Part shown: positions 1 through 44,369 of the stretch, piece by piece
How the letters are laid out: each line of letters begins with the position of its first letter
Position numbering within the stretch: the first letter of the stretch is position 1
Virus record (IMG/VR): IMGVR_UViG_3300025789_000067
Coordinates: 1-44,369 of that record
Length of the DNA stretch: 44,369 nt
Strand: one strand, 5' to 3'
From: a virus
The notes under the pieces: generated by a model
The model's input: the letters and a program-made list of their open reading frames with translations, nothing else
Databases searched by the model: none
What the model was told of the DNA's origin: nothing
Program-made: the position numbers and the translations under genes

Positions 1-239
1 TTTTGCCTGTGATGAGTCAATTCATGGGCTAAAGTGCGCATTACATCTAAAATATGTCTATTTTTAATATAGACTACAAGAGATCTGGTTTGATTTGAAT
101 ATTCTCCAAAAGTTCTTTTTCCTAAGACCCAATTTTTATCAGATATAAATTTGATCTTTGGCAACTTTTCAATTTCTAGAGCCTTTTTACAAAAATTTAT
201 AAAATCTACTAATATTTGTGCTTTTTTCTGTAATTCCAT
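1..239 (-). CDS. HExxH zinc metallopeptidase-like protein, C-terminus outside the window
   Basis: The reading frame opens with ATG at 239 and runs off the left edge, so about 79 residues are visible. Near the cut is the motif AHELTHHRQ, an HExxH zinc-binding motif; the two His would bind zinc and the Glu would be catalytic. The stretch before it (roughly VYIKNRHILDVMRTL) resembles the helix that leads into this motif in small phage metallopeptidases. The gene lies 14 nt downstream of the Mre11-Rad50 fusion on the same strand and is probably co-transcribed with it. The substrate is unknown, and the third zinc ligand would lie outside the window. The family call rests on the motif only. Confidence 0.7.
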   Translation of the reverse strand, partial: MELQKKAQILVDFINFCKKALEIEKLPKIKFISDKNWVLGKRTFGEYSNQTRSLVVYIKNRHILDVMRTLAHELTHHRQ

Positions 240-253
240 GCTTATAAATATCA

Positions 254-3200
254 TTATTGAAATCTAATGCTAGACACACCTTCTTTATTTTTTACTATTT
301 CAATATGAGAATCTACAACATCTCTTATTGTATCAATATGAGAAATCATAATAATAAACTTAAATTGAGTTTTAAGATAATCTAAAAGTATAGATATATT
401 ATTCATATTACTATGATCTAATGCACCAAATCCTTCATCTATTGCTAAAAAATTAGGTCTAGGCAATGATGTTATATTGATCAAAGAAGATCTTATTGCA
501 AGTGAAGATATAAATTTTTCCATTCCAGAACTCAATTCTATAGGCCATATTTTACTATCTTCATAGACTATATATGTATTTATATTTTTACCATCAGATT
601 GAATCATTATATGAAAATCAACTATTTGAGATAGTATATTATTAATATCATCTTGTATTTTTGGTATTACAGAACTAATTAAATTATACGGTAAACCATC
701 TCTGCTTACTGCCATTAAGTAGTAATTATAATACTTAAATTCATTTTCTAAAGTCTTTAATTTTTCAATACTCTGCTCAGTTATTATTTTTTCTTTTTGC
801 GCTAATTGAAGATTAGTATTACACTGAGCTATTTCATTATTTATGATATTGAGTTCATTTTTTATGATATTTATTTTATTTTTTAACTCTTTTAATTGTG
901 CACTTATCTCTTTATTTGATTCTATAGCTGCCTCTTGCTCTCTATATTTTAAAATCATATTCTTGTATTCACCAAGATCTTTATTGCTCTGATTTAGCTC
1001 TAATGATAGTCTATGATGATCTGTCTGAGCTTTTAATTTATTAATTTTTTTATCTGATAATGATTTTTCTAGAGTATTATATAGGTCTATTGATTTTTCA
1101 TAAATTTTAAGTTCGGCTATATCTTCTCTTATTTTTTTTAATTTATTAATAACCTCCGTAGCATTTTCTTTATGCTGCTCTATAGAAGCTTCTGTGGCAA
1201 TTGCATCTTTTACAAATACATTTTCCATGCAGAATTGACAATTCTTATCATATTTAAGATCCTTAAGCTTTTTCATTTTTTCAAGTTTATGAGACATTTC
1301 TGTCTTTAATTTTTCTACTTGAATTGAAAGATCCTTTTCTATTTTTATATAGTCTTGTATCTGAATTGATTTTTGATTTAGGGAGTCTATATCTATTTCT
1401 AAAATACTGCTTTCTATTTTCAATATTTCATCATCAATATCTTGTATAATCTTTTCAGATTTTTCAAGTTTTTCTTCTATTTTTTTAATATCACCTTCTA
1501 TTTTTATTTTATTATTCTCATACTCTTTAATATCAATATAGTTATTTTCTATATTTATAAGTTTAGAATTCAAAGATACGTATTCAGAATTTATAGATTC
1601 ATGATTAGTCTCAATTTCATCTTTTTTAATTTGTAAATTTCTATACTCATTAGAGTATGCGCCTATATTTAATTCTATATCTTTGAGTTTTTCAAAATGA
1701 TCTATTTTTTTATACTCTTTTATTAATATAGAGTGCTCTTTTTGCTTTTCATTTGCTACAAAAGACAAGTCTTCAAATATCTTAATATCTAAAAATTGAG
1801 ATAGTAAGTCTTTACGCTCAGTCTGACTCATATCTATAAATCCAGTATTATTATTTTGCATTGACATACTAGTTAATACAAAATCTTCATATGTACCTAT
1901 ATAAGAACGAATAATCGAGTTTGTATCTACTCTCTCTTTTCCATTTAATGAAATCTCTACTCCATTTTCATCTATATGATAGAAATTTACATCTAATTTT
2001 ACATGATCTGATTTTTGTCGTTTTGCATTTTTTTCTATGATATAGGTTTTATTATTAAATTCAAATTCTATCTTACAATGAAAATCTTTTGATTTATTAT
2101 TCATTACTAAAGATGCTTTAGATGTTTTTGAACATTTATCAAATAGACAATATGTAAGTGCCTCTATAACTGAACTTTTACCATTTGCATTTGCTGCAAA
2201 TATTCCATATACGCCAGTCATATTTGTAAAATCAATAATATTATCCTTACCATAACTAAACATATTTGAAAATTCAAACTTTTTTATAGTCCACTGTAAA
2301 TTTCTAGTAGTTTCAGATTTTGGTAAATTTTCATTAAATTGTCTATTTAATGCACATATTTTAATTATCTCTTCCTCAGATAAATTAAATTTAGTATTAA
2401 GATATTCACTCAATATAGAATTTTGATATTCAATATCTCTAACATTGATTATATTTGATTGCTGTTTAATAGAAGAACTAGAAAAATCATTGATAGATTG
2501 CAGTGATAATTCTATGACATTTCTATCTTTTCTTAATTCTGCGCCTATCTCTTTTATTCTAGATTGAGATGTATTTTTAGTTCTAAGTCTTATATAAACA
2601 TTATTTGGTATTGTAGTTGGCACATCTTCATAAAGGCCATTTTCTACATTTATGGTATAAAAGCAAGTATCATTTTTGATCTCTACAAACTCTGATGTTT
2701 TAGAATCAATATCCCAAACTAGTATACCATGTACTAGAGATTCGGCATGATTTTGCATTATTAAGGAGCCTGGATAGGCTATAGTCTTAGCCTCATTTAG
2801 AAATTGCCTTTTATGAATATCTCCTAAAAGTACTATGTCATATCCTTTAAAATCTGAAACACTTATAGAATTGTCTTCAAGTAAAAAGCCCGCATCTGTT
2901 AGTGAGCTATTAACTGGACCATGGTACATACAGATCTTGAAGTCTGAATCTATATCAGAGGCTTTAATATAATTTTTAGGATCATCAAAAACAGACCAAT
3001 GAATAAAATCAATATTTGCAAATTTATAAACTCCAGTATCTTTTATGTAGATAATATTCTTTTCTGATACAGCATTTATAATAGGTGATAAACTATCTAA
3101 TCTTTGATTATTATTTAAATTTGCATCATGATTACCTGGTATTATCAATGTGGGTAGTAAAGATGCCATTAATTTTATAAAATTTTGCACCTCTTGTACT

Positions 3201-3415
3201 AATTCCGGAGTTATATCTGTTTTTGAATGCACAATATCACCAGTAATGCATATTATGCTTTCGTCATTCTTTGTATTTTTTATATAATCAGCTAGGGTAT
3301 TCATCACTCTTCTATACTCTTCATGACGTTTAAAATTTCTGAAGTGAATATCTGAGATATGATATATTTTACTAATTTTTTTTATACTAGTCTCTATAAT
3401 ATGAGGATTTAACAT
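254..3415 (-). CDS. Fused Mre11-like nuclease and Rad50-like SMC ATPase (T4 gp47-gp46 type)
   Basis: This 1053-residue protein joins two functions usually carried by two genes. Residues 15-205 are a metallophosphoesterase with the Mre11/SbcD motif series: SDIH at 21-24, GDIVH at 59-63, GNHD at 94-97, MYHGP near 163 and GDIH near 198. From about 376 it becomes a Rad50/SbcC-type ATPase: a Walker A-like ANANGKSS near 408-415, long coiled-coil arms, a zinc-hook CQFC at 726-729, the signature ELSSGME near 960, Walker B FLAIDEG near 990 and a final SHID switch. Such complexes process DNA ends for recombination and recombination-dependent replication. The Walker A first Gly is replaced by Ala. The start overlaps the end of the primase gene by 7 nt, indicating one operon. 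Confidence 0.93.
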   Translation of the reverse strand: MLNPHIIETSIKKISKIYHISDIHFRNFKRHEEYRRVMNTLADYIKNTKNDESIICITGDIVHSKTDITPELVQEVQNFIKLMASLLPTLIIPGNHDANLNNNQRLDSLSPIINAVSEKNIIYIKDTGVYKFANIDFIHWSVFDDPKNYIKASDIDSDFKICMYHGPVNSSLTDAGFLLEDNSISVSDFKGYDIVLLGDIHKRQFLNEAKTIAYPGSLIMQNHAESLVHGILVWDIDSKTSEFVEIKNDTCFYTINVENGLYEDVPTTIPNNVYIRLRTKNTSQSRIKEIGAELRKDRNVIELSLQSINDFSSSSIKQQSNIINVRDIEYQNSILSEYLNTKFNLSEEEIIKICALNRQFNENLPKSETTRNLQWTIKKFEFSNMFSYGKDNIIDFTNMTGVYGIFAANANGKSSVIEALTYCLFDKCSKTSKASLVMNNKSKDFHCKIEFEFNNKTYIIEKNAKRQKSDHVKLDVNFYHIDENGVEISLNGKERVDTNSIIRSYIGTYEDFVLTSMSMQNNNTGFIDMSQTERKDLLSQFLDIKIFEDLSFVANEKQKEHSILIKEYKKIDHFEKLKDIELNIGAYSNEYRNLQIKKDEIETNHESINSEYVSLNSKLINIENNYIDIKEYENNKIKIEGDIKKIEEKLEKSEKIIQDIDDEILKIESSILEIDIDSLNQKSIQIQDYIKIEKDLSIQVEKLKTEMSHKLEKMKKLKDLKYDKNCQFCMENVFVKDAIATEASIEQHKENATEVINKLKKIREDIAELKIYEKSIDLYNTLEKSLSDKKINKLKAQTDHHRLSLELNQSNKDLGEYKNMILKYREQEAAIESNKEISAQLKELKNKINIIKNELNIINNEIAQCNTNLQLAQKEKIITEQSIEKLKTLENEFKYYNYYLMAVSRDGLPYNLISSVIPKIQDDINNILSQIVDFHIMIQSDGKNINTYIVYEDSKIWPIELSSGMEKFISSLAIRSSLINITSLPRPNFLAIDEGFGALDHSNMNNISILLDYLKTQFKFIIMISHIDTIRDVVDSHIEIVKNKEGVSSIRFQ

Positions 3416-4344
3416 AACGCTATTTTCATTTTAAGTAACATTAATTCTGAACTACTCAAAGGAGTAGCATATTGAAGTAATTTTATCATATTTTCAAATC
3501 CTATATCTGAAGGATCTTTACCTTGTAATTGAATTAAATACACTTCTTTTCCTAAATCAATAAGTTTTTGTGCACTATCTATTGATTCCATTAGCGCATC
3601 TGCATCTAATGCTAAATATATAGTTTTGACTTCTGATTGTAAAAGTTTTATCATTACACCTTTAGGAATTGTTTTACCAAAAAGCGGTATTGCATTTCTT
3701 TTAATTGATATTGCATCAAATACTCCTTCACATAATATTACAGGAACATTCCAATTTATATAGTATTCAAATCCTACTATTTCAGATTTTTTACATTCTG
3801 GAGAATCTATTTTTAATCTTGGTTCTTTTTCAAAAGATCTAGCTATAAAATAGTTTAATTTTCCGCTGGCATCATAAGATGGAATTATAATTTTATTTGC
3901 ATACCTTCCAGTTTTGCAATATCCAATATTATATTTTTGAATATCTTGTAAAGTCAAACCTCTATTTTTAAGATACGCTATTGCATGTCTACATTCTAAA
4001 TCAGACATATTATCAAGTATACTTTTAAATTCTTTAGGAATAGTGATAGTTTTTACTTCTGGAGTATTAATGATTTTAAAAGTATCATTTACAAAATAGC
4101 TTTTCATTTCTATAAGTGCATCATTAGGTGCGCCTATTTTTTTAAGAAGTGCTATAGGAGATCTTCCTTTAGTGGGGGGGTGACAAGTAAAACAATTATA
4201 ATCTCCTGTTTTTATATTGACCATTAATTTTGGATTATGGTGCTTACAAAAAGGACAATAAAATGCAACATCTCCCTTAGAAAGACGCTTACCTTTCCCT
4301 AAGTAATTTTCTAGTAAATTTCGAATTAAATTAGAATTATCCAT
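3409..4344 (-). CDS. DnaG-type DNA primase with zinc finger and TOPRIM domain
   Basis: From the ATG at 4344 the product has 311 residues; an in-frame TTG nine bases upstream is a weaker alternative. The N-terminus carries a zinc finger, CPFC near 30-33 and CFTC near 51-54, as in CHC2-type primases. The middle resembles a DnaG core. The TOPRIM part shows VILCEGVFDA, with the conserved Glu, and LALDADAL, with the DxD metal-binding pair. It is shorter than bacterial DnaG (about 600 residues) and lacks a helicase-binding C-terminus, as in T4 gp61-like phage primases. It would make RNA primers for lagging-strand synthesis. It is the first gene of the leftward operon and faces the late operon across a 143-bp divergent intergenic region. 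Confidence 0.88.
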   Translation of the reverse strand: MDNSNLIRNLLENYLGKGKRLSKGDVAFYCPFCKHHNPKLMVNIKTGDYNCFTCHPPTKGRSPIALLKKIGAPNDALIEMKSYFVNDTFKIINTPEVKTITIPKEFKSILDNMSDLECRHAIAYLKNRGLTLQDIQKYNIGYCKTGRYANKIIIPSYDASGKLNYFIARSFEKEPRLKIDSPECKKSEIVGFEYYINWNVPVILCEGVFDAISIKRNAIPLFGKTIPKGVMIKLLQSEVKTIYLALDADALMESIDSAQKLIDLGKEVYLIQLQGKDPSDIGFENMIKLLQYATPLSSSELMLLKMKIALC

Positions 4345-4487
4345 AATAATCAATATATAAAATTAATAATAAGAAAAAAATTTAAAAAAAAAGTAAAAAA
4401 AAATTTTTTTATTTGAAAATAATCATTATATTAAATTATATAAAAAGGGGGAGGGGGGAGAAAGTTTAACTATATTATATATACTAT
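4345..4487. promoter_or_regulatory. Divergent intergenic region between primase and late operon
   Basis: This 143-bp gap separates the leftward primase operon from the rightward operon and must hold promoters for both. It is almost pure A/T except for a G tract at 4447-4460 (five G, A, six G, A, G), lying 27 nt before the ATG at 4488. No TAnnTTTG box is evident on either strand. Near the rightward start there are TATATTATATATAC-like sequences that could be a -10 region. The regulatory role is inferred from position only. Confidence 0.4.
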
Positions 4488-4646
4488 ATGAAATTAGAAG
4501 ATATAAAAGATAAGAAAATATTAACTAGTACAGAATTAGATATTCTATATTCTTATTTAGATTCTAATATTATTGATATGTCATTAGATGAAATAGAATT
4601 ATGGAAAGAAATACTTAAAAATTTAGATCCTAATTATGAAGAATAA
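4488..4646 (+). CDS. Small acidic hypothetical protein, first gene of the rightward operon
   Basis: An ATG at 4488 opens a 52-codon frame (MKLEDIKDKK at the start, DPNYEE at the end) that stops at 4646, overlapping the next gene by 11 nt. The overlap, the same strand and the position directly after the intergenic region suggest a real, translationally coupled leader gene. The product is predicted to be helical and acidic, with no recognisable motif or membrane segment. I do not recognise a family. It could be a small regulator, but nothing in the sequence shows this. Confidence 0.6.
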   Translation: MKLEDIKDKKILTSTELDILYSYLDSNIIDMSLDEIELWKEILKNLDPNYEE

Positions 4647-4959
4647 TATAGTATTAGTAACTCTTTCTGGATGTAGTAAATGTAAAAAATTAATAGAAAT
4701 ATTAAATACTAACCAGATTAAATTTATAGAAGTCCCTTGTGATAAAGATCCTGGAATGTGTGATGAACTAGAATCATTGACAAATTCTAATTTATACCCT
4801 ATGATGATAATAAAAGATGAAACTAGAAACTTAAATAATATATATTATACTACTTTTGATTATAATTTATTAGGAAATCAACAGAGAATTAATAATTCAG
4901 TAATATTAAATCCAGTGTATTCTCCAGAAGAAATGGCAATTAAAGCAAAATATAATTAG
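4636..4959 (+). CDS. Glutaredoxin/thioredoxin-fold protein
   Basis: The 107-residue product begins with a beta strand followed by SGCSKCKKL, a CxxC redox motif at Cys13 and Cys16, in the position expected for a glutaredoxin. Further on, NLYPMMII supplies the cis-proline element of the thioredoxin fold. T4-like phages often carry such proteins (for example NrdC) to reduce ribonucleotide reductase, but no reductase gene is visible in this window. The gene overlaps the preceding small ORF by 11 nt and is followed after 5 nt by the HD-like gene. The fold assignment is firm; the electron acceptor is unknown. Confidence 0.8.
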   Translation: MKNNIVLVTLSGCSKCKKLIEILNTNQIKFIEVPCDKDPGMCDELESLTNSNLYPMMIIKDETRNLNNIYYTTFDYNLLGNQQRINNSVILNPVYSPEEMAIKAKYN

Positions 4960-4964
4960 AAATT

Positions 4965-5594
4965 ATGAAAAAATTAAAAGAACAAGATTTAGTTGATAAT
5001 TTAGGTAAATTCTATGATTTATTATCTAAATATTTACCAGATAATAAAAGAACATCTAATCTTATTAATTTCTATAAGTCTATAGAGATTGTATTATTGA
5101 CATCTCCAGCTTCTGCAAGAATTACTCAAACTGGATGTTATCCTGGAGGATATATTGAGAGTACTATAAAAATTATAGAATCTGCTCTTATTTTAGATAA
5201 AGTTTGGGATAAATTACAACAGACTAAAAATTATACTATTGAAGAATTAGTATTTTCTGCTGCAAATTGCAATTTGGGTCGTTTAGGAACTAATGATAAG
5301 CCATTTTTTAAGCCTAATGATAATCAATGGGAAATAGATAAAAAAGGTGAATTATTTAAATTTAATCCAGAAATGACTCATATGAGATATTCTGATAGAG
5401 CAATATACACTCTTCAAAATGCTGGAATAAATATGACTGAAAATGAATTTTTATCTATAAAATTAAAAGATGGAGCATTTGATGAATCTAATAAAGTCTA
5501 TCTAATTCAGTACTCTCCAGAATTTGAATTAAAAAGTAATTTGCCATATATTATACATCAAGCAGATCTTATTGTAAATAAATGTAATCTATAA
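4965..5594 (+). CDS. HD-superfamily-like protein with apparently lost catalytic residues
   Basis: The 209-residue product follows the layout of phage HD-domain proteins: a PAS-x-GGY segment near 50-68 (PASARITQTGCYPGGYIEST), a middle helix where HD enzymes carry the His-Asp pair, and a final HQADL near 198. The usual metal ligands look replaced. GGYIEST stands where relatives have GGL-x-HS, AANCNLGRLG where they have LLHDLGK, and IKLKDGAFD where a His is expected. It is therefore probably a pseudoenzyme or a non-catalytic structural relative. It sits between the glutaredoxin-like gene and smpB, overlapping smpB by one base (TAATG). The family assignment is inferred from pattern similarity and is not certain. 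Confidence 0.5.
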   Translation: MKKLKEQDLVDNLGKFYDLLSKYLPDNKRTSNLINFYKSIEIVLLTSPASARITQTGCYPGGYIESTIKIIESALILDKVWDKLQQTKNYTIEELVFSAANCNLGRLGTNDKPFFKPNDNQWEIDKKGELFKFNPEMTHMRYSDRAIYTLQNAGINMTENEFLSIKLKDGAFDESNKVYLIQYSPEFELKSNLPYIIHQADLIVNKCNL

Positions 5595-6019
5595 TGATCA
5601 CTAAAAATAGAAAAGCTTATTTTGAATATGATATTATAAAAGAGTACACTGCTGGTATTGTTTTACTTGGATCTGAAGTAAAATCTATAAGAGTGGGTAG
5701 AAGTAGTATAAATGAAAGTTTTATTTATGTATCAAAAGGAGAGTGTTTTATAAAAGGAGTACACATTTCTAGAATTAATGGAGCACTTCATGAAGAGAAT
5801 AAAGATAGAAAATTACTATTAAATAAAAAAGAAATTGAAAATATAAATTCTCAAATAAAAGAAAAAGGAGTAACTGCAATTCCAATTGAATTTTTTATAA
5901 AAAATGGAAAAATAAAAGTAAAAATAGGAATTGGAAAAGGTAAAAAATTATATAATAAAAAAGAAAGTATAAAAGAAAAAGATATTAAAAGACAAATACA
6001 TAGAGAATTAAAAATGTAA
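5594..6019 (+). CDS. smpB: SmpB, tmRNA-binding protein for trans-translation
   Basis: The 141-residue product matches SmpB along its whole length: NRKAYFEYDI at the start, Y-x-AGIVLLGSEVKSIR at 18-33, a conserved GE-x-FIKGVHIS segment at 49-59, RKLLLNKKEI at 72-81, and the basic tail GKGKKLYNKKESIKEKD. SmpB binds the tRNA-like part of tmRNA and places it in the A site of stalled ribosomes, where its tail probes the empty mRNA channel. The tail motif that is DKR in most bacteria reads NKK here (121-123), and the tail is short compared with E. coli SmpB (160 residues). A tmRNA gene lies at 37987-38376 in the same window, so the pair probably works together. The start codon overlaps the previous stop (TAATG). 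Confidence 0.95.
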   Translation: MITKNRKAYFEYDIIKEYTAGIVLLGSEVKSIRVGRSSINESFIYVSKGECFIKGVHISRINGALHEENKDRKLLLNKKEIENINSQIKEKGVTAIPIEFFIKNGKIKVKIGIGKGKKLYNKKESIKEKDIKRQIHRELKM

Positions 6020-6022
6020 ATT

Positions 6023-6307
6023 ATGGGAATATTAATGATTATAGGAATAATAGTAGCATCTTGGGTGCTTTTAGCAATGGGGTGGGTAATATATAATCTA
6101 TATAGTAAAAATTATAAATTTGAGCAAATTATTGTAAATCAAAGTAATTTTATAAAATCAATTTTACAATTAGCTGATAGTATAGATAAGACTGTGCAAA
6201 AAATAGACTCAACTTTATGGGTTAGTGGAGATCAAGAGCTTAAGCAGCTTTTTAATGATGTAAAAATCATGCAAGAAAATATTCAGCAATTTACAAAAAA
6301 GCTTTAA
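6023..6307 (+). CDS. Small membrane-anchored coiled-coil protein
   Basis: The 94-residue product begins with a strong hydrophobic segment (residues 3-27, MIIGIIVASWVLLAMGW) followed by a charged helical region (ADSIDKTVQKIDSTLW onward), which suggests one membrane span and a cytoplasmic or periplasmic coiled coil. It lies 3 nt after smpB and one base before the late sigma gene, so it belongs to the same operon. I do not recognise a family. A role at the membrane is plausible, but its target is unknown. Confidence 0.75.
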   Translation: MGILMIIGIIVASWVLLAMGWVIYNLYSKNYKFEQIIVNQSNFIKSILQLADSIDKTVQKIDSTLWVSGDQELKQLFNDVKIMQENIQQFTKKL

Positions 6308-7048
6308 ATGGAGAGTGTAGAATTAACAAAAAAAGGAAAACCTAGAAAAAGAAAACCTAAAACTAAAAATGTCTATTTTACTTTAGATACTCAAGACGCT
6401 ATTTTAGTATATAGAAATACTGAAAATTTAAATGAAAGAAATAAGATCTATAATTCAAAAATACACAATGCATTTTATAAATTAGTAGAAAATATTATTC
6501 ATACATATAAATTTTATCAGACTGAAGTAGATGATCTTGAAGATTTAAAATATGAAGTAATATCTTTTTTACATAAAAAAATATCTTTATATGATGAAAG
6601 TAAAGGCAAGGCATATTCATATTTTGGTACTATAGCAAAAAGATATTTAATAGCTTATTGCAAAAAAAACTATAGTAAATTAATTGAAAAAAAACAAATT
6701 AGTACTATAGATACTGAAGAGAGTACTATAGATAAATTAATAGTAAATCCTCAAGAGAGTGTACCTAATAGAGTTTCATTAATATATGAGCTAGTCGATT
6801 ATATTGAAATTAATGCCTTTAATTTATTTGAAAGAGAAGAGGAGATTAAAGTTGCAGATGCGCTTGCACTAATACTAAAAAGACATGATACTATAGGAAT
6901 TAATAATAAAAAGGCTCTTTATATATATATTAAAGAGATTGTAGATGTTAAATCTAGTATTATAACTCCAGTAATTGATAAAATAAAAATAGAATATAAA
7001 AGACTACTAAATCATAAAATAGAAAATGAAGATGGGGAATATTTATAA
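6308..7048 (+). CDS. Late-transcription sigma factor, T4 gp55-like
   Basis: The 246-residue product has a basic N-terminal stretch (KKGKPRKRKPKTKN, about 8-21) and then a helical region resembling sigma-70 region 2. In this region are KIYNSKIHNAFYKLVENII, a DLEDLKYEV segment and DESKGKAYSYFGTIAKRYLI at 96-115, the part that corresponds to core binding and -10 recognition. In T4-like phages, gp55 redirects the host RNA polymerase to late promoters. The gene stands directly before the virion genes, where a late regulator makes sense. No region 4 is evident, again as in gp55. I judge this by pattern; a divergent host-type sigma is the alternative. Confidence 0.7.
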   Translation: MESVELTKKGKPRKRKPKTKNVYFTLDTQDAILVYRNTENLNERNKIYNSKIHNAFYKLVENIIHTYKFYQTEVDDLEDLKYEVISFLHKKISLYDESKGKAYSYFGTIAKRYLIAYCKKNYSKLIEKKQISTIDTEESTIDKLIVNPQESVPNRVSLIYELVDYIEINAFNLFEREEEIKVADALALILKRHDTIGINNKKALYIYIKEIVDVKSSIITPVIDKIKIEYKRLLNHKIENEDGEYL

Positions 7049-7059
7049 AAAAATAAAAT

Positions 7060-7401
7060 ATGGCAATTGATTTAAGTCAAGTAGTATTTGAAGGAAAAAA
7101 ATTAGAAGATCTTGTTAAAGAAGTCTACGATAATCATAAAAAACAAGATAAAAAATTAAAATCTGAATTAACTAGACTTTCTGAAATGATAACAAATCCT
7201 GGAGATGCTATAGTTATAGTTCCTATGCTTAAAGGATTTTTTGATTCGAGTCTTAAAAATGATGAGACTTTAATGAAACTAGTTCAAATATTCCAAAAAG
7301 CAGCTGATTCTAAAAAAGATGAATCTGATAATGGAATGTTAACAGAGCAAGATATGGCTAAATTATTTGAAGAAGTTCACACTCTAACATCAAATAAATA
7401 A
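7060..7401 (+). CDS. Conserved-looking small protein before the baseplate genes
   Basis: The 113-residue product is mostly alpha-helical and rich in Lys and Glu (KKQDKKLKSEL, near 27-37) and has no membrane segment or catalytic motif. A short hydrophobic block (DAIVIVPMLKGFF) sits in the middle. Its stop shares a base with the start of the spike gene (TAATG), so it is translated together with tail genes and may be a minor virion or assembly protein. I do not recognise a family and this role is only inferred from position. Confidence 0.65.
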   Translation: MAIDLSQVVFEGKKLEDLVKEVYDNHKKQDKKLKSELTRLSEMITNPGDAIVIVPMLKGFFDSSLKNDETLMKLVQIFQKAADSKKDESDNGMLTEQDMAKLFEEVHTLTSNK

Positions 7402-8315
7402 TGTCATCAAGTTCAGGAGGTAGTTTAGGATCTGGAGGTAAAAAATCAGGAGGCATACCCTACTTTATTGGTAGGGTTAAATCTATTGTGCTAAATCCAT
7501 ATTTAGATGGTACTAAAACACCTAATCCAGATTACCAAAGTCCAGCAGATTATGGTAAAATAAGATTTGAAAAAGTATATGGTGATATTACACAAACTAG
7601 ACTTGCAAATGAAAATGATTTTGCATATCCTATGTTTAGTTTTGTTAAACAATTACCACTTATAAATGAAATAGTTGCAGTATTTTATGGGCCTTCCCCA
7701 GAATTGAATGATTATAAAGAAAATCAACGTAAATTCTATATGCCAGCATATGCTCTTTGGGGATCTATGAATCATAATGTGATGCCTAGTATAGCTGAAA
7801 TGGCTCAATTTTATAATTCATATTCAACAAAACCAAATTATCAAGGCGGTACTGGTACACCTCCTGAATTTCCAAAAGGAGACACGTTTACTGAATTAGA
7901 TAATATAAGAACTCTGACTCCATTTGAAGGTGATTCAATATTAGAAGGCAGATTTGGACAATCTATAAGATTTGGGTCTACTGTTCCTAAATTTAAAGGA
8001 TTTAATTCATGGTCAAATTCTGGAAATAATGGATCTCCTATTACTATAATTAGAAATGGACAAGGTCAAGTCAGCGATCCAGTAAATAAATTTTCAACTA
8101 CAGTAGAGGATATAAATACTGATGCCGCATCTATTTATTTAACAAAAGATCAAAGTATAATACTTGATGATATTGATAATTTCCCAATGAATTCTTATGG
8201 AAAAAGTGTAGCATCTACAAATGTATCAACTACTACATTAATATTTCAAAAACCACTATCTAATGATTATGCATCTGCAAATGATCAAGATAAATACACA
8301 TTTAATATATCATGA
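7401..8315 (+). CDS. Baseplate spike protein, gp5-like N-terminal part
   Basis: The 304-residue product starts with a Gly/Ser-rich leader and then a beta-rich domain (PYFIGRVKSIVLNP near 20-33, YGKIRFEKVYGD near 51-62) like the OB-fold of gp5/VgrG-type spike proteins. Further on, ILEGRFGQSIRFGS (near 181-194) is a motif seen in such spikes just before the beta-helix. Unlike T4 gp5 there is no lysozyme domain. The C-terminal spike is on the next gene, which overlaps by 4 nt (ATGA). The protein would form the membrane-piercing tip of the tail tube. The assignment is based on motif order and on the gp25 and gp6 neighbours downstream. Confidence 0.65.
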   Translation: MSSSSGGSLGSGGKKSGGIPYFIGRVKSIVLNPYLDGTKTPNPDYQSPADYGKIRFEKVYGDITQTRLANENDFAYPMFSFVKQLPLINEIVAVFYGPSPELNDYKENQRKFYMPAYALWGSMNHNVMPSIAEMAQFYNSYSTKPNYQGGTGTPPEFPKGDTFTELDNIRTLTPFEGDSILEGRFGQSIRFGSTVPKFKGFNSWSNSGNNGSPITIIRNGQGQVSDPVNKFSTTVEDINTDAASIYLTKDQSIILDDIDNFPMNSYGKSVASTNVSTTTLIFQKPLSNDYASANDQDKYTFNIS

Positions 8316-8746
8316 TAACACCTCAATTTCCATATTCTGGTAGTCAAGTTATTATAACTTCAGATAGATTAGTATTCCATTCAAGAAAAGATGGAATATA
8401 TTTATTTGGAAAAGCTACTGTTGGATTATCTTCTATAGGTACTATTAATCTAGATTCAAAAGAGAGAGTTTTAATAGATTCTCCAAAAATAGAATTAGGA
8501 CATAAAGCTGAACAACAGGGTGAACAAGTAGTATTAGGAAATTCTCTAGTAGCTTTACTAACTGAATTAAATCAAAGTTTAGCTATATTAGCAACAACAC
8601 TAAGTCAATCAGATGGAACTACTTTACCAACTATAAAAGGATCATTTACAGGTTTACAAGTAGCTGGTACATATTTAAATACTGCTACTAATAATATAAG
8701 TAATATGCTAAATAATGTATTATCAAATACAACTTATACAACATAA
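8312..8746 (+). CDS. Spike C-terminal beta-structure protein
   Basis: The 144-residue product opens with short alternating beta strands (VIITSDRLVFHSRKDGIYLFG, GTINLDSKERVLIDSPKIELG) like the shaft of gp5/VgrG-type spikes, where each strand repeats a D-S/K pattern. The second half is helical and Thr/Ser-rich. It overlaps the gp5-like gene by 4 nt and shares its stop/start bases with the next gene, so translation is coupled. Most likely the two products together form the spike that T4 makes from one polypeptide. An alternative is a separate spike-associated protein. Confidence 0.6.
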   Translation: MITPQFPYSGSQVIITSDRLVFHSRKDGIYLFGKATVGLSSIGTINLDSKERVLIDSPKIELGHKAEQQGEQVVLGNSLVALLTELNQSLAILATTLSQSDGTTLPTIKGSFTGLQVAGTYLNTATNNISNMLNNVLSNTTYTT

Positions 8747-10560
8747 TGGCTCAGAATACTCAATTAGCTAGATTATCAGATGAATTAGAAAAAATAAGGA
8801 AAGCCTTAGATCAATATACCCATGTTAATAATACTTTAAAAAATAGTAAAAAAACAAATGCCACAGGTCTATCAGCTGTATTAAAAAATATATGGACAAC
8901 TTTAAAAGATTATACTTCTAAACTCCCAGAATTATTTTTTGGAAAAAGTAGTACTAATTCTAATGAAAAAGCAGCTAATCCTATGGATTATGGTTTAGCA
9001 TATATAACTGGGATTTTAGCTTCTATAGATCTATGTTCTATAATCAATACTCTTGAAAATTTAGCTGGTAAAATAAGTATACAGAATAAATTCAATCCTA
9101 GTCAGAATCCTCCACCAAATGACCCAAAGTGGAAAATTCAAAAATTAGCATATGATATTCAAAAATCTATAGATGTTTTTGAAAGTGCTTATGCAGTAGC
9201 AAGTGATCCTTCTACAATTATAATTAATCTAATATCTGAAATATCTCCAAATTTAACTAGATTAACTACTGATAATTATTTAGGATCAAGTGAGATTAGA
9301 AAAGCTTATCCACAAGTAGATACTATAAATAATTATATTATAGATGTAGTAAAAAAGTTTTCAAATATCAATGTAATATCTAATTCTGATAAAACTACAA
9401 TTGATAAGATATTAAAAACTATTACTCTAATAAGACAATCCTGCGTACTAATTCAAGGTTTAACATCACCAGCTAATCTTGCAACATACGCAGCAAATAT
9501 ACTAGATCCTGGAGTATTTAAAACTATTGATAAATTAGGAGTAGATAACATAAATCCAAAAGAACTTACAAAAATAATTTCTCAAATAGATGGAGTAAGT
9601 AAAACAATCAATAATATACTGGGAGTTATAATTAGATATTTAAATTTTATAAAATTAATAATAAGAACTTCTCTTGTACTTATTAAAATATTTAAAATAA
9701 TAATCCAATTTTTAGATACATTACCACTTCCTAATATGTATACCACTACAGGAACAACTACTACATTTGCAAAAAAATCTACTAAATTAGAGCAATATGT
9801 AGATGATACAGTGGGTTTATTAAATGAAGTTAATGTTTTTATTTCTTTAATAGTAGGCATATTGCAAGGAGTAGTAGATGCTATAAATATTATAGTAGGT
9901 GATTTAGATACTATAGCAAGTAATTTAAGATCATGTTCAAGGGATGGAAGTAATACTGCTTTAAATCCGCTTGCAGACTCTTTAGAGGCTACTTCTAGAT
10001 CATTAAAAGATAATAATAATGAAATAATCGGATTTATAAAAAACTACAATGGAAAGCAAAAGAATACTACAAATACATATCAAGGATATACTATTCAAAT
10101 AATAACTGAAAAAATACAAGATCAACAAGTTCAAAAACTTACAATACCTAGACGTTTTGGCATAGCATTAAATTCAGATAATATTGAAGTTGTAGAATCT
10201 ACTCCAACATTTGCATCAGATGATAATATAATTATAGATGAAGTAAAACTGCTTTTAGCAACAAAAGGATTAATAAAACCACAAAATTCACCAAGTGCAT
10301 TTACAAGTGCTCAACAAGATATTATAACTCAAGCTTCTAATATTTTAGAAATAGATAATATATTAACATATGAGACGCCAGAAGATAATCCAGATGAACA
10401 AATGGACTCTCCAGATAATGAAAATGATGATAGTGGACTTGGAGTAAATGCGTATTTTAATAAAACTAAAGGTGGAAGAAAATTAAGAAGAAGAGTGCAA
10501 AATAAAATGAATGCTAAAAGAATTCAATTGACTAATGATTTAAAAGCGGCTAAAAATTAA
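8746..10560 (+). CDS. Large helical virion protein, possibly baseplate hub or tape-measure-like
   Basis: The 604-residue product is predicted to be mainly helical. It has long hydrophobic stretches around 293-325 (IIRYLNFIKLIIRTSLVLIK) and 365-390 (VNVFISLIVGILQGVVDAI), an acidic section near 555-575 and a strongly basic C-terminus (KGGRKLRRRVQNK). These properties suit a tail interior protein that interacts with membranes during DNA delivery, such as a hub or tape measure, but no diagnostic motif is present. It lies between the spike genes and the gp25-like gene. The structural role is an inference from position and composition. Confidence 0.55.
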   Translation: MAQNTQLARLSDELEKIRKALDQYTHVNNTLKNSKKTNATGLSAVLKNIWTTLKDYTSKLPELFFGKSSTNSNEKAANPMDYGLAYITGILASIDLCSIINTLENLAGKISIQNKFNPSQNPPPNDPKWKIQKLAYDIQKSIDVFESAYAVASDPSTIIINLISEISPNLTRLTTDNYLGSSEIRKAYPQVDTINNYIIDVVKKFSNINVISNSDKTTIDKILKTITLIRQSCVLIQGLTSPANLATYAANILDPGVFKTIDKLGVDNINPKELTKIISQIDGVSKTINNILGVIIRYLNFIKLIIRTSLVLIKIFKIIIQFLDTLPLPNMYTTTGTTTTFAKKSTKLEQYVDDTVGLLNEVNVFISLIVGILQGVVDAINIIVGDLDTIASNLRSCSRDGSNTALNPLADSLEATSRSLKDNNNEIIGFIKNYNGKQKNTTNTYQGYTIQIITEKIQDQQVQKLTIPRRFGIALNSDNIEVVESTPTFASDDNIIIDEVKLLLATKGLIKPQNSPSAFTSAQQDIITQASNILEIDNILTYETPEDNPDEQMDSPDNENDDSGLGVNAYFNKTKGGRKLRRRVQNKMNAKRIQLTNDLKAAKN

Positions 10561-10583
10561 AAAGTAAACATATTTATTTTTAT

Positions 10584-11030
10584 ATGACAAAAACTCAGTT
10601 ATTTAGGAAAATAATACGCGAAGAAGTTCAAAAGGCTATTAGAGAAGAAATGCCAGCAATCTTTAAAGAGCTAAAAGCGCCTAGTACCACTACTAAAAGT
10701 GCTATTAAAGAAAGATTAGAGGATAATTTTGGCGTGCCACTTACTTTAAATACTAAACCGGCAGCCCTTCAACAACCAATATTTAAAACATCTAATTCTA
10801 TTAGTAGTCTTATGAATGAAACTTTTATAAGTATGACAAGTGATGATGTTAATTCTTTTGGTTCTGGGAACGCAATGCCTTTTCAACCTAATGAAGTTTC
10901 AGTAGGTGGCGTAGACGAAATGCTCTCTACAGCAAGAAAAAGTAGTAATTTAGATGCAGTAGTTGTAAATACTGTTCCTGATTTTAGTAATCTTATGGAT
11001 TCTATGTTAAGTAGAGGTCTAATAAAATAA
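10584..11030 (+). CDS. Small virion-associated protein
   Basis: The 148-residue product begins with a charged amphipathic helix (FRKIIREEVQKAIREEM, about 7-23) and continues as a low-complexity Ser/Asn-rich region ending with DSMLSRGLIK. I do not recognise its family. It sits 6 nt before the gp25-like wedge gene in the late operon, so it is probably a minor structural or assembly protein. No enzyme motif, signal peptide or membrane span is present. Confidence 0.6.
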   Translation: MTKTQLFRKIIREEVQKAIREEMPAIFKELKAPSTTTKSAIKERLEDNFGVPLTLNTKPAALQQPIFKTSNSISSLMNETFISMTSDDVNSFGSGNAMPFQPNEVSVGGVDEMLSTARKSSNLDAVVVNTVPDFSNLMDSMLSRGLIK

Positions 11031-11036
11031 TAAAAA

Positions 11037-11450
11037 ATGGCATATAATCCAGTACAAATACCGATAGTAGATCTAAAACCTTCTACAGCATTAGGAGTAG
11101 CTATACCTTTTGAGTCACCCTCGGCATTTACTTCGGTATATACTACATTAGAGCAGACTAAGTATAATATTATAAATTATATGCTGACTAATCCAGGAGA
11201 AAGACCATTTAATATAAATTTTGGAGCTGGATTAAGAGAAAGATTATTTAATCCAATTGAACAAGCAGATCTTGACAGTCTAAAATTGACTATAAGTAAT
11301 CAAATTGAAGCCTACTTTCCAAATGTACTTGTAGTTAGTTTAAATATTACAGGTGTACCAGATGAAAATTCAATTATGATAGATTTGACATATACTTTAA
11401 AAAATATAAAATCAAGCGATAGCTTAACTTTAAAAATTCAAAATAGCTAA
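11037..11450 (+). CDS. Baseplate wedge protein, gp25-like
   Basis: The 137-residue product has the size and core motif of the gp25/W family: INYMLTNPGERPFNINFGAG, near 42-61, followed by LRERLFNP. In T4, gp25 is a small baseplate wedge subunit that triggers sheath assembly. The next gene is the gp6-like wedge protein, the usual partner, with only 2 nt between them. The gene lacks a Shine-Dalgarno sequence; the ATG follows an A-rich leader. The assignment is among the safest in this operon. Confidence 0.9.
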   Translation: MAYNPVQIPIVDLKPSTALGVAIPFESPSAFTSVYTTLEQTKYNIINYMLTNPGERPFNINFGAGLRERLFNPIEQADLDSLKLTISNQIEAYFPNVLVVSLNITGVPDENSIMIDLTYTLKNIKSSDSLTLKIQNS

Positions 11451-11452
11451 TA

Positions 11453-13291
11453 ATGGCAGACCAGAATATAGATATTAAATATTTAAATAAAAATTTTGAT
11501 TCATTTAAAAATGATTTGATAGAATATGCAAAAGCATATTATCCAACTGTATATACAGACTTCAATCAAGCATCTCCTGGTAGTATGTTTATTGAAATGG
11601 CTTCTTATATTGGAGATGTGCTATCTTTTTATTTAGATAATCAAATTCAAGAGACTTTTATTCAGTATGCAAAGCAAAGTAATAATTTATATACTCTTGC
11701 ATATATGTTAGGATATAGACCAAAAGTCATTTCAACTGCGCTTGTAAATTTAGATGTCTATCAACAAATTCCAGCTACTACAGTCGGTGGTTCACAAGTT
11801 CCAGATTTTACATATGCCTTAACTATAAATGAAGGAATGCAAGTAAAATCAAATATAAATAGTAATATAGTTTTTTATATGCCTGATAGAATAGATTTTA
11901 CAATGTCATCTTCTCTAGATCCTACAGATATATCAGTATATTCTATTGATGGAACAGGTGCTCCTCAATCATATCTGCTTAAAAAAACTAGACAAGCGAT
12001 ATCTGGCCGAATTAAAACTGCAACATTTACTTTTGGAGCAGCTCAAAGATTTAATACAGTTACTATAAATGATTCAAATATAATTTCAATAGTATCAGCT
12101 GTAGATTCTCAAGGTAATAATTGGTATGAAGTCCCATATTTAGCTCAAGATTATATTTTAAGTGGATCTGTAAATACAGACCCCTCAACTAATAATCAAG
12201 TTCCATATTTGATGCAAAAAAATACAGTGAATAGGAGATTTACCTCAAGATTTCAATCTAATAATACTCTTTCTATAGAATTTGGAGCAGGTGTTAATTC
12301 AAATGCAGATTCAAATTATATTCCAAATCCAAATTCAATAAGTGTAGGTCTAGCACCTGGAGGATTAAGTCAAATGGGAACTGCATTTGATCCTACTAAT
12401 TTTGTAACTACTCAAACATATGGACTAGCTCCTGCAAATACAACTATTACAATTTCATATTTAGTTGGTGGTGGTGCTGCAGCAAATGTACTATCTAATC
12501 AATTAACTCAACCAATATCATATACAGTTACTGGAATAAATACATCTTATCAAAATACTATAGTAACTAATAATCCAAATCCAGCAACTGGAGGAGGAGA
12601 TGGCGATACTGCAGAAGAAATCAGAATGAATTCTATGGGAGAATTCCAAACTCAATATAGAGCAGTAACACAACAAGACTATCTTTCTAGAGCACTAAGC
12701 ATGCCGGGTCAATTTGGTAAAGTTGCAAAAGCCTATATTACAAAAGATGATATTACATTTAGTAATTATACTTCAAAAGATCCTTCAGAAAGAGATCCAA
12801 TTCTAGTTACTTTATATGCATTAAGTCTAGATTCTAATGGAAATCTTACACAAGCGTCAAATGAATTAATTAATAATTTAGCAACTTATTTGCAAAATTA
12901 TAGAATGCTAACTGATGCCATAAATATAAAACCAGGATATATTATCAACATTGGAGTTAGTTTTGATATTTCAATAAAAACACATTATAATCCACAAGAT
13001 GTGTTAGCAAGATGTATATTAGCAGTACAAAACTTTTTTAATATTGATAATTGGCAAATTAATCAGCCAATAATATTAAGTAATTTATACACTGCTATAG
13101 ATGGAGTAGATGGAGTAGTAACTGTTAAAAATGTGACTATATCAAATTTATCTGGAGATCAATATTCTCCTTATAGTTATGATATACCAGGCGCTACTAT
13201 AAATGAAGTAATATATCCTTCATTAGATCCTTCTATATTTGAAGTTAAATATCCAAATACTGATATATCTGGAAGAGTTGTACCTTTATAA
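11453..13291 (+). CDS. Baseplate wedge protein, gp6/J-like
   Basis: The 612-residue product has the N-terminal signature of gp6/J-type baseplate proteins, FNQASPGSMFIEMASYIGD (near 38-56), and then LYTLAYMLGYRPK. The middle shows the expected beta-rich region and a GGGDGDTAEEIRMNS segment followed by FQTQYRAVTQQDYLSRAL (about 398-415), typical of the family. In contractile tails the dimeric gp6 ring ties the wedges around the hub. It directly follows the gp25-like gene. Length is close to T4 gp6 (660 residues). Confidence 0.88.
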   Translation: MADQNIDIKYLNKNFDSFKNDLIEYAKAYYPTVYTDFNQASPGSMFIEMASYIGDVLSFYLDNQIQETFIQYAKQSNNLYTLAYMLGYRPKVISTALVNLDVYQQIPATTVGGSQVPDFTYALTINEGMQVKSNINSNIVFYMPDRIDFTMSSSLDPTDISVYSIDGTGAPQSYLLKKTRQAISGRIKTATFTFGAAQRFNTVTINDSNIISIVSAVDSQGNNWYEVPYLAQDYILSGSVNTDPSTNNQVPYLMQKNTVNRRFTSRFQSNNTLSIEFGAGVNSNADSNYIPNPNSISVGLAPGGLSQMGTAFDPTNFVTTQTYGLAPANTTITISYLVGGGAAANVLSNQLTQPISYTVTGINTSYQNTIVTNNPNPATGGGDGDTAEEIRMNSMGEFQTQYRAVTQQDYLSRALSMPGQFGKVAKAYITKDDITFSNYTSKDPSERDPILVTLYALSLDSNGNLTQASNELINNLATYLQNYRMLTDAINIKPGYIINIGVSFDISIKTHYNPQDVLARCILAVQNFFNIDNWQINQPIILSNLYTAIDGVDGVVTVKNVTISNLSGDQYSPYSYDIPGATINEVIYPSLDPSIFEVKYPNTDISGRVVPL

Positions 13292-13300
13292 TATAAAAAT

Positions 13301-13762
13301 ATGAATTGGCATAAATTATCTGAAGAATCAAGAAGTTTTGGACAAAAATTAGCTGATAGTGTTGCAGCAGGTATGGGATCTTGGAAATTTATAATTATTC
13401 AGACCTTTATTGTAGCAATATGGATGATATTAAATGTAGTAGGGTGGTGTTATCATTGGGATGTATATCCTTTTATTCTACTAAATCTTGTTTTTTCTAC
13501 TCAAGCTGCCTATGCTGCACCAATCATAATGATGGCACAAAATAGACAAAATGAAAGAGACAGACATAATGCTGAAGTAGATCATAATGTTAATTTAAAT
13601 AATAAAAAAGAAATTCAAAATATTATAATAAAATTAAACTTTATAGAAATAGATAAATTAAATAAAATAATAGAAGTTATAGAAAAAATAAGTTCTCATA
13701 ATCATCAACATCTAGAAGATATTTTAGAACATATAAAAGATATAAAAGAAAAAATAAAATAA
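13301..13762 (+). CDS. DUF1003 family membrane protein
   Basis: The 153-residue product shows the DUF1003 pattern: LADSVAAGMGSWKFIIIQT, two membrane helices (about 29-47 and 56-76), the loop DVYPFILLNLVFSTQAAY, then APIIMMAQNRQNERDRHNAE and a helical tail. DUF1003 proteins are bacterial inner-membrane proteins of unknown function and are not a standard part of phage tails. The gene sits cleanly between baseplate genes, 9 nt after the gp6-like gene and 1 nt before the next, so it is expressed late. It may have been acquired from a host to alter the membrane during infection or lysis; that role is a guess. Confidence 0.85.
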   Translation: MNWHKLSEESRSFGQKLADSVAAGMGSWKFIIIQTFIVAIWMILNVVGWCYHWDVYPFILLNLVFSTQAAYAAPIIMMAQNRQNERDRHNAEVDHNVNLNNKKEIQNIIIKLNFIEIDKLNKIIEVIEKISSHNHQHLEDILEHIKDIKEKIK

Positions 13763-13763
13763 A

Positions 13764-14855
13764 ATGGCAGTATATAAAATATTTCCTACTCAAGATGCTA
13801 CAATATACTCATCTATACCTTCTCAAAATACAGGTCTTGATGAGATCTTAGAAGTAGGGTGCTTTAATTCACAGGTCGCACTTTCTATAGCAGAGTCAAA
13901 TACTGCTGATGATATTAGAAGAACTCTAATAAAATTTAGTAATTCAGATATAAGTTCTGTTATGTCTCTTATATCAGGATCGTATATTTCAAATTTAAGA
14001 TTATTTTTAGCAAATGCTGAAAATTTAAGCATGCCATATACTCTTTTAGTTGATCAACTTTCTTTTGATTGGTCTATGGGTACTGGAAAAAAACAAGATT
14101 ATCCAGTAGTTACAAATGGAGTTTGTTGGACAAATAGTGGATCTTACTCTTCTTCTTATGATACTGGTTGGGCTACAAGTTACTATTTAACTATAGGCGG
14201 CGGCGGATTTACTACTACTTCACAAATAAGTCAAAGTTTTCAATATAAAGATAATAAAGACCTTAATGTAAATGTTACTCCTATTGTTCAAAATTGGGTT
14301 TCAGACAGTACTACAAATCATGGATTTATTGTAAAATTACCATCTGGAGTTGAAGATAACCCAAATAGTCTAATAGGATTAAGCTTTTTTAGTTTAGATA
14401 CACATACTATATATCCACCTACTTTAGAATTTAAATGGGATGATAGTAATTATTCTACTGGTAGTCTAGTTGTAGCAAATAATAGTAATATAGTAGTTAA
14501 ATTAAGTAATAATGTAGGAAGTTTTAAAAATGATACAAAAAAATATATTTTTAATGTATCAGTAAGAGATAAATTCCCAACTAGATCATTTGTAACATCA
14601 TCAGTATACACAGTAAATGAGGCTCTACCTCAAACATCATATTGGGCATTACAAGATGTTAAAACTGAGGAGATGGTTATAGATTTTGATACTCAGTACA
14701 CTAAAATCAGTTGTAGTTCATCAGGATCTTATTTTCCAATTTATATGTCTGGATTAGAACCTGAAAGATATTATAAAATACTTATAAGAGTAGATCTTCC
14801 TAGTGGAGAATCTATAGATATTGATAGTAATAATCAATTTAAAATCACTAGATAA
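13764..14855 (+). CDS. Structural protein with DNRLRE/CBM-like beta domain
   Basis: The 363-residue product begins with the pattern VYKIFPTQDATIYSSIPSQN, a DxTI strand, then a regular LEVG strand and RRTLIKFS. This layout is typical of DNRLRE-type carbohydrate-binding or surface modules. Later segments (NVTPIVQNWV, GFIVKLPSG, GLSFFSLDTHTIYPPTLEFKW) fit the same jelly-roll domain. The last third, beginning near 240, is a second beta domain. In a late operon it is likely an exposed baseplate or fibre-attachment protein that may bind host glycans. The domain assignment is by pattern and the binding role is inferred. Confidence 0.6.
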   Translation: MAVYKIFPTQDATIYSSIPSQNTGLDEILEVGCFNSQVALSIAESNTADDIRRTLIKFSNSDISSVMSLISGSYISNLRLFLANAENLSMPYTLLVDQLSFDWSMGTGKKQDYPVVTNGVCWTNSGSYSSSYDTGWATSYYLTIGGGGFTTTSQISQSFQYKDNKDLNVNVTPIVQNWVSDSTTNHGFIVKLPSGVEDNPNSLIGLSFFSLDTHTIYPPTLEFKWDDSNYSTGSLVVANNSNIVVKLSNNVGSFKNDTKKYIFNVSVRDKFPTRSFVTSSVYTVNEALPQTSYWALQDVKTEEMVIDFDTQYTKISCSSSGSYFPIYMSGLEPERYYKILIRVDLPSGESIDIDSNNQFKITR

Positions 14856-15193
14856 TGGAAGATGTAAATTTAATAAAACAAGTTAGAGGAATAAATACCT
14901 ATTCTAAAGTAGTAGATATTTCATTTTCTGAACTAGTTACTCCTGTTATTACTGGATCAGCATCAACTGTATCAGTAGCTGATTTTTTTAATTACTATGA
15001 TCAGTTATTTTTTGATATACCAGTATCAGGATCTATAAATTCACATTCATACCTAGTTGAAAAAAGTACTCAATATATAGGCGGATCTGTAGCAGATCAA
15101 GAAAAACAGGCTCTTATAGAAGAAATAAATTCTCTTAGAGAGCAATTAATACAATTAAATTCAACATATCTTAATATTTCACAATTATCATAA
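14855..15193 (+). CDS. Small structural protein with C-terminal coiled coil
   Basis: The 112-residue product has a beta-rich first half and a C-terminal coiled coil (ADQEKQALIEEINSLREQLI, from about 80). It shares stop/start bases with both neighbours (TAATG on each side), so its translation is coupled to the preceding beta-domain protein and to the giant wedge protein. The coiled coil suggests an oligomer that joins baseplate parts. I do not recognise a family. Confidence 0.65.
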   Translation: MEDVNLIKQVRGINTYSKVVDISFSELVTPVITGSASTVSVADFFNYYDQLFFDIPVSGSINSHSYLVEKSTQYIGGSVADQEKQALIEEINSLREQLIQLNSTYLNISQLS

Positions 15194-18100
15194 TGGCTGA
15201 TATAGTAAATATAAAATACGCGGGTTCTGGGATAGAATCTCAAGTCTATAATTCAAAAGATGACGCTCTGATTACGAGCAATTTTATCTATACTAAATTT
15301 GGAGATCCAAATGATTACATAGAAATGTTTATCTATGATCTAAACGGAAATCTTATAGATAGTGTATACAATATGACATCATATAATCCAGGTCCTGGAA
15401 TAAATCCATCAACTGGTTTACATAATGCTATAACATTAGATCCTCAAGGTGATTTAGCTGCAAGAGGATATGATAGAGGTTCTCTTAATGTTCAATATAA
15501 TTTTCATAGAAATCTATTTAATTCTTCATATGGTAATTTTTATTGGATTAAAGAAATATCACCTAGTAGAACTGAGATTAAAATAGCAAGTCAGAATATA
15601 AATAATACAAGTATTCTTTCTGGATATAATCAGTATCAAGCATATATTGCAAGTTTAAATTATTATAATGATTTCTATTTAAATTTTGGAAATAATAAAA
15701 CTATAATTGCAGTAAATGTAGCCTATACTGAAGATGCTGATGGATCATATTTACTTATAAAATTATATGAGCCTCTGCCGTTTGATTATGGGGATAAAGA
15801 TCAATTTTGGATAGTTGAAAAATTAGCTGAAAATGTAACATATAATGTAGATATTCAAGTTGAATCAGTTCAAACAATACAACAAAATGCACTAAGAGGT
15901 CCAAATTTTAATGTAAATATAAATCAACAAACAGGACAAAGCACTCCATATTATACATACTCAAGTATGTTTTCTACTTCTGTTAGTAGCTCTTTCCAAA
16001 AAATGATGAGCTATTATCAAGATAAATCTATATCAATAAATGTAGATTATACTAATTTTTCTAATTTTATTCATTTCTCAAGTGCGACTGCGAGGATTAA
16101 TAATTTTGTTGAAAAAATAACAAATATAGAAAATTATAATAGTCAAATAGCCCAGCAATTAGCTATAGCAGGTGGCATTACTAATACTATAGTAAGTTCT
16201 TCTATAATTAATTTACAAAATAATATAGATGATATTATTACTAATTTTGATAGTTATGAGTATTATTTATATTATACATCTGGAACATTTGCATGGCCAA
16301 AAACTAATTCTACTCAACCCTATACATTATATTCTGTAACATCATCTCAGGCTACAAATTGGTTAGGATCTCAAACTACTCTTCCAAGTAATACCGGAAT
16401 TAGTATTTTATATTCTGCTTCTTATTATGATTCTACAAATAAAGATATATTAAGCGCTGTAGTACCTCAATATATACAAGATGATAGTAATAATACGCCA
16501 TATATAACTTTTGTTAATATGGTAGCTCAGCTTTTTGATAATATATGGTTGTATTACAAAGATGTTACAAATAGATTTAATGCAACTAATAATCCAAATA
16601 CAGGAATATCTCCAGATTTAGTAGCTGATGCTCTTATTAATTTAGGTTTAACTCTATATACAAATACAAATATTTCTGATAATTTATATTATAGTCTTTT
16701 TGGTATAAATCAAGATGGATCATTACTTCCACCAACAGGATCTGAAAATATAAATAATTATGTTACTTCATCAATAAGTACTTTAGCTGCAGATTCTATA
16801 CAAAAAGAATTATATAAAAGATTATATCATAATATACCATATCTTTATAAAACTAAAGGCACAAGAGAGAGTATAAAAGCACTCACTAATATTTTTGGAG
16901 TTCCTGATTCAATTCTTGAAATAAATGAATTTGGAGGAAATTATACATATGATGTTACTAAACCTGGATTAGATTATATAAATGATAATAAAATATCATT
17001 ACCTGGAATTTCAGAAATTTCACAAGAATTAAATCCATATACTACCTTACAATCATATGATAATTCTTCATATAGATTAAATTCAAGAAATTTAGAATTT
17101 GGATTTTCGCCTTCTGATGAAATAAATTCAACAATAGTATCTGCATCTTTAAGTGGATATGCATTTCCTTTTATAATAGATACATATATAGGAAATCCAA
17201 TAGATCAATATTCATCTAGCTATAGTGAATTAAATGATTTTAGAAATTTTGTATTTTCAGACTTATTAAGTAGTAATAATGGACTACCATATACTCATAA
17301 TATATATGAATATATTAGACTTTTAAAATATTATAATAATACGCTATTTAAAATAGTACAAGATTTTGTACCAGCTAGAACAAATTTATCCAAAGGGTTA
17401 ATTGTAAAATCTCATGTATTAGAAAGAAATAAGTATGCTAGAAATGAACCTGAAATAGATTCAAGTATTAATTTTTCTCAATCTATAGAGACAAGTACTG
17501 TAACTGGTAGTGATGGTGGATTAATACAGTTTTCTACTTATAATAAAACTTCTACGCCTTTTAAAGTAGTTCCTTTATCTAATCCAAGTGGTGCAAATTT
17601 CTCATATGCATCAGTAAATACTGTGAATAATTATAGTTGGGAAAAATATACTGGAGAATTTGGTGGATCAGAAATATCTGCTAATTATTCTCCATTTGAT
17701 CAAATAGACTATTCTTCTTATACTTCTCCAGTAGTATCTTCAAATGGCATATATCCATATTGTGTAGATACATATGTAAAAAATACGGATTCTAATCCTC
17801 ATACTATAGGATGGCATGATTGTATGGGATATTCTCATACATACACTGTAGGAAGTGGAGTAACATATCATTTAGGATGTATAAATTCTGGCAGCGCAGG
17901 TGGAGGTCCTTCTTATATGATAATTACAGATAGTGGATCTTGTTCTTCTATGTTTTCTGGTATAAATTATGGTGGTATATATAATAATGTAAGTAGTTCT
18001 GTAAAATCAAATATTATAAATGAGGCAGAATATAGTTATGGAATAAATCAACCAATAAATTTACCTAATTTAATTTCCCAATCAGGATGTCAAAGTTGTT

Positions 18101-20466
18101 TTAGAGAAAATTGTTATAATTATACATTATCAACTACTACAGATGCGGTTAGTTATTCTTATCAAGATTGTAGTACGGGAATTACCATATATAATAATTT
18201 AGATACAAATTCTAATACTTCATTTTGCGCAGTTCCAAATACTTTTATAATTTATTCACCAACTGGTTCTGCAACATGGACTCTAACTACATTAGGAATT
18301 TGTGGTACAGTATTTTCAAATTATCCGTATTCTTTAAATTGTAGAAATGTAATATTTACAAATAATGATACATCACTATCAGCAATTGTAAATTACCAAG
18401 ATTGTACAGGATCATTTCATAGTTTAACAATACCTCCAGAATCTTCTACTACTCCAAAATGTATAGATGCTCTAAGTATTAGTATTTATCCTTTATCACC
18501 AACAACTAATATAACTTCAAGTATAGGATCTTATTGTGATCCTCCTATAGCACCAATAACTAAAACATGTTATACTCTTGAGACTATTAATATTTTTGGA
18601 AATTGGATATTAAATTATACAACATGTGATGGTCAATATGTAACTAATTCAGGATATTCAAATAATCTTCACTCAGAAGATTATTACGTATGTGTTAGAT
18701 CTGGGTCTATTTATGCATATTCTGATCTATCTATTTCAGTTACATCTTCAAATTCCCCTTGTGGATTATATGAAAATTTAACTCCATATACTGGTAGTAG
18801 AATGGCTGCAGAAGTACAAGATTATAATTACTCTTTACAGAGTTCTATTAATTCAAAATACAATGGAGCTAAAAGTATAAGTGCTACCTATAATGTATAT
18901 ACTCCTGGAGATTCCTCTTACGGAAGCAATCCTGCAGCAGATTATTATACTGATTTTACGGGTATTTTTACTAGTGTAGAATCAAGTTCATATTTTCCTG
19001 ATCAGATGGTACTTAAAATGGGGTATCTTGCTGATATTTCTGGAGGACTTGAAGAACTTAATTTACAGAATAATAACTGGATTTATTTTCAAAATATATA
19101 TAAAGCTAGTAGACCAGTTACAATTAAACAATTTAATGCTACTCAATTTAGTAATCAAAAATACTTAGATGCTCAGTTTAATATAGTTGAAAGTGGATAT
19201 TCATATCCTCCATATTGGTATAGACAGTCAGGTTCTACTTCAGAATGTTATACTGCACAAGATACAGCGATACAGAATCTTTTTGGTGGAAATGCTTCTA
19301 TATTGGCTTCTGGTTTATTTTCATCATTATATTATATACCTGGAAATAAACCAAATTCAACTATACCTACATCAATGCCTATGATTCCATCAGGTTCTTT
19401 TTCTGGAACTGGATCTTATAATAATTATAATATTAGTTTATGGGATGCAAATCAAATAATGAATGATCCAGATTCATTATTAACTACATTTTCAAGTGGA
19501 TCAACTTATAATTATATAACTGGGTCATATTTTACCCCACCTCAAAGTGGTATTTATGATATTAACAGTAGTATTTTATTTCAAGGAACTGTAGGAGATG
19601 TAGCTCCATTATATATAACATCAAGTATTAATTTAACTTTACAAATTATATCAGGTAGTATATCATCACACGGGTTTATAGAAGGTGCAGTACTTGCAAG
19701 TAATTCTTGGATTCAAACTGCAAGTCCAATTCATCCTTTTTCAGGAATAATTCCACCTACTACTCTGTCTGTTAATTCAAATAATGTACTATTATCTACA
19801 ACAGATAAAATATTTATAAAATTAACAGCTAGATTAGTTGAGCCTATAGTTGAATTATATATTAATTCTTTTTCTCAAAATTTTAGCTATATTGCAGGTA
19901 CAGCTACGGTATGTATAGATACTACAACCTCGTCGCATATACTATTTAATACCTCAAGCTTATCATCTACTTTAGATAGCGTACAGCTTACTTCTGGAAT
20001 GGATCAATATTTTAATTCAGGTCTTGAATTTAATCCATCATATACAAGCACAGACCCAAGTGCACCAACATCATCATTATATAGTCAATTTGGAGATATA
20101 AACTATACTACAGAAATTGATCCAGGGGATTATATTATATTTTATTATAATGGTCAAGATGTAAATCAACCTTCAGGATCTATATATCCAATAAAAAGAT
20201 TAATTACCACTGTTTCTGGTTTACCTAAGACATTATCATTATATCCACCTCTTCCTGGATTTATATCTGGTAGTAATATAAACAAATATAAAGAAATAGT
20301 ATTTGTAAAAAGAAGACCAGATGAGACAACTATAATAGTAAAAGGAAGAAAAAGACCAGGAGAAACTTCATATGGATTCGCAGTGCCTGAGAATTTATCT
20401 CCAAATATTTATAAAAATATAAATACTTTACAGGCAACTATACAATCTGCGCTATTAAACTACTAA
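15193..20466 (+). CDS. Giant baseplate wedge-like protein (T4 gp7 position) with internal Cys-repeat insert
   Basis: At 1757 residues this is the largest protein in the window. It follows the gp6-like gene by three genes, the region where T4 has gp7, the wedge protein that joins baseplate subunits. The N-terminal half is beta-rich and Tyr/Asn/Ser-rich, with a helical section near 535-570 (KRLYHNIPYLYKTKGTRESI), a motif I associate with large wedge proteins of marine T4-like phages. Residues about 857-1190 form an insert of Cys-containing repeats. The C-terminus ends with a basic segment (KRRPDETTIIVKGRKRPGE). The structural role is likely; the gp7 equivalence is inferred from position and size only. 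Confidence 0.7.
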   Translation: MADIVNIKYAGSGIESQVYNSKDDALITSNFIYTKFGDPNDYIEMFIYDLNGNLIDSVYNMTSYNPGPGINPSTGLHNAITLDPQGDLAARGYDRGSLNVQYNFHRNLFNSSYGNFYWIKEISPSRTEIKIASQNINNTSILSGYNQYQAYIASLNYYNDFYLNFGNNKTIIAVNVAYTEDADGSYLLIKLYEPLPFDYGDKDQFWIVEKLAENVTYNVDIQVESVQTIQQNALRGPNFNVNINQQTGQSTPYYTYSSMFSTSVSSSFQKMMSYYQDKSISINVDYTNFSNFIHFSSATARINNFVEKITNIENYNSQIAQQLAIAGGITNTIVSSSIINLQNNIDDIITNFDSYEYYLYYTSGTFAWPKTNSTQPYTLYSVTSSQATNWLGSQTTLPSNTGISILYSASYYDSTNKDILSAVVPQYIQDDSNNTPYITFVNMVAQLFDNIWLYYKDVTNRFNATNNPNTGISPDLVADALINLGLTLYTNTNISDNLYYSLFGINQDGSLLPPTGSENINNYVTSSISTLAADSIQKELYKRLYHNIPYLYKTKGTRESIKALTNIFGVPDSILEINEFGGNYTYDVTKPGLDYINDNKISLPGISEISQELNPYTTLQSYDNSSYRLNSRNLEFGFSPSDEINSTIVSASLSGYAFPFIIDTYIGNPIDQYSSSYSELNDFRNFVFSDLLSSNNGLPYTHNIYEYIRLLKYYNNTLFKIVQDFVPARTNLSKGLIVKSHVLERNKYARNEPEIDSSINFSQSIETSTVTGSDGGLIQFSTYNKTSTPFKVVPLSNPSGANFSYASVNTVNNYSWEKYTGEFGGSEISANYSPFDQIDYSSYTSPVVSSNGIYPYCVDTYVKNTDSNPHTIGWHDCMGYSHTYTVGSGVTYHLGCINSGSAGGGPSYMIITDSGSCSSMFSGINYGGIYNNVSSSVKSNIINEAEYSYGINQPINLPNLISQSGCQSCFRENCYNYTLSTTTDAVSYSYQDCSTGITIYNNLDTNSNTSFCAVPNTFIIYSPTGSATWTLTTLGICGTVFSNYPYSLNCRNVIFTNNDTSLSAIVNYQDCTGSFHSLTIPPESSTTPKCIDALSISIYPLSPTTNITSSIGSYCDPPIAPITKTCYTLETINIFGNWILNYTTCDGQYVTNSGYSNNLHSEDYYVCVRSGSIYAYSDLSISVTSSNSPCGLYENLTPYTGSRMAAEVQDYNYSLQSSINSKYNGAKSISATYNVYTPGDSSYGSNPAADYYTDFTGIFTSVESSSYFPDQMVLKMGYLADISGGLEELNLQNNNWIYFQNIYKASRPVTIKQFNATQFSNQKYLDAQFNIVESGYSYPPYWYRQSGSTSECYTAQDTAIQNLFGGNASILASGLFSSLYYIPGNKPNSTIPTSMPMIPSGSFSGTGSYNNYNISLWDANQIMNDPDSLLTTFSSGSTYNYITGSYFTPPQSGIYDINSSILFQGTVGDVAPLYITSSINLTLQIISGSISSHGFIEGAVLASNSWIQTASPIHPFSGIIPPTTLSVNSNNVLLSTTDKIFIKLTARLVEPIVELYINSFSQNFSYIAGTATVCIDTTTSSHILFNTSSLSSTLDSVQLTSGMDQYFNSGLEFNPSYTSTDPSAPTSSLYSQFGDINYTTEIDPGDYIIFYYNGQDVNQPSGSIYPIKRLITTVSGLPKTLSLYPPLPGFISGSNINKYKEIVFVKRRPDETTIIVKGRKRPGETSYGFAVPENLSPNIYKNINTLQATIQSALLNY
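17761..18762 (+). repeat. Imperfect Cys-repeat region inside the giant wedge protein
   Basis: This part codes for residues about 857-1190 and contains four related units. Each begins with a Cys and a beta strand, continues with a DC-x-G or TCDG turn (WHDCMG, YQDCST, YQDCTG, YTTCDG), has another Cys after about 20 residues (HLGCINSG, TSFCAVP, TPKCIDA, YYVCVRSG), and closes with a Cys (SGSC, LGIC, GSYC, NSPC). The first unit is separated from the other three by about 60 residues. The DNA repeats are too diverged to align base by base. Similar units could form small beta domains that decorate the particle and bind surfaces. Confidence 0.65.
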
Positions 20467-20504
20467 TAGTATATATTTATAAACATAAAAGCATATAAAA
20501 TAAA

Positions 20505-21164
20505 ATGGCTTATTTAGACAGTACATCGGTGGTTATTGACGCCATCTTAACAAAAAAAGGAAGAGAACTTTTAGCAAGAAATGACGGAAGCTTTCAGATC
20601 ACACAATTTAGTCTTGCAGATGATGAAGTAGATTATAGTCTTTATAATCCTTATCATCCATCTGGTTCTGCATTCTATGGAGAAGCAATACAGGCAATGC
20701 CAGTTATTCAAGCATTTCCAGAAGATCAGGAGATAATGAAATATAAACTTTTAACTTTACCTAGAGGTACGGGTGCAATTCCAGTTATAAGTTCTGTACC
20801 AGGTAATATATCTCTAGTAATTGGTTCTCCATTAAGTATTACACCATCTACTGCAAATTATAATGGATCTAGTACTTATTATGAAACATCTGGGTATCAA
20901 TTTACAATTGGTGATGTTCGTACAATGTCTTCATTTACAGGTGTCGGTATCAATACTCCAGAAGCCACTTCATTAAATAGTACTACAACTATAGGTACAA
21001 ATGTATCTAAGACAGTAATAGGTACTACTTTAAATATGACAGCTACTACTATAAAATCTCTATTTGGATCAAGTTCTACTTCTACATTACAAACAATACT
21101 TACTATAGTAGGTCGTGATTCAGGTGCAAGATATTCAATACCAGTAACAATAACTCAAAGCTAA
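20505..21164 (+). CDS. Conserved tail/baseplate protein
   Basis: The 219-residue product starts with AYLDSTSVVIDAILTKKGRE and continues with QITQFSLADDEVDYSLYNP, a beginning that I associate with a structural protein common in uncultured marine T4-like phages. The remainder is Thr/Ser-rich and beta-structured. A 38-bp gap with the sequence TATATTTATAAAC lies before it, which could be an internal late promoter. No enzyme motif is present. The function inside the virion is not established. Confidence 0.65.
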   Translation: MAYLDSTSVVIDAILTKKGRELLARNDGSFQITQFSLADDEVDYSLYNPYHPSGSAFYGEAIQAMPVIQAFPEDQEIMKYKLLTLPRGTGAIPVISSVPGNISLVIGSPLSITPSTANYNGSSTYYETSGYQFTIGDVRTMSSFTGVGINTPEATSLNSTTTIGTNVSKTVIGTTLNMTATTIKSLFGSSSTSTLQTILTIVGRDSGARYSIPVTITQS

Positions 21165-21173
21165 TAATATAAT

Positions 21174-22235
21174 ATGTCATTTACAGCATTAGATACAACA
21201 GACTTCGTAGTAAGTTCAGATTCAGTAGTTCAACCAATGTGGTCAACAGGTCTACCAACTTTGACTACAGTTAATATGATAAGCGCATCAAATCAGTCTC
21301 CTGCGCCTCAATTTTATTTAGATGTATATAATACAAACCCGACTGCTTCGGGCGCAACAATACAGTTCTCTATCGCATATGGCAATATAAATGGATTAGG
21401 TAGTCAGCAATATAATCCGCTTGTGCCAAATATGAGCCCGTCAAGGACTACATATGGTCAATACAGAAATCTAGTATATGCAGATGAGACTCAACTATTT
21501 AATTTTGGAGGTCTAAATTCTGCATCAAATGATATTTTTGCAATAAATATAAATAGAAATCTATATAAAGAAAGTCTATTTCCTGGTACTACTAAATTAA
21601 GTCTAACTAATGGCGGTACTACTATAAATCTTACAGATGATAGTGTAGATGTTCAAAATCAAAATAAAACAATAACATATAAAGACTGTGGCAGGGTTTA
21701 TAATCTAATATCAGGATCATATGGTCAAGCAAGTTCTACTATGATCAATGGCTCATCTACTCTAGGTTGGACTGTATCAGGATCTTATGGATTTTTTTTA
21801 CCAGATATAGGTACTTTAATATTAAATCCAGATGCTCTTCAATTACCTGCTGCGAGTGGTGGAATAGGTCTTAGCATAGATTCCGGATCTTATTCTTCAG
21901 GTCTACCATCATCTTCAGTAAATAATACAAATTTATACAATGCTATAAAATCAGGAACTTGCTTTCAGCTTAATTCTCAAGAGACTATATCAGCAAATTA
22001 TGTATTTGTGAGAGTTAAAAATGGAGAATATAATTATAGTAATAACCCTTCATATCTTTCTGGATCTAGTGGTCAATTGATCTATCCAACTCTAGTAAAT
22101 AGTCCACAAACATTCCCTACTACAGTGGGTTTATATAATAATAATGGTGATTTACTCGCAGTAGCAAAATTAAGTAAACCTCTTGCTAAAGATTTTACAA
22201 AAGAAATGTTACTACGTGTTAAGATAGATTGGTAA
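21174..22235 (+). CDS. Tail structural protein with TTVGLYN C-terminal module
   Basis: The 353-residue product is Ser/Asn/Gly-rich and beta-structured. Its C-terminus holds NYSNNPSYLSG followed by TTVGLYNNNGDLLAVAKLSK. The same module recurs in the small gene at 23530-23826 (TTVGLYNSRNELLAVGKLST), so the two are paralogous at the C-terminus. The gene lies 9 nt after the preceding tail gene and 9 nt before the LamG protein. It is most likely an exposed baseplate or tail protein. No catalytic motif is visible. Confidence 0.65.
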   Translation: MSFTALDTTDFVVSSDSVVQPMWSTGLPTLTTVNMISASNQSPAPQFYLDVYNTNPTASGATIQFSIAYGNINGLGSQQYNPLVPNMSPSRTTYGQYRNLVYADETQLFNFGGLNSASNDIFAININRNLYKESLFPGTTKLSLTNGGTTINLTDDSVDVQNQNKTITYKDCGRVYNLISGSYGQASSTMINGSSTLGWTVSGSYGFFLPDIGTLILNPDALQLPAASGGIGLSIDSGSYSSGLPSSSVNNTNLYNAIKSGTCFQLNSQETISANYVFVRVKNGEYNYSNNPSYLSGSSGQLIYPTLVNSPQTFPTTVGLYNNNGDLLAVAKLSKPLAKDFTKEMLLRVKIDW

Positions 22236-22244
22236 AATTATAAA

Positions 22245-23528
22245 ATGGGAAGAAGTTATAATACATTAAAAGCATCTGATATTACTGTTACTCCTATAAA
22301 AGTAGTAGGATATAATAATTCTTATGTAAGTTCATCATTTTCAAATAATGGTATTAATATAGCGCAAGGAATTAATGGTCCTCTATCACCAATTGGTGGC
22401 TACCCAAGCTCATTTCTATTATATAGATCAGTCCAGAATTCATTCTATATGCAGTATATTTCTGGATCTCTTTTAAATACTGGAAGTGGCTTTGAATATT
22501 ATCCACAATCTACAGCTGCTTCAGGAACGCTATATGAAAATAATGATTATAGATATTTTCCTACTGCTTCTGATGCTAAAGTAACAGTAATATCCGTACC
22601 AAGATCATTATATGGTGAAAATATAGCAAAGAATACATTTAATATAAATTCTAATGATGGAGGTATACATTATAGTATATCAGATGATGGTAATGGTAAT
22701 CTTATTGATGGTAATATACCTGTACATGTAGGTAATATTTTATATAATCAAGGAATAATTATAATTACAAATCCTGACTATGTAGATCTAATTATGCAAT
22801 CAAATTGGTTAACAGTGAGAGATGGATTGATTGGAGAATATTATTCTAATATAGGAATTTCTTTAGCTGGTGATGGTTCAAATAGTGTTAAAGTGTGGTA
22901 TGATCAAAGCGGATATGGAAATGATTTAGGCCCCAATGGAGATATAGTGTCACCTATATTATCTTCATCTGTATTTAATTCACAACCAGGAGTACATTTT
23001 CTTACTAGCGGATCATCTAATAATGGATTTAAAAGTTATAATTACATGAGTGGTAGTTCAGGCGCATCTGCCTTAACTGTATTTATAGTATTTAAAAAAC
23101 CATCAATTACATCAACAGCATCATTTTCAAATACTATATTAAAATTATCACCATATACAAGTAGTATTAATATTATTGATCAATTCTCAAATAGTACTCC
23201 ATATAGAATACAAACAAATTTAATAGGTGATTCTGGAACAAATACATCATATAAAAATATAAATGATAATACTAGTTATATTTTTACAGATATAGTAGAT
23301 ATTACACAACCCGCTTCTACAGAAATTAGTTCATCTATTAATAATTCTTCTAGTGGATTTATATCTACATCACCATATAATAATACATCTGTATTCTCAG
23401 CTTCACCATCATTATATATAGGACAGACTCCATTAAACATAGGCGCCATTTTAATATATAATAGAAGATTATCATCTAGTGAAATTTCAGATGTATACTC
23501 ATTTTTATCAGGCTCTTATCTTTCTTAA
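22245..23528 (+). CDS. Tail protein with C-terminal LamG/concanavalin-like lectin domain
   Basis: The 427-residue product has an N-terminal half that looks like a phage tail protein (DYRYFPTASDAKVTVISVPR near 101-120, GNILYNQGIIIITN near 163-176). Its second half is a LamG/concanavalin-like jelly roll: VKVWYDQSGYGNDLGPNG near 215-232, then QPGVHFLTSG, ALTVFIVFKKPS and a final IGAILIYNRRLSSSEISDV. Such domains often bind sugars, so this may be a receptor-binding or adhesin protein. The next gene begins 2 nt after its stop and carries the module that would be expected at the C-terminus of this family. The lectin role is inferred. Confidence 0.7.
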   Translation: MGRSYNTLKASDITVTPIKVVGYNNSYVSSSFSNNGINIAQGINGPLSPIGGYPSSFLLYRSVQNSFYMQYISGSLLNTGSGFEYYPQSTAASGTLYENNDYRYFPTASDAKVTVISVPRSLYGENIAKNTFNINSNDGGIHYSISDDGNGNLIDGNIPVHVGNILYNQGIIIITNPDYVDLIMQSNWLTVRDGLIGEYYSNIGISLAGDGSNSVKVWYDQSGYGNDLGPNGDIVSPILSSSVFNSQPGVHFLTSGSSNNGFKSYNYMSGSSGASALTVFIVFKKPSITSTASFSNTILKLSPYTSSINIIDQFSNSTPYRIQTNLIGDSGTNTSYKNINDNTSYIFTDIVDITQPASTEISSSINNSSSGFISTSPYNNTSVFSASPSLYIGQTPLNIGAILIYNRRLSSSEISDVYSFLSGSYLS

Positions 23529-23529
23529 T

Positions 23530-23826
23530 ATGACACTATTTCCTTTTACAATGTCTTTTAATTCTCAAACTACTATTTATCAAACAGAAGTGAGATGTCA
23601 TGTAAATGAGAATGATTTTAATTATACTTTAAATCCTTCAGCTATAAAATCAGGATCTATTGGTGCGTTAAATGATAATGTTTCTGGATCAGATTTTATG
23701 CCCTATGCGACTACAGTAGGTCTTTATAATTCAAGAAATGAACTTCTTGCAGTAGGTAAATTAAGCACTCCTTACCCTATATCAAGACATACAGACACTA
23801 CATTTATAATAAAATACGATTCTTAA
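23530..23826 (+). CDS. Separate C-terminal module of the tail-protein family
   Basis: I place the start at the ATG at 23530, two bases after the stop of the LamG gene; an upstream in-frame ATG at 23479 lies inside that gene and is not needed. The 98-residue product has TIYQTEVRCHVNENDFNYTL and TTVGLYNSRNELLAVGKLST, similar to the C-terminus of the 21174-22235 product. It therefore looks like the tail end of a structural protein cut off from its N-terminal part by the LamG domain. It may assemble with the upstream protein. No other function is evident. Confidence 0.65.
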   Translation: MTLFPFTMSFNSQTTIYQTEVRCHVNENDFNYTLNPSAIKSGSIGALNDNVSGSDFMPYATTVGLYNSRNELLAVGKLSTPYPISRHTDTTFIIKYDS

Positions 23827-23829
23827 AAT

Positions 23830-24285
23830 ATGAAATGGTTATTAAATAATGAGATTGTAGAAAATATAGATCAATTTCCATCAGGGACAATTGGATTTAT
23901 ATATAAGATTACAAACATAAAAACTGGAAAATTCTATATAGGAAAGAAGATTTTAGAAAATAAAATTAAAAAACCACTTACTAAAAAAGAATCACTACAG
24001 TGGGATAAACCAGGTAGAATTCCAAAGAAAAAAGTAGTAATAAAAGAGAGCAATTGGGAGTCGTATTTTGGAAGTTGTAAACCTCTTTTAGAAGATGTAA
24101 AAGTTTTAGGAAAAGAAAATTTTAAAAGAGAGATCATACGAATATGCGAATCTAAAAAAGAGATGTCGTATTATGAAGTCTATTATCAATTTGAATATAA
24201 AGTTTTACATGTAGATAGTTACTGTGAAAATATTCTAGGTAAATTTTATAGAAAAGACGCACAGCCAATATCAATCATATCATAA
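23830..24285 (+). CDS. GIY-YIG family endonuclease
   Basis: The 151-residue product has the GIY-YIG core GFIYKITN-x-KTGKFYIGKK near 22-40, a second region WESYFGSCK near 76-84, and conserved residues in FKREIIRICESKKEM and the YYEVYYQFEYKVL segment, where the Glu that binds metal is expected. GIY-YIG proteins of this size in phages are often homing or mobile endonucleases (Seg-like) that cut related phage DNA. The gene is the last of the rightward operon, after structural genes and just before a terminator, a common insertion place. No zinc finger is visible. Confidence 0.8.
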   Translation: MKWLLNNEIVENIDQFPSGTIGFIYKITNIKTGKFYIGKKILENKIKKPLTKKESLQWDKPGRIPKKKVVIKESNWESYFGSCKPLLEDVKVLGKENFKREIIRICESKKEMSYYEVYYQFEYKVLHVDSYCENILGKFYRKDAQPISIIS

Positions 24286-24287
24286 TA

Positions 24288-24326
24288 AAAATCCTCAGCT
24301 ATATAAACTGAGGATTTATTTTTTAA
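24288..24326 (+). terminator. Terminator between the rightward late operon and leftward genes
   Basis: A 10-bp stem, AAATCCTCAG at 24289-24298 pairing with CTGAGGATTT at 24308-24317, closes a 9-base loop and is followed by a run of T residues. It lies 3 nt after the stop of the GIY-YIG gene. Because the A/T flanks are symmetrical, it can also end the leftward transcript of 24347-24583, making it a bidirectional terminator between converging operons. Confidence 0.85.
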
Positions 24327-24346
24327 TTTAAAATAAGCTAAATTTC

Positions 24347-24583
24347 CTATAATTTACTTATAATCTGAGATGTTTTATTTTCTTCAGATTTAGCTTTAGA
24401 CTCCAATAAAGTCTCTGTATTTTTAATTTCTTTTACTATATCTTCTTTTAAAAGTTCAAGTTTACTACCTGTCTTTTTAATATCTTCTACAGTATTTTTT
24501 ATTTTTAAAGTATTAATTGCATATATAGCAGCACCAATAACAGCGGCTAAGATATGAGTTCCAATTAAAAGTATGATATACAT
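24347..24583 (-). CDS. Small membrane protein with coiled-coil tail
   Basis: The 78-residue product has one N-terminal membrane span (IILLIGTHILAAVIGAAIYA, about 3-22) and a charged helical tail (TVEDIKKTGSKLELLKEDIV onward) predicted to be a coiled coil. It is the last gene before the shared terminator at 24288-24326 and lies 18 nt after the acidic protein gene. I do not recognise a family. A lysis- or membrane-related role is possible, but the sequence does not show it. Confidence 0.65.
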   Translation of the reverse strand: MYIILLIGTHILAAVIGAAIYAINTLKIKNTVEDIKKTGSKLELLKEDIVKEIKNTETLLESKAKSEENKTSQIISKL

Positions 24584-24601
24584 AAATTTTAAATTTAAAT
24601 A

Positions 24602-25378
24602 TTAATATAAATTATCCTCATCATCACCATAGATAAGATCATGAATATCCTTGTCTGGATTTAGACCTTTTATCATTTTATCGCCTTTTTTTACATTCTT
24701 TGAAGCTAATTTAGCGATCTTTTCATCTTCATCTTCTTCAGGTTCAGTAATCTTAGCCATTGTAACTTTATCAGTTATAGCTTCACGAACTTCTTCAGGA
24801 ATCATTTTCCAAGACATGTAAGCATAATCAGCAAGACCTTCTTCTGAGAAATCTACTGAATCAAGAATTTCTTCTTTTTCTTCTACTGGAATAGCCTCCC
24901 ATTTCTTATCAAGGTCATGGCCCATGACTTCATCCATTTCTTGATCTTCATTCATAGAACTTGAAAGAATATCTTCTATGCTCTCTGTCTCAGGATCATT
25001 TTCTTCTGAATGTATATATGTTGCACCCATTTTTTTAGCAGCCTTTGCAATCATCTTCCAGAATTTATCAATATCTTCACCAGTACGTTCTATAACTCTA
25101 GCAGTTTTACCGTTAAATTCAATTGTAGCTTTATGTTCACCAGAAGGTGATACATATACTTCTGCTGTTGTTGCTGTATCAAAATCTTCGTCCATCTCTT
25201 CTCTCATAATACCATTGATTGGTTGAAGATCAATCATACCCATAAGACCTTCATTTAGACCTGTCTTAGATTTTGGTTTTGAAGATGTAAGCGCTACTTT
25301 TTCAGCACCTTTTGGACGTGTGTAAGGACCTTGTCTTTGCTCACGCATCCAACCTTGTAAATCAAAATTATCTGTCAT
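24602..25378 (-). CDS. Acidic hypothetical protein
   Basis: The 258-residue product begins with a basic, Pro-rich stretch (LQGWMREQRQGPYTRPKGAE) and then becomes strongly acidic, with runs such as EEDEDEKIAKL near 215-225. A small beta domain may lie near 73-95 (VYVSPSGEHKATIEFNGKTA). No catalytic motif or membrane span is visible. A TATATTTATAATT sequence 12 nt before the ATG could be a promoter. Its base composition is a little richer in G+C than its neighbours. It may be a virion-internal or DNA-mimicking protein, but I do not recognise a family. Confidence 0.6.
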   Translation of the reverse strand: MTDNFDLQGWMREQRQGPYTRPKGAEKVALTSSKPKSKTGLNEGLMGMIDLQPINGIMREEMDEDFDTATTAEVYVSPSGEHKATIEFNGKTARVIERTGEDIDKFWKMIAKAAKKMGATYIHSEENDPETESIEDILSSSMNEDQEMDEVMGHDLDKKWEAIPVEEKEEILDSVDFSEEGLADYAYMSWKMIPEEVREAITDKVTMAKITEPEEDEDEKIAKLASKNVKKGDKMIKGLNPDKDIHDLIYGDDEDNLY

Positions 25379-25410
25379 AAGTTTTTAATTATAAATATAC
25401 ATAAATTTTT

Positions 25411-25653
25411 TTAGTTTGCTAAAATGACGTCAGTATTTATCATTTCAAATTCAATTGTATCAATTTTTTTGCAAAAAAGAAACCTTTCGGTATTTTTTAC
25501 TACAAAATCAGCACATAAATGTTCTTTCCATAGATCAATTGCACTATTTACTAATAATTTTTCTTTATTATAAAAATATTCAATTGAAAAAGTTCGTAAA
25601 ATTTCATATAATTCATCTCCTATTCTTAGAAGACTTTTATAGTTTGATATCAT
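25411..25653 (-). CDS. Hypothetical protein
   Basis: The 80-residue product is helical and has the segment DELYEILRTFSIEYFYNKE in its first half and a beta-rich end (FLFCKKIDTIEFEMINTDV). It overlaps the preceding gene by 4 nt (ATGA), which supports both as coding. No motif, signal peptide or membrane span is recognisable and no function can be assigned. Confidence 0.55.
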   Translation of the reverse strand: MISNYKSLLRIGDELYEILRTFSIEYFYNKEKLLVNSAIDLWKEHLCADFVVKNTERFLFCKKIDTIEFEMINTDVILAN

Positions 25654-25835
25654 AGTTTACTTATAATGTGATGCGTATCAACAAAATGAATTTTTCCATT
25701 TTCAAGAATGATCTTATAAAAGTCTTCATATTCATCTTGAATTTGTCGAGTATCTACATCTACTATAGACCCCGTTTTTACAGTTCCTTTTAGAGTTGAG
25801 AATATTACTCTATCATCTTTTTTGTAGGTTATCAT
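25650..25835 (-). CDS. Small SH3/KOW-like hypothetical protein
   Basis: The 61-residue product has a short beta-rich pattern, KKDDRVIFSTLKGTVKTGSI and then YKIILENGKIHFVDTHHI, which resembles the small beta-barrel proteins common in phage accessory regions. It overlaps the next gene by 4 nt. Such proteins are thought to bind nucleic acid or protein, but here that is only an inference from fold pattern. Confidence 0.55.
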   Translation of the reverse strand: MITYKKDDRVIFSTLKGTVKTGSIVDVDTRQIQDEYEDFYKIILENGKIHFVDTHHIISKL

Positions 25836-25847
25836 TTGATTTTGATT

Positions 25848-26375
25848 TTATTTATAATTTGGATCAGTAATAATTAAGTCAAAATTTTTAAAATCTTTAA
25901 AGTCCTCTTCATCAGCGGCAAGTCTTCTTTCTGTAGTATCTGCATCTGAACGCTGGCTTAGTCTGTGCTTTCTAATTTCTAAAGGTATATCAAAATATAC
26001 AATCAAGCTATCTTTACGATCATCTTCATTTAAATGAGATATTCCTGAAGGAGTCATCATAAAACAACAGTGGTACCTATTCATCTGTTCTCTTGATGTA
26101 CCATAATGCCAAGTATTAAATTCTACAGACTCATAAAAATAATCCCAAAACTCCATATTCAAAAACCAATCTTTAGATACAAACCAATAATCTACCCCGT
26201 TCTTCTCATTTGATCTTGGTGGTCTAGTAGTATATGATATTTGATATGGATATCCTATTTTTTCAAGTACAGTTCTTGCATAGTCTTTACCAGATGCACC
26301 TTTTCCAACTAAGATAATTCTCTTTTTGTCTCCTAAATTTGAGATAATTTCTGATATTGAATTTATTTTGATCAT
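25848..26375 (-). CDS. Guanylate-kinase-like nucleoside monophosphate kinase
   Basis: The 175-residue product has a P-loop GKGASGKD near 24-31, then SYTTRPPRSNEKNGVDYWFV (near 48-67), the nucleotide monophosphate-binding region of guanylate kinases, and YGTSREQM near 91. The lid and C-terminal part read LSQRSDADTTERRLAADEED, which is also like Gmk. It is shorter than bacterial Gmk (about 205 residues) because the C-terminal helices are trimmed. It would phosphorylate GMP or dGMP for phage DNA synthesis. T4 gene 1 does a similar job, but this protein looks closer to Gmk. The gene overlaps the endolysin gene by 4 nt. Confidence 0.8.
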   Translation of the reverse strand: MIKINSISEIISNLGDKKRIILVGKGASGKDYARTVLEKIGYPYQISYTTRPPRSNEKNGVDYWFVSKDWFLNMEFWDYFYESVEFNTWHYGTSREQMNRYHCCFMMTPSGISHLNEDDRKDSLIVYFDIPLEIRKHRLSQRSDADTTERRLAADEEDFKDFKNFDLIITDPNYK

Positions 26376-26869
26376 AATCTTTGACTTTCAAATATTGAAT
26401 CTTGTACTTTTATAAAGTCTTTATTTTCTTTTAATACTCTAATAATACTCTTTTTATAATTTGAAGACTGAGAATATTGTTTTTGAATATAGGCAAGATA
26501 TTGATTTCTAGTAAATGTTCTATCTTTTAAAATCCAATTCTGATATAACAAATAGTCTTCAATACAAGAATACCAACCATTATAAATTGCATAACCTTTT
26601 TTAGATCCAAGTGCAGTAGTTGGTCTTTTATGTGCAAATCTCATTCCTAAAAAATTATTATTACTTTTAGTCAATGCACTACTTAAATTTCCAGATTCTA
26701 TCATTATTTGAGCAAATACAATATCTGGATGGATAATATTCATTTCTTTAATGGCCTGATATAAATTTTCTTTATTTAATTCTTTTGATTTTTCAATATT
26801 AGAATCAGTAAAGCATAGAAATAATCCACAAAAGGCGATTAAAATTACTAAAACTAGTGATTTTTTCAT
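26372..26869 (-). CDS. Glucosaminidase-type endolysin with N-terminal signal
   Basis: The 165-residue product starts with a signal-like segment (KKSLVLVILIAFCGLFLCF, 2-20), then has the glucosaminidase (FlgJ/PF01832-like) pattern: HPDIVFAQIMIESGNLSSAL near 47-66, with the catalytic Glu in ESG, SNNNFLGMR near 69-77, GYAIYNGWYSCIEDYLLYQN near 93-112 and a C-terminal helical end. It would cut the glycan strands of peptidoglycan. Export through the N-terminal segment means it may not need a pore-forming holin; this segment has no clear lipobox. The gene is well separated from the holin/spanin-like group at 35.7-37.6 kb. Confidence 0.8.
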   Translation of the reverse strand: MKKSLVLVILIAFCGLFLCFTDSNIEKSKELNKENLYQAIKEMNIIHPDIVFAQIMIESGNLSSALTKSNNNFLGMRFAHKRPTTALGSKKGYAIYNGWYSCIEDYLLYQNWILKDRTFTRNQYLAYIQKQYSQSSNYKKSIIRVLKENKDFIKVQDSIFESQRL

Positions 26870-26953
26870 AATTTAAACGTTTTTGTTAGTTTATAAATAT
26901 TAAAGTATATGCAGTAAAAGTAAGTAATTTTATTTTAGATAGAAAATTTAACT

Positions 26954-27874
26954 TTAAAGTGATGAATTAAAATCACTTATGTACTTAAAGAGAGCGAGAT
27001 CTTTAGCTTTAGCTTCAATTTCAGTATCAAAATCTAATCCAAATGTCTGTATCTCTTCATATAAATAGTCAGCATGTGCAGTTTTAATACTCTTTTTATC
27101 TTCAATATATTTAGATGATGACATATGAGTAATTGGAGTAACATTCCAAGTAGAACATGCTAATTTTAAAGCACTTTCCATATCTTGATCTTGAGGACCA
27201 TATAAAAAATGATGTTGATCAAATACTATAGAAATGCCTATTTTAGTATAAACTAGATCATAAAGCATTTTAACTGAATATTGATTTGGACTATCATCAT
27301 TTTCTAAAGTAAGCCTGCTTTTACATGAGGGGGATAATTTAGCAAAATTAGTACAAAATCTAGCTGCAGCCTCTTCTCTAGTAGGTTTTGTAGTATTGAT
27401 ATGAATATTAATAGGATAATATGGAGTAGCGTCTAGACCCATCATATCTAATAATTGGGCATGTCTATTAAGATCTATAATAGTCTTATTTACAACTGCG
27501 CTATTTTCACTAGCCAATACATCAAAAGGACCTGGATGGAAACTTACACGAATATTATTAGATTTAATATAATCACCAAGAGATTTAAGCTTAAATTCTA
27601 TAGTTTTAAAATTAGGCAATTGACTAAATTCATAAAATCCCATGAATGCAAACATATCACTTGAAAGTCTATATAATTTTATGCCCTTTGATATATTATA
27701 TTTTAAGACTTTTTGGCAGTCATCTATATTTGCAATTGCAAGTTCAGACACATATGATAGACCTTTTTCTATAAAAGTTCTATGTATCATAGTACGATTA
27801 GTCGAAATATAGTCTTTATGGGCTTTTCCAAGATTAATTCCTAGAGAAATACAACAGTAACCTAATTTAGCCAT
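26954..27874 (-). CDS. UV-damage endonuclease (UVDE/UvsE family)
   Basis: The 306-residue product has the opening LGYCCISLGINL, an NRT motif and NIDDCQKVLKYN, followed by GIKLYRLSSDMF, VSFHPGPF near 110-117 and further His, Asp and Glu segments (NIHINTTK, LTLENDD, IVFDQHHFLYG) that match the metal-binding TIM barrel of UVDE. UVDE cuts DNA beside cyclobutane dimers and 6-4 photoproducts, starting an excision repair route without photolyase. It is a useful gene for a phage in sunlit water. The gene overlaps a small ORF upstream by 13 nt. Length agrees with bacterial UVDE (about 300). Confidence 0.87.
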   Translation of the reverse strand: MAKLGYCCISLGINLGKAHKDYISTNRTMIHRTFIEKGLSYVSELAIANIDDCQKVLKYNISKGIKLYRLSSDMFAFMGFYEFSQLPNFKTIEFKLKSLGDYIKSNNIRVSFHPGPFDVLASENSAVVNKTIIDLNRHAQLLDMMGLDATPYYPINIHINTTKPTREEAAARFCTNFAKLSPSCKSRLTLENDDSPNQYSVKMLYDLVYTKIGISIVFDQHHFLYGPQDQDMESALKLACSTWNVTPITHMSSSKYIEDKKSIKTAHADYLYEEIQTFGLDFDTEIEAKAKDLALFKYISDFNSSL

Positions 27875-28032
27875 GATTTTAAAATATGATTAACCTTTAT
27901 TAAGAATATAGAATATGCCAATTTAGCGCTCCAGATTAAATCTGAAAGACTTAATACTGCAAGAGTATCTAATATATCAAGATGATTATAATGATCTGGA
28001 CAAAGCCCTATGATATGAAGAATCAATTCCAT
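27862..28032 (-). CDS. Small hypothetical ORF overlapping the UVDE start
   Basis: An ATG at 28032 opens a 56-codon frame (MELILHIIGLCPDHYN at the start, LKSWLN at the end) with its stop at 27862, overlapping the UVDE gene by 13 nt. The product is rather hydrophobic and could be an amphipathic helix. The overlap suggests translational coupling. Upstream, near 28035-28060, is a TTTTACTGCG-like stretch followed by TATATACTATAT, which may act as a promoter. No family is recognised and the gene call is moderately uncertain. Confidence 0.45.
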   Translation of the reverse strand: MELILHIIGLCPDHYNHLDILDTLAVLSLSDLIWSAKLAYSIFLIKVNHILKSWLN

Positions 28033-28099
28033 TGATATAGTATATATTACGCAGTAAAATTAATAAATAAAAAAAGAAAAAGGAAATCTATATTCTAAG

Positions 28100-28678
28100 T
28101 TAATCCCACCAATTATGTATATGATTCTCTAATATATCAAATAAAATTCTATTAGCTTTATTCTCCATATAATGCCCTATATTTATTGCAATATTAATTT
28201 TACTATTATTTTCAAGTATAAATTTTTCATGTTTTATTACTTCTTTATATGCATGTTTATACTTTTTAAAATAATCATCAAATTTTTCCCATATCTCATT
28301 TATTTTAAGTGTACTATAATCTTTATTATCTTCTAAAGGAATCCATAAATATTCGCAATGATGATAATTCATATATTCATGTGCATAGAATTCAGATTGA
28401 ATTTTATCAATAAGTCTTACACATGTCATCATTAATTGAGCATCTCTCTTTGCACTTACATGTCTATTTTTTTCACCTATATAATAAGCTTGATGTTTAA
28501 GTTTTGTCTTTAGAATATCAAATATATATCTATGATCATAATCCCTGTCCTTCCAGATTATTTTAAACCAGCGAATAAGATTTTTTATTCCATAATAAAA
28601 ATCTTTATGTAAAAATCTATATTCAAATTTCCAATTAAGACAGAATCTGCGCCAAATATTTAATTTAGTTTTTTTCAT
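28100..28678 (-). CDS. Conserved-looking hypothetical protein
   Basis: The 192-residue product is basic and Trp/Tyr/His-rich at the start (WRRFCLNWKFEYRFLHKDFY) and then has WFKIIWKDRDYDHRYIFDIL near 37-56. I associate this WKDRD-x-DH pattern with small proteins seen in other phages, but I know no function. The later part is helical, with charged residues and a final HNWWD. The start overlaps an upstream frame by about 14 nt. There is no signal peptide. Confidence 0.65.
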   Translation of the reverse strand: MKKTKLNIWRRFCLNWKFEYRFLHKDFYYGIKNLIRWFKIIWKDRDYDHRYIFDILKTKLKHQAYYIGEKNRHVSAKRDAQLMMTCVRLIDKIQSEFYAHEYMNYHHCEYLWIPLEDNKDYSTLKINEIWEKFDDYFKKYKHAYKEVIKHEKFILENNSKINIAINIGHYMENKANRILFDILENHIHNWWD

Positions 28679-28940
28679 ATAAAATTTTTATTGCAATTTT
28701 AGATCCTACCCATATAGATAGTAATGTTAAACACAATTTCATAAATATATCTGGCAGTGGAATAGGATTAGTCCAGCCGTATTTTGCTACATCAAATACA
28801 GTAATAGGTATAAACCATGCTAATTGATATGCTATAATACAAAATCTTTTAAATATAGTATTGCCTGAGTAAATGTATAAGTAATATAAGACATTACAAA
28901 CAGGATAAATAAAATAATTTCTGCTATATTTATTAATATG
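28665..28940 (-). CDS. Membrane-protein ORF without an obvious ATG/GTG/TTG start
   Basis: An open frame runs leftward from the in-frame stop at 28965-28967 to a stop at 28665-28667 and codes for a hydrophobic protein with likely membrane helices (CIIAYQLAWFIPITVFDV, LCLTLLSIWVGSKIAIKIL). No ATG, GTG or TTG occurs before the first helix, so the start may be a rare codon such as ATT, or the 5' part may be lost. The C-terminus overlaps the next gene's ATG by about 14 nt, which favours a real coding sequence. The exact start at the right end is uncertain. Confidence 0.35.
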   Translation of the reverse strand, partial: HINKYSRNYFIYPVCNVLYYLYIYSGNTIFKRFCIIAYQLAWFIPITVFDVAKYGWTNPIPLPDIFMKLCLTLLSIWVGSKIAIKILYEKN

Positions 28941-28941
28941 G

Positions 28942-29151
28942 CTAATTTTTATTAATATGTGGTTTTATATGAATATATCTTATATATTCTCGTAACATCA
29001 TAAAATATTGTTTTAGAAAAACAATATTTATTTTTATTTTTCCATTTTTAATCCTTACTGTATTTAATTTTACTTTATTAAACAAGTATTTTAAATCCGC
29101 CTTAAAATTTGTTTCAAACATTAAATTTTTTATTTTATCTATCTTTTCCAT
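28942..29151 (-). CDS. Small basic hypothetical protein
   Basis: The 69-residue product is Lys- and Asn-rich and helical (MEKIDKIKNLMFETNFKADL at the start, YIRYIHIKPHINKN at the end). It lies between the frameshifted gene and the membrane-protein ORF, all on the same strand. No motif is recognisable. Its codon use is like that of neighbouring A/T-rich genes, so the call is plausible but weak. Confidence 0.45.
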   Translation of the reverse strand: MEKIDKIKNLMFETNFKADLKYLFNKVKLNTVRIKNGKIKINIVFLKQYFMMLREYIRYIHIKPHINKN

Positions 29152-29173
29152 TGGATTATTTTATTTTTATATA

Positions 29174-29435
29174 TTATTCAACTTTACAAGTAATGTTACC
29201 ATCTTCTATTTTGGTTACCAAACGTTTTTGATTTATGATTTCTGTTTCTTGGCCAGCACCGTCAATTAAAGCTTTTTTAGCAATTTCTTTAAACGCATCA
29301 GCTAGTATCTAACATCGCTTCTGTTAATCCTATCGCTCTCATATCTAATAAATATTCATCAGTAAATGTTTGCTGAAAAGTTAATTGTTTCATTTCTCCC
29401 TGTGGAGTGTCGATTTTTTTTATTCTTTTAATCAT
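29174..29435 (-). pseudogene. Small gene interrupted by a +1 frameshift
   Basis: The frame beginning with ATG at 29435 gives 45 residues (MIKRIKKIDTPQGEMKQL at the start) and stops with TGA at 29298. Shifting one base forward, at about 29300-29308, continues as DAFKEIAKKALIDGAGQETE and ends NITCKVE at the TAA at 29174. The two parts read like one small protein with a continuous helical region across the shift (EAML then LADAFKEIA). A single inserted base, a sequencing error, or a programmed +1 shift could explain it. I do not recognise the family. Neighbours on both sides are intact. Confidence 0.6.
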
Positions 29436-29470
29436 ATCTGATTTTCTCAATTTTATCAATTTTAAAATAA

Positions 29471-29953
29471 CTAAATTTTCTCAAAAAATCCACATAATAA
29501 CTCAATTATTTCACCATTAAAATCAACTTTACACGTCCAGGCCGAACCATTTAAAAATGATGATACAACACAATCAATATCTGTTACAACACCTTGCTTT
29601 ACTGCTAACTCAGAATTTGCTGTATTATACATCATCTTATTATATTCATCAAATGCACCTTCCGCAAACTTTACTATATCACCAACTTTAAGATTGAAAT
29701 CAAATCTATAATAATAATCAGTTGGGTCCTCTTTTACTGGTATAAAAAAATCTCCGGATATTGGTTTTGGTTGAATTTGTAGGTCCCACTCTCTTAAAGC
29801 ATTGAATATAATATCACTCACTTCCATTTCTGGATTTTCTTTTGCTATAAGTATCGCAGATAAAAATACTTCTATATCTAAAGCAAAATCTATAGCTGTA
29901 TTTAGAGCATTTCCCACTGCTATAAAATCTTTATTTTGGTATGTTCTATCCAT
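29471..29953 (-). CDS. Hypothetical protein
   Basis: The 160-residue product has a helical first half (ALNTAIDFALDIEVFLSAIL near 16-35) and a beta-rich second half (DFFIPVKEDPTDYYYRFDFN near 68-87, KQGVVTDIDCVVSSFLNG, EIIELLCGFFEKI). The second half, with DFNLKVGDIVKFAE, resembles small beta-barrel modules that read modified proteins or nucleic acids. It is 6 nt downstream of the thymidylate synthase gene. No specific function can be named. Confidence 0.6.
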   Translation of the reverse strand: MDRTYQNKDFIAVGNALNTAIDFALDIEVFLSAILIAKENPEMEVSDIIFNALREWDLQIQPKPISGDFFIPVKEDPTDYYYRFDFNLKVGDIVKFAEGAFDEYNKMMYNTANSELAVKQGVVTDIDCVVSSFLNGSAWTCKVDFNGEIIELLCGFFEKI

Positions 29954-29959
29954 ATACTT

Positions 29960-31069
29960 TTAATTTGAAAGTGGCATTTTTATTGCAGGATGACTTTGAT
30001 AATTCTCTAAAATAATATCATCCAAGGTATATTCTGAAATATCATTAATAACCCTATCGGATATTTTTACCGTTGGTAATTCATATGGTTCTCTTGTTAA
30101 CTGTTCTTTAATGCCATCTATTTGATTTTTGTAAATATGAGCATCACCTAAATTAGCAATTAGTTCATCAGGCACCATATTAACCATTTTACCTATAATT
30201 TCTAATAGAAGCGCATATGATGCGATATTAAATGGAAGACCTAATGGAACATCACTTGACCTCATATTGAACATTAAAGAGATTGCTCGTTTGGGAACTC
30301 CTATGGAATCATAATATGCCATTTCATCTCCATACTCTACGTCATATTTTGCCCCATATTTATACTGCCTAAGATGTCGATATCTCTCCAGTCTACTCAA
30401 CTCTCTCGTATAAAACTGAAAAAAGTTATGACATGGCCGAAGTACCATCTGGTCGAGTTCCCCCACGTTCCACGCTGATACAATTATACCTCTATCATCT
30501 GGATTTGTTTTGAGTATATGGATTGCATCTGCGATTTGGTCGGTTATACAGGTACCTACTTCATCTCTATTTGTTGTCCTATCAAAGTAAGTAAAGTATG
30601 ACATCCAACTTCTCCACTGCTTTCCGTATACTGGGCCAAGCTCTCCCCATTTTTCAGCAAACTCAGCATCCGTTTTAATACGCTCGATAAATTCTTCTTT
30701 TGATAGTTCATCTTGTACATCTGGAGCATAACCTTCTCTAATTGCTTGAGGGTTCAATGCAACGCAATTATTTAAAGTAATCGATCCCCTGTACTTTTTA
30801 TAAGCATCTCCTACCCATATAGTATTATCATTTTCTACGAGATACTCTATTGAAGTATCTCCACGTAAAAACCATAGAAGCTCGGTTACGATGCCTTTGA
30901 AGTACATTTTCTTTGTTGTAAGCAGGGGAAATTTTCCGTCTTTAAACTTATACCTAATTTGTCTTCCAAAAACACTCAATGTCCCTGTGCCAGTGCGATC
31001 ACTTTTTCGAACACCATTCTCTAAAATATCTTTTAAGAGATCTTGATAAGCTATGTCTATTTTATTCAT
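29960..31069 (-). CDS. thyA: Thymidylate synthase (ThyA type), enlarged
   Basis: The 369-residue product shows the ThyA core: RTGTGTLSVFGRQIRYKF near 25-42, then FPLLTTKKMYFKGIVTELLW near 47-66, the GPVYGKQWRSW segment near 145-155, the catalytic Cys213 in RPCHNFFQFY, and RSSDVPLGLPFNIASYALLL. It converts dUMP to dTMP with methylenetetrahydrofolate. It is about 100 residues longer than E. coli ThyA (264); the extra length lies near 95-140 and in a 35-residue Tyr/Arg-rich insert after FFQFYTREL (near 222-257). The gene overlaps the 31066-31377 gene by 4 nt. This supply of dTMP suits the A/T-rich genome. Confidence 0.94.
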   Translation of the reverse strand: MNKIDIAYQDLLKDILENGVRKSDRTGTGTLSVFGRQIRYKFKDGKFPLLTTKKMYFKGIVTELLWFLRGDTSIEYLVENDNTIWVGDAYKKYRGSITLNNCVALNPQAIREGYAPDVQDELSKEEFIERIKTDAEFAEKWGELGPVYGKQWRSWMSYFTYFDRTTNRDEVGTCITDQIADAIHILKTNPDDRGIIVSAWNVGELDQMVLRPCHNFFQFYTRELSRLERYRHLRQYKYGAKYDVEYGDEMAYYDSIGVPKRAISLMFNMRSSDVPLGLPFNIASYALLLEIIGKMVNMVPDELIANLGDAHIYKNQIDGIKEQLTREPYELPTVKISDRVINDISEYTLDDIILENYQSHPAIKMPLSN

Positions 31070-31377
31070 AGTTTTATATATTTAATTTTTTTAATACATT
31101 CAGGTGCTATATAATCTGATATAAATTCATAGTCTGAATTGATTGATTTACCTGTTGATTTATAGATATAAGGAGTATGATTATTAGATTCTATGTATAA
31201 TATAGCTAATTCTTTCCAATAATTTCTTCCTAGCTGAGTATCTATTATTTTATGGATATTATTAGTTATAAACACTTTTCCTTGTTTTGTCTTACCAATA
31301 CCTTTTTTGTAATCTGGTATTAATCCATTAATTAAAATAGTAGGAATATTTTCAGGTTTAGTAATGTGATATAACAT
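31066..31377 (-). CDS. Small ADP-ribosyltransferase/KptA-like protein
   Basis: The 103-residue product begins with LYHITKPENIPTILINGLIP, the LYHIT-x-IL-NGL pattern found at the N-terminus of many small ADP-ribosyltransferase-fold proteins, including RNA 2'-phosphotransferase (KptA/Tpt1) relatives. A QGKVFITNNI strand and a C-terminal ECIKKIKYIKL fit the same fold. A second protein with this pattern (PKILYHIAPTINSN) is at 38804-39502. The substrate could be NAD, tRNA or a host protein; the sequence does not decide it. It overlaps the thymidylate synthase start by 4 nt. Confidence 0.6.
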   Translation of the reverse strand: MLYHITKPENIPTILINGLIPDYKKGIGKTKQGKVFITNNIHKIIDTQLGRNYWKELAILYIESNNHTPYIYKSTGKSINSDYEFISDYIAPECIKKIKYIKL

Positions 31378-31383
31378 ATTTTA

Positions 31384-31608
31384 TTATTCTGGTAAATTAA
31401 TAGATGAAATATCAGCCCAGTATTCATAATAGCTCAAATCATAATAATCTCCACTATCATTCATACACCACGATGGACTGCAATCACCTCCGTCTGCTTC
31501 ATAAAATCCAAAAGATAGATCTAGAGGTATTTCATGTGCATTATATAATATTACAAGCTTATATTCTTGTGGTAATATTTCAGATGTTTTATTCCATTGT
31601 AGATTCAT
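31384..31608 (-). CDS. Small DUF551-like protein
   Basis: The 74-residue product has the pattern LQWNKTSEILPQEYKLVILY at the start, a W-x-x-x-x-LP layout like DUF551 proteins, and ends with YYEYWADISSINLPE, where DUF551 proteins usually have a W-x-LP motif. Such proteins are common small phage products of unknown function. It overlaps the next gene by 20 nt, in a different frame. The assignment is by pattern only. Confidence 0.55.
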   Translation of the reverse strand: MNLQWNKTSEILPQEYKLVILYNAHEIPLDLSFGFYEADGGDCSPSWCMNDSGDYYDLSYYEYWADISSINLPE

Positions 31609-31780
31609 AATGTTCTAGTTGTGTTTCGTTAAAAATATGCAGCAATCCATATTTATCCATTTCAGCGACTATTCTAATCTCGCCCGCAACTGTTTCAAAT
31701 ACAGATACTATCGTACATGGAAATTTATATCCTTTAGGTTTCCACGCCTTATCACCTACTTTAAATTTAGTATTATTCAT
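31589..31780 (-). CDS. Small phage protein with KVGDKAWKPKGY motif
   Basis: The 63-residue product has KVGDKAWKPKGYKFPCTIVS and then ETVAGEIRIVAEM and GLLHIFNETQLEH, a small beta-barrel pattern that I associate with a recurrent but uncharacterised phage protein. It is preceded by an A/T-rich leader and followed by the DUF551-like gene, overlapping by 20 nt. No enzyme activity is suggested. Confidence 0.6.
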   Translation of the reverse strand: MNNTKFKVGDKAWKPKGYKFPCTIVSVFETVAGEIRIVAEMDKYGLLHIFNETQLEHYESTME

Positions 31781-31783
31781 AAT

Positions 31784-32083
31784 TTATTTTATCTTTTTTA
31801 AATCCTCTTTTAATCTTTTTCTAAAAGAATCTTCTCCATCATCACATGCTACTAACCGATCTATTCTTTGAGCATAGACTTGGGCTATTTTTAAATACTT
31901 AACTCCATTTTTAAATTCCTCGATAATATCTTCTGGGTAATTTGAGTATTTTGAATCTTCTGAATCCCAAATACCACGATCTTCTTTTGATATATTTTTT
32001 CCATTTTTTTCTATTATATCCTCAATAGTATCAATAATATTTGATATTTCATATTGCGTATAATTAAAAGTACCCCCTGACAT
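31784..32083 (-). CDS. Small phage protein beginning MSGGTFNYTQY
   Basis: The 99-residue product begins MSGGTFNYTQYEISNIIDTI and ends with KYLKIAQVYAQRIDRLVACD and a basic tail. This start (SGG-x-F-x-Y-x-QY) is a pattern I recall from small conserved phage proteins, whose function is unknown. It is highly charged and predicted to be helical. It lies 3 nt from the neighbouring small gene, so a shared transcript is likely. Confidence 0.65.
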   Translation of the reverse strand: MSGGTFNYTQYEISNIIDTIEDIIEKNGKNISKEDRGIWDSEDSKYSNYPEDIIEEFKNGVKYLKIAQVYAQRIDRLVACDDGEDSFRKRLKEDLKKIK

Positions 32084-32096
32084 ATTATATATTATT

Positions 32097-32348
32097 TTAG
32101 CAAGTTAATGGAATTCCACTCATCGTACAATTACAAACTCCAGATCCCCCATTTTTAGGATTACATGAGCAAGTATCATAGAAATTTGTAGTATGATAAT
32201 CATAAACATAATTTGGACTTATATTTGTAGGCGGGATTATATTATCTTTTTCATATAAATCAAACATAAAATTGATCCTATCAATAGTCTCTAAATCTGA
32301 TTTAGGAATTACTGCAAGTATTAATTTTTTTAATGTTTCTATTGTCAT
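32097..32348 (-). CDS. Small protein with Cys-rich C-terminus
   Basis: The 83-residue product has a helical first half (TIETLKKLILAVIPKSDLET) and a C-terminus with several Cys residues (DTCSCNPKN, GVCNCTMSG, PLTC), enough for a zinc or disulphide knot. I do not recognise a family. The Cys cluster is the only notable feature; whether it binds metal or forms disulphides is not known. Confidence 0.5.
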   Translation of the reverse strand: MTIETLKKLILAVIPKSDLETIDRINFMFDLYEKDNIIPPTNISPNYVYDYHTTNFYDTCSCNPKNGGSGVCNCTMSGIPLTC

Positions 32349-32372
32349 ATAGTATTATTATTTGTATATTTT

Positions 32373-32618
32373 TTATTTAATTTTAATATTATTCCAAATT
32401 TTACCATTAGGCTCTACAATATTCAATTTACCATTAATAAAATCTTGAAATTCCTCTTCATTAAAAAGTGTAATTTGCAAAGAGTCTTTATTGATAATAC
32501 TATAAATTGATCTTAGAAATATCCCATGACCACTATTTTCAATACAGTCCTTACGAATTGCCAATAGCTCTTCCCCTTGTGAATTTATTAATTCTATGCT
32601 ATTTACATCTTGTTTCAT
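32373..32618 (-). CDS. Hypothetical protein
   Basis: The 81-residue product has a beta-rich pattern (NSIELINSQGEELLAIRKDC, then GHGIFLRSIYSIINKDSLQI) and ends with VEPNGKIWNNIKIK. No motif, signal peptide or membrane span is visible. It lies 8 nt downstream of the RNA ligase gene and is probably co-transcribed with it. No function can be assigned. Confidence 0.5.
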   Translation of the reverse strand: MKQDVNSIELINSQGEELLAIRKDCIENSGHGIFLRSIYSIINKDSLQITLFNEEEFQDFINGKLNIVEPNGKIWNNIKIK

Positions 32619-32626
32619 ATTATATT

Positions 32627-33760
32627 TTAATGTGAATCTCCAATATCATTCTTTTCACCATAAATAAGATAATCAGGATTTATAACTTTTGCCACCTTTT
32701 GTCTTTCTCCTGTCTCTAATTTTATTACTACTCCCTCATGAGGTACTTTTGTGCCTTCAATAAAGTTTTTAAAAGTAAAAGAATCTTGAATTTCTTGTGA
32801 CCAAGGTCCAAAATATAAAACTGGAATATGTGGGAGTTCTAAAAGTGCTCGTGTTGTTGCCTCAGTAGCTGCTGCGCTATAATACTCTCCATTTTCTTTA
32901 ATATCAAAAACTGCAAATTCAATATCTTTTAAACCATAATCATAATTCTTTTGAATACCTGCCCCATAGATCTCACCATATATTATAAATCCAGATCCAA
33001 AATCTTCAGGAGTTGAGTATTGCCTTGCAAAATTCCAAAGTTTTTCTTTGATCTTATATTTATCAGCTATTTCATACCATACATTAGTATCATAAAACCC
33101 TTGAGAATCAGAGCCCTTTTCTACATTATGAGAACCTATTACAAATTCATATTGATACCACTTATCAGTGATTCTAAGAAATCTTTTTATTTTATCCCAA
33201 AGAGTAAATTTATTCTTTTTTACAATGCCATATCGAGCATTAGTACCGTGAATTTTTCTAGTAATTTGAACAATATCTTCTTGAGTAAACATATTATTCA
33301 CATTCTTTATATTTGGAAATTTATAGTAAATAGGGAAATTTGGATTTTCTGAATATCTAATTTTTTTACCAGAAGCAAGCTGAATTTGTTTTGCTGGAGG
33401 TTCATACTTTACAATGCTCATATATGACATTACATCCATACCCTCTTTCAGTTTTGAAATTTCCATTTCAGTATACATAAAAGGTATGATCAAACATTCT
33501 GAATACACACCACGAAGCTTGATAGTTCGAACACGATTGCCAGAACGTAGATAATTTGTTACATTCATTTTTTCAGCCAATGTTTCTGGTATTACCGCGT
33601 CTGTGGTTGCACATACTATTAAATCACCTTCTGCATATTGATCTTTCTTGATAATACAAGACCAATTACCTACCGTGGCCTGCTCGACGTTATCGGCGCC
33701 TGGTATAGGTATAATTTGATTAATTCGAGCAATGAATGCTACAGAGTTTAAATTTTCCAT
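32627..33760 (-). CDS. RNA ligase with N-terminal OB-like domain
   Basis: I use the ATG at 33760 (377 residues); an upstream ATG at 33793 would overlap the previous gene. The N-terminal part (NQIIPIPGADNVEQATVGNW) is an OB-like domain seen in one RNA ligase family. The nucleotidyltransferase core begins with the motif-I lysine KIHGTN near 169-174, followed by IYGEIYGAG, FAVFDIKE, EGVVIKLE and KVAKV, matching ligase motifs IIIa, IV and V. Phage RNA ligases repair tRNA anticodon loops cut by host defence nucleases. With 15 tRNAs and a tmRNA in this window a similar repair role is attractive. A DNA-ligase role is less likely. Confidence 0.82.
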   Translation of the reverse strand: MENLNSVAFIARINQIIPIPGADNVEQATVGNWSCIIKKDQYAEGDLIVCATTDAVIPETLAEKMNVTNYLRSGNRVRTIKLRGVYSECLIIPFMYTEMEISKLKEGMDVMSYMSIVKYEPPAKQIQLASGKKIRYSENPNFPIYYKFPNIKNVNNMFTQEDIVQITRKIHGTNARYGIVKKNKFTLWDKIKRFLRITDKWYQYEFVIGSHNVEKGSDSQGFYDTNVWYEIADKYKIKEKLWNFARQYSTPEDFGSGFIIYGEIYGAGIQKNYDYGLKDIEFAVFDIKENGEYYSAAATEATTRALLELPHIPVLYFGPWSQEIQDSFTFKNFIEGTKVPHEGVVIKLETGERQKVAKVINPDYLIYGEKNDIGDSH

Positions 33761-33761
33761 A

Positions 33762-33962
33762 TTAATATATGTCTTTAAAAATTTGAATTCCAAAATCCCA
33801 AATAAGAAAATTAAAACCTATTATAAAAATATCTGTATAAATACCAGATTCTATAAAATGAGATTGCTTAGAGTGAGTTATATAAAATCCTGGAAGTAGT
33901 GCTATTTGAATAAAACTATTTTGTATAGTCTTATACATATAAAATTTATAAACTTTTTTCAT
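33762..33962 (-). CDS. Small hydrophobic hypothetical protein
   Basis: The 66-residue product is Phe/Ile/Tyr-rich with a possible hydrophobic segment near 44-58 (YTDIFIIGFNFLIWDF). It stops one base before the RNA ligase ATG, so the two may be translationally linked. The start MKKVYKFYMYK is consistent with an anchored small protein. I do not recognise a family and the gene call is moderate. Confidence 0.45.
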   Translation of the reverse strand: MKKVYKFYMYKTIQNSFIQIALLPGFYITHSKQSHFIESGIYTDIFIIGFNFLIWDFGIQIFKDIY

Positions 33963-33966
33963 ATCT

Positions 33967-34194
33967 TTATTTTAATTTATCTAGTTCTCTAATTATGTTT
34001 TCTAAAATATTAATTATACTATATAATTCACTAGTAGGTGCAACTGAATATAACTCTTCAGATTCTGAGATCAAAGAAGAAGTCTTTTTTTGCAAAGACA
34101 CTACTTTTTTTTGTACTTCTTCTTTAGATATAGACTTAGATTCGGTGATATGAGCAGTCAAATCTGAGGTCATCCAGTTAGTTTTCTTTATCAT
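33967..34194 (-). CDS. Small helical hypothetical protein
   Basis: The 75-residue product is charged and Ser-rich, with helices such as SKEEVQKKVVSLQKKTSSLI and IINILENIIRELDKLK, suggesting a coiled coil. It stops 4 nt upstream of the next small gene. No motif gives a function. Confidence 0.5.
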   Translation of the reverse strand: MIKKTNWMTSDLTAHITESKSISKEEVQKKVVSLQKKTSSLISESEELYSVAPTSELYSIINILENIIRELDKLK

Positions 34195-34204
34195 TATTTT
34201 ATTA

Positions 34205-34387
34205 CTATTTAGTAGTTACTCCAGGAATAGGATATAGGGGGTTTTTAAGTCGATTAATTTGAGTATCAGATAGTTTCTTTTTTGCAGAATAATACTCAAT
34301 AATGCTTTTATGAAATTTAACTTTTTCTGGGTAGAGAGATACATTATACTTTAATTCGATCTCTAATTTGATATTTGATTCTTGCAT
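34205..34387 (-). CDS. Small hypothetical protein
   Basis: The 60-residue product (MQESNIKLEIELKYNVSLYP at the start, NPLYPIPGVTTK at the end) has a Lys-rich central helix and no recognisable motif. It lies 10 nt from the next gene on the same strand. The open frame and spacing suit a small accessory gene, but no function can be proposed. Confidence 0.45.
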   Translation of the reverse strand: MQESNIKLEIELKYNVSLYPEKVKFHKSIIEYYSAKKKLSDTQINRLKNPLYPIPGVTTK

Positions 34388-34433
34388 AAATTTGTTTTTG
34401 TAAAAGTAAAAAATAAGATTAAGAAATTATAAT

Positions 34434-34664
34434 TTAATTATCAAGTAAATCATATGGCAAATCTGCATTTTCTAGAATAAATTCTATTAATTTTTCCTCT
34501 AATCGACCTTGTATTTCATCACCATTATCATCATAAATTTCCCAAGATGAATATCCGCTCTGATGATTATTATCTTCGCAATGAACTACTGTATAAAATT
34601 TATTATTAAATTCAACTTCATACATAGTTTCTGTTTGTACTTTTTTTATTTTTTGATTTTCCAT
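34434..34664 (-). CDS. Small acidic hypothetical protein
   Basis: The 76-residue product has a beta-strand start (TETMYEVEFNNKFYTVVHCE) and an acidic tail (EIYDDNGDEIQGRLEEKLIE). It is predicted to be a small alpha/beta domain. No family is recognised. It is in a run of short minus-strand genes between 31 and 36 kb, which looks like a typical phage accessory block. Confidence 0.5.
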   Translation of the reverse strand: MENQKIKKVQTETMYEVEFNNKFYTVVHCEDNNHQSGYSSWEIYDDNGDEIQGRLEEKLIEFILENADLPYDLLDN

Positions 34665-34687
34665 AATTATATTATTTATTTTAAATT

Positions 34688-34855
34688 TTAATTATTTTTA
34701 TTTTTTAATACAATAAGCATTTCACAATCAATAAGTGAGCCGATCATTAATGGAGATCCGAGCTCTGAATCTATTTCGCCATATTCGCTTTCTTCTACTT
34801 CAAATACCGCAAAATCACCATCTGCCCAGTATAAGATTTTATATTTCTTTTCCAT
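34688..34855 (-). CDS. Small acidic hypothetical protein
   Basis: An ATG at 34855 opens a 55-codon frame (MEKKYKILYWADGDFAVFEV at the start, MLIVLKNKNN at the end) that stops at 34688. The product is acidic with alternating strands. It sits 5 nt downstream of the gene ending at 34861, so it fits the tight spacing of the block. The frame and composition support a real gene; the function is unknown. Confidence 0.55.
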   Translation of the reverse strand: MEKKYKILYWADGDFAVFEVEESEYGEIDSELGSPLMIGSLIDCEMLIVLKNKNN

Positions 34856-34860
34856 ATTAT

Positions 34861-35253
34861 TTATTTTATGTGACCCAGATCTTTTAGTGCTTTTTGATAT
34901 CCATCAATATAAGCAGTTTTTCTTGCAGTTAAGCATTTTATATTACCCATTATTCTGCATTTCTCTTCTGCATATTCAGTTGCTGTATCATTTATCTCTT
35001 TATAAGTAGGAATAGATGGCACAGTATAAATAGGCATACTGAACTTGAATTTACTATTGTAATACTCTTTACAATGTTCACATTGTTCTTGACATGGTGC
35101 TTTACTTTCTATCTCCATTTGGCAATCAAATGATTCTGATTCTGCTTTTTCTATTTCAACAAGTAGTTGTTCTTTCTGCCATTGTGCCCCTCTTAAAAAG
35201 AATCTATAAGCTATTGTTTGTGGTAAAATTATCACTCTACATTTCTTTTTCAT
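34861..35253 (-). CDS. Hypothetical protein with Cys-rich segment
   Basis: The 130-residue product begins with a basic, hydrophobic stretch (KKKCRVIILPQTIAYRFFLR), then has a helical region and a Cys cluster APCQEQCEHCKEYY near 52-65 that could bind zinc. A second pair of Cys (EEKCRIMGNIKC) is near 97-106. The rest is helical, ending ALKDLGHIK. It may be a small regulatory or adaptor protein. I do not recognise a family. Confidence 0.55.
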   Translation of the reverse strand: MKKKCRVIILPQTIAYRFFLRGAQWQKEQLLVEIEKAESESFDCQMEIESKAPCQEQCEHCKEYYNSKFKFSMPIYTVPSIPTYKEINDTATEYAEEKCRIMGNIKCLTARKTAYIDGYQKALKDLGHIK

Positions 35254-35278
35254 TCTTATATTTTATTTTTATATTTGA

Positions 35279-35566
35279 TTATTCTACTTCAAAACAAAGA
35301 TCCGGTTTTTCTTTTAAAAAAGAAATATCCATAATTATAAATGAATCCATAATTGAACATTCTAAAATAGATCCATAGACAGTTTTACCTTGTACTGCAT
35401 CATAGTCTATTATGTCGCCTCTAAAATCAAATTGACGTTTTACAATTTCACATTCTGAAAGTACTATAGTAGTATGAGAATTTACATGCGCTTCTACTTT
35501 TCTATTTTTTGAAATTTTATCATTTATTTTAAGATATGTACTTAATGGTACTTTAAAAGTGCTCAT
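35279..35566 (-). CDS. Hypothetical protein, first gene after promoter P1
   Basis: The 95-residue product is beta-rich (STFKVPLSTYLKINDKISKN, VEAHVNSHTTIVLSE, SIMDSFIIMDISFLKEKPD). It is the first gene downstream of the promoter-like element at 35598-35629 and just after the terminator at 35668-35699, so it probably starts the operon of small genes read leftward. No motif indicates its function. The start ATG lies 32 nt from the -7 box. Confidence 0.6.
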   Translation of the reverse strand: MSTFKVPLSTYLKINDKISKNRKVEAHVNSHTTIVLSECEIVKRQFDFRGDIIDYDAVQGKTVYGSILECSIMDSFIIMDISFLKEKPDLCFEVE

Positions 35567-35597
35567 TATTAAATTAGATTAGCTGTTTTGTATAATA

Positions 35598-35629
35598 CAA
35601 ATGTACGATTAATTTTTGAGATTTTACAA
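35598..35629 (-). promoter_or_regulatory. Candidate Bacteroidetes-type promoter P1
   Basis: On the minus strand the -7 box TACATTTG (35605-35598) matches the Bacteroidetes consensus TAnnTTTG, with TTG at 35629-35627 at the -33 position, 21 bases upstream. It is directly followed by TATTATAC. It stands between the terminator of the lysis-type operon and the gene at 35279-35566, exactly where a promoter is needed. The same TA-x-x-TTT-x-TA pattern recurs upstream of the tmRNA and in the tRNA array. Confidence 0.6.
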
Positions 35630-35667
35630 CTTTTCAATGTATATTTGTTTTTTTGCTGTATAAATAA

Positions 35668-35699
35668 AAAACCCTAAGCTATTACTAACTTAGGGTTTT
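35668..35699 (-). terminator. Terminator after the holin-like gene
   Basis: An 11-bp stem, AAAACCCTAAG at 35668-35678 pairing with CTTAGGGTTTT at 35689-35699, with a 10-base loop and a T-rich run on the minus strand. It lies 22 nt downstream of the holin-like gene stop and ends the leftward lysis-type operon. The promoter P1 follows about 40 nt further along. Confidence 0.85.
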
Positions 35700-35721
35700 A
35701 ATATTATATTTTATAGAATTA

Positions 35722-36021
35722 TTAGGCTTGAATATCTTTTGAATCTGAATTAGAATCTGAAGATGGACTAGATTGATTAGGTTTAAAACTAAATTTATCT
35801 AAAGTATCTGCACCCATACCTATTGCAGTTATAATTGTAACAGCTTGTACAAGACCATCTGAAGGCTTCATATTTTCATGAGTATAGCTATTTAGCATCA
35901 TAGTTATACATAAAAATAAAGCGCCTACAAAAGCAATTACTGGTTTAATTGAAGTAGAACCTCTTTCATCTTTAAAAAGATCTTGAATCCAGGAAATAAA
36001 TCCATTTTTTGAAGTACTCAT
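35722..36021 (-). CDS. Holin-like small membrane protein
   Basis: The 99-residue product has two likely membrane segments, PVIAFVGALFLCITMMLNS (27-45) and LVQAVTIITAIGMGADTL (57-74), a short charged N-terminus and a Ser/Asp-rich tail. Size and layout fit a class II-type holin, which would open the inner membrane at lysis. The gene ends the leftward operon with spanin-like proteins upstream, which supports a lysis role. Holins have little sequence conservation, so this is an inference. Confidence 0.55.
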   Translation of the reverse strand: MSTSKNGFISWIQDLFKDERGSTSIKPVIAFVGALFLCITMMLNSYTHENMKPSDGLVQAVTIITAIGMGADTLDKFSFKPNQSSPSSDSNSDSKDIQA

Positions 36022-36046
36022 AGCGATATTTTATAATAAATATCAT

Positions 36047-36751
36047 CTAAATGAATTCAATACTATTGGTATTTTTATCCCAAATAAAAGTAATTGGTTT
36101 ATTTCTATAATTATAATCTTCTCCTAATATCGAAGCATTAAAATAATGGGTATCACCATCGAATACATAACCATGACCAGAGTGAATGTGACCACAAACA
36201 TGAATTTTAGGTTTAATTTCCTTAATTCTGTCAGCCAATAACTCACAACCAAGATGATCTGGTCTACCGATAACCTGGTCAACATAACCCCAAGCAGGAC
36301 CGTGTGTAACCAATATATCCGTATCAGCTGGAATCAATGACCATTTATATCTAATTTCCTCACCACGTCTTGGCAAATTAAACGCCCAATTATAGAACTC
36401 AGGTTGCCAAGGACTACCCCAAATTTTAACCCTATCCTTATAATTATCATATTCCTCACCAGTAAGATATAAATCATCCTGTAGGTAGTTTATATTCTTA
36501 TAAAAATCCAGAATTTCTTTTGTTTTCTCAACATTATCCTGAAAACCCCAATCATGGTTACCAGCAATGAATACCTTATGATCGTATGTAGCCAGTTTAT
36601 TATACCAACCACAAAACTCTCTTATCTCATGCTCATACCCCATAGAAGAAATATCACCAGCATGAATTAATATATTACCTCCAGGTAAATCAAAATGACA
36701 TTGTTTGTGTTTACAATGAGTATCACTAATAAGAGTAATTTTTTGAGGCAT
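36047..36751 (-). CDS. Calcineurin-like metallophosphoesterase
   Basis: The 234-residue product has the dinuclear metal motifs in order: LISDTHCKH (7-15), LIHAGDISS (28-36), VFIAGNHDWGFQ (59-70), LVTHGPAWGY (147-156) and HVCGHIHSGHG (184-194), with a final HYFNASILGED segment. These form a metallophosphoesterase active site similar to the MPPED/YfcE-like group. It is unrelated in size to the N-terminal domain of the Mre11-like fusion. The substrate may be a phosphodiester or a nucleotide; nothing points to one. It stands inside the lysis-type operon, 7 nt from the next gene and 25 nt from the holin-like gene. Confidence 0.85.
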   Translation of the reverse strand: MPQKITLISDTHCKHKQCHFDLPGGNILIHAGDISSMGYEHEIREFCGWYNKLATYDHKVFIAGNHDWGFQDNVEKTKEILDFYKNINYLQDDLYLTGEEYDNYKDRVKIWGSPWQPEFYNWAFNLPRRGEEIRYKWSLIPADTDILVTHGPAWGYVDQVIGRPDHLGCELLADRIKEIKPKIHVCGHIHSGHGYVFDGDTHYFNASILGEDYNYRNKPITFIWDKNTNSIEFI

Positions 36752-36758
36752 TATAATA

Positions 36759-37166
36759 TCAATGATGTATTAAAGAAAAAAGAATATAACTTAGACCAAT
36801 AAGGCAACCAATACTTGTAATTTTAATACCAGATGTGAGTTTTTTATTATTCTTTGATAAATTATCAATATAAATTCTAGATATGCTATCTTTAGATTTA
36901 TAAAGTTGAATTTGATTTTTAAAAGTCTCATTATCAGTCTTAAAAGTTTTAATTACTGTGTCTTTATATTGTGACTCTTTTACAGTCAAATTTAGAATAC
37001 TTAAAGTTAAGCTATCTTGCCTTTTTAGACTATCATATGAAACTAGATCGTATGCTACTAATTTACCTACTTTATGAGAAAGATGTAGACTACTGTCCGT
37101 ACCTGGATAAGAAAAAGCTGTCAAGCTCAGTAGGAGTGTAGTGAGAAATATGATTGTGAATTTCAT
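36759..37166 (-). CDS. Secreted coiled-coil protein with C-terminal membrane span
   Basis: The 135-residue product begins with a signal peptide (KFTIIFLTTLLLSLTAFSYP), continues with a helical, Ser/Lys/Asp-rich periplasmic region (SLKRQDSLTLSILNL onward) and ends with a membrane span (ITSIGCLIGLSYILFSLIHH). The start overlaps the preceding gene by 77 nt in another frame. Together with the next gene it could be an i-spanin-like or cell-envelope component. No family is recognised, and the lysis role is inferred from neighbours. Confidence 0.55.
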   Translation of the reverse strand: MKFTIIFLTTLLLSLTAFSYPGTDSSLHLSHKVGKLVAYDLVSYDSLKRQDSLTLSILNLTVKESQYKDTVIKTFKTDNETFKNQIQLYKSKDSISRIYIDNLSKNNKKLTSGIKITSIGCLIGLSYILFSLIHH

Positions 37167-37425
37167 TATACTTATTTTTAATGTAAATGTATTTTATTGT
37201 TTGTTTTTGAATTAGACTATCGACATATACAATACTATCTTTGTAAATGTATATAATACTGTCTTGTTTTTTATGAACTGAGTCTAATTTAGAAATTTTA
37301 TAATTTAAACTATCTATTTTATGATTAAACTCAAATTCCCGTTTATTATGTAATTCTCTTTGATAATTTATATAATAACCAAATATAATTACAATAATAA
37401 TACAAAATCCTAGTACTTTACTCAT
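37090..37425 (-). CDS. Candidate i-spanin: N-terminal membrane span with periplasmic coiled coil
   Basis: The 111-residue product has one N-terminal membrane span (VLGFCIIIVIIFGYYINY, 4-21) and then a long charged coiled coil (LHNKREFEFNHKIDSLNYKI, KLDSVHKKQDSIIYIYKDSI). This topology is that of an inner-membrane spanin (Rz). The preceding gene codes for a small lipoprotein, the matching o-spanin type, 8 nt away. Spanins join to disrupt the outer membrane at lysis. Sequence similarity is weak, so the call rests on topology and order. Confidence 0.55.
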   Translation of the reverse strand: MSKVLGFCIIIVIIFGYYINYQRELHNKREFEFNHKIDSLNYKISKLDSVHKKQDSIIYIYKDSIVYVDSLIQKQTIKYIYIKNKYNEIHNHISHYTPTELDSFFLSRYGQ

Positions 37426-37433
37426 AGTATTAT

Positions 37434-37634
37434 TTACTTATTTTTTAGTTTAGTGGTGTCTTTATTAGTTTTAGCTGAATCAACCTTGGTTTTTGAAGAA
37501 TCTGATACTGCCATTTTAACTGTATCTACTTTTGAAATTTTAGTTGAATCTGATTTAGCTAGAGAGCTAGATGTTACTGAATTACAGCTTACAATTGTCA
37601 TTGCTGTAATAAGTGAAAGCATGATTTTTTTCAT
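37434..37634 (-). CDS. Small lipoprotein, candidate o-spanin
   Basis: I start at the internal ATG at 37634; the longer frame back to 37718 would run into the tRNA-Glu gene. The 66-residue product begins MKKIMLSLITAMTIVSCNSV, a signal with a lipobox-like IVSC. The rest is hydrophilic, with repeated Ser, Thr, Lys and Asp (SDSTKISKVDTVKMAVSDSS). A lipidated small protein next to an Rz-like protein fits an o-spanin. An unrelated lipoprotein is the alternative. Confidence 0.6.
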   Translation of the reverse strand: MKKIMLSLITAMTIVSCNSVTSSSLAKSDSTKISKVDTVKMAVSDSSKTKVDSAKTNKDTTKLKNK

Positions 37635-37660
37635 TTTGTTTTTATTTAAAAATTGGTTAG

Positions 37661-37733
37661 TATTCCTGATGGGTATCGATCCCACTCCCCTGCCTTGAAA
37701 GGGCAGCGACTCAACCATTTTGTCCTCAGGAAC
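37661..37733 (-). tRNA. tRNA-Glu (UUC)
   Basis: On the minus strand GTTCCTG pairs with CAGGAAT as acceptor stem (G1-U72), with A73. The anticodon stem CTGCC/GGCAG closes the loop CTTTCAA, giving anticodon TTC for GAA codons. The T loop is ATCGATA. The CCA end is not encoded. It stands alone, about 250 nt from the tmRNA and 4 kb from the other tRNAs. Confidence 0.85.
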
Positions 37734-37767
37734 GATTAATTAAATTAATCTTTAAAGGAAAATACTT

Positions 37768-37953
37768 TTATGCAGTATAATATCCAGTAAAAGTGGGTTC
37801 TAAATAAGATGCCAGTTTTTTGATCTCACTGTCTATAGGAGATCCACTCTTACTAAATCCAATAAATAGACTTGATGGCTTAATAGCCCTAAGTATAGAG
37901 CGTACCTTTTTACCATCTACTTCATGATCTTTAAAAATTACAATTTTCTTCAT
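37768..37953 (-). CDS. Small hypothetical protein between tRNA-Glu and tmRNA
   Basis: The 61-residue product begins MKKIVIFKDHEVDGKKVRSI and contains SSLFIGFSKSGSPIDSEIKK, ending with a Tyr/Thr-rich tail. It is an alpha/beta-looking small protein with no motif I can name. It lies 33 nt before the tmRNA 3' end and 35 nt after the tRNA-Glu start, so it seems to share the leader of these RNA genes. Function unknown. Confidence 0.55.
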   Translation of the reverse strand: MKKIVIFKDHEVDGKKVRSILRAIKPSSLFIGFSKSGSPIDSEIKKLASYLEPTFTGYYTA

Positions 37954-37986
37954 AGATTTTATTTTATTAATTTATTATTAAAATAG

Positions 37987-38376
37987 TGGACATGTTGGGA
38001 TTCGAACCCAAGTCTAACAATTAATCCTATAAAACTCATTCACAAGCTTATTCTCGTTTTCTAACTAGACAAAATATGAAGTTTGATATATGTGGGAAAC
38101 ACACTTCTAAACAACCTGGTCTCAGAATTATTTTAGTTGGGCTCTGACCTGTGACCCATGAGGCACTTCTGTTTCTAGGGTATCATGCGACCCCACTGGA
38201 CTAAGCCGCCATTGCGAACTCACCATCAGCGAACGCCATAGCGTCCTCGAAAGTCCATGTAGATAATTCTACGTTTGCGTTTATTTTTTATATAGGTTAT
38301 TAAAGTGTTTCCAATACTAACACTGCCTGCATCATTTTAAAGAACTACATTGCCATCAATTACCAATCTCATGCCC
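37987..38376 (-). ncRNA. ssrA: Transfer-messenger RNA (tmRNA) with encoded tag
   Basis: The 5' end GGGCATG (38376-38370) pairs with CATGTCC (37994-37988) as a 7-bp acceptor stem that contains G3-U70, the alanine identity pair, and A73 follows. The T arm TTGGG-TTCGAAT-CCCAA is standard. Near the 5' end, GATTGGTAATTGATGG resembles the conserved tmRNA D-like region. Upstream of the tag, AATAAACGCAAAC gives a typical resume site. The tag ORF runs from 38278 to 38201: it begins ANVELSTW, ends EFAMAA and stops with TAG, 25 codons. The 3' region (AAGCTTGTGAATGAG) resembles the conserved helix region of known tmRNAs. CCA is not encoded. It works with SmpB (5594-6019) to free stalled ribosomes. Confidence 0.93.
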
Positions 38377-38392
38377 GATTATTATCATTGAT

Positions 38393-38410
38393 TATTATAC
38401 TATAAATATA
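38393..38410 (-). promoter_or_regulatory. Candidate tmRNA promoter
   Basis: On the minus strand the sequence TATATTTATAGTATAATA (38410-38393) stands 16 nt upstream of the mature tmRNA 5' end. The block TTTATAGTATAATA is identical to one in the middle of the tRNA array (42522-42509). It follows the same TAxxTTTxTA pattern as P1 and P2. A short leader would be removed by RNase P. Confidence 0.5.
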
Positions 38411-38483
38411 CATACATAAATTGAATTTAAAAAATTGATTTTTAAAGTCTTGTATTATTATGATTTATTTTTAGTATATATGA

Positions 38484-38807
38484 TTAATTATTTTTTCTTC
38501 TTTTTTGTCTTTTCTCATTTATTTTTTGAATCTGAGAGCATAATTCATACTCTTCAAGTTCTATTAATTTTGGCATTTGAAGATTTAGGGTTTTTAAATA
38601 TTCTTTTCTTTCAAGTGAAAAAGTAATTTCTTTAGATTCAGAAAATACAACTTGGAATATTTCAATTTTTGGTTTTTTATTTTTTATTGCCCATAAAATA
38701 GTCTTTACCATTTTTAATACAAGATCAGAATCTTTATTTTTGATTTTATCAAAAAATTCACTCTGATTCTTAAATGATAATACATGTGCTGCCATTAATA
38801 CTGTCAT
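38484..38807 (-). CDS. Hypothetical protein
   Basis: The 107-residue product is helical and Lys-rich, ending with a basic tail (SQIQKINEKRQKRRKNN) that could bind nucleic acid. It overlaps the next gene by 4 nt (ATGA). The middle has no recognisable motif. The tmRNA lies beyond a roughly 100-bp A/T-rich gap downstream, in which I see no other gene. Confidence 0.55.
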   Translation of the reverse strand: MTVLMAAHVLSFKNQSEFFDKIKNKDSDLVLKMVKTILWAIKNKKPKIEIFQVVFSESKEITFSLERKEYLKTLNLQMPKLIELEEYELCSQIQKINEKRQKRRKNN

Positions 38808-39502
38808 GATTTTAGGTCTTCTACTCTAGTTATAGCACTAGGAGGTATATTATTTAAAGTGTAACAACCATTTGATTTATAATTTGGATCTTCATATAAT
38901 TTAAAATAATCTCCAGGTATTTTATCAGTATCTATAGAAAAAAGTGTCCAGTTTTTAATTCCAGTTTTATAAGTAAAATTATCAACTAAATATAATGCTG
39001 ATTCTTTTGAAAGAGCTAAATAAACTCTATCTGGATGGTAAGACGCCTTTGATCTAGATTTTGGAACTAGGCCAATTTTTTCTATTTTATTTGAATTTAT
39101 AGTAGGTGCTATATGATATAATATTTTAGGATATTTTTCTATAATTATATCAAATTTTGCCTCAAAAAATATTGAAAAAGTAACTCCGTCTTTTATATAA
39201 TATTCTGCGTATTTTTTCTCATATTTACCTACATATTCTTTAGATTGCATAAAAGAAGGAAACCAACCTAGATTATTAGCATCTTTAAGAAGATCATTAA
39301 ATTTTGATAAATCTATTTTTTGTGAAAATATAACTTTAAAAGTATTATCAATATTATCACTTTTAAAATTTAAAATATTTGAATATTTTCTATGTAAAAT
39401 AGACACTGTTTTATTTAATTGCACAGTCTTTATTTCACCCTCTTTGAGGTTTATAGAATACTCTTCTTTATATAAATCTAAAAGTATATTTAGTAATTTC
39501 AC
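38804..39502 (-). CDS. ADP-ribosyltransferase/KptA-like protein with N-terminal extension
   Basis: The product of 232 residues starts with GTG at 39502 and has an unrecognised N-terminal half. The C-terminal half contains PKILYHIAPTINSNKIEKIG (near 126-145), then VPKSRSKASYHPDRVYLALS and a final ITRVEDL, the layout of ADP-ribosyltransferase or RNA 2'-phosphotransferase-like folds. It resembles the small protein at 31066-31377 in the LYHI-x-GLVP pattern. If active it would modify a protein or nucleic acid with NAD. It overlaps the 107-residue gene by 4 nt. Confidence 0.6.
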   Translation of the reverse strand: MKLLNILLDLYKEEYSINLKEGEIKTVQLNKTVSILHRKYSNILNFKSDNIDNTFKVIFSQKIDLSKFNDLLKDANNLGWFPSFMQSKEYVGKYEKKYAEYYIKDGVTFSIFFEAKFDIIIEKYPKILYHIAPTINSNKIEKIGLVPKSRSKASYHPDRVYLALSKESALYLVDNFTYKTGIKNWTLFSIDTDKIPGDYFKLYEDPNYKSNGCYTLNNIPPSAITRVEDLKS

Positions 39503-39515
39503 ATTTATAAATATA

Positions 39516-41243
39516 TCAATCTTCTTTAATAATGATTCTTTTTATAAACTCTTCAGGAAAATTATCATCAGATCTAGTTATAAGATCAGTAAGACATCCA
39601 TCTAAAAAATATGTAATTGCCCAATCTGACTCTGATCTTACACTTCTACCAACTCCTTGAAGTATAGATGTGCAGGTTTTCCAAGTATACCATCCTGGAG
39701 AGTATTTCATTTTCTCTGAAACATACTTATCTCCAATATAGGGATATGGCACTTTAAGGAATATTTGAAGTCTGCTTTTATCGTCTTTTAGATCCAGACC
39801 TTCTAGAAGAGAAGGGCCTATAAGAATATTACCAGGAGTGGCTATAAATTTAGAAAGAACATCAATTTTCTCATCTGTACCTCTATACACATGAATTCTT
39901 CTTTGCTTAGATTTTGGTAGATTAAATAGTAGTTTTCTACCTAGATCATATGAGCCTGTATGTATTACTCCTGATTCTTTTGGATGAGCATCCATGATCT
40001 TTTCAACTGTCTTTACTAGCCATGATATATTTTTATCTATATCTTTCATGCCCATTCTACGATTAGGATAGTAATATATTGGTGATTTTGAGTAGTCAAA
40101 TGAAGACTGCATCTTTTTATAAAATGATTTATTAACTCCTATAGAATTTTCAAATTCTGATCTAGATCCCATAGTCGCAGTCATCATAAGTTTAAATCCA
40201 AATCTATCTAAAAAGTGCTTTTTCATAAGATACTTTTCATCTAGACAATTAAAAGTAATCTCTTGATCTTTCATACTCTTAATCATAAAATGCAGACCAG
40301 ACTCTTCAACTATAGTAATATAATCTTCTATTTTACATAGTACATCTTTGACATAATCAAAATATTTAAATACATTTGACCACTCTTTTGAAACTAGATT
40401 ATCTCCAAAAAGTTCTTTTGCCTTTTTCTGAACCTCATCTCTGTATGATTGGGCTTTGCCTAAGACAATCATAATGCGCTTCAGGGATGCCAAGAGAGCG
40501 CTTTTATCTTCTGTCTTAATCATACTATCAATATTCTCTTTCAGTAGCTCTGTATTGACTAGAATACTTTTAAATCCAATATCGCTAAGACTTAAAACTA
40601 ATTTAAGAACGTTATCATGTGTTTTATGAGATATTTTTGGGCTAAAATGTGTTTGAACTATATCTACTACTCTATGAGCTTCATCACATATTACAAAATC
40701 TCTAGTCTCAAATGCACTACCATTTATAGATTTATCTTCTACGTAATTTCTCTGAATCAGTGCATATGAATAGGTTAGTAAACTCACTGACGCCTCAATT
40801 GCCTGTTTTCTAGATTGGAAATACCCGCATTGATTATAGCAATTTAATTTTTCAGAATCTTTATATGAAAGACCCTTATTCTTGCACTCTCCTAAAGAAA
40901 ATTTTTCATTATTCAAAGAGCATATATAATTGTCTACACCCTTAATATAACCCCAATTATTAAATTTAAAATTTAAGATGTCTCTAGTATACTGCTCATG
41001 AAGACTGAGATCTGAAGTTAAAATATAACCAGTCTTAGATCTACTGGCCATATAAGATGCAAAGAGAATGCCTATTATAGACTTTCCAGATCCAGTAGGG
41101 GCATCAAGAAGATAGACTCCATTTTTATCTTTATTGTAAGATTTTATAATATCTTCAATTACCTCTTTTTGGCCAGATCTGTATTTAAAATTAGGAAATT
41201 TAGATTTAACAAAACCGTCGAATTCTTTATAAGATATTGTCAT
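39516..41243 (-). CDS. XPD/DinG-like superfamily 2 DNA helicase with Fe-S cluster cysteines
   Basis: I choose the ATG at 41243, just after the previous stop (575 residues); a longer start at 41291 would overlap that gene. Walker A DAPTGSGKS is near 47-55 and the DEAH box CDEAH near 187. Between them lie four Cys (about 108, 120, 135 and 139), the spacing and position of the Fe-S cluster domain of XPD/DinG/Rad3 helicases. The C-terminal half has MMTATMGSRSEF (motif III-like), IHTGSYDLGRKLL, LIGPSLLEGLDLKDD and LQGVGRSVRSESDWA (motif VI). It would unwind DNA 5' to 3', probably for repair or recombination-dependent replication. Confidence 0.9.
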   Translation of the reverse strand: MTISYKEFDGFVKSKFPNFKYRSGQKEVIEDIIKSYNKDKNGVYLLDAPTGSGKSIIGILFASYMASRSKTGYILTSDLSLHEQYTRDILNFKFNNWGYIKGVDNYICSLNNEKFSLGECKNKGLSYKDSEKLNCYNQCGYFQSRKQAIEASVSLLTYSYALIQRNYVEDKSINGSAFETRDFVICDEAHRVVDIVQTHFSPKISHKTHDNVLKLVLSLSDIGFKSILVNTELLKENIDSMIKTEDKSALLASLKRIMIVLGKAQSYRDEVQKKAKELFGDNLVSKEWSNVFKYFDYVKDVLCKIEDYITIVEESGLHFMIKSMKDQEITFNCLDEKYLMKKHFLDRFGFKLMMTATMGSRSEFENSIGVNKSFYKKMQSSFDYSKSPIYYYPNRRMGMKDIDKNISWLVKTVEKIMDAHPKESGVIHTGSYDLGRKLLFNLPKSKQRRIHVYRGTDEKIDVLSKFIATPGNILIGPSLLEGLDLKDDKSRLQIFLKVPYPYIGDKYVSEKMKYSPGWYTWKTCTSILQGVGRSVRSESDWAITYFLDGCLTDLITRSDDNFPEEFIKRIIIKED

Positions 41244-41247
41244 AATA

Positions 41248-41733
41248 TTATTTACATAATTTATCAGCCACATAAGTAGCAGATATTGCATCTGGTTTAC
41301 ACCTTACAGTATAGCCCAATGATTCTACATACCCTAATGCTGCTCTTAATGCTTGATTTGATTTAAATTGAGGATCTGGATTTAGATCTATGTCTATAAA
41401 TGCAGGCTTTTTAATATTAAAAGATTTAAGATATTCAGCAATTTCAATAGATCTTTCTACTTCTGCCCATAGACGAGTAAATTCAACTTCAGTCTTGGCT
41501 GTCTGTTTTAGTATTTTAATTCTAGGAATCCATTCAGTTGAGTAAAGAACATGACCTCCTCGACCTTTATTATGTAGGACTATTACAGTTGCATAGATAG
41601 TTTTACGTCCAATATTTTGAGAATCACAACCAATGTAAATATCAGTATTCTCATTTTTAAGTAAATAACTTTTTATATATGGAATAATGTCTATCTCTTG
41701 ATTATCAGTTAAACTCTTAAATATTCGGTTCAT
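41248..41733 (-). CDS. RNase H-like protein of the DUF458/YkuK type
   Basis: The 161-residue product has IYIGCDSQNIGRKTIYATVI near 32-51, the first acidic strand of an RNase H fold, then GGHVLYSTEWIPRI, TRLWAEVERSIEIAEYL near 86-102 with a Glu, and the acidic IDIDLNPDPQFKSNQALRAA near 113-132. The C-terminus CKPDAISATYVADK carries another Asp. This order matches DUF458 (YkuK-like) proteins. It may act on RNA-DNA hybrids or structured nucleic acid; the activity is not established. It precedes the helicase gene by 4 nt. Confidence 0.8.
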   Translation of the reverse strand: MNRIFKSLTDNQEIDIIPYIKSYLLKNENTDIYIGCDSQNIGRKTIYATVIVLHNKGRGGHVLYSTEWIPRIKILKQTAKTEVEFTRLWAEVERSIEIAEYLKSFNIKKPAFIDIDLNPDPQFKSNQALRAALGYVESLGYTVRCKPDAISATYVADKLCK

Positions 41734-41769
41734 AAAATTAGATTTGCTTCATGTATAAATATATTTTAG

Positions 41770-41844
41770 AGGGCAATATTGGATTCGAACCAATGATTGT
41801 CTAGTTTTGCAGACCAGTGCCTTTAACCACTCAGCCAATTGCCC
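41770..41844 (-). tRNA. tRNA-Cys (GCA)
   Basis: On the minus strand acceptor stem GGGCAAT/ATTGCCC is followed by T73, as in Cys tRNAs. The anticodon loop CTGCAAA gives GCA. T arm ATTGG-TTCGAAT-CCAAT. CCA is not encoded. Last gene of the leftward tRNA array, 37 nt after the RNase H-like gene on the same strand. Confidence 0.88.
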
Positions 41845-41857
41845 AAATTGACAAATG

Positions 41858-41939
41858 TGCTCCAGGAGGGAATCGAACCCCCACTCCTTACGGAACCAGA
41901 TCCTAAGTCTGGCGCGGCTACCAATTACGCCACTGGAGC
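41858..41939 (-). tRNA. tRNA-Leu (UAG)
   Basis: Type II tRNA with acceptor GCTCCAG/CTGGAGC, A73 and a long variable arm (about TTCCGTAAGGAGT). The anticodon stem CCAGA/TCTGG closes loop CTTAGGA, giving TAG for CUA and other CUN codons. T loop TTCGATT. Confidence 0.88.
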
Positions 41940-41952
41940 AAGAAATTATATG

Positions 41953-42039
41953 TGCTTCTGGTCGGAGTCGAACCGACACGGACATTACTGTCCAAGGGAT
42001 TTTAAGTCCCTCGCGTACTACCTATTTCGCCACAGAAGC
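41953..42039 (-). tRNA. tRNA-Leu (UAA)
   Basis: Type II tRNA of 87 nt with acceptor GCTTCTG/CAGAAGC and A73. Anticodon stem AGGGA/TCCCT encloses CTTAAAA, giving TAA for UUA, a frequent codon in this A/T-rich genome. The long variable arm lies before T stem GTCGG/CCGAC. Confidence 0.88.
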
Positions 42040-42050
42040 ATTTTTTATTG

Positions 42051-42124
42051 TACTTCGGATTGGATTCGAACCAATGACCCCCAGCTTAGAAGGCTGGTGC
42101 TCTATCCAGCTGAGCTACCGAAGC
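42051..42124 (-). tRNA. tRNA-Arg (UCU)
   Basis: Acceptor GCTTCGG/CCGAAGT with A73, D arm AGCTCAGCTGGATAGAGC, anticodon stem CCAGC/GCTGG and loop CTTCTAA, giving TCT for AGA. T arm ATTGG-TTCGAAT-CCAAT. AGA is a common Arg codon in the phage genes here. Confidence 0.9.
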
Positions 42125-42135
42125 ATATTTTAGTG

Positions 42136-42207
42136 AGGACATACCCAGAACCGACCTGGAGACTCATGCTTACAAGGCAAGTATTTTTCCAATTAAACTA
42201 CACGTCC
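42136..42207 (-). tRNA. tRNA-Thr (UGU)
   Basis: Acceptor GGACGTG pairs with TATGTCC using two G-U pairs. The anticodon loop CTTGTAA gives TGT for ACA codons; the anticodon stem has one mismatch. T stem TCCAG/CTGGG holds an unusual loop GTCGGTT that lacks the usual TTC start. The tRNA is probably functional but somewhat diverged. Confidence 0.75.
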
Positions 42208-42365
42208 AAAATGAAGCTTTTAAATTATCCCCAGAGCTTCTCAACTGTGCTGGCATACGTTATGAATATGTTTCATATTCCTCCAGAGGTTTAGTGGCAG
42301 GTAGTGGATGCTATCCACCTTAACCAGACTTTCCTATCTTCGATCCCTTGGCCTTTGGGCTGTTG
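42208..42365 (-). other. 158-nt G+C-enriched spacer with three hairpins
   Basis: There is no tRNA or clear ORF here. G+C is about 43% by count, well above the neighbouring genes. Three perfect hairpins occur: GAAGCT/AGCTTC at 42213-42240, GAATATG-TTT-CATATTC at 42264-42280, and GTGGAT-GCT-ATCCAC at 42304-42318. It could be a processed stable RNA, as T4 has within its tRNA cluster, or a degenerate tRNA relic. Confidence 0.4.
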
Positions 42366-42437
42366 TTGCGAGGGCAGGATTCGAACCTGCGACCTTCTGG
42401 TTATGAGCCAGGTAAGCTACCACTGCTCTACCTCACA
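42366..42437 (-). tRNA. tRNA with CAU anticodon, copy 1 (Met or Ile2)
   Basis: Acceptor TGTGAGG/CCTCGCA (one T-G pair) with A73. Anticodon loop CTCATAA; T arm GCAGG-TTCGAAT-CCTGC. The anticodon stem lacks the three G-C pairs of an initiator. It shares 36 identical bases with copy 2 around the anticodon and D arms. A CAU anticodon could be Met or, if modified to lysidine, Ile for AUA. Confidence 0.85.
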
Positions 42438-42449
42438 ATATAATTTTAA

Positions 42450-42500
42450 AAAATGATAGTTGGTTATCAATATATTACTTCCTTTTTCGCCTATCATTTT
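42450..42500 (-). other. Long hairpin between promoter-like element P3 and tRNA copy 1
   Basis: A 10-bp inverted repeat, AAAATGATAG (42450-42459) with CTATCATTTT (42491-42500), flanks a 31-base loop. The stem lies just downstream of the putative start from P3, in the 5' part of the transcript that leads to tRNA copy 1. It may be a structured leader, an attenuator or a small RNA. Confidence 0.35.
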
Positions 42501-42508
42501 TATTTGAG

Positions 42509-42526
42509 TATTATACTATAAAAGTA
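42509..42526 (-). promoter_or_regulatory. Promoter-like element P3 inside the tRNA array
   Basis: On the minus strand TACTTTTATAGTATAATA (42526-42509) has the same pattern as the tmRNA promoter. The block TTTATAGTATAATA is identical in both. Its position between tRNA copies 2 and 1 suggests a second start in the array. No protein gene is near it. Confidence 0.45.
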
Positions 42527-42567
42527 CTAAAAGATTTTGATTATTTTTTAGTATATCTTTTAAGTAG

Positions 42568-42639
42568 CGGACTAGGTTGGGTTCGAACCAACGACCTTCT
42601 GGTTATGAGCCAGGTAAGCTACCACTGAGCTACAAGTCC
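42568..42639 (-). tRNA. tRNA with CAU anticodon, copy 2 (Met or Ile2)
   Basis: Acceptor GGACTTG/CTAGTCC (one mismatch at pair 6), G73, anticodon loop CTCATAA, T arm GTTGG-TTCGAAC-CCAAC. Thirty-six bases, from the D arm through the anticodon arm, equal copy 1, but acceptor and T stems differ. This suggests duplication followed by change of identity elements. Confidence 0.85.
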
Positions 42640-42648
42640 AATATTATG

Positions 42649-42720
42649 TGCGCCCTAAGGGGATTGAACCCATGACCTCCACATTATGAGTGTGTTGCTC
42701 TACCGCTGAGCTAAAGGTGC
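42649..42720 (-). tRNA. tRNA with CAU anticodon, copy 3 (Met or Ile2)
   Basis: Acceptor GCACCTT with AGGGCGC has one A-C mismatch; A73. The anticodon stem ACACA/TGTGG has a mismatch at its outer pair, around loop CTCATAA. T arm ATGGG-TTCAATC-CCCTT. It differs from the two other CAU genes over most of its length, so it probably has another identity. Confidence 0.8.
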
Positions 42721-42813
42721 AATATGTATGTAGCAACTGTCACAAGCTCTTAGAATCTACATACTAATTCAGGTTGTAAATCGGGCGATACCAATTACGC
42801 TTTACCCTTTCAA
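42721..42813 (-). other. Spacer with an 8-bp hairpin near its left end
   Basis: Between tRNA copy 3 and the tRNA-like stem at 42814 there is no tRNA or ORF. GTATGTAG (42726-42733) pairs with CTACATAC (42757-42764) over a 23-base loop. The rest shows no clear structure. It may belong to one transcript with the stem-closed element next to it. Confidence 0.35.
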
Positions 42814-42891
42814 AATAACTATTACCTATCGGACGTCATCTTTAACCTTTTGGGATCCTAACCTCTCGGTCTCTAAAGGCTTATAGTTATT
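42814..42891 (-). ncRNA. Candidate tRNA-sized stem-closed RNA without a T arm
   Basis: A 9-bp stem, AATAACTAT (42814-42822) with ATAGTTATT (42883-42891), closes a 78-nt element directly beside the tRNA-Gln 3' end. An inner stem on the minus strand, CTTTA-x-ACC with GGT-TAAAG, is also possible. There is no T loop or discriminator pattern, so it is not a standard tRNA. It may be a stable RNA or a decayed tRNA. Confidence 0.35.
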
Positions 42892-42892
42892 G

Positions 42893-42964
42893 TAGTCGCT
42901 AATGGAATCGAACCACTATCTTCGGGACCAAAACCCGACGTGTTAGCCTTTATACTAAGCGACT
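42893..42964 (-). tRNA. tRNA-Gln (UUG)
   Basis: Perfect acceptor AGTCGCT/AGCGACT with A73; anticodon stem TCGGG/CCCGA around TTTTGGT, giving TTG for CAA; T arm AGTGG-TTCGATT-CCATT. Confidence 0.88.
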
Positions 42965-43017
42965 AGGCGTCCTCGGTTTTTTATAAGAGAACCGTGCACG
43001 GGTAAAAACTCTATTGG

Positions 43018-43088
43018 AGTAGAATGTCAGAATCGAACTGACGCCACAGGCTTGGAAGGCTAGTGTACTACCTCTATACTAATTCTAC
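43018..43088 (-). tRNA. tRNA-Gly (UCC)
   Basis: Perfect acceptor GTAGAAT/ATTCTAC and T73, as is usual for Gly tRNAs. Anticodon loop CTTCCAA gives TCC for GGA. The anticodon stem CTAGC/GCCTG has two mismatches, an unusual feature. T arm GTCAG-TTCGATT-CTGAC is regular. Confidence 0.78.
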
Positions 43089-43169
43089 ATTTAGAAGTGC
43101 TTTTGATAAGTGCACTACAATTTCCTCTTAGATGGTTTACAATGTCTACGCTAACCAACAAACCCTGCG
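43089..43169 (-). other. 81-nt spacer between tRNA-Gly and tRNA-Val with hairpins
   Basis: No tRNA or ORF is visible. G+C is about 38%. AGTGC (43096-43100) pairs with GCACT (43112-43116), and CTACGC (43146-43151) with GCGTAG (43167-43172), the latter extending into the tRNA-Val end. It may be a structured RNA or a processing signal. Confidence 0.35.
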
Positions 43170-43243
43170 TAGTCCCTGTAGGATTCGAACCTACGACCCT
43201 CTGCATGTAAAACAGATGCTCTAACCAACTGAGCTAAAGGACT
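43170..43243 (-). tRNA. tRNA-Val (UAC)
   Basis: Acceptor AGTCCTT/AGGGACT (one T-G pair) with A73; D arm AGCTCAGTTGGTTAGAGC; anticodon stem TCTGT/GCAGA around TTTACAT, giving TAC for GUA; T arm GTAGG-TTCGAAT-CCTAC. Confidence 0.9.
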
Positions 43244-43325
43244 ATAGGGACGGTTAACTAACGCCAGCCACAACTACCACCGCCAAGAATAGTTTTAGTG
43301 TGAGTTTTTAACCTCAATGCGTCTG
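43244..43325 (-). other. 82-nt G+C-rich spacer between tRNA-Val and tRNA-Pro
   Basis: By count 37 of 82 bases are G or C (45%). No anticodon arm or T loop is visible. GGTTAA (43252-43257) could pair with a TTAACC (43308-43313) stretch. No ORF is present. It resembles the other unassigned spacers in the array. Confidence 0.35.
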
Positions 43326-43398
43326 TCTAGATGAAAGGTGACGATCCTTCCTAGTCTTGCTCCCAAAGTAAGTGCCTCACCAACTCGGCCACATCTAG
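43326..43398 (-). tRNA. tRNA-Pro (UGG)
   Basis: Perfect acceptor CTAGATG/CATCTAG with A73. Anticodon loop TTTGGGA gives TGG for CCA codons; the anticodon stem CTTAC/GCAAG has one mismatch. The T arm GAAGG-ATCGTCA-CCTTT is atypical, lacking the standard TTC, but the other parts are regular. Confidence 0.8.
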
Positions 43399-43432
43399 AT
43401 ATTTACTTTCCAATATGTCAAAGAACTAATTG

Positions 43433-43505
43433 TACTCTCAAAGTGATTCGAACACTTATCTCTAGATCCGTAGTCTAGTATTCTACTCCATTGAACTATA
43501 AGAGC
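43433..43505 (-). tRNA. tRNA-Arg (ACG)
   Basis: Acceptor GCTCTTA/TGAGAGT with two G-U pairs and A73; anticodon stem CTAGA/TCTAG around CTACGGA, giving ACG. If A34 becomes inosine it would read CGU, CGC and CGA. T arm AAGTG-TTCGAAT-CACTT. Confidence 0.88.
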
Positions 43506-43512
43506 ATTTTGG

Positions 43513-43585
43513 CACGCACGTAGGGACTCGAACCCTCATCTTTGGTTTTGGAGACCAATACTCTAGCCATTTGAGCTACGCACGC
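43513..43585 (-). tRNA. tRNA-Trp (CCA)
   Basis: Acceptor GCGTGCG/CGTGCGT, held partly by G-U pairs, with G73 as in Trp tRNAs; anticodon stem TTGGT/ACCAA around CTCCAAA, giving CCA for UGG. T loop TTCGAGT. First tRNA of the array, 8 nt after the 81-residue gene. Confidence 0.88.
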
Positions 43586-43593
43586 GATTTATA

Positions 43594-43839
43594 TTATCTA
43601 TATTTTCTTATGAGTTTAAAAAGTTCTCTTATATCTGTGAATTTTAATTCTTGTCCTGGCTTTATGGGAATGAACGCTATTGTAAATCCATGGTTGCCAT
43701 AAAAATAATCTTCCTTTTTTATCCTGTTACCATTCACGCTATCGACATATATCCAAGGAAAGTTACCTGCAAGTTTTACTTCTATCCCAAGTCGTTTCAT
43801 CCTGTCTATGAATACCATCAATATATCTTTCTGCTTCAT
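43594..43839 (-). CDS. Hypothetical protein leading the tRNA array
   Basis: The 81-residue product begins MKQKDILMVFIDRMKRLGIE and has a beta-rich middle (FPWIYVDSVNGNRIKKEDYF, near 27-46) followed by HGFTIAFIPIKPGQ and a helical, basic end. The Trp/Tyr pattern is one I associate with small conserved phage proteins; no function is known. It follows promoter P2, so the tRNA array may be transcribed with it. It ends only 8 nt before tRNA-Trp. Confidence 0.65.
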   Translation of the reverse strand: MKQKDILMVFIDRMKRLGIEVKLAGNFPWIYVDSVNGNRIKKEDYFYGNHGFTIAFIPIKPGQELKFTDIRELFKLIRKYR

Positions 43840-43847
43840 TTCCTATT

Positions 43848-43862
43848 GATACTATAAAAGTA
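43848..43862 (-). promoter_or_regulatory. Promoter-like element P2 for the tRNA array operon
   Basis: On the minus strand TACTTTTATAGTATC (43862-43848) has the TAxxTTTxTA pattern. Upstream of it TCAAAAATTAAT is identical to the bases upstream of P1. It lies 9 nt before the ATG at 43839 and just beyond the terminator at 43926-43960, as P1 does after its own terminator. Confidence 0.55.
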
Positions 43863-43925
43863 AAATTAATTTTTGATATTTTAAAGCTTTTTTAAGTATT
43901 TTTATTTTTTTATTATTTAAATTAA

Positions 43926-43960
43926 AAAAGCCCTGAGAGTTTGTATTTCCCAGGGCTTTT
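43926..43960 (-). terminator. Terminator after the 46-residue gene
   Basis: A 10-bp stem, AAAAGCCCTG at 43926-43935 with CAGGGCTTTT at 43951-43960, encloses a 15-base loop and has an A/T-rich flank on each side. It lies about 20 nt after the gene at 43980-44120 on the minus strand and before promoter P2. Confidence 0.85.
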
Positions 43961-43979
43961 AAAATATAATTGAGTAAAT

Positions 43980-44120
43980 TTATTTATCCATATTATATTG
44001 CCCTGGGCTGTATCTAGATTTATCTTGCATATTATTGAGTGTAATATAACAAGAGCCTAGTGAGGTCGTCGGTACGCGTCCTAATTGCCAATTATTGATA
44101 TGTATATTACCTTGTGTCAT
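43980..44120 (-). CDS. Small hypothetical protein
   Basis: An ATG at 44120 opens 46 codons (MTQGNIHINNWQLGRVPTTS at the start, PGQYNMDK at the end), stopping at 43980. The gene is preceded by GATATTTATAGAAA directly before the start and followed by the terminator at 43926-43960. The product is Asn/Gln-rich with no recognised motif. The gene has its own terminator, which supports its reality. Confidence 0.55.
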   Translation of the reverse strand: MTQGNIHINNWQLGRVPTTSLGSCYITLNNMQDKSRYSPGQYNMDK

Positions 44121-44214
44121 TTTCTATAAATATCATACTTTTGAAGAAAAAATAGATTTTAATTTTTATTTTAATATTAGCATATTAAATCTTATATTTT
44201 TCATCATTTTACCT

Positions 44215-44369
44215 TTACTCTATTATACCATCGTTCCAATGACCAAGATAAAGTACACCATGTTCTCTAGCATCATTATATGCAAACAATACATCATAAT
44301 GATTTACTAATGATGCTCTACGTATAAGTTCAATATTTTTATAATCTAAAGAAAGTGGAAGAGGGAAAT
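44215..44369 (-). CDS. Conserved-looking hypothetical protein, N-terminus outside the window
   Basis: The frame enters from the right edge and stops with TAA at 44215, giving about 50 visible residues (FPLPLSLDYKNIELIRRASL, then NHYDVLFAYNDAREHGVLYL, and a final HWNDGIIE). The YLGHWNDG end is a pattern I recall from small phage proteins. No function is assigned. An approximately 95-bp A/T-rich gap separates it from the next gene. Confidence 0.6.
   Translation of the reverse strand, partial: FPLPLSLDYKNIELIRRASLVNHYDVLFAYNDAREHGVLYLGHWNDGIIE

Follow-up and report, generated by a model that had tools for sequence, protein, structure and literature searches.

A tmRNA gene has been reported for 402 of 18,146 phages (PMC9004378), and the available excerpts of the literature list ssrA for the mycobacteriophage Bxz1 group, Bacillus phage G and methylophage Melnitz and report no phage SmpB (PMC4131195, PMC9004378). 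These phages resemble the virus described here in carrying a tmRNA gene, which is two-piece in Melnitz and one-piece in our case. The tmRNA of mycobacteriophage DS6A type, which consists of the tRNA-like domain only, inhibits the host tmRNA (PMC4131195, PMC11915505), whereas the tmRNA described below has a full tag reading frame. Phages with both tmRNA and SmpB are already known from huge phages: the genes listed for them by Al-Shayeb 2020 include both (PMC7162821), and we found both in Lak-C1, Lak-B5 and LR756504. The Lak tmRNAs, however, encode a short tag, DDEI(D/E)FRMAA, instead of a tag of 25 aa, and their SmpB belongs to a different clade. Bacteroidota likewise have a one-piece tmRNA and an SmpB of the same family, and their tags (GENNYALAA, GNTQYAMAA) share the aromatic-A-hydrophobic-A-A ending of the phage tag, which has 15-17 extra N-terminal residues; the phage SmpB falls outside the bacterial branches of the tree.

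The stretch of DNA analysed, here called the window, is the entire IMG/VR record IMGVR_UViG_3300025789_000067 (44,369 nucleotides; linear, possibly a fragment), which has a G+C content of 28.5% and the gene content of a lytic myovirus fragment. Its genes include those for an SbcC-like nuclease, a primase and a baseplate wedge protein among the neighbours, as well as thymidylate synthase, RNA ligase, a DNA helicase and 13 tRNAs (ARAGORN). Two tRNA-like matches at 37661-37733 and 42136-42207 were found by Rfam and are absent from the ARAGORN calls. The thymidylate synthase (29960-31069; 368-369 aa) exceeds the Pfam model by about 100 aa, which suggests an insertion. Exact copies of TATAAATA, a T4-type late promoter core, occur at 29 sites on both strands, a raw count in an A+T-rich window; one of them, at 38401, is on the strand opposite to the tmRNA and close to its 5' end. 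A strong Shine-Dalgarno site was found in none of the 39 window genes examined, which, together with the low G+C content and the SmpB tree, suggests a host among the Bacteroidota. The features under study are the following.

4965..5594, plus strand: gene preceding smpB, 209 aa, without PHROG match
5594..6019, plus strand: smpB, open reading frame from ATG to TAA, 141 aa, full-length SmpB
6023..6307, plus strand: gene following smpB, 94 aa, without PHROG match
37984/37986..38376, minus strand: one-piece tmRNA gene (ssrA), found by ARAGORN and Rfam RF00023
38201..38278, minus strand: tag reading frame, GCA...GCT TAG (ARAGORN coding part 99..176 of the gene)

The sequence-only reading had proposed a full-length SmpB in the same phage as a tmRNA some 32 kb away, forming a two-part trans-translation system, and had named tagging of truncated virion proteins or replacement of host tmRNA-SmpB as roles that it might have. 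Indeed, both parts are present, while the combination as such is not new, given the huge phages named above. PF01668 matches the window SmpB with E=1.1e-47 and 162.1 bits (gathering score 27), aligning residues 2-140 with model positions 1-142 of 143, and the equivalog models NF003843 (162.8; cut-off 130) and TIGR00086 (157.4; cut-off 119.1) also score above their cut-offs. No competing family matched in Pfam or NCBIfam, and the top PDB matches are all SmpB (SsrA-binding proteins). The residues corresponding to E. coli GxEVKSxR and RKLLLN are conserved. The C-terminal tail, which is not truncated and extends to residue 140 in the alignment with A. aeolicus SmpB, contains GKK followed by a basic stretch, YNKK replacing E. 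coli HDKR. In the sequence TAATG, the start codon of smpB shares bases with the stop codon of the gene before it, within a run of plus-strand genes.

The tmRNA gene is found by ARAGORN and by RF00023 over its full length (77.1 bits, gathering score 47, model 1-374), on the opposite strand and in a separate operon at a distance of 31,964 bases from smpB. Its acceptor stem, GGGCATG/CATGTCC, contains the G3:U70 pair, which is present in 12 of 12 aligned relatives, and CCA is not encoded (CCACTA). The aligned relatives covary in the T-arm and also in the helix that brings the two ends together; the window tmRNA was read by hand in this alignment, its 5' end being one column off. Of the pseudoknots PK1-PK4, a PK1 stem region is what could be aligned with nested-only folding. 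The tag frame encodes ANVELSTWTFEDAMAFADGEFAMAA (25 aa) and closes with AMAA-TAG, that is, with a hydrophobic residue, -AA and a stop codon.

Three contigs from other metagenomes, 99.4-99.7% identical to the window, show an unchanged gene order around smpB. Samples 3300021142 and 3300020733 each contain an smpB contig with at least 99.3% identity to the window plus a second contig bearing the window's tmRNA tag, and the pairing of smpB with the tmRNA is therefore unlikely to be an assembly accident. Outside the near-identical contigs, smpB has no conserved neighbours, the sole exception being a primase that three contigs share at 24% identity.

A maximum-likelihood tree of 151 SmpBs, bacterial ones included, showed strong clustering of the viral rows (9 changes versus 50.5 in shuffles). 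The window SmpB is placed apart from the bacterial branches; its clade of 13 rows is exclusively viral (support 96/89) and forms part of a looser group of 25 viral rows (91/84), two huge phages among them. Judged from this tree, it is an established viral lineage and not a recent host gene. All contigs of the 13-row clade with a readable tmRNA (the window, G005, G015, G067 and G082) encode the same ELST-type long tag. On G067 (L091, 1491-2326), the last base of smpB, 1922, is followed directly by the first base of the tmRNA, 1923, on the same strand; this phage contig also carries a thymidylate synthase. In another viral clade (100/100), smpB and a tmRNA with a different long tag are convergent on opposite strands within about 1.5 kb (G033, G036, G037, G048, G051, G052; L057, L060, L061, L072, L075, L076). 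No ELST-type tmRNA was found on G007 (159 kb) and G022 (190 kb), both fragments with a window-clade SmpB, and no tmRNA of the window tag type on G017 (101 kb), whose SmpB is near-identical to a clade member; here either the partner gene is absent from the contig or SmpB occurs without a partner.

SmpB was detected by tblastn in 67 of 50,697 phage records, which, set against the tmRNA frequency cited above, is consistent with the idea that most tmRNA-bearing phages are without SmpB. Many of these 67 records are prophage-edge or host-derived, which does not apply to the huge phages (Lak and the Al-Shayeb genomes). In 'phage' records from Staphylococcus, Listeria, Klebsiella and Acinetobacter, smpB often lies at the record edge and is probably host DNA beside the ssrA integration site. 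In IMG/VR, at least 255 stretches encode an SmpB relative, and about 28 viral records have both SmpB and tmRNA, a count that leaves out records with smpB beside a short, bacterial-type tmRNA and includes several near-copies, so that independent origins are fewer.

To sample tags, IMG/VR was searched with a tmRNA 3'-domain pattern containing no tag sequence, and the tags were then read. The type [ST]xT-[FWIVY]-E-[DN]-[AV]-[ML] accounts for 43 of 67 usable stretches (44 of 68 counting the window); the remaining phage tags are other long tags, e.g. ALNGKTNVWEAINSFGAPVSQVEFAVAA, and a few short ones. Most of the representative phage tags have 23-31 aa, and most bacterial tags have 9 aa in a sample drawn mainly from Bacteroidota genomes. 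The window tag is the phage's own and not of the bacterial type. It has no match as a peptide in the 50,697 phage records. In some phage tmRNAs (L188, L190, L192, L219, L221, L222, L224, L225, L226 and L227), the apparent tag closes with -VA, -LA or -AV and not with -AA; most of this set has no ARAGORN call and was read by eye. These ends hint that phage tags are not mere copies of host degrons. Two pattern matches, L273 and L274, were dropped as unrelated reading frames.

From the intact state of both genes in the same phage and the joint inheritance of SmpB and tmRNA family, we consider it probable that the trans-translation pair of this phage is self-contained and has its own tag. The phage SmpB would bind the phage tmRNA at its tRNA-like end, and alanyl-tRNA synthetase would charge this RNA through G3:U70. 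The charged complex would enter ribosomes stuck on mRNAs that are broken or lack a stop codon, which are expected to be frequent late in lytic infection. The ribosome would then move to the tag frame, add the 25 residues and be released. The tagged product is probably a substrate of host proteases of the ClpXP type, since the xFAMAA ending of the tag is host-like (Chitinophagaceae tags end in YAMAA). The N-terminal 15-17 residues would represent a phage-specific extension, conserved both at the peptide level and by way of RNA hairpins. Points that weigh against this reading are the location of the two genes on opposite strands, the NKK of the SmpB tail, the lack of an encoded CCA, the long contigs with a window-clade SmpB and no such tmRNA (all of them fragments), and the hairpins in the tag, which partly confound its conservation as a peptide.

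SmpB and tmRNA of different species can function together, and the phage SmpB has general SmpB features. Both genes might therefore be functional without being partners, with the phage tmRNA working mainly with host SmpB and the phage SmpB mainly with host tmRNA, so that host rescue is boosted. Many contigs with an ELST-type tag show no SmpB, as this would predict, but they are fragments; the match between SmpB clade and tag family and the abutting smpB and ssrA of G067 argue against such independence, which we regard as unlikely.

Another explanation, to which we also assign a low probability, is that the long tag is kept only for RNA hairpins in the coding region, the peptide being irrelevant and the pair performing ordinary rescue. 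One hairpin, GTAGA/TCTAC, spans VELST; it is unchanged in 12 sequences, and its two sides covary in more distant ones, where compensated forms occur either with no amino-acid change (GTTGA/TCAAC) or with V to E and T to S (GAAGA/TCTTC). In addition, a CGAA/TTCG stem is nearly always paired, and pN/pS over all tag pairs, unrelated tags included, indicates a weaker constraint (0.49) in the sample chosen by RNA outside the tag. In the main tag family, however, pN/pS is about 0.23, with none of 200 column permutations as low, although pN is lowered to some extent by the definition of this family by residues. Differences are highest at third codon positions (0.45, versus 0.08 at second positions), and the compensatory change in L321 is synonymous on both sides. 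A second hairpin lies over FEDAMAF; about half of the sequences have a disrupted inner stem here with the residues kept, and pN/pS at the D-A-M-A/S codons is 0.19 despite this. An earlier pN/pS from a tag-pattern sample was discarded as biased and replaced by the 3'-domain-pattern set. The tag is thus under both RNA and peptide constraint, the shares of which are inseparable from sequence alone.

That the phage SmpB or tmRNA blocks or titrates host trans-translation and does not perform it is very unlikely: the DS6A precedent and the NKK in the SmpB tail (DKR in E. coli) would fit such a role, but the full tag frame under peptide-level constraint, unlike DS6A, and the untruncated SmpB tail speak against it. 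Finally, we dismiss for the window the idea that smpB is host DNA, carried or mis-assembled beside phage genes, or that it stems from a prophage at ssrA, since the gene is internal to a phage gene run, keeps the same order in three other assemblies and falls in the virus-only clade. Many smpB-bearing 'phage' records do have the gene at their edge (Staphylococcus, Klebsiella), and in several viral contigs a short-tag tmRNA lies no more than about 1 kb from smpB, as expected for ssrA-integrated prophages; for several records of these two kinds, edge-located or with an adjacent short-tag tmRNA, we accept host contamination or a prophage at ssrA.

Beyond the self-contained pair, which we favour, a bolder proposal can be put forward tentatively. 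Large phages might have a trans-translation of their own whose tag is bipartite, a host-readable C-terminal degron being joined to a conserved phage module, ELSTxT-FED-A-M-x-F. This module would send truncated proteins to a fate chosen by the phage, e.g. to an adaptor, to a phage factor or to a different protease; an SmpB lineage would be dedicated to the system, and the in-tag hairpins would control the reading of the tag. In the literature searched, we found no paper on the conservation of phage tmRNA tags and no description of a long conserved tag with a matching SmpB lineage, and the virus-only SmpB clade with its consistent long-tag type looks new.

The usual view of tmRNA tags is that of short labels for degradation. 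Long tags that are conserved at the peptide level across diverse phages, together with a matching SmpB lineage, suggest that viruses reprogram the fate of broken proteins.
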